Assembly: GCA_021462845.1 (NCBI GenBank)
Contig: JAJTXU010000010.1
Location: 1 to 42,639 of the forward strand
From: Anaerolineales bacterium
GTDB lineage: Bacteria; Chloroflexota; Anaerolineae; Anaerolineales; Villigracilaceae
Reading direction: 5' to 3'
DNA length: 42,639 bases
Shown one piece after another: positions 1-42,639 of this stretch (the stretch's first letter is position 1; each line of letters opens with the position of its first letter). Position numbers and translations under genes: made by a program. Under the pieces are notes generated by a model. The model was not told where the DNA came from. It made no database searches and was given only the letters and a program-made list of their open reading frames with translations.

Positions 1-44
1 GTTTTGATTCCGCAGATTTTTATTTTGGTCATAGGTTTTGTACA

Positions 45-97
45 GCGACATTCATGTCGCTTTTCCTTGCAAGGGCGACATAAATGTCGCGTTACGA
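45..97. repeat. Short dispersed palindrome, two copies
   Basis: Two copies of a 16-bp palindrome of the form GCGACATnnATGTCGC lie at 45-60 and 75-90. The second continues into GTTACGA. A third copy with the same GTTACGA tail is at 10821-10843, so this is a dispersed repeat and not a chance hairpin. It lies downstream of trpC. Confidence 0.7.
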
Positions 98-103
98 AAC
101 AAC

Positions 104-245
104 ACAACCCCGAAGGGGTAGCATGATTCTAGGATTCGGCATAAACGATTGTGGAACTCCGAAGGAGTGACATAATCGTGTCATCCCTTCGGGATTTGTG
201 ATTCGCGTATAGCATTATTACAATCTTTTCATCCCTTCGGGATTG
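104..245. repeat. CCGAAGGG-type dispersed repeat cluster overlapping the trpC 3' end
   Basis: A run of related palindromic words, CCCCGAAGGGG, CTCCGAAGGAG and ATCCCTTCGGGAT, occurs at about 108, 155, 183 and 228. They are linked by similar AT-rich words such as CATAATCGTGTCAT. The last copy overlaps the end of trpC and supplies its final codons and stop. Similar repeats are common in environmental Chloroflexota genomes (general knowledge). No gene is visible from 1 to 217. Confidence 0.65.
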
Positions 246-1054
246 GATTCGGTCATTCCCGAAATCTCTCTCACCTTCGCGCCAATATCCTCCGACGTGA
301 CCAATGCCTCTCCAACAAGGATTGCATCCACGTTGGCTTTTGCCAAGCGGTCAACATCGTTTGCCGTGAATATTCCAGACTCGGCGACGATAGCGATTTC
401 AGGAGGAATCATCTGGCGGAGTTTTTCTGTCGTTTCAAGCGTCACGTCGAATGTGGCAAGGTTGCGGTTGTTGATGCCGATGAGTTGGATGTTGGGAATT
501 TCGAGAGCGCGTTCGGTCTCGGCTTCGTCGTGGACTTCGACTAACGCGGTCAATCCTAAACTCACGGCGCAGGCATGTAGATCGGCAAACAATTTATTAT
601 CGGTCAATGCGGCGGCGATGAGGAGAATTGCATCTGCACCATTAACTCGCGATTCATAAATTTGGGATTCGTGAATGATGAAGTCTTTGCGCAACAAAGG
701 TATCACGTACAAAGTTTCAAGTTTCAAGTTTCGAGCGCGGAGGTCTCGCAGAGTGGAAAGACTTCCCATGAAAAACTTCTCATCAGTCAACACCGAGATA
801 GCAGACGCGCCATTTTGGGTGTAGATGTCGGCTACTTGGAAGAGGTCGAGGTGGGGGGCGAGGAGTCCCTTGGAGGGCGAGGCGCGTTTGAGTTCGGCGA
901 TCAGGCTGGGGCGGGGAGAGAAGCGGCGGCGCCTTAGTGCGGAGAGAAAATCTCGAGGCGTGGGAGAAGAGTCGGCGGCGCGGCGTAAGGCTGAGGCGTC
1001 GAGCGCCGCTATCTCCATCTTTTTGTGTTCGATGATTTTTTCGAGAATGCTCAT
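218..1054 (-). CDS. trpC: Indole-3-glycerol phosphate synthase (TrpC)
   Basis: Converts carboxyphenylaminodeoxyribulose phosphate to indole-3-glycerol phosphate, the fourth step of tryptophan synthesis, in the cytoplasm. The 278-residue protein shows the family's TIM-barrel motifs in order: [13 protein letters not shown] near 51-63, [14 protein letters not shown] near 120-133, [17 protein letters not shown], and IVAESGIF with VGEAL near the end. It starts in a 4-base ATGA overlap with trpGD, which indicates translational coupling as last gene of the operon. Two oddities are visible. A short NLKLETL segment before the LLRKDF motif is encoded by a heptamer micro-repeat (about 712-735). The final residues NPEGMKRL and the stop lie in a dispersed CCGAAGGG repeat. 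Both probably fall in a loop and the tail, so the enzyme is likely functional. Confidence 0.95.
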
Positions 1055-2670
1055 TGGGCGGGTTGAAGACTCTGTGAATATTCGATGAGGGCGTTGAGTT
1101 TGTTGAGGGCGGCGCCGCTTTGCAGTGATTCGTCCGCTTCATGCAATGCAGATTTGAAATCGCCAGTCTCAGCGGCGAGGGCGGCGGCGGCGTTGAGGAG
1201 GACAGCGTCGCGTCGCGCGCCATTTAATTTGTTGCCGAGGAGGTCGCGCATCATTTGCGCGGATTCGTCGGGCGTGCCGCCGCGCAGGTCTTGCACAGTG
1301 GATTGCGCGAGACCGAGGTCGGCAGGATTGAGATCATACGTCGTGACCACGCCATCTTTGAGATGACTGACGCGATTGACGCCCGTCGTGTTGAGTTCGT
1401 CGAGACCGTTCGCGCCGTGAATGACGAGCGCGGCTTTGGACCCGAGTTCGTTGAGGACTTGCGCGAGCGGCTCGGTGAGGTTGGGGTCGAAGACTCCCGT
1501 GAGTTGAATGTTCGCGCCCGCAGGATTCGTGAGCGGACCGAGAATGTTGAAGATGGTACGCTGACCGATCTCTTTGCGCGGACCGACCGCGTGTTTCATG
1601 GCGGGATGAAATTTTGCGGCGAACATAAAGCCGATGCCGATCTGCTCGATGGCTTTGGCAATTTGTTCGGGCGTGAGTTCGAGGCTGATGCCAAGCGCGG
1701 AGAGCACGTCGGCGCTTCCGCATTGTGACGACGCGGCTCGATTGCCATGCTTGGCGACTTTGCGTCCCGTGCCTGCCAAAACAAACGCGGCGGCTGTTGA
1801 AATATTAAATGTGTGCGCGCCGTCGCCGCCTGTGCCGACGATGTCGTAGATGGATTCGTTCGTGTTGAGTTTGACCTTCACTGCATTGGCACGCATCGCA
1901 CGCACAGAGCCAGTGATCTCTGGAATCGTCTCGCCTTTCATGCGAAGCGCGACGAGATACGCGCCGATCTGCGCTTGCGTGGCTTGACCCGTCATGATGA
2001 CATTCATCGCCTCTTCGGCTTCCGCGTCTGTGAGATCATTGCGATTGATGGCTTTGGCAATAAAAGGTTTAAGCATGGATGGTTCTCCTTTCGCGGCAGG
2101 CGCGGGGTTCAGGTCGAGAAAATTTTTGAGCAATTGCTTGCCGTGTTCGGTGAGAATCGATTCGGGATGAAACTGCACGCCGTAGGTGTGATGCTCTTTG
2201 TGTTTGAGTCCCATGATCTCTTCTTCGGGCGTGATGGCGGTCACTTCGAGTTCGGACGGGACGGGGTCGTAGACGACGAGCGAGTGATAACGCATCGCTT
2301 CGAACGGCGACGGGATGCCTTTGAAAATTCCCTGACCGTTGTGCGTCACTTTGGAAGTTTTGCCGTGCATGAGACGGGACGCCCGCTTCACTTCGCCGCC
2401 GAAAACTGCTCCCAGCGACTGATGCCCGAGGCAAACCCCCAGCACGGGAATCTTACCGTCGAAGTATTTGATGGCGTCGGATGAGATGCCGTCGTCTTTG
2501 ATCGGTTCGCCTGGTCCTGGGGAGATGACGAGGTGAGACGGATTCAGCGCGATGAGTTGATTCATCGTCACCTGATCGTTGCGGAAGACTTTGATCTCCG
2601 CGCCGAGTTCGCCGAAGTATTGGACGAGGTTGTAGGTGAAGGAGTCGTAGTTGTCTATGAGTACTAACAT
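1051..2670 (-). CDS. trpGD: Fused anthranilate synthase glutaminase and anthranilate phosphoribosyltransferase (TrpG-TrpD)
   Basis: A 539-residue bifunctional enzyme. Residues 1 to about 190 are the TrpG class I amidotransferase, with start [14 protein letters not shown], oxyanion motif SPGPGEP, nucleophile motif GVCLGHQ and [10 protein letters not shown] near the end. From about 200 onward is TrpD, with [14 protein letters not shown] for PRPP binding, [17 protein letters not shown] and NILGPLTNP. It supplies ammonia to TrpE and transfers phosphoribose to anthranilate. The start is ATG at 2670, with GGAG about 7 bases upstream. A longer open frame reaches 2823, but its extra 51 residues are translated from a palindromic repeat (2686-2803) and are rejected. 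Its last four bases overlap trpC. Confidence 0.93.
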
Positions 2671-2685
2671 ATAATCTCCATTTCG

Positions 2686-2803
2686 CATGTCGTTGCGAGC
2701 CGCGCTCTTGTTCTTTGCGGCGAAGCAATCTCCTAATAACAAATATATGTTTGTTTCAGGGAGATTGCTTCGTCGTCGCTTCGCTCCTCCTCGCAACGAC
2801 ATG
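2686..2803. repeat. 118-bp MITE-like palindromic repeat between trpS and trpGD
   Basis: Perfect 14-bp terminal inverted repeats, CATGTCGTTGCGAG at 2686-2699 and its complement at 2790-2803, enclose a second perfect 13-bp inverted pair (2721-2733 and 2760-2772). The whole element can fold into one long hairpin. Its right end abuts the trpS stop codon at 2804. It has the look of the widespread palindromic elements whose translations read SLRGxKRRSN. No transposase is encoded. Confidence 0.85.
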
Positions 2804-3856
2804 TTATCCGTCATATTCTCCAAAAATATCCACTTGATCTACAAACAGATCAAGCGAATAGGATAGCCCCGTCTTCTCGCGGACGAGTTCCATGGTCGCT
2901 TTGGCTTCGGCTTGCATACGGTGGATTCCATTTGTCAGCACATCGTGCGGGATGGTGGGATGCGCGAGATAATAAGCGCGTTTCTCGCGGATTGGTTCGA
3001 GGAAGTCGTTGATGGCGACGGCGAGTTTCTGCTTGACTTCCACGTCACCGACTTTGCCAGCGCGGTAACGTTCTTTGAGGTCATCCACTTCGGCTTTGGA
3101 GGGATTGAACGCGTCGTGGTAGATGAACACGGGGTTGCCTTCGACTGTCCCTGGGTCGGTGGCGCGGAGACGTTTCGGGTCGGTGTACATGTTCATCACT
3201 TTTTGCTTGACGGTCTCAGCATCGTCGGAGAGATAGATCGCATTGCCCAGCGACTTGCTCATCTTGCTTTGTCCATCCGTGCCGACGAGGAGCGGAACAT
3301 CGCCGATGATCGAATCGGGTTCAGGGAAGACTTCGCCGTAGAGGTTGTTGAAGCGACGCGCCATCTCGCGGGCGAGTTCGACATGCGATTGATTGTCACG
3401 TCCAACAGGGACGACTTGCGCGCGCGGCAATAAAATATCAACCGCTTGTAAAACAGGATAGCCAAGCAGACCAAACGGCATCGAGTCAATGTTGGCGTCA
3501 CGCGCCATGTCTTTGAGGGTGGGCATCCGTTCGAGGCGCGGCACGGTGACGAGCATCTCAAAGAGCAGATTCAACTGATAGGTTTCAGGAATCGCTGATT
3601 GGACGAAGATCGTGCTGACGTTGGGATCAATGCCAACGGCGAGATAATCCAACACGGTTTCTTTGATGAAGGTTGGAATCTCTTTGATGTATTCTGGCTC
3701 AGGCTTGGTCGTGAGCGTGTGCAAGTCCGCGATGATGAAGAAGGATTCGTATTGATGTTGCAGACGCACACGGTTTTCCAGCGAGCCGACGTAGTGACCG
3801 AGGTGGAGGCGTCCTGTGGGGCGGTCGCCTGTGAGGAGGCGGGGTTTGGGGGGCAT
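2804..3856 (-). CDS. trpS: Tryptophanyl-tRNA synthetase
   Basis: Charges tRNA-Trp with tryptophan. The 350-residue protein has normal length for a bacterial class Ic enzyme. It shows the HIGH-type signature HLGHY at about 20-24 after TGDRPTGR, the Trp-site region FVQSAIPE and [18 protein letters not shown], and the KMSKS loop as [12 protein letters not shown] near 205. The ATG at 3856 has AAGGAA about 7 bases upstream. It lies between trpE and trpGD in one apparent transcript. Because the operon begins with a Trp-specific T-box, the synthetase and the pathway are probably co-induced by uncharged tRNA-Trp. It is separated from trpE by a 155-base repeat-rich spacer. Confidence 0.95.
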
Positions 3857-3883
3857 GGTGAGTTCCTTTCGTGGTTGGTAATT

Positions 3884-4010
3884 GGTAAATGGTAATTGGA
3901 GAATTAGAGAATTAGAGAATTGGAGACTGGAGATTGGAGACTGACGATCAGGAAAGATGAAAGAGGAAAGAGGCTCAGTTGAGGAAGATGTCTTTCTTCT
4001 TTCCTCTTTC
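3884..4010. repeat. Repeat-rich spacer between trpE and trpS
   Basis: The spacer opens with degenerate tandem words (GAGAATTA and GAGACTGG types) at about 3890-3943. It ends with a 12-bp inverted repeat, GAAAGAGGAAAG at 3959-3970 and its complement at 3999-4010, next to the trpE stop codon. The same 12-bp arms form the terminator hairpin at 32871-32913. Here no T-run follows on the minus strand, so termination is doubtful and read-through into trpS is plausible. Confidence 0.6.
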
Positions 4011-4011
4011 T

Positions 4012-5511
4012 TTAGGTATTCGTCTCCGCCATCTCGATGGCGCGTAACATCGCGCTCGCCTTATTCACCGTCTCTTGAAACTCCATGTTTGGATTCGAGT
4101 CTGCGACAATCCCAGCGCCTGCTTGCACGCTGAACTGATTGCCTCTTGCGATCAACGTGCGGAGGGCGAGGCAGGTGTCCATGTTGCCGTCGAAGCCGAA
4201 GTAGCCGATCATGCCCGCATACGCGCCGCGCGCGTCGGGTTCGAGTTCGGAGATGATCTCCAATGCGCGGACTTTCGGCGCGCCGCTGACTGTCCCATGA
4301 GGGAAGGCGGCTCGCACCAGATCGAACGCGGTGAATTCGGGTCGCAGTTTGCCTTCCACGTGTGAGACGATGTGCATGACGTGCGAATATTTTTCGACGG
4401 TGAAAAAATCCGACACGCGCACCGTGCCGTATTCACACACGCGACCAAAATCGTTGCGGCTCAAGTCTACCAACATCACATGCTCGGCGCGTTCCTTCGG
4501 GTCGGCGAGCAGTTCTTGCGCGAGCGCGGCGTCGGCGGCAGAGTCGGCTCCACGAGGGCGAGTCCCAGCGATCGGTCGGATCGAAGCGGTTCGTCCCTCC
4601 AAACGCACGAACATCTCAGGCGACGATCCGACAATGAAGAGCGGCTCATCGTCCACGAGTCCGAAATCGAAAAAGAACATGTACGGCGACGGGTTGAGGC
4701 GGCGCACGGCGCGATAGACATCGAACGGCTCGACGTTCGTTTCGCGCGTGAAGCGCTGCGAAAGCACCACTTGAAAAATATCGCCCGCCGCAATGAACTC
4801 CTTCGCATCGCGCACCATGTCTTCAAAACGTCCCTGCGTCATGTTCGAAGTTGTTTTTGAATTTTTTATTTCACGCGGCTGCACGGGCGGAAGCGGCGCA
4901 TGGATGCGCGATTGGATTTCATCCAATTTGCGATTCGCGGATTCGACATCCCCATCGAGGACGTTCGCGATCAGCGACAGACTGCGCCGCGCATGATCGA
5001 ACGCGATGATGGTGTCGGCGAGCAAAAATATTCCGTCTGGCATTCTCGCGCTGAGCGGAGGGACAGTGTTCGTCTGTCCCGCAGTCGAAGTGCGCTTCAT
5101 TCTCGACACTTCGACACGGCTCAGTGCAGGCTTTAGAACTGGTTCAAAAAACCGAACGGACTCGTAGCCCAAATAACCGACAAGCCCGCCGATGAAACGA
5201 GGCACGCCTGTTTGTGGTTTGAAGTTGAAGCGACTCATTTCTTCCTGGAGGAAACGCGTGGGGTCGCCGTCGTACTGCGTATTGCGTACTTCGTAACTGT
5301 CTTTGATCTCGATTTCGTTTCCACGGATGATGTACTGCGCCTTGGGCTGGATACCAATAAATGAATATCGCGCGATCCGCTCCCCGCCTTCGACGGATTC
5401 GAGTAGGAACGATGCGCCCTCGCCGCGCAGTTTCATGTACACACTGATGGGGGTTTCCAGATCAGCCGAAATCTCGCGGATAATCGTTTGGGTTGTCGCT
5501 TCAAGTAACAT
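4012..5511 (-). CDS. trpE: Anthranilate synthase component I (TrpE)
   Basis: Makes anthranilate from chorismate and ammonia; partner of the TrpG half of trpGD. The 499-residue protein has the chorismate-binding fold in its second half: [73 protein letters not shown] and AGAGIVADS. The start is ATG at 5511 with AGGAGT just upstream. A longer open frame to 5610 is only repeat sequence. Two stretches look foreign to the family: SYEVRNTQY near 72-80, and about 30 residues near 127-156 encoded by a nested palindromic repeat. Both lie in the N-terminal half, outside the catalytic motifs, so activity is probably retained. It is first gene of the T-box-controlled operon. Confidence 0.95.
5051..5124. 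repeat. Nested palindromic element inside the trpE reading frame
   Basis: Outer arms CTGAGC (5051-5056) and GCTCAG (5119-5124) enclose two hairpins, GGGACAG/CTGTCCC (5060-5066 and 5074-5080) and CGAAGTG/CACTTCG (5086-5092 and 5107-5113). The element is read in frame within TrpE as a Ser/Arg/Thr-rich loop between the VRFFEP and [10 protein letters not shown] motifs, where homologues normally have a short linker. It resembles Rickettsia palindromic elements in behaviour, not in sequence. Confidence 0.65.
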
Positions 5512-5525
5512 GGCACTCCTTTTTT

Positions 5526-5599
5526 GAACCGCTAAGACCGCAAAGGTCGCGAAGAAAAATCTTTTGGTTTTCTTGGCGCTCTTAGCGCGCTTCGCGGTT
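5526..5599. repeat. Inverted repeat in the trpE 5' untranslated region
   Basis: GAACCGCTAAGA at 5526-5537 faces TCTTAGCG (5580-5587) and GCGGTT (5594-5599). The exact inner pair is CGCTAAGA/TCTTAGCG. The repeat sits between the T-box terminator and the trpE ribosome-binding site, and its translation accounts for the spurious Lys/Phe-rich extension of TrpE. It is probably a dispersed repeat inserted into the leader. Confidence 0.6.
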
Positions 5600-5612
5600 A
5601 ATTCTTTCACGA

Positions 5613-5652
5613 TTAAATTAAAAGCCCCTCCTGTCCATTGGGACGAGAGGGG
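5613..5652 (-). terminator. T-box regulatory terminator
   Basis: On the minus strand CCCCTC (5647-5652) and GTCC (5641-5644) pair with GGAC (5633-5636) and GAGGGG (5625-5630), followed by CTTTTAATTT. The 5' side adjoins the T-box sequence at 5656-5675, the arrangement needed for mutually exclusive terminator and antiterminator folds. Confidence 0.8.
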
Positions 5653-6006
5653 AGTCTCGTGGTGCCACCCAAGTTAACGCTTACGCCTTTAACAAAAAAT
5701 TCCCTGCGTGATGCACACAGGAAGTCAAAGCCAGCGTCACTCTTGTAGTTTGCTAGGTCGATAGTTGACTAGTTATCTAGTCTCTAATCCTCTAATCTCT
5801 ATCTCGCTAAGAAACTCTGCGGGGTAACGGGTGCAGTTCCCGTCTCTGGTACTCGCCTCGACCAGCCGACTATGAGACTAGCGACTAGGAGACTTTCCCT
5901 TCACAACTCGGAGGTCCATTCGGCTTCTGCGCTTTTGTTATGCTCACACCGTATTCTGCATAACTCTCTGGAAATCGCTTTGAAACGTACTCGTCCTCGT
6001 CAGCGT
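5653..6006 (-). promoter_or_regulatory. Tryptophan-specific T-box leader
   Basis: The leader RNA senses uncharged tRNA-Trp and prevents termination before trpE. On the minus strand, stem I contains the conserved AAAGCG and CCAGAGAG words (about 5963-5982), the apical GGTGTGAGC (about 5943-5951), and the specifier context GAA-TGG-ACC, with the UGG codon at 5916-5918. The invariant T-box bulge appears as GGGTGGCACCACGAG (about 5656-5670), ready to bind the tRNA acceptor end, and a terminator follows. The linker between stem I and the T-box (about 5700-5890) is long. It contains reiterated CTAGTC and CTCTAATC words like the repeats elsewhere in this operon. Confidence 0.9.
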
Positions 6007-6035
6007 TTTTTTGCGTTAGCAATATGTTGGGCGGG

Positions 6036-6064
6036 ATTGTATGACGGAGGAGGGAGGATGTCAA
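6036..6064 (-). promoter_or_regulatory. Sigma70-type promoter of the trp operon
   Basis: TTGACA (6059-6064) and TACAAT (6036-6041) on the minus strand are separated by exactly 17 bases. Predicted transcription starts near 6029, about 20 bases before stem I of the T-box, giving a leader of roughly 515 nt to trpE. Confidence 0.8.
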
Positions 6065-6079
6065 GAGGATCTTGGATTA

Positions 6080-6967
6080 TTAAGGCAATGCATTAATCTT
6101 GAAACTTTCATATCTTGCTGCATATGCATCTAAATTATCGTCATTTGAACTATTCGAAAACCAAAGTCCAACTTGTCCATCCGTTAAACCTGGAATTGTT
6201 GCAGATGTTAACTGTTTACCATCAACATAGGCGAAATAAGTATCTCCCCTTGCTTCGATTACTATTTTGCTTGGATTTCCACCAAAATTAATTATGTTTA
6301 AGTATGAATCACCGACCTTCGTGGTTTCTATTATTGACCAGTTGCCTGAATTATCTAATGTAGCAAACGCTATTTGATTCTTTGCTGAAATTAGCAGTAA
6401 GCCAATACTTGGACCATTAGCGTTGTATCGAACAATTATTCCCGTAGCAGCAGATACCTCACATGGAAAACATCCCATATAAGGATCAAATTCGGCAAGA
6501 ATTATTTCAATGCGAAGATTAGACCATACATAGTTATCCAAAATGGCCAAATGATAGTCTTGTCTTCCTTCAAGTGAGGAAGTGATAGTAAATTTTCCAT
6601 TAGCCATACCTAGATTGCCATAAAGGACTTTCCAATCTGGCTTAATACCATTATCAAAATCATCAGAAAAGGAGGGTAAGCTTGGAGTGTCAGTCGGCCG
6701 CGCGGTGGGCTGTAGGGTTGCTGTGACTATTACTGGATCTAAAGCTGTCGAAGTAGGCGCAGAAACTGTCTGGATTAACGAAACTTGAGTTGAGTTCCCG
6801 CTCTGAACTTGTTGCGCCAAGATAGTGTTTGTAGCTTGAGCCTGTGTTGCTCTTTCGCCTGCCTTTAGCGTAAACACCCCAGATACTATTGCCGCTAAAA
6901 TACCAAATACACCCGTAATAATGGATACCGTTATCAATATTCGGGAATCATTGCTCTTCTCAGCCAT
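6080..6967 (-). CDS. Membrane-anchored protein with C-terminal jelly-roll-like domain
   Basis: Function unknown. The 295-residue protein has a short charged N-terminus, one hydrophobic segment at about 9-33 (ILITVSIITGVFGILAAIVSG), a Ser/Thr/Pro-rich tether to about residue 98, and a beta-rich domain from about 99 to 295. Phrases such as FSDDFDNGIKPDWKVLYGN, YVDGKQLTSATIPGL and GQVGLWFSNSSNDDN are typical of LamG/concanavalin-like or DUF1080-type carbohydrate-binding folds. A single anchor with no lipobox suggests a cell-surface protein. The gene is more AT-rich than its neighbours, hinting at acquisition. GGGAGA lies about 9 bases before the ATG. Its stop is 15 bases from the trp -35 box. 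Confidence 0.7.
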   Translation of the reverse strand: MAEKSNDSRILITVSIITGVFGILAAIVSGVFTLKAGERATQAQATNTILAQQVQSGNSTQVSLIQTVSAPTSTALDPVIVTATLQPTARPTDTPSLPSFSDDFDNGIKPDWKVLYGNLGMANGKFTITSSLEGRQDYHLAILDNYVWSNLRIEIILAEFDPYMGCFPCEVSAATGIIVRYNANGPSIGLLLISAKNQIAFATLDNSGNWSIIETTKVGDSYLNIINFGGNPSKIVIEARGDTYFAYVDGKQLTSATIPGLTDGQVGLWFSNSSNDDNLDAYAARYESFKINALP

Positions 6968-7002
6968 GTCAAAGTTCTCCCTTCAAGTGATGATTGATGG
7001 CT

Positions 7003-7015
7003 AGTATACAACAAA
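7003..7015 (-). promoter_or_regulatory. TTTTGT-TG-TATACT promoter-like element
   Basis: The minus strand reads TTTTGTTGTATACT upstream of the membrane-anchored protein gene, with TATACT (7003-7008) as candidate -10. The same string precedes the brnT-like gene (7754-7766), and a variant precedes the MOSC gene (8475-8488). No good -35 is visible. Confidence 0.45.
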
Positions 7016-7170
7016 ACAGGCGCGTCACATGGGCGGGGAATCGCAGGGCTAAAGCCGCTTGCTCAGTCCGTCGAAGCCCTTCGGGCTGATGAGCGAGTCC
7101 GCTTTGAGCGGACTTTCATGAACTGAGGCAGGGCTTTAGCCCGCCGAAACAAAACAGGCACGTCCCATGG
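7011..7170. repeat. Palindromic element flanked by 22-bp direct repeats
   Basis: GGGCTAAAGC (7046-7055) and its complement (7133-7142) bound a hairpin-forming element. Outside it lie near-identical 22-bp direct repeats at 7011-7032 and 7149-7170 with two mismatches. The direct repeats correspond to terminator-arm sequence, so the arrangement could be a target duplication or recombination around an inserted repeat. No coding sequence is present. Confidence 0.55.
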
Positions 7171-7181
7171 ACATGCCTGTT
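7146..7181 (-). terminator. Intrinsic terminator after the toxin-antitoxin pair
   Basis: AACAGGCA and TGCCTGTT (7174-7181 and 7153-7160) form an 8-bp stem on the minus strand, followed by TTGTTTC. It lies about 20 bases after the antitoxin stop codon. Confidence 0.6.
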
Positions 7182-7202
7182 CCTCTTTTCTCGAAAAGAC
7201 GA

Positions 7203-7457
7203 TCACCCCGCCTTCGATTCTACAAGTTTTTCCTTCAACCAAAGATTGACTAGCGTCTCAACATGGATACCGCGCCGATGCGCCAGTTCTTCAATATCCG
7301 AAAGCAAATCTGGCTCGACAGGGATTGCAACAGAAACATGAAACTCAACATCAGGCGCGTTGGGGTCCTCGAATTCGGTGAAATCATGCTTGTCCCAGAA
7401 TTCGCCCATTGTTTCAGGGGAGTCGGCTTTTGAAATGGAACTCTTATTTTCGGGCAT
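7203..7457 (-). CDS. BrnA/CopG-like antitoxin
   Basis: The 84-residue protein has an acidic N-terminal stretch, MGEFWDKHDFTEFED at about 17-31, typical of the flexible part of CopG-type antitoxins. A ribbon-helix-helix-like C-terminus follows (VSVAIPVEPDLLSDIEELA then GIHVETLVNLWLKEKL). The expected role is to neutralise the upstream toxin and repress the pair's promoter by DNA binding. Its start lies inside the toxin gene with a 14-base overlap, and toxin-first order fits brnT-brnA. The exact antitoxin family is less certain than the toxin's. Confidence 0.75.
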   Translation of the reverse strand: MPENKSSISKADSPETMGEFWDKHDFTEFEDPNAPDVEFHVSVAIPVEPDLLSDIEELAHRRGIHVETLVNLWLKEKLVESKAG

Positions 7458-7731
7458 AAGATTTACGCTCCTTCTGGCTCATGTCGCGTGCGCTAATTAT
7501 AACCGCTGTATTGTCAGTCGGCTTGAAGATGAAGAAGATCGAAAGATACCGTCCACCGAAAGTTTGACCAAAAGCGGCATACACATCTTCGCCTTCTGTA
7601 TAGCCTTTTTCCGCAAAGCGGATGCGAGGATTGTTCAACAAAGTCTGCCTAACCTCACGCAGGACAACACGGTGTTTTCTGGCAAGTTTCTCTTCGATAT
7701 TTTCAGGGCAAACAATGTAATCAATTTGCAT
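7444..7731 (-). CDS. brnT: BrnT-family toxin (DUF497)
   Basis: BrnT toxins are small RelE-fold ribonucleases. The 95-residue protein has the family layout: an N-terminal strand IDYIVCPENIEEKLARKH, GYTEGEDVYAAFGQTFGGRYLSIFFIF in the middle, and the C-terminal signature AVIISARDMSQKERKSYARK, close to the common SARxMTxKER ending. An AGG lies 6 bases before the ATG at 7731; a GTG one codon earlier is also possible. It overlaps the antitoxin by 14 bases, implying coupled translation. A TATACT -10 candidate lies 20 bases upstream. In mobile-repeat surroundings it probably acts as a stress or stability module. Confidence 0.82.
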   Translation of the reverse strand: MQIDYIVCPENIEEKLARKHRVVLREVRQTLLNNPRIRFAEKGYTEGEDVYAAFGQTFGGRYLSIFFIFKPTDNTAVIISARDMSQKERKSYARK

Positions 7732-7753
7732 CACATACCTATTTGGTAGCGAC

Positions 7754-7766
7754 AGTATACAACAAA
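7754..7766 (-). promoter_or_regulatory. TATACT promoter-like element of the toxin-antitoxin pair
   Basis: The minus strand reads TTTTGTTGTATACT, with TATACT at 7754-7759, identical to the element upstream of the 6967 gene start. It is the likely -10 region for brnT. Confidence 0.45.
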
Positions 7767-7808
7767 ACGATCATGCGCCCCATCGCATCCCAAATGGATT
7801 TGGGCAAA

Positions 7809-7903
7809 AGACCTGACAGGTCTCATTTTGGCGCGTGTCAGTTGAGACCTCGCGTGGACATAGTATACGGTTGATCAGCGTATCGCGGAGACCTGTCAGG
7901 TCT
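7809..7903. repeat. Repeat with AGACCTGnCAGGTCT ends
   Basis: Two 15-bp near-palindromes, AGACCTGACAGGTCT (7809-7823) and AGACCTGTCAGGTCT (7889-7903), bracket an 80-bp core containing a further GAGACCTCGCG word. They differ only at the centre. This looks like another dispersed non-coding repeat, between the MOSC gene's 3' end and the toxin-antitoxin promoter. Confidence 0.65.
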
Positions 7904-7913
7904 TGGGTTAAAT

Positions 7914-8456
7914 TTACACAGGCTGTAATCGCTGAAATGGTTCTGATGGATATTCAACCTGAATCGAATCATTCGGGAACACTTCTCCGCCCACCAGCAC
8001 AACTCCCATCACACCTGCCTTGCGGATGAGATTGCCATCGGCGTCATGGTCGAGGCAGGCTTTGAGCAAGCCTTGTTGAAAGTCATCCAATTGATAACAT
8101 GGGTTGCGCAGACCAGTTACTTCGACAATAGCATCTTTCCCCAAATGCAGTCGCGTGCCTGCGGGCAGACTGAGCAAGTCCACGCCGCGGGTGGTGATGT
8201 TCTCTCCCATCTCCCCCGCCGAAACGTTGAATCCCTGCGCGTTCAATTCATCGTGCAACTCGGCATGGATCAAATGCACCTGCCGCAGATTCGGCTGGGT
8301 CGGGTCACGTTTGACGCGCGAACGATGTTTGACTGTGACGCCTGAGTGCGCGTCCCCGTCCACGCCCACGCCAGCGATTAGGCGGATACTTTTTTGATTC
8401 GGTTTGCTGAATGAATGTCCCACACTGAGGCTGACGGCGGTGATGACTGTGTTCAT
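7914..8456 (-). CDS. MOSC domain-containing protein
   Basis: The 180-residue protein is a stand-alone MOSC domain, the C-terminal fold of molybdenum-cofactor sulfurases. Family features are IAGVGVDGDAHSG near 27-39, QVHLIHAEL, GEMGENITTRGVDLLSLPAGTRLHLG, and the conserved cysteine in VTGLRNPCYQLDDFQ near residue 118, proposed to carry sulfur in MOSC enzymes. It probably belongs to the YiiM-like group, whose members reduce N-hydroxylated compounds using molybdenum cofactor. No Shine-Dalgarno site is visible. TATAAA lies exactly 6 bases before the ATG, suggesting a leaderless mRNA. A mobA gene elsewhere in this window supports molybdenum-cofactor use. Confidence 0.85.
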   Translation of the reverse strand: MNTVITAVSLSVGHSFSKPNQKSIRLIAGVGVDGDAHSGVTVKHRSRVKRDPTQPNLRQVHLIHAELHDELNAQGFNVSAGEMGENITTRGVDLLSLPAGTRLHLGKDAIVEVTGLRNPCYQLDDFQQGLLKACLDHDADGNLIRKAGVMGVVLVGGEVFPNDSIQVEYPSEPFQRLQPV

Positions 8457-8462
8457 GAGTAA

Positions 8463-8468
8463 TTTATA
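8463..8468 (-). promoter_or_regulatory. TATAAA hexamer 6 nt before the MOSC start codon
   Basis: The placement (TATAAA, six bases, ATG) would start the transcript at or beside the start codon. No ribosome-binding site is present, consistent with leaderless expression. A second candidate, TATACG, lies at 8475-8480. Confidence 0.45.
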
Positions 8469-8480
8469 TCATGCCGTATA

Positions 8481-8514
8481 TAACAAAACAGGCGCCTCAT
8501 GCAAAACGCGCCTG
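8481..8514 (-). terminator. Intrinsic terminator after the HD-GYP gene
   Basis: CAGGCGC (8508-8514) and GCGCCTG (8489-8495) form a 7-bp stem with a 12-base loop on the minus strand, followed by TTTTGTTA. It insulates the HD-GYP gene from the MOSC gene. Confidence 0.65.
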
Positions 8515-8534
8515 CCATTTCGCTTTCAAATAAC

Positions 8535-8605
8535 AAAAATGTCCCTGCCACACGCGACGGGGACATTCCTACTTCGGCAAGCAGGTGACATTTCTACTTT
8601 GCCCT
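8535..8605. repeat. Possible insertion-sequence end remnant
   Basis: GACATTCCTACTTCG (8562-8576) and GACATTTCTACTTTG (8587-8601) are near-identical direct repeats 25 bases apart. An inverted pair, AATGTCCC and GGGACATT, lies at 8538-8545 and 8560-8567. Multiple short terminal repeats of this kind occur at the ends of some IS21-like elements. No transposase is nearby, so this is only a possibility. Confidence 0.35.
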
Positions 8606-8617
8606 AACAGTTAAACA

Positions 8618-10096
8618 CTACGAGCGCCAATCTGCCATAGAGAAGTTATTTCTGTGAACCAGTTTCAAGAATTCAGGGACAACTCCGGGGTCAAATAATT
8701 TCCCGGTTTGTTCCTTGATGTATTCGATGGCTTTCTGCTTTGTCCATGCGTTCCGGTATGGCCGCTCGGAGGTCAGGGCATCGTACACATCGGCAATGGA
8801 AAACACCCGCGCTGAAAAGGGAATTTGTTCGCCTTTGAGGTTGTCCGGGTAGCCGGTGCCATCCCATCGTTCATGGTGCCAGTGTGGAATATCGAGCGCG
8901 GGGGATAGATAGCTAATGGGGGTTAGTAATTCTACGGCAACGGCGGGATGTTTGCGCATGATGTTCCATTCATCTTCTGTGAGCGGGCCGGGCTTGAGAA
9001 GAATATCATCAGGAATGGCGACCTTGCCGATGTCATGCAGAATGGCGCCGCGACGGATATGGATCAACTCTTCCTTTGCCACGCCCAAGGCAAGAGCAAG
9101 TTGCACGGTCATATCTGCTACTCGGCGGGTGCGTCCTTCCGTTTCTCGATCTCGAAAATCCAGGGTGCGCAACCAGCCCTCGATGGTCGAATCGTATGCC
9201 ATGCCCAGTTCTGCATTGGATTTTTGCAAGTTCTCGAACAAAATGGCATTGTCGATGGCTATGGCGCCCCTCCCGGCAAGGATGTCGAGAAATTCAAGCC
9301 AGGTTGCATCAGGATTTAGAATCGAGGAATGAAATACCTCCAGCACACCGAGGATGCGTCCTTTTGTGATAAGCGGCAAACCGATGTAGGAGACGAATTT
9401 TTCACCTCGTAGATATGATGGCATGTCGCCGCCCTGCGCGTTCCCGGTGAGGTTCGAGAAGTGGATACGTTTTCTTTCCAATGCTACTTGTCCTGCGTAT
9501 CCAGCCCCAAGTTTCAGAAAGACTGATGGGTTAGCGTTTGAATGGAATCCCCTCGACGCTGCCAGGGTTAGCAGGTTGGCTTCGGAATTCATCAGCAGGA
9601 GGGTGGAGGCATCCGCAGGCAGGAGGCTGTTTGCCTGCTCAAGCAGGAGGGGGAGGAGCAGGTTCAAGTCGAGGTTGGAAGCGATGGCAAGGTCGAGGCT
9701 TCTCAATCCCGTCATCCGTCGCAACTGTTGTTGCATTTTCAGTTCAGATTGTTTGTATTTTGTTATGTCTCGCGAAAATAAGATCTGTTGGGAGGGGGAA
9801 AGGCAGGTTAATCGTCCGTCGAACCAAAATTTTTGGCCGTCGAAGGTAGTTAAAGAAAACTCAAATGGAAGAATATGCCCGCTTTGATAAAACTCTTCAA
9901 GCCCGCCTGGATATTTGCTCATGGGAAGTAGCTCGCCAATTCGCTGGTAATGAAATTCCCCCGAAAATTTTTCAGCCAGATATGGGGCGGTCAACTTGTA
10001 ATCTAAGATGTTCCCGCGGGCATCTAATACAACAACCAGATCGGCGGAGGATTTGAGAATCGATTCAAGCAGGGAATCTGCCGGGAGCGCTGTCAT
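8618..10096 (-). CDS. PAS-GAF-HD-GYP signalling protein, probable c-di-GMP phosphodiesterase
   Basis: The 492-residue soluble protein has three domains. A PAS domain spans about 8-125 (SADLVVVLDARGNILDYK, LFSRDITKYKQSE). A GAF domain spans about 140-290 (SLLPADASTLLLMNSEANLLTLAASRG; GKRILGVLEV-like core GRILGVLEVFHS). An HD-GYP domain runs from about 300 to 485. Catalytic metal-site motifs are intact: HDIGK after RRGAILHDIGK, HP, HWHHERWDGTGYPD with the GYP triplet, and IADVYDALTSERPYR. It should hydrolyse cyclic di-GMP in response to a signal sensed by PAS or GAF. A GGDEF diguanylate cyclase lies 7 kb away, so the window has both synthesis and breakdown. Its terminator is at 8481-8514. Confidence 0.9.
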   Translation of the reverse strand: MTALPADSLLESILKSSADLVVVLDARGNILDYKLTAPYLAEKFSGEFHYQRIGELLPMSKYPGGLEEFYQSGHILPFEFSLTTFDGQKFWFDGRLTCLSPSQQILFSRDITKYKQSELKMQQQLRRMTGLRSLDLAIASNLDLNLLLPLLLEQANSLLPADASTLLLMNSEANLLTLAASRGFHSNANPSVFLKLGAGYAGQVALERKRIHFSNLTGNAQGGDMPSYLRGEKFVSYIGLPLITKGRILGVLEVFHSSILNPDATWLEFLDILAGRGAIAIDNAILFENLQKSNAELGMAYDSTIEGWLRTLDFRDRETEGRTRRVADMTVQLALALGVAKEELIHIRRGAILHDIGKVAIPDDILLKPGPLTEDEWNIMRKHPAVAVELLTPISYLSPALDIPHWHHERWDGTGYPDNLKGEQIPFSARVFSIADVYDALTSERPYRNAWTKQKAIEYIKEQTGKLFDPGVVPEFLKLVHRNNFSMADWRS

Positions 10097-10121
10097 TTGA
10101 TTGTCCGACCGGTATTAAAAT

Positions 10122-10170
10122 AAAAAAACGGCGGACGCGGGGCATAGTGAATCCCTTATCACCATGCCCC
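10122..10170 (-). terminator. Strong intrinsic terminator after the small-protein operon
   Basis: On the minus strand GGGGCATGGTGA (10159-10170) pairs with TCACTATGCCCC (10139-10150) across an 8-base loop, with one mismatch. A T-run of seven follows (10122-10128). It closes the two-gene operon 10208-10636 and separates it from the HD-GYP gene. Confidence 0.82.
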
Positions 10171-10207
10171 CCAATTCCACCGCGTCACCCAGGGTGAGCC
10201 AGTTTGA

Positions 10208-10486
10208 TTAGGCACCTTGCAGTGCCTGATTTACCTGTTGGGCAAAATCAGCCAGATCTTCAGCCTGTATTGATTTGATGATGGATGCTTCACGGTCGGA
10301 TAAGACAAAGGGTTGCCCCAAGTATCCGTTCGCGAGCGCTTCTTCCGGGGTTTTGAGGAGCGTTTCTCGAAATTGCCCGCTGACTACAGCCGCGGCAAAT
10401 AAGCGGTGGAGCCCCGTGCGTTTGGCAGGTTGCTGGCGATAGCCCAAGGATGGGTTTTTGTAAGTGTCGAAGGTGAGCAATGCCAT
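10208..10486 (-). CDS. Small NHLP-leader-like protein
   Basis: Function unknown. The 92-residue protein has a basic N-terminal part (KNPSLGYRQQPAKRTGLHRLF), then a segment resembling NHLP/Os1348-type peptide leaders: FRETLLKTPEEALANGYLGQPFVLSDREASIIKSI in outline, followed by AEDLADFAQQV. Such leaders are the N-terminal parts of some ribosomally made, modified peptides, but here no obvious core follows; it ends NQALQGA. It starts 27 bases after the stop of the 40-residue repeat peptide gene, with TAGGAG before its ATG, and both lie between one promoter and one terminator. It could be a leader supplied in trans, a partner or chaperone of the repeat peptide, or a signalling peptide precursor. 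The family assignment is from remembered pattern, not a search. Confidence 0.6.
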   Translation of the reverse strand: MALLTFDTYKNPSLGYRQQPAKRTGLHRLFAAAVVSGQFRETLLKTPEEALANGYLGQPFVLSDREASIIKSIQAEDLADFAQQVNQALQGA

Positions 10487-10513
10487 GATGATCTCCTAAT
10501 CGAAATTAACAGC

Positions 10514-10636
10514 CTATCGTCCGCCAGTGCAACCATCGGCAGGAGATCGGCGTCCGCCAGTGCAACCATCGGCAGGAGATCGGCGTCCACCAGTGCAACC
10601 ATCGGCAGGTGTGTGTTGGGAGAATTTATTGTTCAT
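10514..10636 (-). CDS. 40-residue tandem-repeat peptide (3 x PADGCTGGRRS)
   Basis: This small gene is easily missed. The ATG at 10636 is preceded by AGAGGA with 8 bases of spacing. The peptide begins MNNKFSQHT, then has three repeats of PADGCTGGRRS, the last ending at GGR before a TAG stop. Each unit holds one Cys, one Thr, one Asp and a Gly pair, with Arg-Arg-Ser between units. This layout suits a multi-core precursor cut at basic sites, or a small metal- or disulfide-bonding peptide. The 33-bp DNA repeats are exact except for one synonymous change (GGT versus GGC). It is first gene of a two-gene operon with the NHLP-like protein, next to a SARP-type regulator. No modification enzyme is adjacent. 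Function unknown; being translated at all is inferred from the ribosome-binding site and context. Confidence 0.55.
   Translation of the reverse strand: MNNKFSQHTPADGCTGGRRSPADGCTGGRRSPADGCTGGR
10519..10608. repeat. 33-bp tandem repeat, 2.7 copies
   Basis: Two full copies (10519-10551 and 10552-10584) and a 24-base partial copy (10585-10608) are identical except for one base. The period of 33 keeps one reading frame, and the repeats encode the 11-residue units of the 40-residue peptide. There are no unique spacers, so this is not a CRISPR array. Confidence 0.9.
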
Positions 10637-10668
10637 GGGGTATTTCCTCTTTCTTTCAAATTTTTCCC

Positions 10669-10706
10669 ATGATACTCGCCCCCAGGCTACAAAACAGGCT
10701 ACAAAA
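10669..10706 (-). promoter_or_regulatory. Candidate SARP-controlled promoter with two 12-bp direct repeats
   Basis: Two perfect tandem copies of TTTTGTAGCCTG (minus strand, 10695-10706 and 10683-10694) end exactly 8 bases before a -10-like TATCAT (10669-10674). SARP/BTAD regulators classically bind direct repeats placed 8 bp upstream of the -10, though usually with 11-bp period. Transcription would begin near 10662, about 26 bases before the peptide start. The neighbouring 1066-residue protein carries a SARP domain. Confidence 0.5.
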
Positions 10707-10820
10707 TCAGTATAGACAAATACGAGGAATTACATGCCCACTTTACGCAGTAAGGGTCATAATGCGAGATTTTGAACTTTTCTTCTCTACCGTACAAGGA
10801 TAAGGGTTTCCAACACAAGA

Positions 10821-10843
10821 GCGACATGAATGTCGCGTTACGA
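10821..10843. repeat. Third copy of the GCGACATnAATGTCGC repeat
   Basis: This 23-base copy, including the GTTACGA tail, differs from the one at 75-97 at a single position. It lies just beyond the 3' end of the SARP regulator gene. Confidence 0.7.
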
Positions 10844-10875
10844 GAGCCAAATCGCCCTCAATTGCGTAACACCAG

Positions 10876-13800
10876 TTACATAGTTAATTCGGCGTAGATT
10901 TTGTCAAAATCTTCGGAAGGGGACAGCCCCAATTCGTTCATTAGCAAGGTTTTATACTCATGATACCGATGCACAACAGCTCCGCGATCGCCTATTGCCG
11001 CGTATGCCCGCATTTCGATCTGGCAGATCGCTTCATTGTATCGATCCTGCTCAACGGCTTTCTTGCAAGTAGCGAGACATTCCTGAAATTGGTTTGTGTC
11101 TAAATACAGTTGCGCAAGTTCATCCAATACAGAGCGATAGATACGCCCCAACCGTTCCCGCTCGATCAGAACCCAATCCGCATCAAGATCGGCGAGGTAG
11201 GGGCCCTCCACCAATTCCACCGCCTTGCGATATAGCCCGATTCGCTCGATCAAATCCTGGGTCTGATAAACCTTCTTCAAGAAAGACTCAAATGCATCTA
11301 CATCATACTCATAGTCCATTGCGCGATTGAACCGGTAATATTCATCCTCAAACAGGATCGCGTTTCGTCCTACAGCGCGACGAAGCCAATAAATACCGTG
11401 TTTGAACTTTGTCCGTATTGTGTCCGGATCATCGATATCGTGCCATAAAACCTCAGCCACTTGTTCTTTTGTAACCGGTTCCTGGTTGTATAAGAAATAA
11501 AAGAACAAATCTCGAACCGATTGTGTGCGCCAATCGGAAACGTTAACCGCCCTGCCGCTCACAACAACTTCTGCGCGCCCTAATGCCTTGATTTTAATAC
11601 TGGCGGTGGGCATTTGAATGGTTTGAGCAAACCTGCGCAGAATCCTTCGCACAGATGGCAGTCTCTCGCTCAATATTCGGGAATTTTCAAACAACCTGCT
11701 AAATTGGCGTCCAATGCTAGTATCCGTTTGCAGTACTGCCAGCCGGGATGAAGCTTGGTGCAGGGCAACCAACAAGGCATGTTGCAAGTGATTGGTACCC
11801 TCAACTATGTTTTGAAATTCCAGCCGGGTCTTGTCTTTCTCTTCCGAGTGATTGTATGCAGCCATCAGCCATACAACAGACCAGCAATATTCCACATCGC
11901 GGCCGTCTTGTAGAAAACGCGATTTGCTGTCATTCAGGTGGATGATGGCTTTTTTGATATCGCCGTTGATGAAACACAGCCTGCCTTGCAGCAAAGCCCA
12001 CAAACCGCGTTCATAACTTGAGGGATTGATTTTTAATTTCTTCCTAAATTGTTTGAGCAGTTCATCGGCCGTGTTCACATCGTTTTTTAGAAGCGCCAAA
12101 TTCGCGCGCGCTAATATCAGGTAGCTTACTATGAACAGAGCCGAACAACTTTCAGCCACAATGCTTGCCTGTTCATAGGCGCGTTCAGCGGCGTCAAACT
12201 CTTCGATTTCAGTATATAGATCGCCCAACCCGGTCAGTATCAACGCCTCGGCGTGTTGATTACGGCTATTGCGAGCGCACTCAAGCCCTTCTTCAAAACT
12301 GTCCGAAGCGAATTCATATTCGCCTACTTGTAAGTACAGCACCGCGAGATTGTTGAGGGTATTTGCCTGGGTATAAAGATTCTTTTCACGGCGTAATCGA
12401 TTTAACGCTTCTTGATACAAATTCTTCGCGACTTCGACATCTCCAATGGTCGCGCGAACCATGGCTGTCTCCACTAACAACATCGAAATACTGCCGGTTT
12501 CCTTTAACTCGTTGTAGAGGTGGAGTGAACGCTCAAGGTCTTCGACGGCGTTTCGCGCCTGCCCCAAACGGTAATAATTTAATCCTCGGGTTCGTAACGC
12601 TTCTGCATAAAGCGTTTGCATCGACATATCCGTTTCGGCTATTGTGAGGGCATGATTTACATCCTTGATCGACTCTTCGTATTTTGCGAGCAACCTGAGG
12701 GCATGCGCGCGGCGGATCAACGCGAGAGCCAGTCCGCTTTGGTTATGTCCCCTTTGGTACGTTTCAACTGCAATATCCAGCAACGCATTTGCTTCGGGCA
12801 AATTCCCTTTCATGGCAGAGACCATACCCCGCAGAGAAATCAAGCCTGGTCTCGACCGGACAATGACCGGCGGCAGGCTATTAATCCAACCTTCCAGGGT
12901 GATTAACGCCGCCTGCAACATTGGCGTGCCAGCCCGTTCGATCAATTCTGCGAGCGCGTTTGGGTTGTTCAATTGTTTACAGGTGTAATAGGCTTTTTCC
13001 CACTCGCCCTCCGCTTCATGCGCGGTGACCATTCTTTCCAGTATGGAAGGAATATCTTCGGGGTATTCTTCCCGCAGGCGGGCTTGCAAAAACTCACGGA
13101 AAAGAGGATGGTAGCGGAGCCAGCGCCCATCTTCCAAAGGTAGAACGAACAGGTTTTTATCCAAAATGAAGCCCATGAGGTTAAGCCAGTTTTGCGGCGC
13201 GCCATAAAATGGACCTAACACGATCTCGCAAAACTCCGCGTTGAATTCTTCCGGCAGGCATGTCCGCAGAAGAAACTCGCGCACATGCCGAGGTTGCTGG
13301 TCGAGCACCTGTTTTCCTAAATACGCAAATGTATCCTTACCTGAAAATTGCACCTCGGTGGAGTTGGAAAGAACCATGCCGGTGATCCACCCGCCCGATT
13401 TCTCGACAAATTCGTTCGCCTTATCATCCGCTAGATACTGGCGGTGGTTCTGAATATACAGAGCCTGGATTTCGCGCGGCTGGAACGCCAGGTCGATGTG
13501 GTTCAATCCTTTCACCTGCTCGCGAGCCACCATCAGGGTCACATCATCCAGCTCCGGCAGAGTGCGCGACGAAATGATCAGGTGACAATTCTCATCCACC
13601 AATTGCAGAAAACGATTGACCAGCGAGGCGATCACCGGCACATCATCCAATAAGTGGAAATCGTCGATAATCATGAAATAATCGCCTTCCGCCTGCTCGT
13701 ACAACTCGTTCGTCAAGGCGACGAGAAGCGCTTCCGCATCGCTTTCCATCGATTTGAGGTTGTTCAACAAGGGTTGAGACGCTTCGCCCGCCTTCGGGAA

Positions 13801-14076
13801 CCGTTCTGCCAGAGACGCAATCAAGTATGCCATGAACCTCTGCGGATCGCGATCCAGCGGATCTAATGTAAGCCAGCACACCGGAACTTTTGCTTGATGA
13901 GCAAGATCAATAAGTAGCGACGTTTTTCCATATCCCGCGCTGGCAGAGAGCAAGATCAATTTATTTTCCAGAAACCCGTTCATTTTCTCTAACAAGCGGG
14001 GGCGCGTGAGCAGTTCCCGCCGGCGGTTCGGGACAATGATCTTCGTTTTACTGATTGGAATGGATGATTTTGTCAT
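10876..14076 (-). CDS. MalT/LuxR-like STAND ATPase with TPR repeats and C-terminal SARP/BTAD domain
   Basis: A 1066-residue signal-integrating transcription factor. The N-terminal MalT-type NTPase has Walker A SASAGYGKTS at about 44-53 and Walker B YFMIIDDFHLLDD near 135. A winged-helix-like ATPase lid follows, then TPR-type repeats from about 380 to 790 (for example LAVLYLQVGEYEFASDSFEEGLECA). From about 810 there is a winged-helix DNA-binding segment (VSDWRTQSVRDLFFYFL, VTKEQVAEVLW) and a BTAD domain to the end. The usual LuxR helix-turn-helix is replaced by SARP/BTAD, as in AfsR-like activators. The gene ends 240 bases before the repeat-peptide operon, whose promoter has SARP-like direct repeats. 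The likely role is activator of that operon (inference). No Shine-Dalgarno site is obvious before its ATG. Confidence 0.88.
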   Translation of the reverse strand: MTKSSIPISKTKIIVPNRRRELLTRPRLLEKMNGFLENKLILLSASAGYGKTSLLIDLAHQAKVPVCWLTLDPLDRDPQRFMAYLIASLAERFPKAGEASQPLLNNLKSMESDAEALLVALTNELYEQAEGDYFMIIDDFHLLDDVPVIASLVNRFLQLVDENCHLIISSRTLPELDDVTLMVAREQVKGLNHIDLAFQPREIQALYIQNHRQYLADDKANEFVEKSGGWITGMVLSNSTEVQFSGKDTFAYLGKQVLDQQPRHVREFLLRTCLPEEFNAEFCEIVLGPFYGAPQNWLNLMGFILDKNLFVLPLEDGRWLRYHPLFREFLQARLREEYPEDIPSILERMVTAHEAEGEWEKAYYTCKQLNNPNALAELIERAGTPMLQAALITLEGWINSLPPVIVRSRPGLISLRGMVSAMKGNLPEANALLDIAVETYQRGHNQSGLALALIRRAHALRLLAKYEESIKDVNHALTIAETDMSMQTLYAEALRTRGLNYYRLGQARNAVEDLERSLHLYNELKETGSISMLLVETAMVRATIGDVEVAKNLYQEALNRLRREKNLYTQANTLNNLAVLYLQVGEYEFASDSFEEGLECARNSRNQHAEALILTGLGDLYTEIEEFDAAERAYEQASIVAESCSALFIVSYLILARANLALLKNDVNTADELLKQFRKKLKINPSSYERGLWALLQGRLCFINGDIKKAIIHLNDSKSRFLQDGRDVEYCWSVVWLMAAYNHSEEKDKTRLEFQNIVEGTNHLQHALLVALHQASSRLAVLQTDTSIGRQFSRLFENSRILSERLPSVRRILRRFAQTIQMPTASIKIKALGRAEVVVSGRAVNVSDWRTQSVRDLFFYFLYNQEPVTKEQVAEVLWHDIDDPDTIRTKFKHGIYWLRRAVGRNAILFEDEYYRFNRAMDYEYDVDAFESFLKKVYQTQDLIERIGLYRKAVELVEGPYLADLDADWVLIERERLGRIYRSVLDELAQLYLDTNQFQECLATCKKAVEQDRYNEAICQIEMRAYAAIGDRGAVVHRYHEYKTLLMNELGLSPSEDFDKIYAELTM

Positions 14077-14145
14077 CGTACAAAATTAACGGTTCAAGTT
14101 GAAGTCTTCCGAATTTCATCACACTTTCGCGCTTTTAGGGAGACT

Positions 14146-14928
14146 TTAAAGTAAGGTTTTTTTCAATTCTCCCAGCATTTGAGCATGGATGCCGGGCGCG
14201 GTAGCGAGAATGGATAACGGAGGCGTCAGGTAATCCTCTCCGCCATACACATTGGTTACGCGCGCGCCAGCCTCTTCGCAGATCAACCCGCCCGCCGCCA
14301 CATCCCACGGATGCAGGGAGAGTTCCCAAAACCCGTCGAGCCGCCCCACGGCGGTGTATGCCAGGTCTAACGCCGCAGAACCGAGACGGCGCACGCCCTG
14401 CGTCAACTTTGCGAGATGAGAAAAATTCGACATATTATCCCGCTTTGTATTCCACGTATCATAGGGGAATCCGGTCACGAGCAGGCTCTTTTGTAGTTCC
14501 GTAGTGCCGGCAGATTTGATTCGTCTGCCGTTCAGAAATGCCCCACTGCCGCGTTCCGCGCAGAACATTTCGTCACGGAGCGGGTCGTACACAGCGCCAA
14601 ACGTCAAGGAGCCGCGAAACGCGTAGGCGATGGAAACAGAAAAAATGGGGAGGTGATGCGCGTAATTCACCGTCCCATCCAGCGGGTCGATGTACCAGAT
14701 ATGTTCATCATCCCCGTGAATGACCCCGCTTTCTTCGGCGAAGATATGATGCCCGGGAAAATCCGCTTGAACTCTCCCAAGTAGAAACGCCTCAGATTGA
14801 TGATCGACCTCAGTGACGAGATCGATGACGCCTTTATATTTCACCTGGTGTTCCTTGTCATACCCGTCGCGCAAGATCGCTCCTGCTCCTCGCGCAAGTT
14901 CTTCAATATACGATAGCGTTGGTTGCAT
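14146..14928 (-). CDS. Inositol monophosphatase family protein
   Basis: A Mg-dependent, Li-sensitive phosphatase fold that removes phosphate from inositol phosphate or related sugar phosphates. All metal-site motifs are present in 260 residues: DLVTEVDHQSE near 36-46, IFAEESG near 63-69, the signature WYIDPLDGTVNYAHHLP near 78-94, and HPWDVAAGGLICEEAGARV near 207-225. Length is normal. It has GGGAG before the ATG. It is downstream of the response regulator, with a GC-rich stem-loop between. Substrate cannot be fixed from sequence: SuhB-like, histidinol-phosphatase-like and fructose-bisphosphatase activities occur in this family. Confidence 0.9.
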   Translation of the reverse strand: MQPTLSYIEELARGAGAILRDGYDKEHQVKYKGVIDLVTEVDHQSEAFLLGRVQADFPGHHIFAEESGVIHGDDEHIWYIDPLDGTVNYAHHLPIFSVSIAYAFRGSLTFGAVYDPLRDEMFCAERGSGAFLNGRRIKSAGTTELQKSLLVTGFPYDTWNTKRDNMSNFSHLAKLTQGVRRLGSAALDLAYTAVGRLDGFWELSLHPWDVAAGGLICEEAGARVTNVYGGEDYLTPPLSILATAPGIHAQMLGELKKTLL

Positions 14929-14947
14929 AAGACTCCCGGAAAGCGTT

Positions 14948-14969
14948 GCGGCGGGGTTTCGCCCGCCGC
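14948..14969. other. GC-rich stem-loop
   Basis: GCGGCGGG (14948-14955) and CCCGCCGC (14962-14969) form an 8-bp hairpin just after the response regulator stop. On the minus strand it is followed by AACGCTTTCC with no clear T-run, so it may be a weak terminator or an mRNA-stabilising hairpin. Confidence 0.5.
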
Positions 14970-14982
14970 AATTGTGAATGAA

Positions 14983-15606
14983 CTATTTTTTCAATCCTTC
15001 GAGCGTTTTGTAAATATCGTACAGTTCGTTCTGTATTTCATCGCGGTCGCGCATCGATTGCTGTAACAGCGCCTCGAATGCCGGTCTCTGGTCGGCGGGC
15101 AGGGTGCCGAGCAATCTCTCAGCCCGCGCGATCTGCGTGTTTTTATGACGCAGTTTATTTTCAAGGCGCGTGCGATAGCCTTGATAGAACTTTTCCATAT
15201 CCAGCGGCAGGGGCTGGGTGAACGGTTGCTGAGTCACAAGTTCGGCAACGGTCAGCAGAAAATCCTCGGTATCGATGGGTTTTTCCATGAAGCGCGAAGC
15301 GCCGAGGCTCAGGGCAAAATCTTTATCCTCTGGCGTAACATACGTGGCAGAAAGAAAAACAACCGGGATGGCGCGCGTTTCAAAATTGAGCCGCAATTTT
15401 TGCACAAAGGCATACCCATCCAACTTGGGCATCAAAATATCGGTAATGATGAGCGCGGGTCTTTGCCGCGCAACCACCTCGAGCGCTTCCTCCCCGTTGC
15501 GGGCGGTCAGCACAGAATAGCCTTTAAATCGCAGAGTCACTTCAAGCAGTTCGAGAACATTGGGGACATCCTCGACGATCAAGATGGGTCCATAGGCGGC
15601 GCACAT
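14983..15606 (-). CDS. Response regulator (REC domain plus helical C-terminus)
   Basis: A 207-residue single-receiver protein. The REC domain covers about 7-125: acidic pair near EDVP, phosphoacceptor aspartate in LIITDILMPKLDG (about residue 57), the conserved Ser/Thr in VVFLSAT, and the Lys in RFMEKPID. The remaining 80 residues are charged and helical (QGYRTRLENKLRHKNTQIAR, MRDRDEIQNELYDIYKTLEGL) with no recognisable DNA-binding or enzymatic domain. It probably acts by protein-protein contact. No cognate histidine kinase is adjacent. TAAAAT lies 6 bases before the ATG, with GAGG too close to the start to serve as a ribosome site, suggesting a leaderless mRNA. Confidence 0.88.
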   Translation of the reverse strand: MCAAYGPILIVEDVPNVLELLEVTLRFKGYSVLTARNGEEALEVVARQRPALIITDILMPKLDGYAFVQKLRLNFETRAIPVVFLSATYVTPEDKDFALSLGASRFMEKPIDTEDFLLTVAELVTQQPFTQPLPLDMEKFYQGYRTRLENKLRHKNTQIARAERLLGTLPADQRPAFEALLQQSMRDRDEIQNELYDIYKTLEGLKK

Positions 15607-15612
15607 ACCTCG

Positions 15613-15618
15613 ATTTTA
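15613..15618 (-). promoter_or_regulatory. TAAAAT hexamer 6 nt before the response regulator start
   Basis: The order TAAAAT, six bases, ATG places the predicted transcript start at the start codon, the same geometry as at MOSC, amrS, mobA and the PfkB gene. Confidence 0.45.
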
Positions 15619-15703
15619 CCGTATCCCTCGGATGGGCAAACCCGCCTCATGCTCTGACATGAAACTGCTACAGTCTCCCGGCGCGATTCGCCCCCTCAGC
15701 GAC

Positions 15704-16603
15704 TCAACCCTGCCAGACGCGCGACCCCAACGCCGAACATGCAAATTCCACCGCGATCTTCGCGGTTTGATTTTTTTCGTCGAGAATAGGATTCACTTCC
15801 ACAACATCCATGCCGATGAGTTTGCCGGTTTCCGCCACCACTTCGCATGCCAGATGTCCCTCGCGATAGGTTAACCCGCCGGCTACCGGGGTGCCCACGC
15901 CCGGAGCAAAGCGCGGGTCGAGCGCGTCTAAATCCATCGAGAGGTAGATGCCATCCACATCCCGGCTGACGCGTTCGATGCACTGTTCCAGCGCGGCGAC
16001 CATGCCGATACGGTCCACCTGTTCCATGCTGAGGACGAGCGCCCCAGCAGAACGCAGGTTGTCTTTTTCGCCGGGGTCGAGATCGCGCGCGCCAATGATG
16101 GCAACCTTTCCCGGGTCGATGACCGGCACCGGCTCATCATAGAGCGCGGTCAGGCGCGGGTCACCCAACCCGCACAGGGCGGCAAGCGACATCCCGTGAA
16201 TGTTTCCCGATGGCGTGGTGAGGTGGGTGTTGAAGTCGCCGTGCGCATCCAGCCAGATCACGCCGATTTTCTTTTGCTTCGCCGCGCCGCGCACGGATCC
16301 AATCGAAAGGCTGTGATCCCCGCCCAACACAAGGGGAAAACGCCCGCCCTGCATGGAGGTGGCGACCGCGCCCGCCACGCGCCGACTCATCGGCACGATG
16401 CAGTCGATGTATTTGAGTTTGGGATCGGTGATCGAACAGGTTTCTTGAATCGCCACTTCCACATTCCCTTTATCTGCCACTGTATGACCCAAATTTTCGA
16501 GGCGTTGTCGAAGGCTTGAATACCGTATCGCGCTAGGACCCATATCCACGCCGCGGCGATCCGCGCCGAGGTCGATGGGCACACCGATGATGTCTATTTG
16601 CAT
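15704..16603 (-). CDS. rocF: Arginase
   Basis: Hydrolyses arginine to ornithine and urea using a binuclear manganese centre. The 299-residue protein matches arginase length and shows the metal-binding motifs GGDHSLSIGSV near 94, DAHGDFNT near 118-125, and SMDLDALDPRFAPGVGTPVAGG near 222-243, as well as the N-terminal GVPIDLGADRRGVDMGPSAIR. These favour arginase over agmatinase or formiminoglutamase. TAGGAG precedes the ATG. An imidazolonepropionase gene nearby raises formiminoglutamase as an alternative role in histidine breakdown, but the N-terminal signature argues for arginase. Confidence 0.9.
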   Translation of the reverse strand: MQIDIIGVPIDLGADRRGVDMGPSAIRYSSLRQRLENLGHTVADKGNVEVAIQETCSITDPKLKYIDCIVPMSRRVAGAVATSMQGGRFPLVLGGDHSLSIGSVRGAAKQKKIGVIWLDAHGDFNTHLTTPSGNIHGMSLAALCGLGDPRLTALYDEPVPVIDPGKVAIIGARDLDPGEKDNLRSAGALVLSMEQVDRIGMVAALEQCIERVSRDVDGIYLSMDLDALDPRFAPGVGTPVAGGLTYREGHLACEVVAETGKLIGMDVVEVNPILDEKNQTAKIAVEFACSALGSRVWQG

Positions 16604-16655
16604 TGGTTACTCCTAAACTGTATTTATATCCTTCGCACCTAACGGTGTAAAAGAC

Positions 16656-18278
16656 TCACAAACTGAACATGGTCACTTTGTTTTTACCGGCATCTTTCGA
16701 CTGGTACAAAGCGCGGTCTGCGGCTTGCAAGATAAACTCATCCGTGTCGCCGTGCTGTGGGTAGGATGCCACGCCAGCCGAAAAGGTGGCGCTCAATTTC
16801 ATGCCTTCATACTCGATGGTGGTATCCGCAAAATCCTGACGCCACGTTTCGGCGCGTTCATACGCTTTTTCAAGCGTGGCGCCGGGCATGAGGATCACAA
16901 ACTCCTCGCCGCCAAAACGACAGACCACATCTCCTTTGCGCGTATGTTGAACGAGAAACGCGGCAATTTCCTGCAGGATAATATCTCCGCATTTATGACC
17001 GTAGGTATCGTTGAACATTTTGAAATTGTCCATATCCATGATGACTACAGACAATGGAGTTCCATCGCGTTCTGCCCTTGCAACTTCCTGAGACAAAAAT
17101 TCATTCATGTAGCGTCTGTTATACACATTCGTCAATGGGTCGCGGATTGCCTGTTCCTGCAATTCATCACGCAGTTGATTGATCTCCTCCAACTGGCGGG
17201 TGAGGGTCTCATTGGCAAAGAGCAGGTCGTTTTCCAGCCATTTATGCTCGGTGATGTCGTGCGCCACGATCACGCGTCCCTCGAGTTGGTTCGCCGAATT
17301 GTACAAAGCGGTCACCATCACTTCCAGGATACGCGAGGGATCGCCGGGAATTTGGATCTCGTTCCGCGACTGATCGGCGACGAGGAAGTGATGGAGAAGC
17401 TCGGGCCATTCGTGAAATACATCCAGCGGATCTTTCCCGATGATCGCATCCATGCTTTTGCCCAACATTTTTTGGGCTACGATATTTGCATCGACAACAA
17501 TGTCATGGGCGTCTACGACGAAGACCATCTCGGGAATATGTTCCAGCACGGTATGCCGCGCAATGGGAATGAGGTCGAAGATGCGCAGCCCGAACACGCC
17601 GACTACGATCAAAACGGCAGAGACCATGAATGAGATGGGCGTAAGGTCAATGTGCAGGGCAGATGTGGGCAAAAAGCTGAGCGACAGTTGATACACCACA
17701 TTGACCACAGTCGGGATCAAGACTGCGGCGATCAACACATACATCTGCCTGCGATAGATGTTGCGATGCTGTATTGCGCGTCGGATGAGCAGGACGATCG
17801 CCGCCAGACTCGCAAGATACGTATATATGACGGCAACAAAGTACCACGGTCCGCGCTCGATGATCAACGGACCGCCGCCCTCAGAAACCTGCCGAACGGA
17901 GGCATAATACAAGTGAAACCACTGCGTTGAAAATAGAAAGAAGAGCGAGATCGCTGGAATGATGAAAAATAAGGAGGCGGTATATCGGTTTAGCCACCCA
18001 TCCAGCCGGTTATACCGCAAAGCAAAAAAGAGCCAGAAAATAGGCGTGGAAAGGATTCCGATATTTTCAATTTTGAGCCACAACAGTTTCGTTTCCAACG
18101 AGGTGGAAAGCGTGATCATGGCGTAGGAAAAGTTCCACACGGCGAGCATGACCAGCATGGCAATTAATGACCTTCGCCCGGGAGCATGCGGTCGGCGCGT
18201 CAGGAAGGCGGCAATGAACAAAGCCGCCAGCGAGTTTATTAACAAGATCGAAGCAAAGATAATCCACTCAAGGCTCAA
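16656..18278 (-). CDS. Membrane diguanylate cyclase: 7TM region, PAS, GGDEF
   Basis: Makes cyclic di-GMP from two GTP. The 540-residue protein begins with seven predicted membrane helices (about 1-230) of the type fused to histidine kinases (HisKA_7TM-like). A PAS domain follows (about 245-360, EHIPEMVFVVDAHDIVVDANI, ending VIVAHDITEHKWLE), then a short coiled coil and a GGDEF domain (about 375-540). The active-site motif reads RFGGEEFVILMPG, with upstream DPLTNVYNRRYMNEFL and MDMDNFKMFNDTYGHKCGD, so it should be active. No RxxD inhibitory site precedes GGEEF at the usual spacing. The start is TTG at 18278 with AGGTG upstream; the nearby ATG is in another frame. Confidence 0.9.
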   Translation of the reverse strand: MSLEWIIFASILLINSLAALFIAAFLTRRPHAPGRRSLIAMLVMLAVWNFSYAMITLSTSLETKLLWLKIENIGILSTPIFWLFFALRYNRLDGWLNRYTASLFFIIPAISLFFLFSTQWFHLYYASVRQVSEGGGPLIIERGPWYFVAVIYTYLASLAAIVLLIRRAIQHRNIYRRQMYVLIAAVLIPTVVNVVYQLSLSFLPTSALHIDLTPISFMVSAVLIVVGVFGLRIFDLIPIARHTVLEHIPEMVFVVDAHDIVVDANIVAQKMLGKSMDAIIGKDPLDVFHEWPELLHHFLVADQSRNEIQIPGDPSRILEVMVTALYNSANQLEGRVIVAHDITEHKWLENDLLFANETLTRQLEEINQLRDELQEQAIRDPLTNVYNRRYMNEFLSQEVARAERDGTPLSVVIMDMDNFKMFNDTYGHKCGDIILQEIAAFLVQHTRKGDVVCRFGGEEFVILMPGATLEKAYERAETWRQDFADTTIEYEGMKLSATFSAGVASYPQHGDTDEFILQAADRALYQSKDAGKNKVTMFSL

Positions 18279-18301
18279 GAATACACACCTGCATTTTGGA
18301 T

Positions 18302-18326
18302 AAAAAAAGGCGGGTTTCCCCGTCTT
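18302..18326 (-). terminator. Intrinsic terminator after hutI
   Basis: GACGGGGAAACCCGCC (minus strand, 18309-18324) folds into a short GC stem with a GAAA loop and is followed by TTTTTTTA. It lies directly after the imidazolonepropionase stop codon. Confidence 0.75.
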
Positions 18327-18332
18327 TTCGGT

Positions 18333-19607
18333 TCAAGCAGTCCTATAATACCCCACATCCACAGAATATACCCTTCCACGTTTGATAACTTGCCGGACGA
18401 GATTCGTTCCATAGCGATAGCCCAAGTGACGGTACTCCGGCGCGTTCAGGATGAGCATATCTGCCTGTTTGCCGACTTCGATGGAGCCGATCAGATCGGA
18501 CCTTCGGATTGCGTGCGCCGAATTGATCGTTGCCGCCGCTATTGCTTGGGCGGGCGTGATCTTCATAGCGCGGCACGCGAGTGCGATGACAAACTGCATA
18601 GACTCATTCCACGTGGTGCCTGGGTTGCAATCGGTGGCGAGAGCGAAGTAGGCGTCGGCGGCGATGAGTTTTTGCGCGGGGGTGTAATGATTTTCCGCAA
18701 GCCCGAACGGCGTGCATGGAAGCGACACGGCAACCGTCTCCGATTTTGCGAGCGCGGCAATGTCCGCATCGGAGGTGACCACGAGATGATCGGCAGACGC
18801 CGCGCCCAACTCTGCCGCCAGCGACGCGCCGCCGAGGTTGTCGAATTCGTCAGCGTGGATCTTGATGGGGAATCCCAGCGACCCAGCCGCACTCAGGATC
18901 TGACGCGATTGGTTTAAGTCGAAGGCTTTGGTCTCGCAGAACACATCCACAAATGGGAGCGAGAGTCGCGGCGCGTGAGTCTCCCACCATTCTTTGAGCA
19001 TCGGCAACATCGTGTCGCTGACAAGATCGGTGTAGCCCTGCGGATTATCTTTATATTCGGGCGCGATGGCGTGCGCGCCGAGGAACGTGATGGCGAGATC
19101 GAGCGGCGACTCGTCGTCGAGCGCGAGCAGGGCTTTGAGCAGGCGCAACTCGGTGGCGGTTTGCAAGCCGTATCCTGTTTTGGCTTCAGCGGTTGTGGTG
19201 CCGTGAATGAACATCCGCAGGAGGCGCGACCTGCTCTGCGCGATGAGAGTCTCCATGTTGGCGGCGCGCGTCTGCTTGACCGTTGAAATGATTCCACCAC
19301 CCTCCGCTAGAATCTCAAGGTAAGGCTTGCCCGACATCTTCATCTCGAATTCATTTGCGCGGTCGCCCGCCCAAATGAGATGCGTGTGCGGGTCAACAAA
19401 CCCGGGCATGAGCACGCATCCGCTAGCGTCGAGAGTCGGTTCGTCGGGATACGCGGCTTTGAGTTCGGACGTCGTTCCAACGGCAACAATTTTTTCATCG
19501 TGGACAACGACCGCGCCGTCCTCAATAATGCCGAGCGTGCCGAGGCGATGTCCGCGCTGGGGACCGCCTGCGAGGGTGAGAAGTTGGGACGAGGAGTGGA
19601 TGAGCAT
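18333..19607 (-). CDS. hutI: Imidazolonepropionase
   Basis: Third step of histidine degradation: opens 4-imidazolone-5-propionate to formiminoglutamate. The 424-residue amidohydrolase-fold protein has the metal motif DPHTHLIWAGDRANEFEMK near 72-90, YLEILAEGGGIISTVKQTRA, TTTAEAKTGYGL, FLGAHAIAPEY, the zinc ligand region IKIHADEFDNLGGA, and ALATDCNPGTTWNESM near 320. Other hut genes (hutH, hutU) are not in this window. No Shine-Dalgarno site precedes the ATG. A T-rich terminator follows it. Confidence 0.94.
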   Translation of the reverse strand: MLIHSSSQLLTLAGGPQRGHRLGTLGIIEDGAVVVHDEKIVAVGTTSELKAAYPDEPTLDASGCVLMPGFVDPHTHLIWAGDRANEFEMKMSGKPYLEILAEGGGIISTVKQTRAANMETLIAQSRSRLLRMFIHGTTTAEAKTGYGLQTATELRLLKALLALDDESPLDLAITFLGAHAIAPEYKDNPQGYTDLVSDTMLPMLKEWWETHAPRLSLPFVDVFCETKAFDLNQSRQILSAAGSLGFPIKIHADEFDNLGGASLAAELGAASADHLVVTSDADIAALAKSETVAVSLPCTPFGLAENHYTPAQKLIAADAYFALATDCNPGTTWNESMQFVIALACRAMKITPAQAIAAATINSAHAIRRSDLIGSIEVGKQADMLILNAPEYRHLGYRYGTNLVRQVIKRGRVYSVDVGYYRTA

Positions 19608-19636
19608 AGGCAGGAAGTGATTAGATAACAGGTATT

Positions 19637-20434
19637 TTATTTGAGCAGTGTTACAGATTCGGCGATATCGTCCATGATTGGGAAGAGTTCCCCGGCGAAT
19701 TCTTTGGGTGTGACAAGCTGGACCATGATCAGCGTATCGCCTGTTTGGAAAACCAGCATGTGAGATTGGGCAGAGATTGTGCCGCCAGTGGAAGTGGGGG
19801 CGTCCTGAATAAATTCCATCACGCCGATTTCTACGCCGCTTGCGCTGGTAACGACTGGTTCATCCACTTCCACGATTGTCACGCCGTTCTTTCCCATCTC
19901 TTCCTCGAGAAAGCCCGTGACAAACGAAACAGGCAATCCAGCCAAAAATTTATCCTTGACGGCGGTGATCGTTAGGTTTGTGCTAAACCCTTTCACAATG
20001 TATTTTGAATCTTTGTTGACAGCGATCACGCGGATGACATCGGGATCGAGGTTTTTGAACGCGTCGGCTGACGCTTTCAGTTCGGGATTTTCCTCCGCCA
20101 TGCTGTTGAGAATCTCGGTGATATCCTTCGCGCTGAGAGGGATAATGAACCAATCGGAAGGGAGAGCAAGTTGAAAATTGTTGTCGTAGTCGATGAACGC
20201 TGTTTCTCCATTGGATTCCTGGCGTGTTTCAATCCCTGTGGGTACTGGTGTGGGGGTCTGTGTTTGTGTGGGGGTCGGGCTGGGAGTGACGGTGGGACTT
20301 GGCGTGAAGGTTTGTGTGGGCGTGGGGGTTTCTGTGGCGAAAAGGTTGGACACGTCTGAGAACCCGCATGAAATACCTGCCAGGGAGAGGAACAATACGA
20401 AAACCGTAAAACCGAACAAACCTTTGCGATTCAT
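19637..20434 (-). CDS. Secreted lipoprotein with Thr/Pro-rich tether
   Basis: Function unknown. The 265-residue protein has a signal peptide with lipobox LAGISC (Cys at about 23) and a long TPTPTQT-type tether at about 35-70. A compact C-terminal domain runs from about 80 to 265 (FQLALPSDWFIIPLSAKDIT and TLIMVQLVTPKEFAGELFPIMDDIAESV). The domain resembles the PsbP/DUF1795-like folds seen in many secreted bacterial lipoproteins, but this is only a visual match. AGGAGG precedes the ATG. It lies downstream of the ABC import operon beyond a terminator, so it is probably transcribed separately. Confidence 0.75.
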   Translation of the reverse strand: MNRKGLFGFTVFVLFLSLAGISCGFSDVSNLFATETPTPTQTFTPSPTVTPSPTPTQTQTPTPVPTGIETRQESNGETAFIDYDNNFQLALPSDWFIIPLSAKDITEILNSMAEENPELKASADAFKNLDPDVIRVIAVNKDSKYIVKGFSTNLTITAVKDKFLAGLPVSFVTGFLEEEMGKNGVTIVEVDEPVVTSASGVEIGVMEFIQDAPTSTGGTISAQSHMLVFQTGDTLIMVQLVTPKEFAGELFPIMDDIAESVTLLK

Positions 20435-20457
20435 CCTATCCTCCTAACGATAGAAGT

Positions 20458-20485
20458 AAAAACTCCCGGTCATTATAACCGGGAG
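20458..20485 (-). terminator. Intrinsic terminator of the ABC import operon
   Basis: CTCCCGGT (20478-20485, minus strand) pairs with ACCGGGAG (20463-20470) across the loop TATAATG, followed by TTTTTAC. The loop contains a TATAAT that could also serve the downstream lipoprotein gene as a -10 element. Confidence 0.8.
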
Positions 20486-20525
20486 GCGGGTGTGTAAGTT
20501 TTTGTACCGGGGGCGGGCTTTCCGA

Positions 20526-21512
20526 TCAAACATTTCTTGTGCTTCGCGGGTCAAGCGCGTCGCGCAGACCGTCGCCAATGAAGTTGATACACAATACGGT
20601 TAGCATAATCATCAACCCTGGGAAAAGCCATAACCATGGCGCGGTTTGAAGATACTTCACCGCGCTATCGAGCATGTTGCCCCAACTGGCGGTGGGCGTT
20701 TGCACGCCCAAGCCGAGGAAGCTCACGTACGCTTCGCTGGTGATGGCGTTGGCAACTCCCAATGTGGATGAAACGATGATCGGGGCGATGGTGTTCGGTA
20801 AAAGGTGTTTGAAGATGATGCGCGCGTCTGAAACGCCGAGGGCGCGCGAAGCGGAGATGTAATCCATTTCTTTCAGCGACAGCACGTTGGCGCGCACGAT
20901 GCGGGCGAGATACATCCAACTGGTAAACCCAATGACGAAGATGATGACGACCACGCTTCCGCTAAACGCGCGCCCGAGGAATTGTATTTCCGGAACGCTA
21001 CCTCCGATGGCTTTCGATAGGACGATCAACAGAAACAGGCTGGGGATGATCAACATGGCTTCGGTGACGCGCATGAGGAGGTCGTCAATCCATCCGCCGA
21101 AGTATCCCGCGACCGCGCCGACTAGAACGCCCACAACCACCTCGACGATTACGGCAAAAATACCAATGGTGAGCGAGATCTGCCCGCCATAGATGGTGCG
21201 GGCAAGAATATCGCGCCCGATCGTGTCTGTGCCAAACGGGTGCTCGCGCGAGGGTGGCTGGAGTTTTTGCGCGGTGTCGTTGCAGTTGGCGTAGGCTTCG
21301 GCGGTTAAAAATTCCCCGGTGGGCGCGCAAATGCCGCGCGAGAATACAAGCCCTCCCAACCAAATGTAGAGGAGCAATACGATCATCCCGCCGAGGGCGA
21401 AGAGCGCGGCTTTATGCTTGCGGAACCTGCGCCACATCAATTGACCGGGGGTGAGCGGTTGGTTTTTCATGCCGTCGATGGCTGATGTTTCAGGGAGCGT
21501 GATGGTCGTCAT
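20526..21512 (-). CDS. Peptide/nickel ABC transporter permease, DppC-like (cassette 2)
   Basis: An inner-membrane channel subunit of a binding-protein-dependent importer. The 328-residue protein has the DppC N-terminal motif (LMWRRFRKHKAALFALGGMI), HPFGTDTIGRDILARTIYGGQISL, and the coupling EAA loop ASRALGVSDARIIFKHLLPN. The C-terminus is INFIGDGLRDALDPR, the family ending. A large external loop near 50-80 holds two cysteines (GICAPTG and AYANCND). It follows the DppB-like gene by 15 bases and is last in the operon, ending at a terminator. The partner ATPases are not in this window. Confidence 0.92.
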   Translation of the reverse strand: MTTITLPETSAIDGMKNQPLTPGQLMWRRFRKHKAALFALGGMIVLLLYIWLGGLVFSRGICAPTGEFLTAEAYANCNDTAQKLQPPSREHPFGTDTIGRDILARTIYGGQISLTIGIFAVIVEVVVGVLVGAVAGYFGGWIDDLLMRVTEAMLIIPSLFLLIVLSKAIGGSVPEIQFLGRAFSGSVVVIIFVIGFTSWMYLARIVRANVLSLKEMDYISASRALGVSDARIIFKHLLPNTIAPIIVSSTLGVANAITSEAYVSFLGLGVQTPTASWGNMLDSAVKYLQTAPWLWLFPGLMIMLTVLCINFIGDGLRDALDPRSTRNV

Positions 21513-21527
21513 GCGTGTATCTCCCGG

Positions 21528-22559
21528 TTAAGCGATACGGATGCGCGGATCAAGGAACGAGTAGGCGATGTCGGTAACGAGTTGAAAAAAAACCACTGCC
21601 AGACCGGTCATCATCAAGATGCCCATCAATACCGGGAAATCTGATTGCGAGATGGATGTGACGAACAACCGCCCGGTGCCTGGCCAGGCGAAGATGGTTT
21701 CGGTCAACACGGCGCCGGCGAGCAGAAAGGGAATATCCAGACCGATAAGCGTGACGAACGGCAGTGTCGCGTTGCGCAAGGCATGTCTGATCACGACGAT
21801 GTGCTTTTGCAGTCCCTTGGCGCGCGCGGTGCGGATGTAGTCCAAGCCGAGCACCTCCAGCATGGAAGAGCGCACATAACGGCTATACCCGGCAATGCTG
21901 ATGATCGAGAGAGAAACCACCGGCAAGATCATGTGTAAGGCGATCTGCCCGGGCGTCCGCCCCACCTGCGGATCGAACATACCGACGGTGGGGAGGTAAG
22001 GCAACCCCCATTCTTTGAAATTGATGCTGAACAAGTACATGAGCAATAATGCCAGCAGGGGAATCGGCATGGCGTACCCGATGAATGAGAACCCGGTAAA
22101 CAAGTTGTCGAACAGGGAATATTGGCGTATTGCCGAATACACCCCGAAGGCGAGCGAGAAAACAATGATGACGATCTCAACCACTCCCATTAACAATAAG
22201 GTATTGGGCAACCGTTCAGTGACCAGTTCGGAAACAGGGCGTTTGTTGATGAGCGAATTTCCAAAGTCGCCGCGCAACACGCCGAGTCGTTTGCCCGGCG
22301 TTTCAGGAACGCCGTCGCCATCCATGTCAATTTTCATCCAATCGTTGCCAGCCAGCCAAACTACATATTGAACGTAAACGGGTTGATCCAGCCCCAACTG
22401 GCGTCGGAGGCGCTCCCTGTCGGCAGGTTTCGGAGGCGTGCGGACTCCCAACGAAGCGATGGGGTCGCCGAATGCCTGCATCAAAAGGAACAAGACCAGG
22501 CTGATCAGAAAGAGCTGAGGAATGGACTGAAGGACACGCCGAATGATGTAATTGACCAT
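21528..22559 (-). CDS. Peptide/nickel ABC transporter permease, DppB-like (cassette 2)
   Basis: Forms the channel with the DppC-like protein. The 343-residue protein starts MVNYIIRRVLQSIPQLFLISLV, has the DppB motif GDFGNSLINKRPVSELVTERLPNTLLL, the EAA loop TARAKGLQKHIVVIRHALRNATLP, and ends SFLDPRIRIA. Unusually, the external loop after the first helix includes DMDGDGVPE (about 78-86), a calcium-loop-like motif not typical of DppB. The binding-protein gene upstream also has a DSNGDGTRDKDG stretch. A perfect 10-bp stem-loop separates the two genes. Confidence 0.92.
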   Translation of the reverse strand: MVNYIIRRVLQSIPQLFLISLVLFLLMQAFGDPIASLGVRTPPKPADRERLRRQLGLDQPVYVQYVVWLAGNDWMKIDMDGDGVPETPGKRLGVLRGDFGNSLINKRPVSELVTERLPNTLLLMGVVEIVIIVFSLAFGVYSAIRQYSLFDNLFTGFSFIGYAMPIPLLALLLMYLFSINFKEWGLPYLPTVGMFDPQVGRTPGQIALHMILPVVSLSIISIAGYSRYVRSSMLEVLGLDYIRTARAKGLQKHIVVIRHALRNATLPFVTLIGLDIPFLLAGAVLTETIFAWPGTGRLFVTSISQSDFPVLMGILMMTGLAVVFFQLVTDIAYSFLDPRIRIA

Positions 22560-22585
22560 GACGACCGCCTGTGTTGAAACAAATC

Positions 22586-22622
22586 AGCGGACAGGGTGAC
22601 TTTTTATATCATCCTGTCCGCT
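22586..22622 (-). other. Stem-loop between binding-protein and permease genes (cassette 2)
   Basis: AGCGGACAGG (22586-22595) and CCTGTCCGCT (22613-22622) form a perfect 10-bp stem with no strong T-run on the minus strand. A similar hairpin is at the same place in cassette 1. It could stabilise the upstream mRNA so that binding protein exceeds permease, as with malE-malF hairpins. Confidence 0.65.
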
Positions 22623-22637
22623 ATTTGCTTTGTTGAT

Positions 22638-24356
22638 TTATTCGCTAATCGACCACTCGTGCGCGTTCCAGAACGGAGACGCCCCGGAGAATTTCACTCC
22701 TTGCAGGCGATTGCTCACTGCCCAAAGATCGGGGTCCTTCCACATGCCCACCCAGACCACATCGTCGAACATGATCTGCCCGATCTGATAGTAAAGTTCC
22801 TTGCGGGCTTCGGGGTTGGTCTCGGTGGCTTGCTGGTCGAACAATTTGTCCAATTCGGGGTTGCAATAGCCCTGCCAGTTTCCACCATCCGGGTTATCCG
22901 GTCCCACAACTTGCGAGCACAGCCAGTAAGAAGATTGTTCCGGATCGGGGAAACTTGTGACATCGGACCATTCGGCGATATCGTAGTTGCCGGTGGCGAT
23001 CGGTCCGCCGTCCGCGTAACTGTTGAAGAAATCGTCGCCGTAGTTCACCAATTCCACGCCGATGCCGACCTGCGCCCACATCTGTTGTACCACGGCTTGC
23101 ACATCCTTGCGCAATTGGCGTTGGTTGGAGATGTAACGCAACACAAGTTCCACGCCATCTTTATCGCGCGTGCCATCGCCATTTGAATCCACCCAGCCAG
23201 CCGCATCGAGCAGACTGCCCGCTTCTGTCGGATCGTAGGGATAGGGTGAAATATCCGGGTTTCCGTAAGGAGGCGTGCTGTCCCAGAACGTGGCGGGAAC
23301 GGCGGTCAGCCCTCCGAGCAAGTCGTTTACGATCTTCTCGCGGTCGGTGGCAAGTACGATTGCCTTGCGCACGTTCACATCCTGCATAGCGGGATGCGCG
23401 GTTTCAGGATCGAAATTCAAAAACCAGCCTTCATCGTAACCGGAAGGTTGCGTCACAAATTTTGCTTTGCCGTTCGAGTTAATGGCATCCGCTTGCGACC
23501 AATCGAGAAACGTTCCGATATCCGTATCGCCAGCCAGAATGGCGACCTCTTGCGCCGCATCGTCCGCGATGCGGATGAATACTTGTTGCAACTTCGCGGG
23601 GCGAATCCAATTCGGGTTCGCTTCGAAGATCAGGTGGCTGTCGGTTTCCCATTCCGTGAAAACGAACGGGCCTACCCCAACGGTCGGCGCGGTATTCCAC
23701 GCGGCGTTATCCAATGTGCCTTCCGCCTCGAAGACCGGGCGAAGAACATGCTCCGGGAGAACGCCGGTGTTGAACAACGTGGTCAGCCATGCGGCGAACG
23801 GCGCGTTGAAGTGAATCACCAAAGTTGTATCGTCGGGCGCTTCCATGCTGGTCACATAATCCGCGTAGGGGTACGTACTGCTGACCACATTCTTATCCGA
23901 GACGAACATTTCGTAGGTAAAGACGAAATCGTTCGCGGTCACGGGTTCGCCATCGCTCCACAGGACATCGTCGCGCAATTTGATCGTCAAAGTCTGACCA
24001 TCCGCGCTCATTCCGCCGTTCTCTGTGGTGGGAAGTTCGGCGGCAATTTCGAGCACCGGGTTGTTGTCTGAATCGAACGACCACAAACCCTTCAGCCACA
24101 GTTGCGTGGTGATGCTCGAAAACCATTGTGTTTGATAGAGCGGGCTGAGTGTGGTCGGCTGTTGCACGAAGGTGACAACCGCAATGCCGCTCTGAACGGG
24201 AGCCGCCGGTTCGGTGGCCGCGGGTTCCGTCGCTGCGGGCGCCGCTGGTTCGGTTGATACGGCTGGAGGTTCGGTTTCGGCGCCTCCGCCGCAAGCCGCT
24301 AACACCATGCTCGCGAGAACGAGCAGAGACAGTAAAGCATACAGGTTTCGTTTCAT
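22638..24356 (-). CDS. Peptide/nickel ABC transporter substrate-binding lipoprotein (cassette 2, family 5)
   Basis: Captures substrate outside the membrane for the permeases encoded downstream. The 572-residue protein has a lipoprotein signal ending LAAC at Cys22 and a Pro/Ala/Thr-rich tether to about residue 55. The family-5 fold is in canonical order: TTLSPLYQTQW, then KLRDDVLWSDGEPVTANDFVFTYEMF, then DDTTLVIHFNAPF, and VGVGPFVFTEWE in the middle. The start is ATG at 24356 with GGAGG upstream; a longer frame to 24446 is rejected. Its signal peptide is nearly identical to that of the cassette 1 protein, indicating paralogy. A DSNGDGTRDKDG stretch near residue 400 may bind calcium. The substrate is unknown. 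Confidence 0.92.
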   Translation of the reverse strand: MKRNLYALLSLLVLASMVLAACGGGAETEPPAVSTEPAAPAATEPAATEPAAPVQSGIAVVTFVQQPTTLSPLYQTQWFSSITTQLWLKGLWSFDSDNNPVLEIAAELPTTENGGMSADGQTLTIKLRDDVLWSDGEPVTANDFVFTYEMFVSDKNVVSSTYPYADYVTSMEAPDDTTLVIHFNAPFAAWLTTLFNTGVLPEHVLRPVFEAEGTLDNAAWNTAPTVGVGPFVFTEWETDSHLIFEANPNWIRPAKLQQVFIRIADDAAQEVAILAGDTDIGTFLDWSQADAINSNGKAKFVTQPSGYDEGWFLNFDPETAHPAMQDVNVRKAIVLATDREKIVNDLLGGLTAVPATFWDSTPPYGNPDISPYPYDPTEAGSLLDAAGWVDSNGDGTRDKDGVELVLRYISNQRQLRKDVQAVVQQMWAQVGIGVELVNYGDDFFNSYADGGPIATGNYDIAEWSDVTSFPDPEQSSYWLCSQVVGPDNPDGGNWQGYCNPELDKLFDQQATETNPEARKELYYQIGQIMFDDVVWVGMWKDPDLWAVSNRLQGVKFSGASPFWNAHEWSISE

Positions 24357-24526
24357 AATTCTCCTCCAAGAGAGATGGATACGATTTTGCGATGAGTAGG
24401 GAAACGGATCGAAAGACATCTGTGCCGGGCAACCTCCTGCCATCAAGATTAAATAGCAACCACCTTCCGCCGCTGGATGCAGACGATCCTTCCGACGGGT
24501 GGGCTGATTCGCAACTTCGGCGTTTT

Positions 24527-25474
24527 CTAACTGACGTGCGCCAGGCGCGGGTCGAGCGCATCACGCAGACCATCGCCAAGTAAATTGAAAGCCAGCACCG
24601 TGAGCATGATCGCCAGACCGGGATAAAACACAAGATGCGGCGCCGTGAACACCTGGTTGCGTTCTTGTCCTAACATTGAACCCCACTCCGGGGTTGGATG
24701 TTGGGCTCCCAGCCCGAGGAAGGAAAGAGCCGCAGTCTCCAAAATGGCGGAGGCAATTCCCAGAGTCCCCTGCACGATCAACGGCGTTAACGCGTTGGGG
24801 AGGATTCGTCGAAAGAGAATTTCGTAAGTGTTTCCCCCGAGCGAACGCGTGGCAGAGACGTAATCCATCTCGCGCACTGAAAGCACACTGCCGCGCACAA
24901 CCCGCGCATACGCGGGGATCGAAACGATACCAATGGCGATCAACGCATTGATCAATCCCGGCCCCAGCACAGTAACGATTGCAATCGCAAGCAACAAGGA
25001 TGGAAAAGCAAGCACTACATCCATCACGCGCATGATCGTGTTATCCACCCAGCCGCCAAAATAGCCTGCCAGCGCGCCAAGGACAGTACCGATGAGAATG
25101 GAAAATGAAACGGTGGCAAACCCGATCACAAGGCTGATTCGGGCGCCATACAACAAACGGCTGAATTCATCGCGAATATTCCCGTCCAATCCCATCAAGT
25201 GTTGCGGCTCGCTTTGAGGGCAACCAAAAGCGTGAACGCAGGGCGGCAGGCGCTTTTCGATCTTGCCGGTGTAATCGGGCACGTCGAGCATCGATTTTGT
25301 TGGGTCGTATGGCGCAAGCCATTGCGCCGTCAGCGCCACCAGAATTAACATCCCTAAAATGATCATGCCCATCACGGCAGATTTGCGTCGGAATAATCGC
25401 TTTCTGGTGATGCCCCAAAGGCTGACCGAATCTAATGATGTTTCAGTATTGAGTTTGGCGAGGTTCTGTCCCAT
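24527..25474 (-). CDS. Peptide/nickel ABC transporter permease, DppC-like (cassette 1)
   Basis: The 315-residue channel subunit shows ITRKRLFRRKSAVMGMIILGM at the first helix, the EAA loop TRSLGGNTYEILFRRILPN and ending LGDGLRDALDPRLAHVS. The external loop carries two cysteines (PPCVHAFGCPQ). It begins 2 bases after the DppB-like stop codon, so translation is probably coupled. A 170-base gap with no visible gene separates it from the next binding-protein gene. It is clearly paralogous to the 20526-21512 protein. Confidence 0.92.
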   Translation of the reverse strand: MGQNLAKLNTETSLDSVSLWGITRKRLFRRKSAVMGMIILGMLILVALTAQWLAPYDPTKSMLDVPDYTGKIEKRLPPCVHAFGCPQSEPQHLMGLDGNIRDEFSRLLYGARISLVIGFATVSFSILIGTVLGALAGYFGGWVDNTIMRVMDVVLAFPSLLLAIAIVTVLGPGLINALIAIGIVSIPAYARVVRGSVLSVREMDYVSATRSLGGNTYEILFRRILPNALTPLIVQGTLGIASAILETAALSFLGLGAQHPTPEWGSMLGQERNQVFTAPHLVFYPGLAIMLTVLAFNLLGDGLRDALDPRLAHVS

Positions 25475-25476
25475 AA

Positions 25477-26556
25477 TCAGTTCAATCGAATCCGTGGGTC
25501 GAGGTAGGCGTACGAAATATCCACGATCAAGTTAAGCGCTACGAAGAAAACGGCGATCACAACCGTGAAAGCCTGCACGATCCCGTAGTCGCGCGCGGTG
25601 ATGGCTTCATATAAAATTCGCCCAACGCCCGCCAAATTGAATACGGTTTCGGTTAAGACAGCGCCGCCAAGCAAGCCGCCTAGAGAAAGTCCAACAACGG
25701 TTACGATAGGCAACAAGGCATTGCGCAGAGCATGACGGATGACCACCGTCCTTTGCTTTAACCCTTTGGCGCGAGCGGTACGAATATAATCCTGCCCCAA
25801 CACTTCCAGCATGGAAGATCGAGACATACGGGCAATCAATGCCATGGGAATGGTTGAAAGGGCAACTGCGGGCAAAACCATATGTTGCACGGCGTCTTTG
25901 AACACTTTCCAATCGCCGGAGAGTATGCTGTTCAAAATATTCATGCGTGAGATGAATTCTGCAATGATGTAGATCGTTGTCCCTTCGGTCAGCGTCATAT
26001 TCCACACTTCAAAAAATGGATCGGGGATCAAACCGGGGGAAAGTCGCCCGGAGGGAGGCAACTGAAATGGCGTGCCTTTCAGAGTCAAAGAGAAAAAATA
26101 CGCGAGCATTAAACCCAACCAAAAGACCGGCATCGAAACGCCAATATTTGCCCAGAGCATGGTGAGCACATCCACCCACGAGTTATGGCGTACGGCTGAA
26201 ATGATCCCGAGAGGAATCCCCACAAGAAGACTGATGGATAACGCCGCCAAACTTAATTCGATGGTAATGGGCAGGCGCTGTGAAAGGATTTCGGTGACCG
26301 GCATGGAGAAACGAAAAGAATTACCGAAATCTCCTTTGAATATCTCGCCCATGTACACGGCGAATTGAACCGGGATAGGTTTATTCAACCCATGGCGTTC
26401 GAGGAATTGGTCGCACACATCATCGGTCGCTTTTTCTCCCAACATAGCCCGGCAGGGGTCGCTGGGAATCAAACGTGCCAGCGCAAAGGTGGCAAACAAT
26501 ATACCGATGATAACGGGAATACTTAGTAGAAGACGGCGCAGGATATATGTGGTCAT
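25477..26556 (-). CDS. Peptide/nickel ABC transporter permease, DppB-like (cassette 1)
   Basis: The 359-residue channel subunit starts MTTYILRRLLLSIPVIIGILF and has GDFGNSFRFSMPVTEILSQRLPITIEL. The EAA loop is TARAKGLKQRTVVIRHALRNALLP and it ends AYLDPRIRLN. The external loop after the first helix has SDPCRAML and DDVCDQF, a possible disulfide. An extra segment near 165-215 (QLPPSGRLSPGLIPDPFFEVWN and following) lengthens it relative to the cassette 2 protein. It lies between the binding-protein gene and the DppC-like gene in one apparent operon. Confidence 0.92.
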   Translation of the reverse strand: MTTYILRRLLLSIPVIIGILFATFALARLIPSDPCRAMLGEKATDDVCDQFLERHGLNKPIPVQFAVYMGEIFKGDFGNSFRFSMPVTEILSQRLPITIELSLAALSISLLVGIPLGIISAVRHNSWVDVLTMLWANIGVSMPVFWLGLMLAYFFSLTLKGTPFQLPPSGRLSPGLIPDPFFEVWNMTLTEGTTIYIIAEFISRMNILNSILSGDWKVFKDAVQHMVLPAVALSTIPMALIARMSRSSMLEVLGQDYIRTARAKGLKQRTVVIRHALRNALLPIVTVVGLSLGGLLGGAVLTETVFNLAGVGRILYEAITARDYGIVQAFTVVIAVFFVALNLIVDISYAYLDPRIRLN

Positions 26557-26572
26557 CGCAAATTTTGATAAA

Positions 26573-26604
26573 CCCCGACAGGGATGGTTTTATCCCTGTC
26601 GGGG
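26573..26604 (-). other. Stem-loop between binding-protein and permease genes (cassette 1)
   Basis: CCCCGACAGGGAT (26573-26585) and its exact complement (26592-26604) form a perfect 13-bp stem with a 6-base loop. On the minus strand only TTTATC follows, so partial termination or 3'-end protection of the binding-protein mRNA is likelier than full termination. Confidence 0.7.
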
Positions 26605-26639
26605 GCCGTTCATTTTGATCTTACTGCATTAACACGAGG

Positions 26640-28370
26640 CTATTGAGGAGCGTTCAAGAAAGCGCCGAACAGATATGTCCAGTATTCGAATGCGCCGGTG
26701 TTGCCTTTGTGAAGCGGGTGGGCGGCATCCCATTGCACTACGTATGAAAGCACAACATCGTTGGCGTCCAATGCGGAACCATCGTGGAAGGTAACGCCCT
26801 GGCGCAGGTGGAATGTCCACTCGGTCAGATCGTCGTTTGCTTCAAAGGATTCAGCCAAACCACCGGTTTCAGTAGCGGTACCACCGATCTGGTACGAGAG
26901 AAGCGGTTCTGTCACCTGTTCGCATGCGCGCAGGGATTCGCCGTCGGTTTCATCCGCGCAGTACAGCGAGATGGGCTCGGCGTTCTGCATCCACACAAAG
27001 GTGTCTTGTCCGGGGATGCCCATCACAGCAAAGATTTCTGTGCTGAGCGGGCTGGCATGAGCGCCTTCCACAGCCGCTTTGTAAGCGATCGCGGAACCGC
27101 CGTGCGCCACAGGGATCATCGGAACGTGCTTTTTGATCGCATCGTTAGCGGCGGCATAGAAAGGCTCGCGATCGGCTTCCGCGGCAAGTTGTCCGCCTTT
27201 GGTCAGGTTGTCTGTAATGTCATCAAACGAAGTACCAAATTGGTTAAACGCCGCGGCGCTAAAGTGAGCATCGAGGAAGTTGACCACATCTGGGAAGTCG
27301 GCGCCCCAACCGAGTAAGTGCATGCCATCGAGGGCTCCGGAGTTGGCGGCATCAAGGAACGCGCCGGATTCCATTTCATTGATCTCAACGGTCACGCCGA
27401 GGTTTTCCTTCAACTGCGCTTGGATATCCTGCGCCACGATAACAGGATCGGGCAGGTAACCGCGAACCACATTACGGTAGCTCAACTTGACAGAGGGGAA
27501 GGGATTGCTTGCGCTGTAACCGGCTTCCGCGAGCAGAGCTTTGGCGGCTTCAGGGTTGAAGTCGTACCATGACTCACCGGCGCAACCGTTCGGGATGGAG
27601 CACGGAGTGAAGTGCGAAGCGACTTCGGAACCGGCGGGATAGAAGTTATCCACAATGCGTTGGCGGTCAATGGCTTGGGCAAACGCTTGGCGCACGAGTT
27701 CGTTGTCGAACGGAGCGAAGGTATTGGTCATGCCAATGTACATCACATTCAACGCAGGGCGGGGCATCAATTTGAGGGATGAATCGCCTTCAACGGTGCC
27801 AAAATCATCTGGTCCTACGTTATCGATCGCGTCAACGGCGCCGTTTTGGAGCTCAAGCAAACGCTGGGCTGATTCAGAACCCCAGCGGAACACGAGAGTC
27901 GGGGTCTTGGCGGGTTCACCCCAGTATGCATCGTTGCGGGTGAAAACGATCTGATTGCCGCGTTCCCAAGCTTCCAACTTATATGGGCCAGTGCCGATCG
28001 GCTTCTCGAGCAGATCGCCGCTTCCACCAGTGGATTCAAGGTATTCACTGGGTTGGATGCCGAGCGAAGAGAACGCTACTTTCGCAGGGACGGCTGGATC
28101 GGGTGCGCAGAGCGTGAGTTTTACGGTGAACTCGTCCACCGCTTCGATGGATTTCATGCCGCCGCCGTAATCACAGCTAGGGGCTTCCACTTTCATGCCT
28201 TCATAGGCGGCGGGTGGTTCAGTGGGGGCTTGTGTCGCCGGGGCTTCGGTGGGCGGGGCGGCCGGTTCTTCGGTGACAGCCTGGGTGGGGGTTTGTCCGC
28301 CGCCGCACGCCGCCAGAATCATGCTCGCGAGGACGAGCAGAGACATCAAACTGAATAGGTTTCGTTTCAC
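26640..28370 (-). CDS. Peptide-binding lipoprotein with circularly permuted family-5 domain (cassette 1)
   Basis: An importer receptor of 576 residues with lipobox LAAC (Cys22) and a Thr/Pro/Ala tether to about residue 55. The domain order is unusual. The mature part opens with segments that belong in the middle of family-5 proteins: KSIEAVDEFTVKLTLCAPDPA, IQPSEYL, then PIGTGPYKLEAWERGNQIVFTRN. It continues to the canonical C-terminal part (NDAIKKHVPMIPVAHGG). From about residue 465 to the end comes what is normally the N-terminus: EPISLYCADETDGESLRACE, EPLLSY, GLAESFEANDDLTEWTFHLR, QGVTFHDGSALDANDVVLSY. The fold should close up as a normal two-lobe protein with new ends. Six or more cysteines suggest disulfides. 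The start is GTG with GGAGGAG upstream. Confidence 0.88.
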   Translation of the reverse strand: MKRNLFSLMSLLVLASMILAACGGGQTPTQAVTEEPAAPPTEAPATQAPTEPPAAYEGMKVEAPSCDYGGGMKSIEAVDEFTVKLTLCAPDPAVPAKVAFSSLGIQPSEYLESTGGSGDLLEKPIGTGPYKLEAWERGNQIVFTRNDAYWGEPAKTPTLVFRWGSESAQRLLELQNGAVDAIDNVGPDDFGTVEGDSSLKLMPRPALNVMYIGMTNTFAPFDNELVRQAFAQAIDRQRIVDNFYPAGSEVASHFTPCSIPNGCAGESWYDFNPEAAKALLAEAGYSASNPFPSVKLSYRNVVRGYLPDPVIVAQDIQAQLKENLGVTVEINEMESGAFLDAANSGALDGMHLLGWGADFPDVVNFLDAHFSAAAFNQFGTSFDDITDNLTKGGQLAAEADREPFYAAANDAIKKHVPMIPVAHGGSAIAYKAAVEGAHASPLSTEIFAVMGIPGQDTFVWMQNAEPISLYCADETDGESLRACEQVTEPLLSYQIGGTATETGGLAESFEANDDLTEWTFHLRQGVTFHDGSALDANDVVLSYVVQWDAAHPLHKGNTGAFEYWTYLFGAFLNAPQ

Positions 28371-28473
28371 GTTTCTCCTCCTAAGAGAAATTTGGTTTGG
28401 ATTTTGGAACTTTCACTGATAGGGGAAGTATAGTAACTTTACGAGAGGATGCCTCCTTTCGGATAATGGGCAG

Positions 28474-28501
28474 ATTATACAGCAAAAGAATGATTAGTAA
28501 A
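28474..28501 (-). promoter_or_regulatory. Promoter of the ABC import operon
   Basis: TTTACT (28496-28501) and TATAAT (28474-28479) on the minus strand are 16 bases apart. The -35 box overlaps the stop codon of the radical SAM gene. Transcription would begin near 28467, leaving a leader of about 95 bases before the GTG start. Confidence 0.65.
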
Positions 28502-29609
28502 CGGGTAAAGGTATCCCCATTCCATTTAACGCTACTTGAGAGGGGTTTTTGTGCCACAATCCGGGAACCTTTGCATCGCAATGAGGGCATTTTCCCTCGC
28601 TCGTGATGTGATACTCTTGAATGATATACCCCCGCCTCTTGATCAATCGGAAGTTACATTCCGGGCAGGTTGTGTCTTCATACTCTCCCACTTGACCCGG
28701 CAAATTCCCCGCATAGACGAATCGCAGACCGGCTTCGCGTCCGATGTCTGCCGCGCGCAAAAGAGTCTTCGCATCGGTGTTATCCGGGTCAGTCATCTTG
28801 TAATCTTTATGAAACGCCGTGACGTGCCACGGAATATCTCTTGATACGCCCGCGATGAACCGTGCCGCATCCCACAACTCTTCGTTTGAATCGTTGAACC
28901 CCGGAATTGTCAACGTGACAATTTCAACCCATAGCCCCGCATCATGCGCGCGCTTGATCCCATCCAGCGTGTTTTGCAGGACGCCGCCGAGTTTGCGATA
29001 ATTTTTGTCCTGCATACATTTCAAATCCACTTTGTATGCCGAGATATACGGGCGGATGTATTCCATCACTTCCGGCGTGTTGTTTCCGTTGGAGACATAC
29101 GCGCACATCAAGCCCGCCTTCTTCGCCTCCTTGAAAATCTCCACTGCCCACTCGCTGGTGATCAATGGTTCGTTGTAAGAGGAAACAACAATCGAAGCCT
29201 TCGTTTTTCTGGCGTAATCAACCATCCCCTGCGGCGAAATCTTCCGAATGTAATTCACCGAAACATCCGAAGACGGATCGCGCATGGCTTGGGAAGTTAA
29301 CCAATTTTGACAGAATCCACAATGGTAGTCGCAACCCAACATCCCAAACGTCAGCGCGTTGACGCTGGGCAGAACATGAAAGAACGGTTTCTTTTCCACC
29401 GGGTCGCTTTGAAGGGCGGCGACGTATCCATGCGGCACGCGCAATTTCCCGTCCCGATTGAATCGCACCTGACAAATCCCCCGCTTGCCCTCGCGGATCA
29501 CACAGCGATGTCCGCACGCGAAACATCGCACCTCTTTGTTCGGTAATTTTTCGTATAACTCTCCCTCCACCGTCAGCGCATCCAACGTCTCGCCGATTGA
29601 AGTTGCCAT
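28494..29609 (-). CDS. amrS: AmmeMemoRadiSam-type radical SAM enzyme
   Basis: A radical SAM enzyme of the pyruvate-formate-lyase-activase-like group; the physiological substrate of this family is not settled. The 371-residue protein has the cluster motif CDYHCGFC (CX3CX2C) near residue 94. An N-terminal cysteine-rich segment (CFACGHRCVIREGKRGICQVRFN) and a C-terminal pair of CPxC motifs (TCPECNFR and KCPHCDAKVPGLWH) are characteristic of the family. The usual Memo and AMMECR1 partner genes are not in this window. The ATG at 29609 has no ribosome-binding site; TATTAT lies 6 bases upstream with TATACA 17 bases further, suggesting a leaderless transcript divergent from mobA. The link to peptide modification elsewhere in the window is not supported. 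Confidence 0.88.
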   Translation of the reverse strand: MATSIGETLDALTVEGELYEKLPNKEVRCFACGHRCVIREGKRGICQVRFNRDGKLRVPHGYVAALQSDPVEKKPFFHVLPSVNALTFGMLGCDYHCGFCQNWLTSQAMRDPSSDVSVNYIRKISPQGMVDYARKTKASIVVSSYNEPLITSEWAVEIFKEAKKAGLMCAYVSNGNNTPEVMEYIRPYISAYKVDLKCMQDKNYRKLGGVLQNTLDGIKRAHDAGLWVEIVTLTIPGFNDSNEELWDAARFIAGVSRDIPWHVTAFHKDYKMTDPDNTDAKTLLRAADIGREAGLRFVYAGNLPGQVGEYEDTTCPECNFRLIKRRGYIIQEYHITSEGKCPHCDAKVPGLWHKNPSQVALNGMGIPLPVY

Positions 29610-29626
29610 ACGAATATAATACACCT
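29610..29626. promoter_or_regulatory. Shared divergent -10 region of amrS and mobA
   Basis: Only 17 bases separate the two start codons. The plus strand reads TATAAT (29615-29620) exactly 6 bases before the mobA ATG. The minus strand reads TATTAT (29616-29621) exactly 6 bases before the amrS ATG. One near-symmetrical A/T block thus appears to serve both genes, and both transcripts would be leaderless. Confidence 0.55.
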
Positions 29627-30247
29627 ATGCTCACCGTTTGTATACAGGCTGGCGGCGCGTCCTCGCGCATGGGCGAAGACAAAGCCCTCAAACTTTTTCT
29701 CGGACGCCCCCTCATCCAACGCGTGATAGATAGACTCAAACCGATCGCGGATGAACTCATCGTGACGACGAATCGCCCAGCAGATTTCTCGTTTCTCGAC
29801 CTTCGCCTCATCTCGGATGTGAGGCCTGGTCGCGGCGCCCTCGGCGGACTCTACACCGCGATCGCCTCCGCCGCACATCCCATCGTTGCTGTCGCCGCAT
29901 GTGACATGCCATTTGCCAGCGCGAAACTAATTCAGATGTCCGTCGAAATCATGGAGGGAGAAAACGTTGACATCGTCATCGCCAAAAATGACGAGGGCTA
30001 CGAACCTCTCCACGCCGTGTACCGCCGCGAGACTTGCCTCCCCGCAATTGAATCAGCCATCAACGCCGATCAGTGGAGAGTCGTCTCATGGCTACCGCAA
30101 GTGAACCTGCGCGTGTTGACGAGCGAAGAGATCCAATCAACCGACCCTGCCGGTCTTGCATTTTGGAACGTGAACACGCCCGAAGAATTTGCCAGAGCGG
30201 AAGAACTGGCTACCTCACGATCAACACCGGGCAAGGGGCGTGGCTGA
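29627..30247 (+). CDS. mobA: Molybdenum cofactor guanylyltransferase
   Basis: Attaches GMP to molybdopterin to make the guanine-dinucleotide cofactor. The 206-residue nucleotidyltransferase has the N-terminal signature QAGGASSRMGEDKAL (residues 6-20), GRPLIQRVIDRL, the RPGRGALGGLYTAIASA motif, and the metal-site phrase VAACDMPFAS near 96-105, then EPLHAVYRR. The start at 29627 gives the family's usual beginning; an upstream in-frame extension of ten residues is rejected. There is no ribosome-binding site. Its last 38 bases overlap the convergent universal-stress-protein gene. A MOSC-domain gene in this window also points to molybdenum-cofactor use. Confidence 0.9.
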   Translation: MLTVCIQAGGASSRMGEDKALKLFLGRPLIQRVIDRLKPIADELIVTTNRPADFSFLDLRLISDVRPGRGALGGLYTAIASAAHPIVAVAACDMPFASAKLIQMSVEIMEGENVDIVIAKNDEGYEPLHAVYRRETCLPAIESAINADQWRVVSWLPQVNLRVLTSEEIQSTDPAGLAFWNVNTPEEFARAEELATSRSTPGKGRG

Positions 30248-30632
30248 CGACCTTCTGACTCACGCTTCCCAACACCAACCCCGCCAAACGACCCAGTCCG
30301 CGCGAACCCATCACGATCAGGTCGCATTTGCGCGTGTCAGCAATTCTGATGATCGCCTCCGCCGGGTCGCCCGCGATGGTCTCGGTAGACACTGTGGATG
30401 GAACCTCGCCGACCGTTTTCACCGCGCTTTGCAAAATTTTCTCCGTTTCATCGAGGCGGGCATTGAGAATGACCTGAAAATCGGGGTCGCCCAACAGCGG
30501 CGGGATGGAATCATATGCCACCGCGATCCGCAGTTCTGCGGAATTCATCGAGCGAGCCAATTGCGCCGCCACGCGCGCGGCATTGAGCGCATGATCCGAA
30601 CCGTCTACAGCCAGCAGAATGTTGTTGAACAT
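30210..30632 (-). CDS. Universal stress protein (UspA family)
   Basis: A 140-residue single Usp domain: start ILLAVDGSDHALNAARVAAQLA, middle GDPAEAIIRIADTRKCDLIVMG, and the ATP-binding signature GSRGLGRLAGLVLGSVSQKV at about 109-128, matching G-2x-G-9x-G(S). It therefore probably binds ATP and may form dimers. GGAGG precedes the ATG. It is convergent with mobA (38-base overlap of 3' ends). It is divergent from the cysteine-desulfurase-like gene across a perfect 19-bp palindrome that may be an operator for both. Confidence 0.92.
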   Translation of the reverse strand: MFNNILLAVDGSDHALNAARVAAQLARSMNSAELRIAVAYDSIPPLLGDPDFQVILNARLDETEKILQSAVKTVGEVPSTVSTETIAGDPAEAIIRIADTRKCDLIVMGSRGLGRLAGLVLGSVSQKVVSHAPCPVLIVR

Positions 30633-30650
30633 AGAGCCTCCTTTTCGTGG

Positions 30651-30669
30651 TGTACAATCCGATTGTACA
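30651..30669. promoter_or_regulatory. 19-bp perfect palindrome between divergent genes
   Basis: TGTACAATC, one central C, GATTGTACA. Each half contains TACAAT, so the palindrome holds -10-like hexamers for both directions. It lies between the usp start (30632) and the cysteine-desulfurase-like start (30706), the expected place for a shared operator. The binding protein is unknown. Confidence 0.6.
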
Positions 30670-30705
30670 TACCCGATGTTTGAATTTGATCAGAGGAGCA
30701 TAAAG

Positions 30706-31968
30706 ATGTCATTCGACGTAAACCTTATCCGCCGGCAATTCCCCGCGCTCGACAGACCTGAAGTCTTCTTCGACAACCCGGGCGGGACCCAGATCGCGAA
30801 ACCATCCCTTGATCGTGTCAATCGTTACTTGATCGAGAGCAATGCCAATCACGAAGGCGCGTTCGCCACAAGCATCGCCTCCGATGCGGTGCTGGATGAG
30901 GCGCATCGCGCCATGGCCGATTTCTATAATGCCCCATCGCCGGAGGAAATTATTTTCGGCAACAATATGACCACCATCACACTGCACATGAGTCGGTCTC
31001 TCGCGCGCGAGTGGCAGGAAGGCGATGAAATTGTCGTAACGCGCCTGGATCACGATGCCAATGTAACGCCCTGGGTATTGGCGGCGCAAGATCGCGGGGT
31101 AAAGGTCAACTGGGTGGATTTCGATGTTGAAGAAGGCACGCTGAATCTAAACGACCTGCAAAAAGCGCTCGAGCGAAAGCCAAAACTGTTGGCGGTCGGC
31201 TATGCTTCGAACTCCCTTGGCACGATCAACCCGATCAAGAACATGATCGACATGGCGCATGCGGTTGGCGCAGAAGTGTACATTGACGCCGTCCAATACG
31301 CGCCGCACGGTCCCATCGATGTGCAGAAATTGAATTGCGATTTCCTGGTCTCTTCCGCATATAAATTTTTTGGAACCCATGTGGGGATTTTGTATGGAAA
31401 GCGCGGGCGGCTGGAAAAACTCTTTGCATACAAAGTGCGCCCTGCCACCAACCGTCTTCCGGGAAAATTTGAAACCGGCACCCAAAACCACGAAGGCATT
31501 GCCGGGGTCTTGGGCGCGATCGAATACTTCGAATCGATCGGCAGAGAATTTGGAGGCGAGTTCGTGGAAGGTCTTGCCGGAGAGAATTATCAAGGACGCC
31601 GGCTGGAACTCAAAAAGGCGATGTCTGCTATTCATGCGTATGAGGTGGAACTAAGCAGGGCGCTTCTCTCCGCCCTCAATGCCGTTCCCGGACTGCGGCT
31701 CTACGGATTGAATGATGTTCACCGGTTGGATGAGCGTGTCGCTACATTTTCTTTTCGCTTGAAAGATATGCATCCTCGCGTGGTGGCGGAAAAACTTGCC
31801 CAGCAGGGAATTTTTGTGTGGGATGGAAACTACTATGCCATCAACGTTTCCGAACGGCTTGGCGTGGAAGAACAAGGCGGCATGGTGCGGGTGGGCGCCG
31901 CTCATTACAACACATTGGAAGAAGTTGCCCGGCTCAAAGACGCCTTGATCGAGATCGCCTCCCATTAA
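30706..31968 (+). CDS. Cysteine-desulfurase-like class V aminotransferase
   Basis: A PLP-dependent enzyme of the SufS-like group (TIGR01976-type pattern), usually annotated as cysteine desulfurase-like with unproven substrate. The 420-residue protein has the N-terminal FFDNPGGTQIAKPSLD, GNNMTTITLHMSRSL, the cofactor-contacting DAVQYAPHGPIDVQ and the PLP lysine in VSSAYKFFGTHVGILYG. The C-terminal domain ends GMVRVGAAHYNTLEEV. The ATG at 30706 has GAGGAG about 8 bases upstream; a 29-residue upstream extension is rejected because it crosses the palindromic operator. It is monocistronic and unlinked to other iron-sulfur assembly genes here. Confidence 0.87.
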   Translation: MSFDVNLIRRQFPALDRPEVFFDNPGGTQIAKPSLDRVNRYLIESNANHEGAFATSIASDAVLDEAHRAMADFYNAPSPEEIIFGNNMTTITLHMSRSLAREWQEGDEIVVTRLDHDANVTPWVLAAQDRGVKVNWVDFDVEEGTLNLNDLQKALERKPKLLAVGYASNSLGTINPIKNMIDMAHAVGAEVYIDAVQYAPHGPIDVQKLNCDFLVSSAYKFFGTHVGILYGKRGRLEKLFAYKVRPATNRLPGKFETGTQNHEGIAGVLGAIEYFESIGREFGGEFVEGLAGENYQGRRLELKKAMSAIHAYEVELSRALLSALNAVPGLRLYGLNDVHRLDERVATFSFRLKDMHPRVVAEKLAQQGIFVWDGNYYAINVSERLGVEEQGGMVRVGAAHYNTLEEVARLKDALIEIASH

Positions 31969-31980
31969 GCGCCGCAAGAA

Positions 31981-32838
31981 TTATCTTGTCTGCAACACTT
32001 CCATCAAACAAGATTCGATTTCGGATGAGGTTGGGATTCCTGCCAGCCCAATGCGTGTCACAGACTGCGCCGCGATCAATGTGGCAAAGCGCGCCGCTTC
32101 CCACGGGTCGCGTGTTCTTAACAAACGGATAAAAAACGCCGTGGCAAACACATCGCCCGCGCCGGTCGCGTCCACTTCATTCACTTCGGGCGCGCGGAAG
32201 CGGCGCCGGTCGCCGTTCCAATGTAGAACGCATCCCTCCGCGCCTTCGGTGACGACCAGTATCCGCGTTTGATGCGCCATCTGTTCGATGAGTTCGTGGT
32301 TGCCGTTCACATCCTCGCGGCTGACGATCACCGCGTTTGCTTTTTGCAAAATGGATTCTGAGTTTGCCCATTCACTGCGCGAGACGCGTCCATCCGCATC
32401 CCAGCTCCTCATCCAACCTTGCGGAGTGACTCCCAGCAACGTGGGCGAAAACGCTTCGGGTACCGACGGGTCCATTTCATTGGCAATCGGCGCGAGATGA
32501 ATGATCGAGGCATTGCGCCACAACGTTGGCGCCGAGGTTAGGTCAATTCTTGCGGCTTGCGCGCGCAAATATTGCACGCGCCCCTGATCTGTATAAATAT
32601 TTTCAAAGGTTGTGCTGTGCGGAGATTCGATCGAAACGACAGGAATGCCCTGCAACGCGTCGAGAGAGGTCTCTTTGCCAGCCGTTGTGACGATCCCCGC
32701 CTTCATCCCCAGCGCGCGCGCCGTCAACGCAGAGTAGGCAACTGTCCCGCCGAGCCTCGCGCCGTTCGCGGTTAAATCATGCGCCATGTGACCGATCACG
32801 AGATATTCCACCGCGTCAAACAAAGTCGGGTTGCGCAT
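31981..32838 (-). CDS. PfkB-family carbohydrate or nucleoside kinase
   Basis: An ATP-dependent ribokinase-like sugar or nucleoside kinase. The 285-residue protein has a Gly-rich N-terminal substrate region (GARLGGTVAYSALTARALG near 25-43), the ADP-binding VVTEGAEGCVLHW, and the PfkB signature 2, VDATGAGDVFATAFF, near 223-237 with the catalytic Asp. The substrate is not evident. No ribosome-binding site is present; TATAAT lies 6 bases before the ATG. It is convergent with the cysteine-desulfurase-like gene (12-base gap) and downstream of the jag-yidC cluster's terminator. Confidence 0.87.
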   Translation of the reverse strand: MRNPTLFDAVEYLVIGHMAHDLTANGARLGGTVAYSALTARALGMKAGIVTTAGKETSLDALQGIPVVSIESPHSTTFENIYTDQGRVQYLRAQAARIDLTSAPTLWRNASIIHLAPIANEMDPSVPEAFSPTLLGVTPQGWMRSWDADGRVSRSEWANSESILQKANAVIVSREDVNGNHELIEQMAHQTRILVVTEGAEGCVLHWNGDRRRFRAPEVNEVDATGAGDVFATAFFIRLLRTRDPWEAARFATLIAAQSVTRIGLAGIPTSSEIESCLMEVLQTR

Positions 32839-32844
32839 GGGCGC

Positions 32845-32850
32845 ATTATA
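32845..32850 (-). promoter_or_regulatory. TATAAT 6 nt before the PfkB start codon
   Basis: A perfect -10 hexamer followed by GCGCCC and then ATG. Transcription would begin on the start codon, and no Shine-Dalgarno sequence is present. Confidence 0.55.
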
Positions 32851-32864
32851 CCCGCCGCCCCGTT

Positions 32865-32913
32865 AAAAAACTTTCCTCTTTCGCCTTTCATGAAGAAAGA
32901 AGAAAGAGGAAAG
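32865..32913 (-). terminator. Intrinsic terminator of the rpmH-jag cluster
   Basis: CTTTCCTCTTTC (32902-32913, minus strand) pairs perfectly with GAAAGAGGAAAG (32871-32882) and is followed by TTTTTT. The arms are identical to those of the inverted repeat after trpE (3959-4010). Confidence 0.8.
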
Positions 32914-32940
32914 AAAAACCATAACGTAAGCAGCCGCGCG

Positions 32941-33738
32941 TTATCCGTCTTTGGGGACGATCGTCACTTTGCGGTGAGGTTCCACGCCGGCGCTTTCGGT
33001 TTTTACATCGGGATGATCGCGTAAGGCAATGTGGATGACGCGCCTCTCGCCGGAAGGCATGGGCTCGAGCGATTGCTTCTTCCCGTTTTTGGCAACCTGG
33101 TCCGCCATGCGCATTGCCATTTGGACCAATTGCTTTTCGCGGCGGTTGCGATACCCTTCCACATCCACCGACAATTGCACCCATTCGCCCACTTCTTTGC
33201 CGACTACAAGAGAAGCAATATATTGAAACGCATTCAACGTCTCTGAATGACGCCCGATCAACACGCTCAGGTCGTCGCCGCGAATATCCACATGAATGTT
33301 GCGCCGCCCTTCGCGGTCGCGCTCATTGTAATGCGCCGAGATTTGCGCTTCGAGATTCATCAAATGGATCAATTTTGAAATCGCGGATTCGGTTTTGTCG
33401 AGGACAACATCATGCTCGATCTCATCCTGCGGATTTTCAGCAGGCTGGGATTCGGCCGGCTGGACTGGGGCAGGCTTCCCCTGCGGTTGAGCCGCGCGCG
33501 GTTTCGCTTCCGACTCCCGTTTGGCTGGTTCCTCCGTAGCCGCCGGCATCCCGCCTTCGGGGATGACCGTCAACTTGACGCGCACTTGTGTTTTGCCCAA
33601 TCCAAACAATCCTTTGGTACCGGCATCCAACACTTCGACGCTGACGCGGTCCGCGGTGAGACCAAGTTGCGCCAACCCTTGCGCGAGGGCTTCCTCGACA
33701 GTGGGCGCGATGATCTCGAGTGTGGTTCTTTCGTTCAT
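32941..33738 (-). CDS. jag: Jag/KhpB RNA-binding protein
   Basis: An RNA-binding regulator of cell elongation (KhpB/EloR in firmicutes). The 265-residue protein has all three expected parts: a Jag_N domain at about 1-55 (EEALAQGLAQLGL, KGLFGLGKTQVRV), an acidic Pro-rich linker to about 110, a KH domain near 120-195 (DLSVLIGRHSETLNAFQYI, with the GxxG-like loop as IGRHSE), and an R3H domain near 200-255 (EPMPSGERRVIHIAL). AAGGAGG precedes the ATG. It is last gene of the rpmH-rnpA-yidD-yidC cluster, 16 bases after yidC. Confidence 0.93.
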   Translation of the reverse strand: MNERTTLEIIAPTVEEALAQGLAQLGLTADRVSVEVLDAGTKGLFGLGKTQVRVKLTVIPEGGMPAATEEPAKRESEAKPRAAQPQGKPAPVQPAESQPAENPQDEIEHDVVLDKTESAISKLIHLMNLEAQISAHYNERDREGRRNIHVDIRGDDLSVLIGRHSETLNAFQYIASLVVGKEVGEWVQLSVDVEGYRNRREKQLVQMAMRMADQVAKNGKKQSLEPMPSGERRVIHIALRDHPDVKTESAGVEPHRKVTIVPKDG

Positions 33739-33754
33739 GCCCGCCTCCTTGATG

Positions 33755-34627
33755 TTAAGATTTTTGCCCGCCGGGGAGCAGGTTGCGCCAGTTCACTTTG
33801 CCCATCAAAGCATATTGCACGATACTCAAAATGTTGCTGGCGACAAAATAGATAGAAAGCCCGGAGGCATAGTTGACCGAAAATAGAAACAACATGACCG
33901 GCATGTAGATGCTCATCATGCGCGCCGTTGCGGCGGATTGGTCGCCGGGGGTCGAGGAGACCGGCATGGTGAGTTTGCTCTGAATGTAGGTGGTGAGCGC
34001 CACAGTCAGCGCCAGAATCGGAATACCTACCCCGAAAATGATGGTGCGTTCGGGTAAGCCGAGGTCGATCCACAAAAATTTGCTGTTGAGTGGAACCAGC
34101 GAGGCGACATCTTGAAACGAGTACAAACTGTTTGAAAGTTTGAGGATGCTCAACGGCGTGGAGCCGATTGCGTAGGTGATGCTTGGGATGAGGGCGAACA
34201 GGATCGGGAATTGGATGAGCGTGGGGAGGCAGGAACCGAACGGGTTGATGCCTTTTTCGCGGTAGACGCGCATCTGTTCCTGCGCGAGTTTTTCGCGGTC
34301 TTTGGCGTATTTTTTCTGGATGGCGATCCAATCCTTGTCGTTTTGCATATCCTGCATGGCTTTGGCGCCTTTCATCTGCTGGGCGTTGAGGGGCCAGGTG
34401 ACGAGGCGGATCAACACCGTGAGCAGGATGATGGCAATGCCGAAGTTTTTACCGACAAAGGTGTAAATGAAGATCAAAATATTGACAACGAAGTTGATGA
34501 CCGCGCTGAAGTTGGTGAACGCCAATACGAGTATGGCGATCACCGCGATGGTTTTCAACGATTCGGTGGCGAAGCCCTGAGGCAGTTCGGGTCGTTGCGC
34601 CTGTGTTTGATTACCGGTATTTTTCAT
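33755..34627 (-). CDS. yidC: Membrane protein insertase YidC/Oxa1
   Basis: Inserts membrane proteins with or without SecYEG. The 290-residue protein is the short form lacking the large Gram-negative periplasmic domain. Helices and motifs are AIILLTVLIRLVTWPLNAQQMKG, KYAKDREKLAQEQMRVYREKGINPFGSCLPTL in outline, QFPILFALI, and MMSIYMPVMLFLFSVNYASGLSIYFVASNILSIVQ. The positively charged groove residue is in VLIRLVTWP. The start at 34627 gives MKNTGNQTQ; an earlier ATG at 34690 lies inside the preceding gene and is less likely. The ribosome site is weak. It follows the beta-propeller lipoprotein gene by 13 bases. Confidence 0.92.
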   Translation of the reverse strand: MKNTGNQTQAQRPELPQGFATESLKTIAVIAILVLAFTNFSAVINFVVNILIFIYTFVGKNFGIAIILLTVLIRLVTWPLNAQQMKGAKAMQDMQNDKDWIAIQKKYAKDREKLAQEQMRVYREKGINPFGSCLPTLIQFPILFALIPSITYAIGSTPLSILKLSNSLYSFQDVASLVPLNSKFLWIDLGLPERTIIFGVGIPILALTVALTTYIQSKLTMPVSSTPGDQSAATARMMSIYMPVMLFLFSVNYASGLSIYFVASNILSIVQYALMGKVNWRNLLPGGQKS

Positions 34628-34640
34628 GGGTCGGTTGCTC

Positions 34641-35777
34641 TTACTTTCCTGAGAAGGTCCATTTCTCGTCGCTTTCGGCGTCGAGGGCAACGAGATAATA
34701 ATCCGATTCTAAGTAAGCGACAAGCACAAAGTCGCCTGCCACAACGGGCGTGGTGTACGCCTTGCCTTTGTCGGCGGGTTTGTACCATTCGTCAAAATCG
34801 CCATCGGCATTGAAGGAATAGACACCGCCCGATTCGGTGGCGACCAGAATTTGGTCGCCGTACACCAGCGGGCTGGCGGTAATGGCAGAGTCGGGTTGAG
34901 CTTCCCAGTTCAGCGTTCCATCCGCGGTGTTGAAGGAATAGACATACCCTTCCACATCGCCGAAGTACAGGTTGTCGCCGCTGGCGACGGGGGTTCCCCA
35001 GATCCAGCCTTTGGTGTCCAAGACAGGTTCGTGCGCGCCCGTGACCGGGTCGAAGCGTTCCAGTTGTTTGGCGAGCGAGCCGACGTATAACATGCCGTCT
35101 GCTCCGAGCGCCGCGCCGCCGGGCACTGCGCCGCCGAGGTCTTTGTGCCAGAGCACATCGTAGGTTTTGAGGTCGATGGCGATCACACTTTTATCTAATG
35201 AGGTGACGAAGAGGCGTTCGCCGTCTGTGACGGGTTGCGCCCACAAGCGGGCTTCTTCTTTGGCTGATTCGGAGACCGTGATTGCTTCGATGGCTTGTTT
35301 TTCAGATTTGCCGTCTGCCAGGTCCAAAACATACACCTTGCCGTCTGAGTTGGGCGCGAACAGGCGGTTGCCAATCACAAGCGGAGGGGCGATCCACAAC
35401 CCCTTCACTTCTGAAAACTTCCATTTGATATTGGGGGTCTGTTTTTCCAGATCAATATCGTTCGGGTCCAGGGCATACATGATATGTTTGCTGCTCGAAT
35501 CGAGCACGATGACCAGCCCGTCTTCGGTGAGTACCGGGTTCGTAATGTACATGTTTGGGCTTTTGCCAAACGAAAAAATTCCGCCGGAACTTTCACCGGA
35601 GAACTTCCATAATTGCTTTCCGCTTTTCGCGTCGACAGCATAGACCGTGTTCGTGTTTGCCAGATACGCCACATCGCCGCTGGCAGATAAACCGGGCCAC
35701 GCCACGGCGCCGGTACACCCGCTCAGAAAAACAGCCGCGAGCAGGATGATAGAGATGAATACAAATTTCTTTCTCAT
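34641..35777 (-). CDS. PQQ-like beta-propeller lipoprotein in the yidC cluster
   Basis: The 378-residue lipoprotein (lipobox LSGC, Cys about 21) consists of repeated propeller blades. Examples are YAVDAKSGKQLWKFSG, YALDPNDIDLEKQTPNIKWKF, VIAIDLKTYDVLWHKDLGG, YSFNTADGTLNWEAQPDS and YLVALDAESDEKWTFSG. The xVYALDAxTGxxLW pattern is that of BamB/PQQ-repeat proteins, but no quinoprotein catalytic residues are evident. In proteobacteria BamB assists outer-membrane protein assembly. Here, between yidD and yidC in a probably single-membrane lineage, a role in envelope protein biogenesis is an inference from position. Its start has GGAG about 12 bases upstream. Confidence 0.85.
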   Translation of the reverse strand: MRKKFVFISIILLAAVFLSGCTGAVAWPGLSASGDVAYLANTNTVYAVDAKSGKQLWKFSGESSGGIFSFGKSPNMYITNPVLTEDGLVIVLDSSSKHIMYALDPNDIDLEKQTPNIKWKFSEVKGLWIAPPLVIGNRLFAPNSDGKVYVLDLADGKSEKQAIEAITVSESAKEEARLWAQPVTDGERLFVTSLDKSVIAIDLKTYDVLWHKDLGGAVPGGAALGADGMLYVGSLAKQLERFDPVTGAHEPVLDTKGWIWGTPVASGDNLYFGDVEGYVYSFNTADGTLNWEAQPDSAITASPLVYGDQILVATESGGVYSFNADGDFDEWYKPADKGKAYTTPVVAGDFVLVAYLESDYYLVALDAESDEKWTFSGK

Positions 35778-35792
35778 GGATGATCGATACTC

Positions 35793-36083
35793 CTATGGAA
35801 CGGGGTCGTATCCCCCGGGGTTGAATGGGTTGCATCGTAACACGCGCCAGATCGCCATCCCCAAACCTTTGACTGCGCCGTATTTGTAGATTGCCTGATA
35901 CCCATAATGCGAACACGATGGGTAGAACCGGCAGGTGTTTTCCGGTAGCCCCTTGGAGATGGTCATTTGATACAGCCGGATCAATGATAACAACGCCAGG
36001 CGCGGAAAATTCCAGATCGTGCGCGGCATATCGCGCAGACGCGGTTCGTGTGAATAATCGTGCAGATGAAATTCAGGGTTCAT
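35793..36083 (-). CDS. yidD: Membrane protein insertion efficiency factor YidD
   Basis: A small peripheral membrane protein that helps YidC-dependent insertion. The core [36 protein letters not shown] and [20 protein letters not shown], in outline, are diagnostic, including the conserved cysteines. The 96-residue product has about 18 extra N-terminal residues compared with typical YidD; an internal ATG at 36029 would give the usual length. The start at 36083 overlaps rnpA by 4 bases, which favours it through translational coupling. Confidence 0.93.
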
Positions 36084-36424
36084 GCGGGGGGTGAGATCAA
36101 TTGCGCGCGTTGCAACAAGTTGAGCAGGGCGGAGCGTGTATCTGCCAGAGTGGCGGAGGCTAGCCCCGAACGGGCGATCAAGATCAAATCGGCGTGAGAG
36201 GCGAGGCTAGGGGTCAGGGTCCGCATCGCTTCTCGCAAGAGGCGCTTTGCTCGGTTGCGTCGCACAGCGGTGCCGGCCGACCGTCCCGCCGCGACTCCGA
36301 TTCGCAGGTTGCCTTGCAGGTTCTTTTCGACAATCAAAACAACAAGCGGGTGGGCATAGGACTTGCCGGAACGCCGCACCCGCTTGAAATCTTCAGACCG
36401 GGTCAGACGAAATTTTCTCTGCAC
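36080..36424 (-). CDS. rnpA: Ribonuclease P protein component
   Basis: The protein subunit of RNase P, which trims tRNA 5' ends. The 114-residue protein has the family motif [16 protein letters not shown] near 52-67 and an N-terminal [19 protein letters not shown]. The start is GTG at 36424 with GGAGG upstream. It is second gene of the cluster, 27 bases after rpmH, and overlaps yidD by 4 bases. Confidence 0.94.
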
Positions 36425-36451
36425 CCACAGCCTCCACGCGCTTTCTGCCGC

Positions 36452-36622
36452 CTACCAGCGGACTTTTTTCACGTGGTTGTTGGCGGTCTTGGTCAACTGC
36501 GCGCGACCGCGCAAACGGCGGCGCTTGAGCACTGCGCGCCCATCAGCCGTAGCCATGCGTTTGCGAAAGCCGTGCACGCGCACGCGGCGGCGGATTTTCG
36601 GTTGATACGTACGTTTGGTCAT
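36452..36622 (-). CDS. rpmH: 50S ribosomal protein L34
   Basis: A 56-residue ribosomal protein. It begins [19 protein letters not shown] and continues [20 protein letters not shown], the diagnostic L34 sequence. A short C-terminal tail [12 protein letters not shown] is longer than in many bacteria (44-47 residues is usual). GAGGA precedes the ATG by about 8 bases. It is first gene of the conserved rpmH-rnpA-yidD-yidC-jag cluster. The dnaA gene that often flanks rpmH is not present here. Confidence 0.96.
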
Positions 36623-36674
36623 TCTTCGTTCCTCGTTTCAAAAATAATGGCTGTTGCCCTTAAAGCGGCACGAC

Positions 36675-36704
36675 ATTATACCGTAGGGCTTCCGATTCGG
36701 TCAA
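36675..36704 (-). promoter_or_regulatory. Promoter of the rpmH cluster
   Basis: TTGACC (36699-36704) and TATAAT (36675-36680) on the minus strand are 18 bases apart, and the start codon is about 50 bases downstream. This is a near-consensus sigma70-type promoter. Confidence 0.75.
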
Positions 36705-36793
36705 TTTGGATTCGCCGGGAAATTTTCCACCGCTTCAAAAGTCGTGAGACGTGTAACGCCCGCTTCGCTCGCAGGGGAGGCTTGATTCGCCGC

Positions 36794-37492
36794 CTATTCC
36801 TTTTTATTCCCATTACGGACCGGGTAGACCGGGTGCGCGAGCATTTCGGCAAGTTTTTGCGCGCCCTCCGGGCTGGCAACCGCGATGATCTCATCGTTTT
36901 CTTGCAAGATACTGTCGCCGCGAGGCAACGTCATCACACCGTCGCGGATGATCGCCGCGATCACGCAATGTTCGGCCAGCGCCATATCTTTGAGTTGAAT
37001 TCCAATGGCTTTCGCTCCCGGCGGCACTTTTTCCTCCACCACCGAATAATGCCCGCGGCGGATCTTGAAGAGCGTCATCATGTCGCCCAGAGACATTTCC
37101 TCCTGGATCAAATGCGCCAGCACATCCGCCGAATTCAACGCCACGTCTACCTTGAATGTGTCGTTGAACAACCAGGCGTTCACCGGATTATTCACGCGCG
37201 CGATCGTGCGCGGCACCTCGAACATGGTCTTAACGACAAAACACATGGCAAGGTTGGTCGCGTCTTCGCTGGTTACCGCGGCAACCACATGCGCTTCTCG
37301 CGCGCCTGCCGCCTCAAGCACGCCGGGGTCGACCGGGTTCCCTTCGTAGATCACCTCGGTTGGCAGTTCCTGATGAAGGTGCGTGAGCAGTTCGCGCCGA
37401 TGTTCGATCAGGCGCACTTTGTAATTTTGGTTGACGAGCAGACTGGCAAGGCGCGTGCCTGTGCGTCCGCCTCCGGCGATGAGTACAAACAT
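36794..37492 (-). CDS. TrkA/RCK-type potassium transport regulator (second of pair)
   Basis: A cytoplasmic NAD(H)-binding regulator of potassium transport. The 232-residue protein has the TrkA_N Rossmann motif MFVLIAGGGRTGTRLASLL, VIYEGNPVDPGVLEAAG and VVAAVTSEDATNLAM, and a C-terminal TrkA_C/RCK_C domain from about 150 (VPPGAKAIGIQLKDMALAEHCVIAAI; ILQENDEIIAVASPEGA). The start at 37492 is one base after the upstream stop codon, with GGAGG inside the preceding gene. It should pair with the next TrkA-like protein to gate an adjacent transporter. Confidence 0.88.
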   Translation of the reverse strand: MFVLIAGGGRTGTRLASLLVNQNYKVRLIEHRRELLTHLHQELPTEVIYEGNPVDPGVLEAAGAREAHVVAAVTSEDATNLAMCFVVKTMFEVPRTIARVNNPVNAWLFNDTFKVDVALNSADVLAHLIQEEMSLGDMMTLFKIRRGHYSVVEEKVPPGAKAIGIQLKDMALAEHCVIAAIIRDGVMTLPRGDSILQENDEIIAVASPEGAQKLAEMLAHPVYPVRNGNKKE

Positions 37493-37493
37493 G

Positions 37494-38156
37494 TTACGCC
37501 TCCGCCTTTCCGGTGAGTAGCGCGGACAACGCGCCAATACCTTCGAATGTGGAACTGACGTTGAGCAGGTCGCCGGTTTGCAGGGTTGTGCCCATCTCTG
37601 GCAAAGAGGCTCTGCCGGCGCGTGAAAGCGCCACAGGGTAGCACTGCTTCAGCGGGGCTAGTAGATCCCCAACCGTTTTGCCGTTCCATGATTCGGGAAT
37701 GATGATCTCGTAGACTTCGACTTCGCCGTTACCGGCAGAATAGACCGCGCGATGCGAAGGGTTCATTAACAGTTCTTCCACGCGTTGCGCGCCCCAATAC
37801 GTGGAGCCCACCGTATGCAACCCAAACGCCTCGATGACGGAACGCAGGTTTGGATCATAATTCCGCGCCACCACGTTGGGAACTTGGTAGACCGCGCGCG
37901 CGGTATGAGCCACAACCGCATTTAAAGTATCTGAATTCGTTACGGCGGCAAGCCCGTTCGCTTCCTGAATGCCGGCGCGCTCGAGCACGCTTTCCGCCAA
38001 ACCTTCGCCTTCCAGTGTGCGCCCGCGGAAATCGGGATGGAGGCGGTTGAACGCTTCCCTGCGGCTATCCACCACCACCACTTGATGCCCGCTATTGAAC
38101 AGGTGGTAACACAGCTCCGCGCCTACGCGGCCGCATCCCACAACGATGAACTTCAT
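37494..38156 (-). CDS. TrkA/RCK-type potassium transport regulator (first of pair)
   Basis: The 220-residue protein has the Rossmann motif MKFIVVGCGRVGAELCYHLF, LEGEGLAESVLERAGI, GLAAVTNSDTLNAVVAHTAR, then an RCK_C-like end (GNGEVEVYEIIIPESWNGKTVGDL; LQTGDLLNVSSTFEGIGAL). AAGGAG precedes the ATG. It sits 6 bases downstream of a large KimA-like permease gene and 1 base before the second TrkA-like gene. The order permease-TrkA-TrkA also occurs in actinobacteria (general knowledge) and implies a transport complex. Confidence 0.88.
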   Translation of the reverse strand: MKFIVVGCGRVGAELCYHLFNSGHQVVVVDSRREAFNRLHPDFRGRTLEGEGLAESVLERAGIQEANGLAAVTNSDTLNAVVAHTARAVYQVPNVVARNYDPNLRSVIEAFGLHTVGSTYWGAQRVEELLMNPSHRAVYSAGNGEVEVYEIIIPESWNGKTVGDLLAPLKQCYPVALSRAGRASLPEMGTTLQTGDLLNVSSTFEGIGALSALLTGKAEA

Positions 38157-38162
38157 AATAGA

Positions 38163-40121
38163 TTACTCCTTCTCTTCCTTATGAACGTGATAAGGCACGT
38201 CGGTTACGATAACATCATGCTTTGATAATAATTCCTGCCGCAGAAAATCCGCTGTGCGCATGTGCAGCGCATTGTGCCAGCGCTTCGATGGAATGAATTC
38301 GGGAACAACTACGGTGATGGTCTCATTCGCCTGGCGACGATCCAAAATATCCTCAATATAATCGAGCAAAGGTTCCACGAAAAGTCGAAAGGGGGAATCA
38401 AGAATGACCAGTCTCGTCCCTTCGCCCCAGAACTTCCATTTCTTCTGCACTTTCTCGGTCTCTGCCGGATCGATGGAAATATGGATGGCGGTCACATCGT
38501 CGGATAATAACTTCGCGTATCGCAGGGCTTCCAGCGTCCCTTGGTGGACGCCGCTCACCGGCATGATCACGCGATGACGCGACTGGCGCTGCGGCAAACC
38601 GCCGAACTTATCGAGGGAAAGATATTTTGCCAGCTCTTTATAATGACGGTGGATGGTAAAGAACAGTGTCACCAACAGGGGGATGAGGATCAATACGATC
38701 CACGCGCCCTCGCGGAATTTGGTCACGGCAAACACGACCATCACCACGGCTGTGCAGATTGCGCCGAATCCGTTGATGAACATTTTGTAACGCCAGCCCG
38801 CCTCGTATTTGAGCGTCGAGCCTTGTTCTACGATCTCTTCGCCTTCTTTTAATCGTCCGATCTTCCACCAACGCCTCGCCATGCCCGATTGCGACAAGGT
38901 AAATGAAAGAAACACGCCGATGGCATACAGTGGGATTAATAAGGTGACGCTGGCTTTGAACAGGATGATCAGAACGGACGCGATTACCGAAAGCGTGATA
39001 ATCCCGTTCGAATACACCAGTCGGCTTCCGCGAAACGTGAGTTGACGGGGCAAAAATCCGTCACCGGCGGCAAGCGCGCTCAAGCGTGGAAAATCTGCGA
39101 ACGCCGTGTTTGCCGCCATAAGCAGGATCACGGTGGTAGCCGCCATTGTCCCAAGATACATCAGTCCTCGTCCAGCATAGATCGTGCGCGTAAGTTGAGA
39201 AATGATCGTTTCCTCTTCCGAGAACACGCCGCCGATCTGACCGGTGAGAAAGGAAATGCTGAGGAAGAGCGCGCCAAGGATGACAGACATCCAGATCAGC
39301 GTGATGCCCGCGTTTCGACTGCGCGGTTCCTTGAACGCGGTAATGCCGTTGGAGATGGCTTCCACCCCGGTGAGCGCGGTCGTGCCGTTGGCAAACGCAT
39401 GCAACAGCAGAAAGGCGGTGATCGGCGCCAGCGTGTGTGCGAGATGAGCCTCAGGAGGATCGGTCACAGCTCCCAGCGAGCCGTTGAAATAACGGAATAA
39501 TCCCATCCCTGTTGTGATGAACATCATCACGATAAAGAAATAGGTTGGAATGGCGAATGCCGTGCCCGATTCTTTCACCCCTCGCAAGTTGACGAGCATA
39601 ACGATGAGAACTGCCGCTACGCCCAACTCGACGCGATGAGCATCGAGCGCCGGATATGCTGAAACGATCTGCGCCACGCCCGAGGAGATGGACACGGCGA
39701 CGGTCAAAATGTAATCCATTAGAAGCGCCGCGCCTGCGACCTGTGCCGCCGATTCGCCCAGGTTATCCCTCGAGACGATATACGCGCCGCCTCCGCTGGG
39801 GTAGGCGTGGATCGTCTGTTCGTAGGAGATCGTGACGATCAACAATAGGATGACGATGGCAATGGAAATAGGGAACACGAACGAAAGCGCGACCGCGCCA
39901 GCCACCGTCAGCACGCCCAGGATTTCCTGCGTGGCGTAGGCGGTGGAAGACAGCGCGTCCGACGCGAAGACTGCCAGCCCCACGCGCTTGCCGATGGTTT
40001 GATGGGGCGCGTCGGCGGTGGATAATGGTCTTCCAATGAACCAATGACTTAGGGAACGCGGCGGCTGGTAATCGCTGTGCCGCTTCAGGATTTCAGTTTG
40101 ATTTTTTTCCGGACTTAACAT
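38163..40121 (-). CDS. KimA-like APC-superfamily permease, probable potassium importer
   Basis: The 652-residue protein has about 12 membrane helices in residues 45-470 and a soluble C-terminal domain of about 180 residues. APC/KimA-type motifs include FASDALSSTAYATQEILGVL in the first helix, SYEQTIHAYPSGGGAYIVSRDNLG, and TALTGVEAISNGITAFKEPRSRNA. The tail (RHRVIMPVSGVHQGTLEALRYAKLLSDDVTAIHISID in outline) resembles the cytosolic, Usp-like domain of KimA. KimA is a proton-potassium symporter controlled by cyclic di-AMP. The two TrkA-like genes immediately downstream favour potassium over amino acids. Generic annotation would be amino-acid permease. Confidence 0.82.
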   Translation of the reverse strand: MLSPEKNQTEILKRHSDYQPPRSLSHWFIGRPLSTADAPHQTIGKRVGLAVFASDALSSTAYATQEILGVLTVAGAVALSFVFPISIAIVILLLIVTISYEQTIHAYPSGGGAYIVSRDNLGESAAQVAGAALLMDYILTVAVSISSGVAQIVSAYPALDAHRVELGVAAVLIVMLVNLRGVKESGTAFAIPTYFFIVMMFITTGMGLFRYFNGSLGAVTDPPEAHLAHTLAPITAFLLLHAFANGTTALTGVEAISNGITAFKEPRSRNAGITLIWMSVILGALFLSISFLTGQIGGVFSEEETIISQLTRTIYAGRGLMYLGTMAATTVILLMAANTAFADFPRLSALAAGDGFLPRQLTFRGSRLVYSNGIITLSVIASVLIILFKASVTLLIPLYAIGVFLSFTLSQSGMARRWWKIGRLKEGEEIVEQGSTLKYEAGWRYKMFINGFGAICTAVVMVVFAVTKFREGAWIVLILIPLLVTLFFTIHRHYKELAKYLSLDKFGGLPQRQSRHRVIMPVSGVHQGTLEALRYAKLLSDDVTAIHISIDPAETEKVQKKWKFWGEGTRLVILDSPFRLFVEPLLDYIEDILDRRQANETITVVVPEFIPSKRWHNALHMRTADFLRQELLSKHDVIVTDVPYHVHKEEKE

Positions 40122-40202
40122 ACATTTCTCTTATCTGTACAGGAGACCCAACTCGGAAGGAGCGGCGGTGATTATAGTCTAAATCAATAAACGCCTAGGT
40201 TG

Positions 40203-42152
40203 CTATGGGATTTGATAGGGGACTTCGGTGATGACCACGCCGGGGGTTTCGAGCAGTTCGCGGCGCAGCAATTCGGCGGTCTGCATGTGGAGCGCATTAT
40301 GAAGTTTTGTTTCAGCCACGAAGTGAGGGACAACGATGGTGATGGTTTCGTTGGGCTGGCGGCTGGATAAAATCTCGTTGATGTAACTCAGCAATGGCTC
40401 TACGAAGAGACGGTAAGGCGAATCGAGAATAACGAGGCGCGTCCCGCGTCCCCACTTTGCCCATTTGTATTGCGCCTTTTCCGTATCCTCCGGCTCCATC
40501 GAAACGTGCACAGCGGTCACATCGTCGGACAACATGCGCGCATATCGAAGCGCCGCGAGCGTGCCACGATGGACACTGCTAATTGGCACGATTACGCGAT
40601 GACGCACATTGTAGGGCGGCGGCTCGCCGTAATTTTCTAACGAGAGGCGGCTCGCCATGTTGGCGTAATGGCGGTGAATCCACAGGAAGATGCCGATCAA
40701 AATGGGGGTGAGAATTAATACGATCCACGCCCCGTCATGAAACTTTGTTACGGCAAATACGCCAACCACCAGCGCGGTGCAAAGCGCGCCCAGCGCGTTG
40801 CTGATCATTTTGACGAACCACCTTTTATCGTAATGCAAAGGATGCGGGCGGTTGTGATCTTCAGGTTGCATCGTCTTATTCAATTTTCCCGAACGCCACC
40901 AGCGTCGCGTCATACCTGCCTGCGCCAGCGTAAACGATAGAAATACGCCGATGGCATACAGGGGAATGAGGCGCGTTACGCTTGCTTGAAAGATAACAAT
41001 GAGAATGGATGCCGCCACCCCCAGCGCGATGATCCCGTATGAATACACAAGACGACTTCCGCGATAGGTCAGTTGACGCGGCATAAACCCGTCGCCGGCG
41101 AGCAGGGCGCTCAAACGTGGGAACCCGGCAAAAGCGGTATTGGCGGCAAGGATGAGAATGACGGTTGTTCCAAGAATTGCGCCTAAATAAAGAATCCCCT
41201 GCCCGTTAAAGATCGTCCGGGCAAGTTGCGATATGACGGTCTCTGTTTCGGAAGGCACGGCTTGAATTTCTCTAGTGAGGAAGGAAATACCGATGAAAAG
41301 AACGCCCAAAATACAAGCCATCCAGATCAATGTGATGCCGGCGTTTCGACTGCGCGGTTCTTTGAACGCTGTAATACCGTTTGAGATGGCTTCCACGCCG
41401 GTCATGGCGGTGGTGCCGCTCGAAAACGCATGGAGCAATAAAAACAGGCTGATGCCGGTAAGTTCATCCACATGCTCGATCGCCGGCGGGTTGATCACCG
41501 TTCCGAGCGAACCGGTCATGATGCGAAACAACCCGGTCCCGATCAGGAACAACATGATTGCGATGAAGAAATAACTGGGGATGGCAAATGCCGCCCCCGA
41601 TTCTCTCACGCCGCGCAGGTTGATCACCATGATCAAGGCGACAAAGAATACCGACATGGCGACGCGATATTCGAACAATTGCGGGTATGCCGAAACGATC
41701 TGCGCCACGCCGGAGGAAATGGATACAGACACAGTCAGAATGTAGTCGGTCAGCAACGCCGCCGCGGCAACCAGCGCCGGGATTTTTCCAAGATTATCCG
41801 ACGCAACAATGTATGCGCCGCCGCCACCGGGGTAGGCGTGGATGATCTGTTCGTATGAGAGTACTACGATGGCGAGTAATGCGACGATGACAATGGAAAT
41901 GGGAAAAACATACCCGAAAGCGAGCGTCCCCGCCCCGGCGAGAATGACCAGAACTTCCTGTGTGGCGTAGGCGGTGGAGGAAAGCGCGTCTGCCGCGAAG
42001 ACTGCCAGCCCCACGCTTTTGCCTATGGTTTCATGCGCCGCATCGGCTGTGGAGAGAGGACGCCCTAACAAATAATGACTGAGGTTTGAAGTGGGGTGTT
42101 TCGCCGTTCGGCGAATGAACTGCGTGGATGGTGTGTTTTTTAGGTGGCTCAT
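40203..42152 (-). CDS. KimA-like APC-superfamily permease, paralogue
   Basis: A 649-residue paralogue of the neighbouring permease, with near-identical landmarks: FAADALSSTAYATQEVLVIL, SYEQIIHAYPGGGGAYIVASDNLG, TAMTGVEAISNGITAFKEPRSRNA, GDGFMPRQLTYRGSRLVYS, and the C-terminal RHRVIVPISSVHRGTLAALRYARML. It arose by tandem duplication; divergence is greatest in the N-terminal tail and the cytoplasmic linker near 425-440. A -10-like TATAAT lies about 40 bases upstream and a small GC hairpin with TTTTT lies between it and the ATG. An 81-base gap separates the two permease genes, with a separate TATAAT (40171-40176) before the second. Confidence 0.82.
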   Translation of the reverse strand: MSHLKNTPSTQFIRRTAKHPTSNLSHYLLGRPLSTADAAHETIGKSVGLAVFAADALSSTAYATQEVLVILAGAGTLAFGYVFPISIVIVALLAIVVLSYEQIIHAYPGGGGAYIVASDNLGKIPALVAAAALLTDYILTVSVSISSGVAQIVSAYPQLFEYRVAMSVFFVALIMVINLRGVRESGAAFAIPSYFFIAIMLFLIGTGLFRIMTGSLGTVINPPAIEHVDELTGISLFLLLHAFSSGTTAMTGVEAISNGITAFKEPRSRNAGITLIWMACILGVLFIGISFLTREIQAVPSETETVISQLARTIFNGQGILYLGAILGTTVILILAANTAFAGFPRLSALLAGDGFMPRQLTYRGSRLVYSYGIIALGVAASILIVIFQASVTRLIPLYAIGVFLSFTLAQAGMTRRWWRSGKLNKTMQPEDHNRPHPLHYDKRWFVKMISNALGALCTALVVGVFAVTKFHDGAWIVLILTPILIGIFLWIHRHYANMASRLSLENYGEPPPYNVRHRVIVPISSVHRGTLAALRYARMLSDDVTAVHVSMEPEDTEKAQYKWAKWGRGTRLVILDSPYRLFVEPLLSYINEILSSRQPNETITIVVPHFVAETKLHNALHMQTAELLRRELLETPGVVITEVPYQIP

Positions 42153-42261
42153 AATTGCAAAAAGAATCCCCGCGCAAAGGCGAGGGTTTGCATTATACGT
42201 CTGTTTTACGAATCCGCGTTGCCCTGTTGTGCCACGAGAGTGGCGATTGTGGCGTGTGAAG

Positions 42262-42310
42262 CCACAGAGATTTTGAGATTTTTTCTCTGCGGTCTCGGTG
42301 TTCTCTGTGG
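42262..42310. repeat. Dispersed inverted repeat with CCACAGAGA ends
   Basis: CCACAGAGA (42262-42270) and its complement (42302-42310) enclose CTCTGCGGTCTCGGTG, a repeat type widely scattered in environmental bacterial genomes. Non-coding. Confidence 0.6.
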
Positions 42311-42574
42311 CAAAGAGGTTTTTTACACACTTATTTCACCACTCCCTTGTGTCATGTGTCAGAGGCAAGGCTTTCTCCAAGTCGCAGTTAACCGCCTCTT
42401 TGGACACGGATCATGCGGATGTCGCGGACTGTTCCGTAAAAACGGAAGAAAATCCGTCTACTCCGCGAAACTTGTGCTGACGGTTCGTCTTTCGCTCACC
42501 GTGCCGAAGTATCCGTGTACGAAAAAAGAATCGGGGTAACTTTAATAGGACTTACGCAAAACCCCAATACCAAG

Positions 42575-42637
42575 CCGCGAATTACGCGAATTTCCGCTAA
42601 TTTTTTAAAAATTCGCGTGAATTAGTGAAATTCGCGG
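42575..42637. repeat. Dispersed palindrome with CCGCGAATT ends
   Basis: CCGCGAATT (42575-42583) and AATTCGCGG (42629-42637) bound a near-perfect palindrome centred on TTTTTTAAAAA, with ACGCGAATTTCCGC facing GCGTGAATTAGTG. It belongs to a common short intergenic repeat class and is cut close to the window end. Confidence 0.65.
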
Positions 42638-42639
42638 CA

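Follow-up and report, generated by a model that had tools for sequence, protein, structure and literature searches.

In most members of the RRNPP group the signal is short and C-terminal. Cytoplasmic peptide signalling via TPR receptors is described for Bacillota in the excerpts of the RRNPP literature used here (PMC10075063, PMC11343458), where one to four tandem copies of the pheromone occur (PMC11343458), and an excerpt on RopB-SIP/LCP describes a leaderless communication peptide beside a TPR regulator (PMC10518010). Searches of an open-access library listed no report of such TPR peptide signalling in Chloroflexota. For the AfsR-AfsS pair of Streptomyces, the excerpts used give AfsS as a protein of 63 aa with three 12-residue repeats (PMC2267785), and SARP sites as direct repeats 11 or 22 bp apart, the 3' repeat lying 8 bp from the -10 element (PMC10936776). 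The criteria for RRNPP systems applied below were taken from a part of PMC10075063.

The locus described here combines elements of these systems. It lies in a stretch of 42,639 nt, analysed as a whole and referred to as the window, and comprises the following features:

10876 to 14076, minus strand: regulator, proposed receptor and activator, with a MalT-type STAND NTPase (residues about 1-430), a TPR part (about 431-785) and an AfsR-type SARP domain (about 846-1066)
10683 to 10706, minus strand: SARP-type box, direct repeat TTTTGTAGCCTG present twice with a period of 12
10669 to 10674, minus strand: -10-like TATCAT, exactly 8 nt after the second repeat
10645 to 10650, minus strand: AGAGGA as ribosome site, 8 nt ahead of the ATG; relatives have AAAGAGG or close variants
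10514 to 10636, minus strand: peptide precursor gene, 40 aa, leaderless, with two full tandem units and one shortened unit; coding frame assigned by the codon-position test
10577 to 10609, minus strand: unit 1, PADGCTGGR plus RS, 11 residues
10544 to 10576, minus strand: unit 2, PADGCTGGR plus RS, 11 residues
10517 to 10543, minus strand: unit 3, PADGCTGGR, 9 residues, followed by the stop; a mature nonapeptide is predicted
10208 to 10486, minus strand: Os1348-like NHLP-clan small protein, the conserved next gene (NF038399, E 4.6e-7; PF14407, E 4e-4; both below cut-off)
8618 to 10096, minus strand: GAF/HD-GYP protein, last gene of the conserved module (assigned by Pfam and conserved order)

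Translation of the open reading frame gives MNNKFSQHTPADGCTGGRRSPADGCTGGRRSPADGCTGGR, followed by a stop, and the underlying 33-bp tandem extends from 10518 to 10609 (2.8 copies, 98% matches, score 177); the repeated core is PADGCTGGR and the linker is RS. The initial annotation had proposed a hidden 40-residue gene with a well-placed ribosome site and three identical 11-residue units. The gene is borne out by the codon-position test and by orthologues in the same slot, and the ribosome site by AGAGGA at 10650-10645; two units indeed have 11 residues, but the last has only nine, the length of many tails of membrane-type relatives. Differences between the units are synonymous only, as had been claimed (GGT/GGC, plus CGC/CGA in the last Arg). 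It had also been argued that the tandem keeps one reading frame; the frame is a coding one, but its retention is automatic and no evidence of coding by itself, since 33 is divisible by 3, and overlapping frames at the repeat are open as well. The decisive comparison is the one with the nearest relative (G010), in which the gene shows 12 base differences, distributed 0/1/11 over codon positions 1/2/3; eleven of these changes are synonymous and one is not, whereas in frames 2 and 3 only 0/11 and 1/11 of the counted changes are synonymous. The coding pattern is confined to the annotated frame, which is therefore read as the coding one. Among the units of a five-unit relative (G013), all five variable sites are third positions (27 nt compared). 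These sequence comparisons confirm the hidden gene as real.

Orthologues were searched with the 40-aa query in 61 genomes, and only the five that matched at E below 1e-7, which belong to a single genus, were used. Weaker matches outside these five (E 7e-4 to 1) were taken as chance, because about 1.5 kb around each of the 25 loci concerned (L008-L032) contained no match to either the regulator or the NHLP gene; one of them (L008) overlaps an HD-GYP gene. The NHLP-clan gene proved the better anchor, through which two further genomes (G009 and G016) were recruited. It is present in 14 of the 18 same-genus genomes searched and fell below the threshold used in G002, G004, G011 and G015 (the G015 region, taken from a weak match, was empty). 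Just upstream of the best-matching NHLP locus a peptide ORF was found in 14/14 cases, mostly preceded by AAAGAGG. Seven of these are membrane forms of about 46 residues with one hydrophobic segment and tails such as PSDGGGGPF or PTDGSIGPVR; the seven leaderless forms carry one to five units:

G000 and G010: PADGCTGGR, three times
G013: PADASTTGR, five times
G012: PSDGGVGGR, twice, plus PSDGGAGGR
G017: five units, three of them PSDGGSSTR
G009: PADGGGGGR, three times
G016: PSDGGGGGH, once

Unit number thus varies (1, 3, 3, 3, 3, 5 and 5) with the frame intact in 7/7 leaderless loci, the outcome anticipated by the initial annotation; a broken frame, which it had named as grounds for abandoning the gene, was looked for in these seven loci and not seen. 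A single sequence could not have revealed the peptide family, its connection with the regulator or the co-variation with the TPR domain.

Judged by sequence, the window peptide is a derived member of an unnamed family of ~47-residue peptides in Anaerolineae (consensus MKNKLxxLxxxxxKINRQHIQLAxxxLALAMLVLGxGAPxDGGGxxx). The usual form has a membrane segment ending in LVLGxGAP and a tail like PxDGGGxxR; in the window lineage the leader is missing and the tail amplified. A profile of the membrane form matched 72 of the 152 genomes of the taxonomic family at E <= 0.05, the weakest of these matches being doubtful. With a broader profile, matches at E <= 0.001 came from 31 of 396 genomes sampled from the class, and 16 of these 31 do not belong to the family. 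NCBIfam and Pfam scans of the peptides gave nothing above cut-off. Propeptides measure 25-62 aa across loci (40 aa in the window), within the 10-100 aa given for RRNPP propeptides. The maximum 17-residue hydropathy lies between -0.98 and -0.23 in leaderless forms versus 1.52-2.88 in membrane forms; a hydrophobic segment or export signal, as would serve Sec-dependent secretion in RRNPP systems, occurs in 0/7 leaderless forms, and the membrane forms have a hydrophobic segment. Copy number has grown in two ways, since some genomes carry the gene in tandem copies (five in G073 (L154), each preceded by its own repeat box, three in G170 (L129), two in G138 (L134) and three in G026 (L237)) and others carry repeated units within one gene. 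The 53 distinct membrane-type peptides have 48 distinct tails. Mean entropy over the 43 ungapped ones is 1.82 bits at positions 1-13, 0.90 at 14-24, 0.94 at 25-39 and 1.59 in the tail (40-45), in which D41 and G43 are kept in most, so that few residues would carry specificity. The N-terminal 13 residues vary as much as the tail does; what marks the tail out is therefore its link with the TPR domain and not variability by itself.

The order of genes is near-constant: STAND-TPR-SARP regulator, peptide, (DUF5317), Os1348-like NHLP-clan protein and GAF/HD-GYP protein. Among 54 fetched loci (14 obtained from NHLP matches and 40 from peptide matches) the regulator is present in 52, the two remaining loci being cut by contig ends, the NHLP protein in 53, the GAF/HD-GYP protein in 53 and DUF5317 in 38. 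In a named-genome scan, which shares many genomes with these 54 loci, all 32 peptide loci were flanked by the regulator on the upstream side and by the NHLP protein on the downstream side. Receptor and propeptide genes are accordingly direct neighbours, as in RRNPP systems, in the window as well as in 52/54 and 32/32 loci. Twenty further regions (17 outside the family) had the regulator in 18 cases, on the same strand just upstream in 17, and DUF5317 in 16. Exceptions to the order are L225, where the NHLP gene precedes DUF5317, and L239, where the regulator lies on the other strand; in L230 no regulator was detected.

In the 48 loci with a membrane-type peptide, GxGAP and DUF5317 are both present in 37, both absent in 9 and found singly in 2; expressed differently, the motif occurs in 37/38 loci with DUF5317 and is gone in 9/10 loci without it. 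This co-occurrence suggests that DUF5317 handles the GxGAP motif. Eight of the nine loci with neither could be placed in the regulator tree and fall into one clade together with the leaderless loci, and the link may therefore reflect one event. A term search of an open-access library found no mention of DUF5317. A second, divergent copy of the module in G005 (L158, contig 38) retains DUF5317 and GxGAP, unlike the main copy.

The box upstream of the peptide gene recurs in relatives. A 12-bp tandem with at least 9/12 identity was found in 55 of 61 upstream regions versus 3.8% of Markov controls; the canonical motif is recognisable in 45 of the 61, with an 8-nt spacer to TAnnnT in 42 of these 45. 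The spacer agrees with the published description of SARP sites and with the AfsR-AfsS box, while the period of 12 bp instead of 11 is unusual. Two further good sites are present in the own genome, before a gene for a small LuxR-type HTH protein and before an uncharacterised protein with a membrane segment, and 15 other genomes, chosen for having the box before the peptide gene, have a few further sites before other genes. At six loci of other genera (L249, L251, L257, L258, L264, L265) the box stands before long secreted-looking proteins and small ones that are HU-like by eye, and also before uncharacterised proteins of the MAKVKNN or MAKVRNN type; genes behind such sites may be part of the regulon. 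The HTH gene lies behind a SARP-type box in the own genome (L062, contig 26) and in relatives (L067 and L073). Its start region contains a CCCAA pentanucleotide array in L062 and L073 (about two copies in L067), which could switch the start or frame of the gene (phase variation).

The regulator comprises 1066 aa, in comparison with about 250-500 aa for RRNPP receptors. Sequence searches against the PDB matched MalT (E 1.9e-26), AfsR for the C-terminus (weakly, E 0.0028) and, again weakly, kinesin light chain and LGN for the TPR part. In the structure model (mean pLDDT 82.5), helices pair up in an extended series in the manner of TPR proteins. Foldseek placed MalT and a STAND-TPR protein at the top, followed by several TPR proteins including peptide-bound LGN; AfsR bound to the afsS promoter matched as well, with a TM of 0.81 by target. 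The best 50 matches listed include no RRNPP receptor. Going by sequence and model, the TPR part is similar to TPRs that bind peptides (LGN, kinesin light chain) and the SARP part to AfsR. TPR repeats are present in the regulator, and the case for their binding the peptide comes from co-diversification.

The relationship between tail and TPR domain was assessed with the 47 regulators complete within their locus; two with an interrupted frame (L137 and L147) were dropped. As the tail, the majority unit was chosen for L111 (G017) and L110 (G012), and the first copy where several peptide genes occur. The regulators of G000 and G010, both with PADGCTGGR, are 96.5% identical in STAND, 94.8% in TPR and about 98% in SARP, whereas for G000 and G013, between which the unit is changed, identity amounts to 93.5% in STAND, 75.2% in TPR (68.5% in the region 681-845) and 86-90% in SARP; G012 versus G017 gives a similar pattern. 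For G124 and G164 (tail changed) the distances are 0.019 (STAND), 0.014 (SARP) and 0.201 (TPR), and the peptide gene has 2/111 nt changed in the leader and 5/33 in the tail. The tails of G161 and G160 differ by one residue, and their regulators are the same over the N-terminal 430 residues and diverge mainly at 561-640; here, however, the leader has 5/111 nt changed and the tail 2/36, which counts against a focus on the tail. Eight pairs have a STAND distance below 0.1, share members and are thus non-independent; the TPR/STAND ratio is 1.24 in the sole pair with identical tails and 3.1-10.7 in six pairs with changed tails, the eighth showing no STAND difference. Among more distant pairs, two with identical tails gave 1.25 and 1.55, and those with changed tails at comparable distance mostly 1.4-2.3; little TPR excess despite differing tails was found for L134-L135 (1.20, the lowest value) and L140-L152 (1.30).

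Over all 47 regulators, the partial correlation of tail distance with TPR distance, given the other domains, was 0.179, a small value obtained from rows related by descent, and 4/999 permutations were as high; the same control for SARP (567/999) and STAND (759/999) gave no link with the tail. As a rule, TPR domains change faster (mean entropy 1.88 versus 1.29 for STAND and 1.50 for SARP). Synonymous divergence is raised in the TPR segment too, so that segments were probably exchanged between alleles and not merely mutated; part of the co-diversification signal may consequently be hitch-hiking. In the TPR tree the seven leaderless loci group as one clade (0.991), but in the tree of the non-TPR part they do not (conflicting node 0.754). 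A grouping of G086 with G084, which have similar tails, had a support of 0.298 in the TPR tree and was left unused, and for L139 a TPR segment from a donor with the same tail was not shown. Because the differences span entire segments, mapping them onto the TPR helices gave no decisive sign of a preferred face. Taken as a whole, divergence between closely related regulators tends to concentrate in the TPR domain when tails differ; the single very close pair sharing its tail shows no such concentration.

From these data the following scheme is proposed. From the product of the ORF a short signalling peptide would be made, its predicted unit being PADGCTGGR, and this peptide would be sensed by the TPR domain of the adjacent STAND-TPR-SARP regulator. 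With ligand bound, the regulator would attach to the 12-bp direct repeats via its SARP domain and activate the peptide-NHLP(-HD-GYP) genes, which would close a positive loop. Most relatives would make a ~47-residue membrane precursor that releases its tail near the GxGAP motif; in the window lineage the membrane leader is lost and the tail present one to five times, and the Arg-rich linkers between the copies (RS or RRM) could be cut by a protease. For the repeat form, neither an exporter nor a protease was identified. A receptor-ligand pair is expected to leave a variable tail following a conserved membrane segment, a TPR neighbour, an activator box and joint change of tail and TPR domain, and all four are matched here. 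The data show the gene itself, its coding frame, its family, the gene order, the promoter box, the variable tail and the co-diversification with the TPR domain; cleavage, export and re-uptake, physical binding and activation are inferred. In our judgement the probable explanation is a pheromone-like peptide that the TPR domain of the neighbouring regulator reads, the regulator in turn activating the peptide operon. About 6 kb beyond the regulator, two gene sets of oligopeptide-type ABC transporters (permeases and family 5 binding proteins, 20526-28370) are found, which are candidate peptide importers.

Other explanations have to be weighed against this one. That the tandem is a chance ORF, or a repeat with a regulatory role in DNA or RNA, might be suspected from the fact that 33-bp repeats hold any frame open, that overlapping ORFs are present and that a second frame is open over 34-45 codons in G010, G012, G017 and G009 too; the length and sequence of this second frame differ among relatives, however, it is not listed in G013 or G016, and orthologues with other units and codons share the frame, start, ribosome site and place of the annotated gene. 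Being contradicted by the codon-position pattern against G010, this explanation was rejected and has next to no probability. The annotation as a multi-core precursor stands insofar as several copies of one short unit are present, but a RiPP, with units as cores modified by enzymes encoded elsewhere and the NHLP-clan protein as relic leader or partner, is very improbable. The multi-unit layout and a neighbour close to a RiPP leader clan would fit it; the downstream gene resembles the Os1348-family entries NF038399 and PF14407, yet it scores below both curated cut-offs (29.8 vs 40 bits and 21.1 vs 48 bits) and its product ends without a core region. Pfam assigns the window neighbours to inositol monophosphatase, response regulator, arginase, GGDEF, amidohydrolase, MOSC and parts of oligopeptide-type ABC transporters, and nine non-module proteins of three relatives are chaperone, SurE, response regulator, arginase, kinase-like and LiaF-like proteins; no known RiPP maturation enzyme is among them. 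A radical SAM enzyme at 28494-29624, 18 kb away and the only one noticed in the window, might be invoked, though it scores as AmmeMemoRadiSam type (and the arginase as RocF). Given the lack of a core region and of RiPP enzymes among the scanned neighbours, this branch of the NHLP clan probably does something other than carrying a RiPP core. Nor is the central role claimed for Cys and Thr supported, since PADASTTGR, PSDGGVGGR, PSDGGSSTR and PADGGGGGR of the relatives do not keep the Cys. The RiPP reading was rejected on these two grounds, the missing enzymes and the Cys-free units.

A small membrane protein acting as a modulator of DUF5317 or of some other membrane complex, with the repeat form as its decaying remnant, would account for the membrane segment of most forms and for the co-occurrence of GxGAP and DUF5317, although that link perhaps stems from the one event considered above. 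The repeat form does not look like decay: it is under strong purifying selection (the 11/12 synonymous changes), ribosome site and box are kept, and the TPR partners form a clade; we therefore regard this alternative as unlikely. The main rival is an effector of the AfsS type, under which the peptide would be a target of the SARP regulator inside the cell and act downstream instead of being the regulator's ligand. Its anatomy is that of afsR-afsS as described in the excerpts available (a SARP with NTPase and TPR, a box 8 nt from the -10 element and a repetitive product; PMC2267785, PMC10936776), and the repeat form has no export signal. A membrane segment is, by contrast, seen in most family members, and changes of the tail accompany the TPR domain and not the SARP domain, which leaves this rival improbable but worth keeping in mind.

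Large SARPs have a TPR sensor for which the excerpts of the SARP literature cited name no ligand, and the module may give a hint of what that ligand is. It also supplies the exact sequences of the peptides together with candidates for receptor and promoter, by which the idea is testable in vitro at once. More broadly, and with a probability a little short of even, the class Anaerolineae might own a peptide communication independent of the RRNPP systems of Bacillota, in which STAND-TPR-SARP activators of the AfsR/MalT type read short PxDGG-type peptides, peptide and TPR domain are exchanged in concert to give pherotypes, and the window lineage has a leaderless polyprotein of one to five pheromone units with Arg-rich linkers. 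Yeast has multi-copy pheromone precursors, and the leaderless polyprotein would be a bacterial parallel. If this is so, it would be worth testing the puzzling AfsR-AfsS pair of Streptomyces anew, as a possible receptor and its ligand. Filamentous Anaerolineae matter in activated sludge.

Compared with RopB-SIP/LCP, the signal would likewise be made without a leader next to a TPR regulator; LCP is one mature peptide of 8 residues, whereas the products here have 25-62 residues with one to five units. The window gene combines tandem pheromone copies with a leaderless signal. With AfsR-AfsS the system shares a large SARP with NTPase and TPR domains (PMC10936776, in the part used) and the box 8 nt from -10 before a small repetitive product (PMC10936776, PMC2267785, likewise in part); it differs in the C-terminal position of the SARP domain, in repeats spaced 12 bp instead of 11, and in a product family consisting mostly of membrane peptides, AfsS having been compared by anatomy. 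With RRNPP/RRNPPA systems (Rap-Phr, PlcR-PapR, NprR-NprX, AimR-AimP) it shares a small peptide gene directly beside a TPR regulator. The differences are a 1066-residue STAND-TPR-SARP receptor in place of one of 250-500 aa, the occurrence in Chloroflexota and not in Bacillota, a window precursor without a hydrophobic signal segment, Arg-rich linkers, and a box presumably read by the SARP domain. Because receptor length and export signal both deviate, the window system is not filed as RRNPP. By anatomy it is equally close to AfsR-AfsS and to RRNPP; by analogy, it probably works like RRNPP signalling, with a receptor of the AfsR/MalT type in another phylum.
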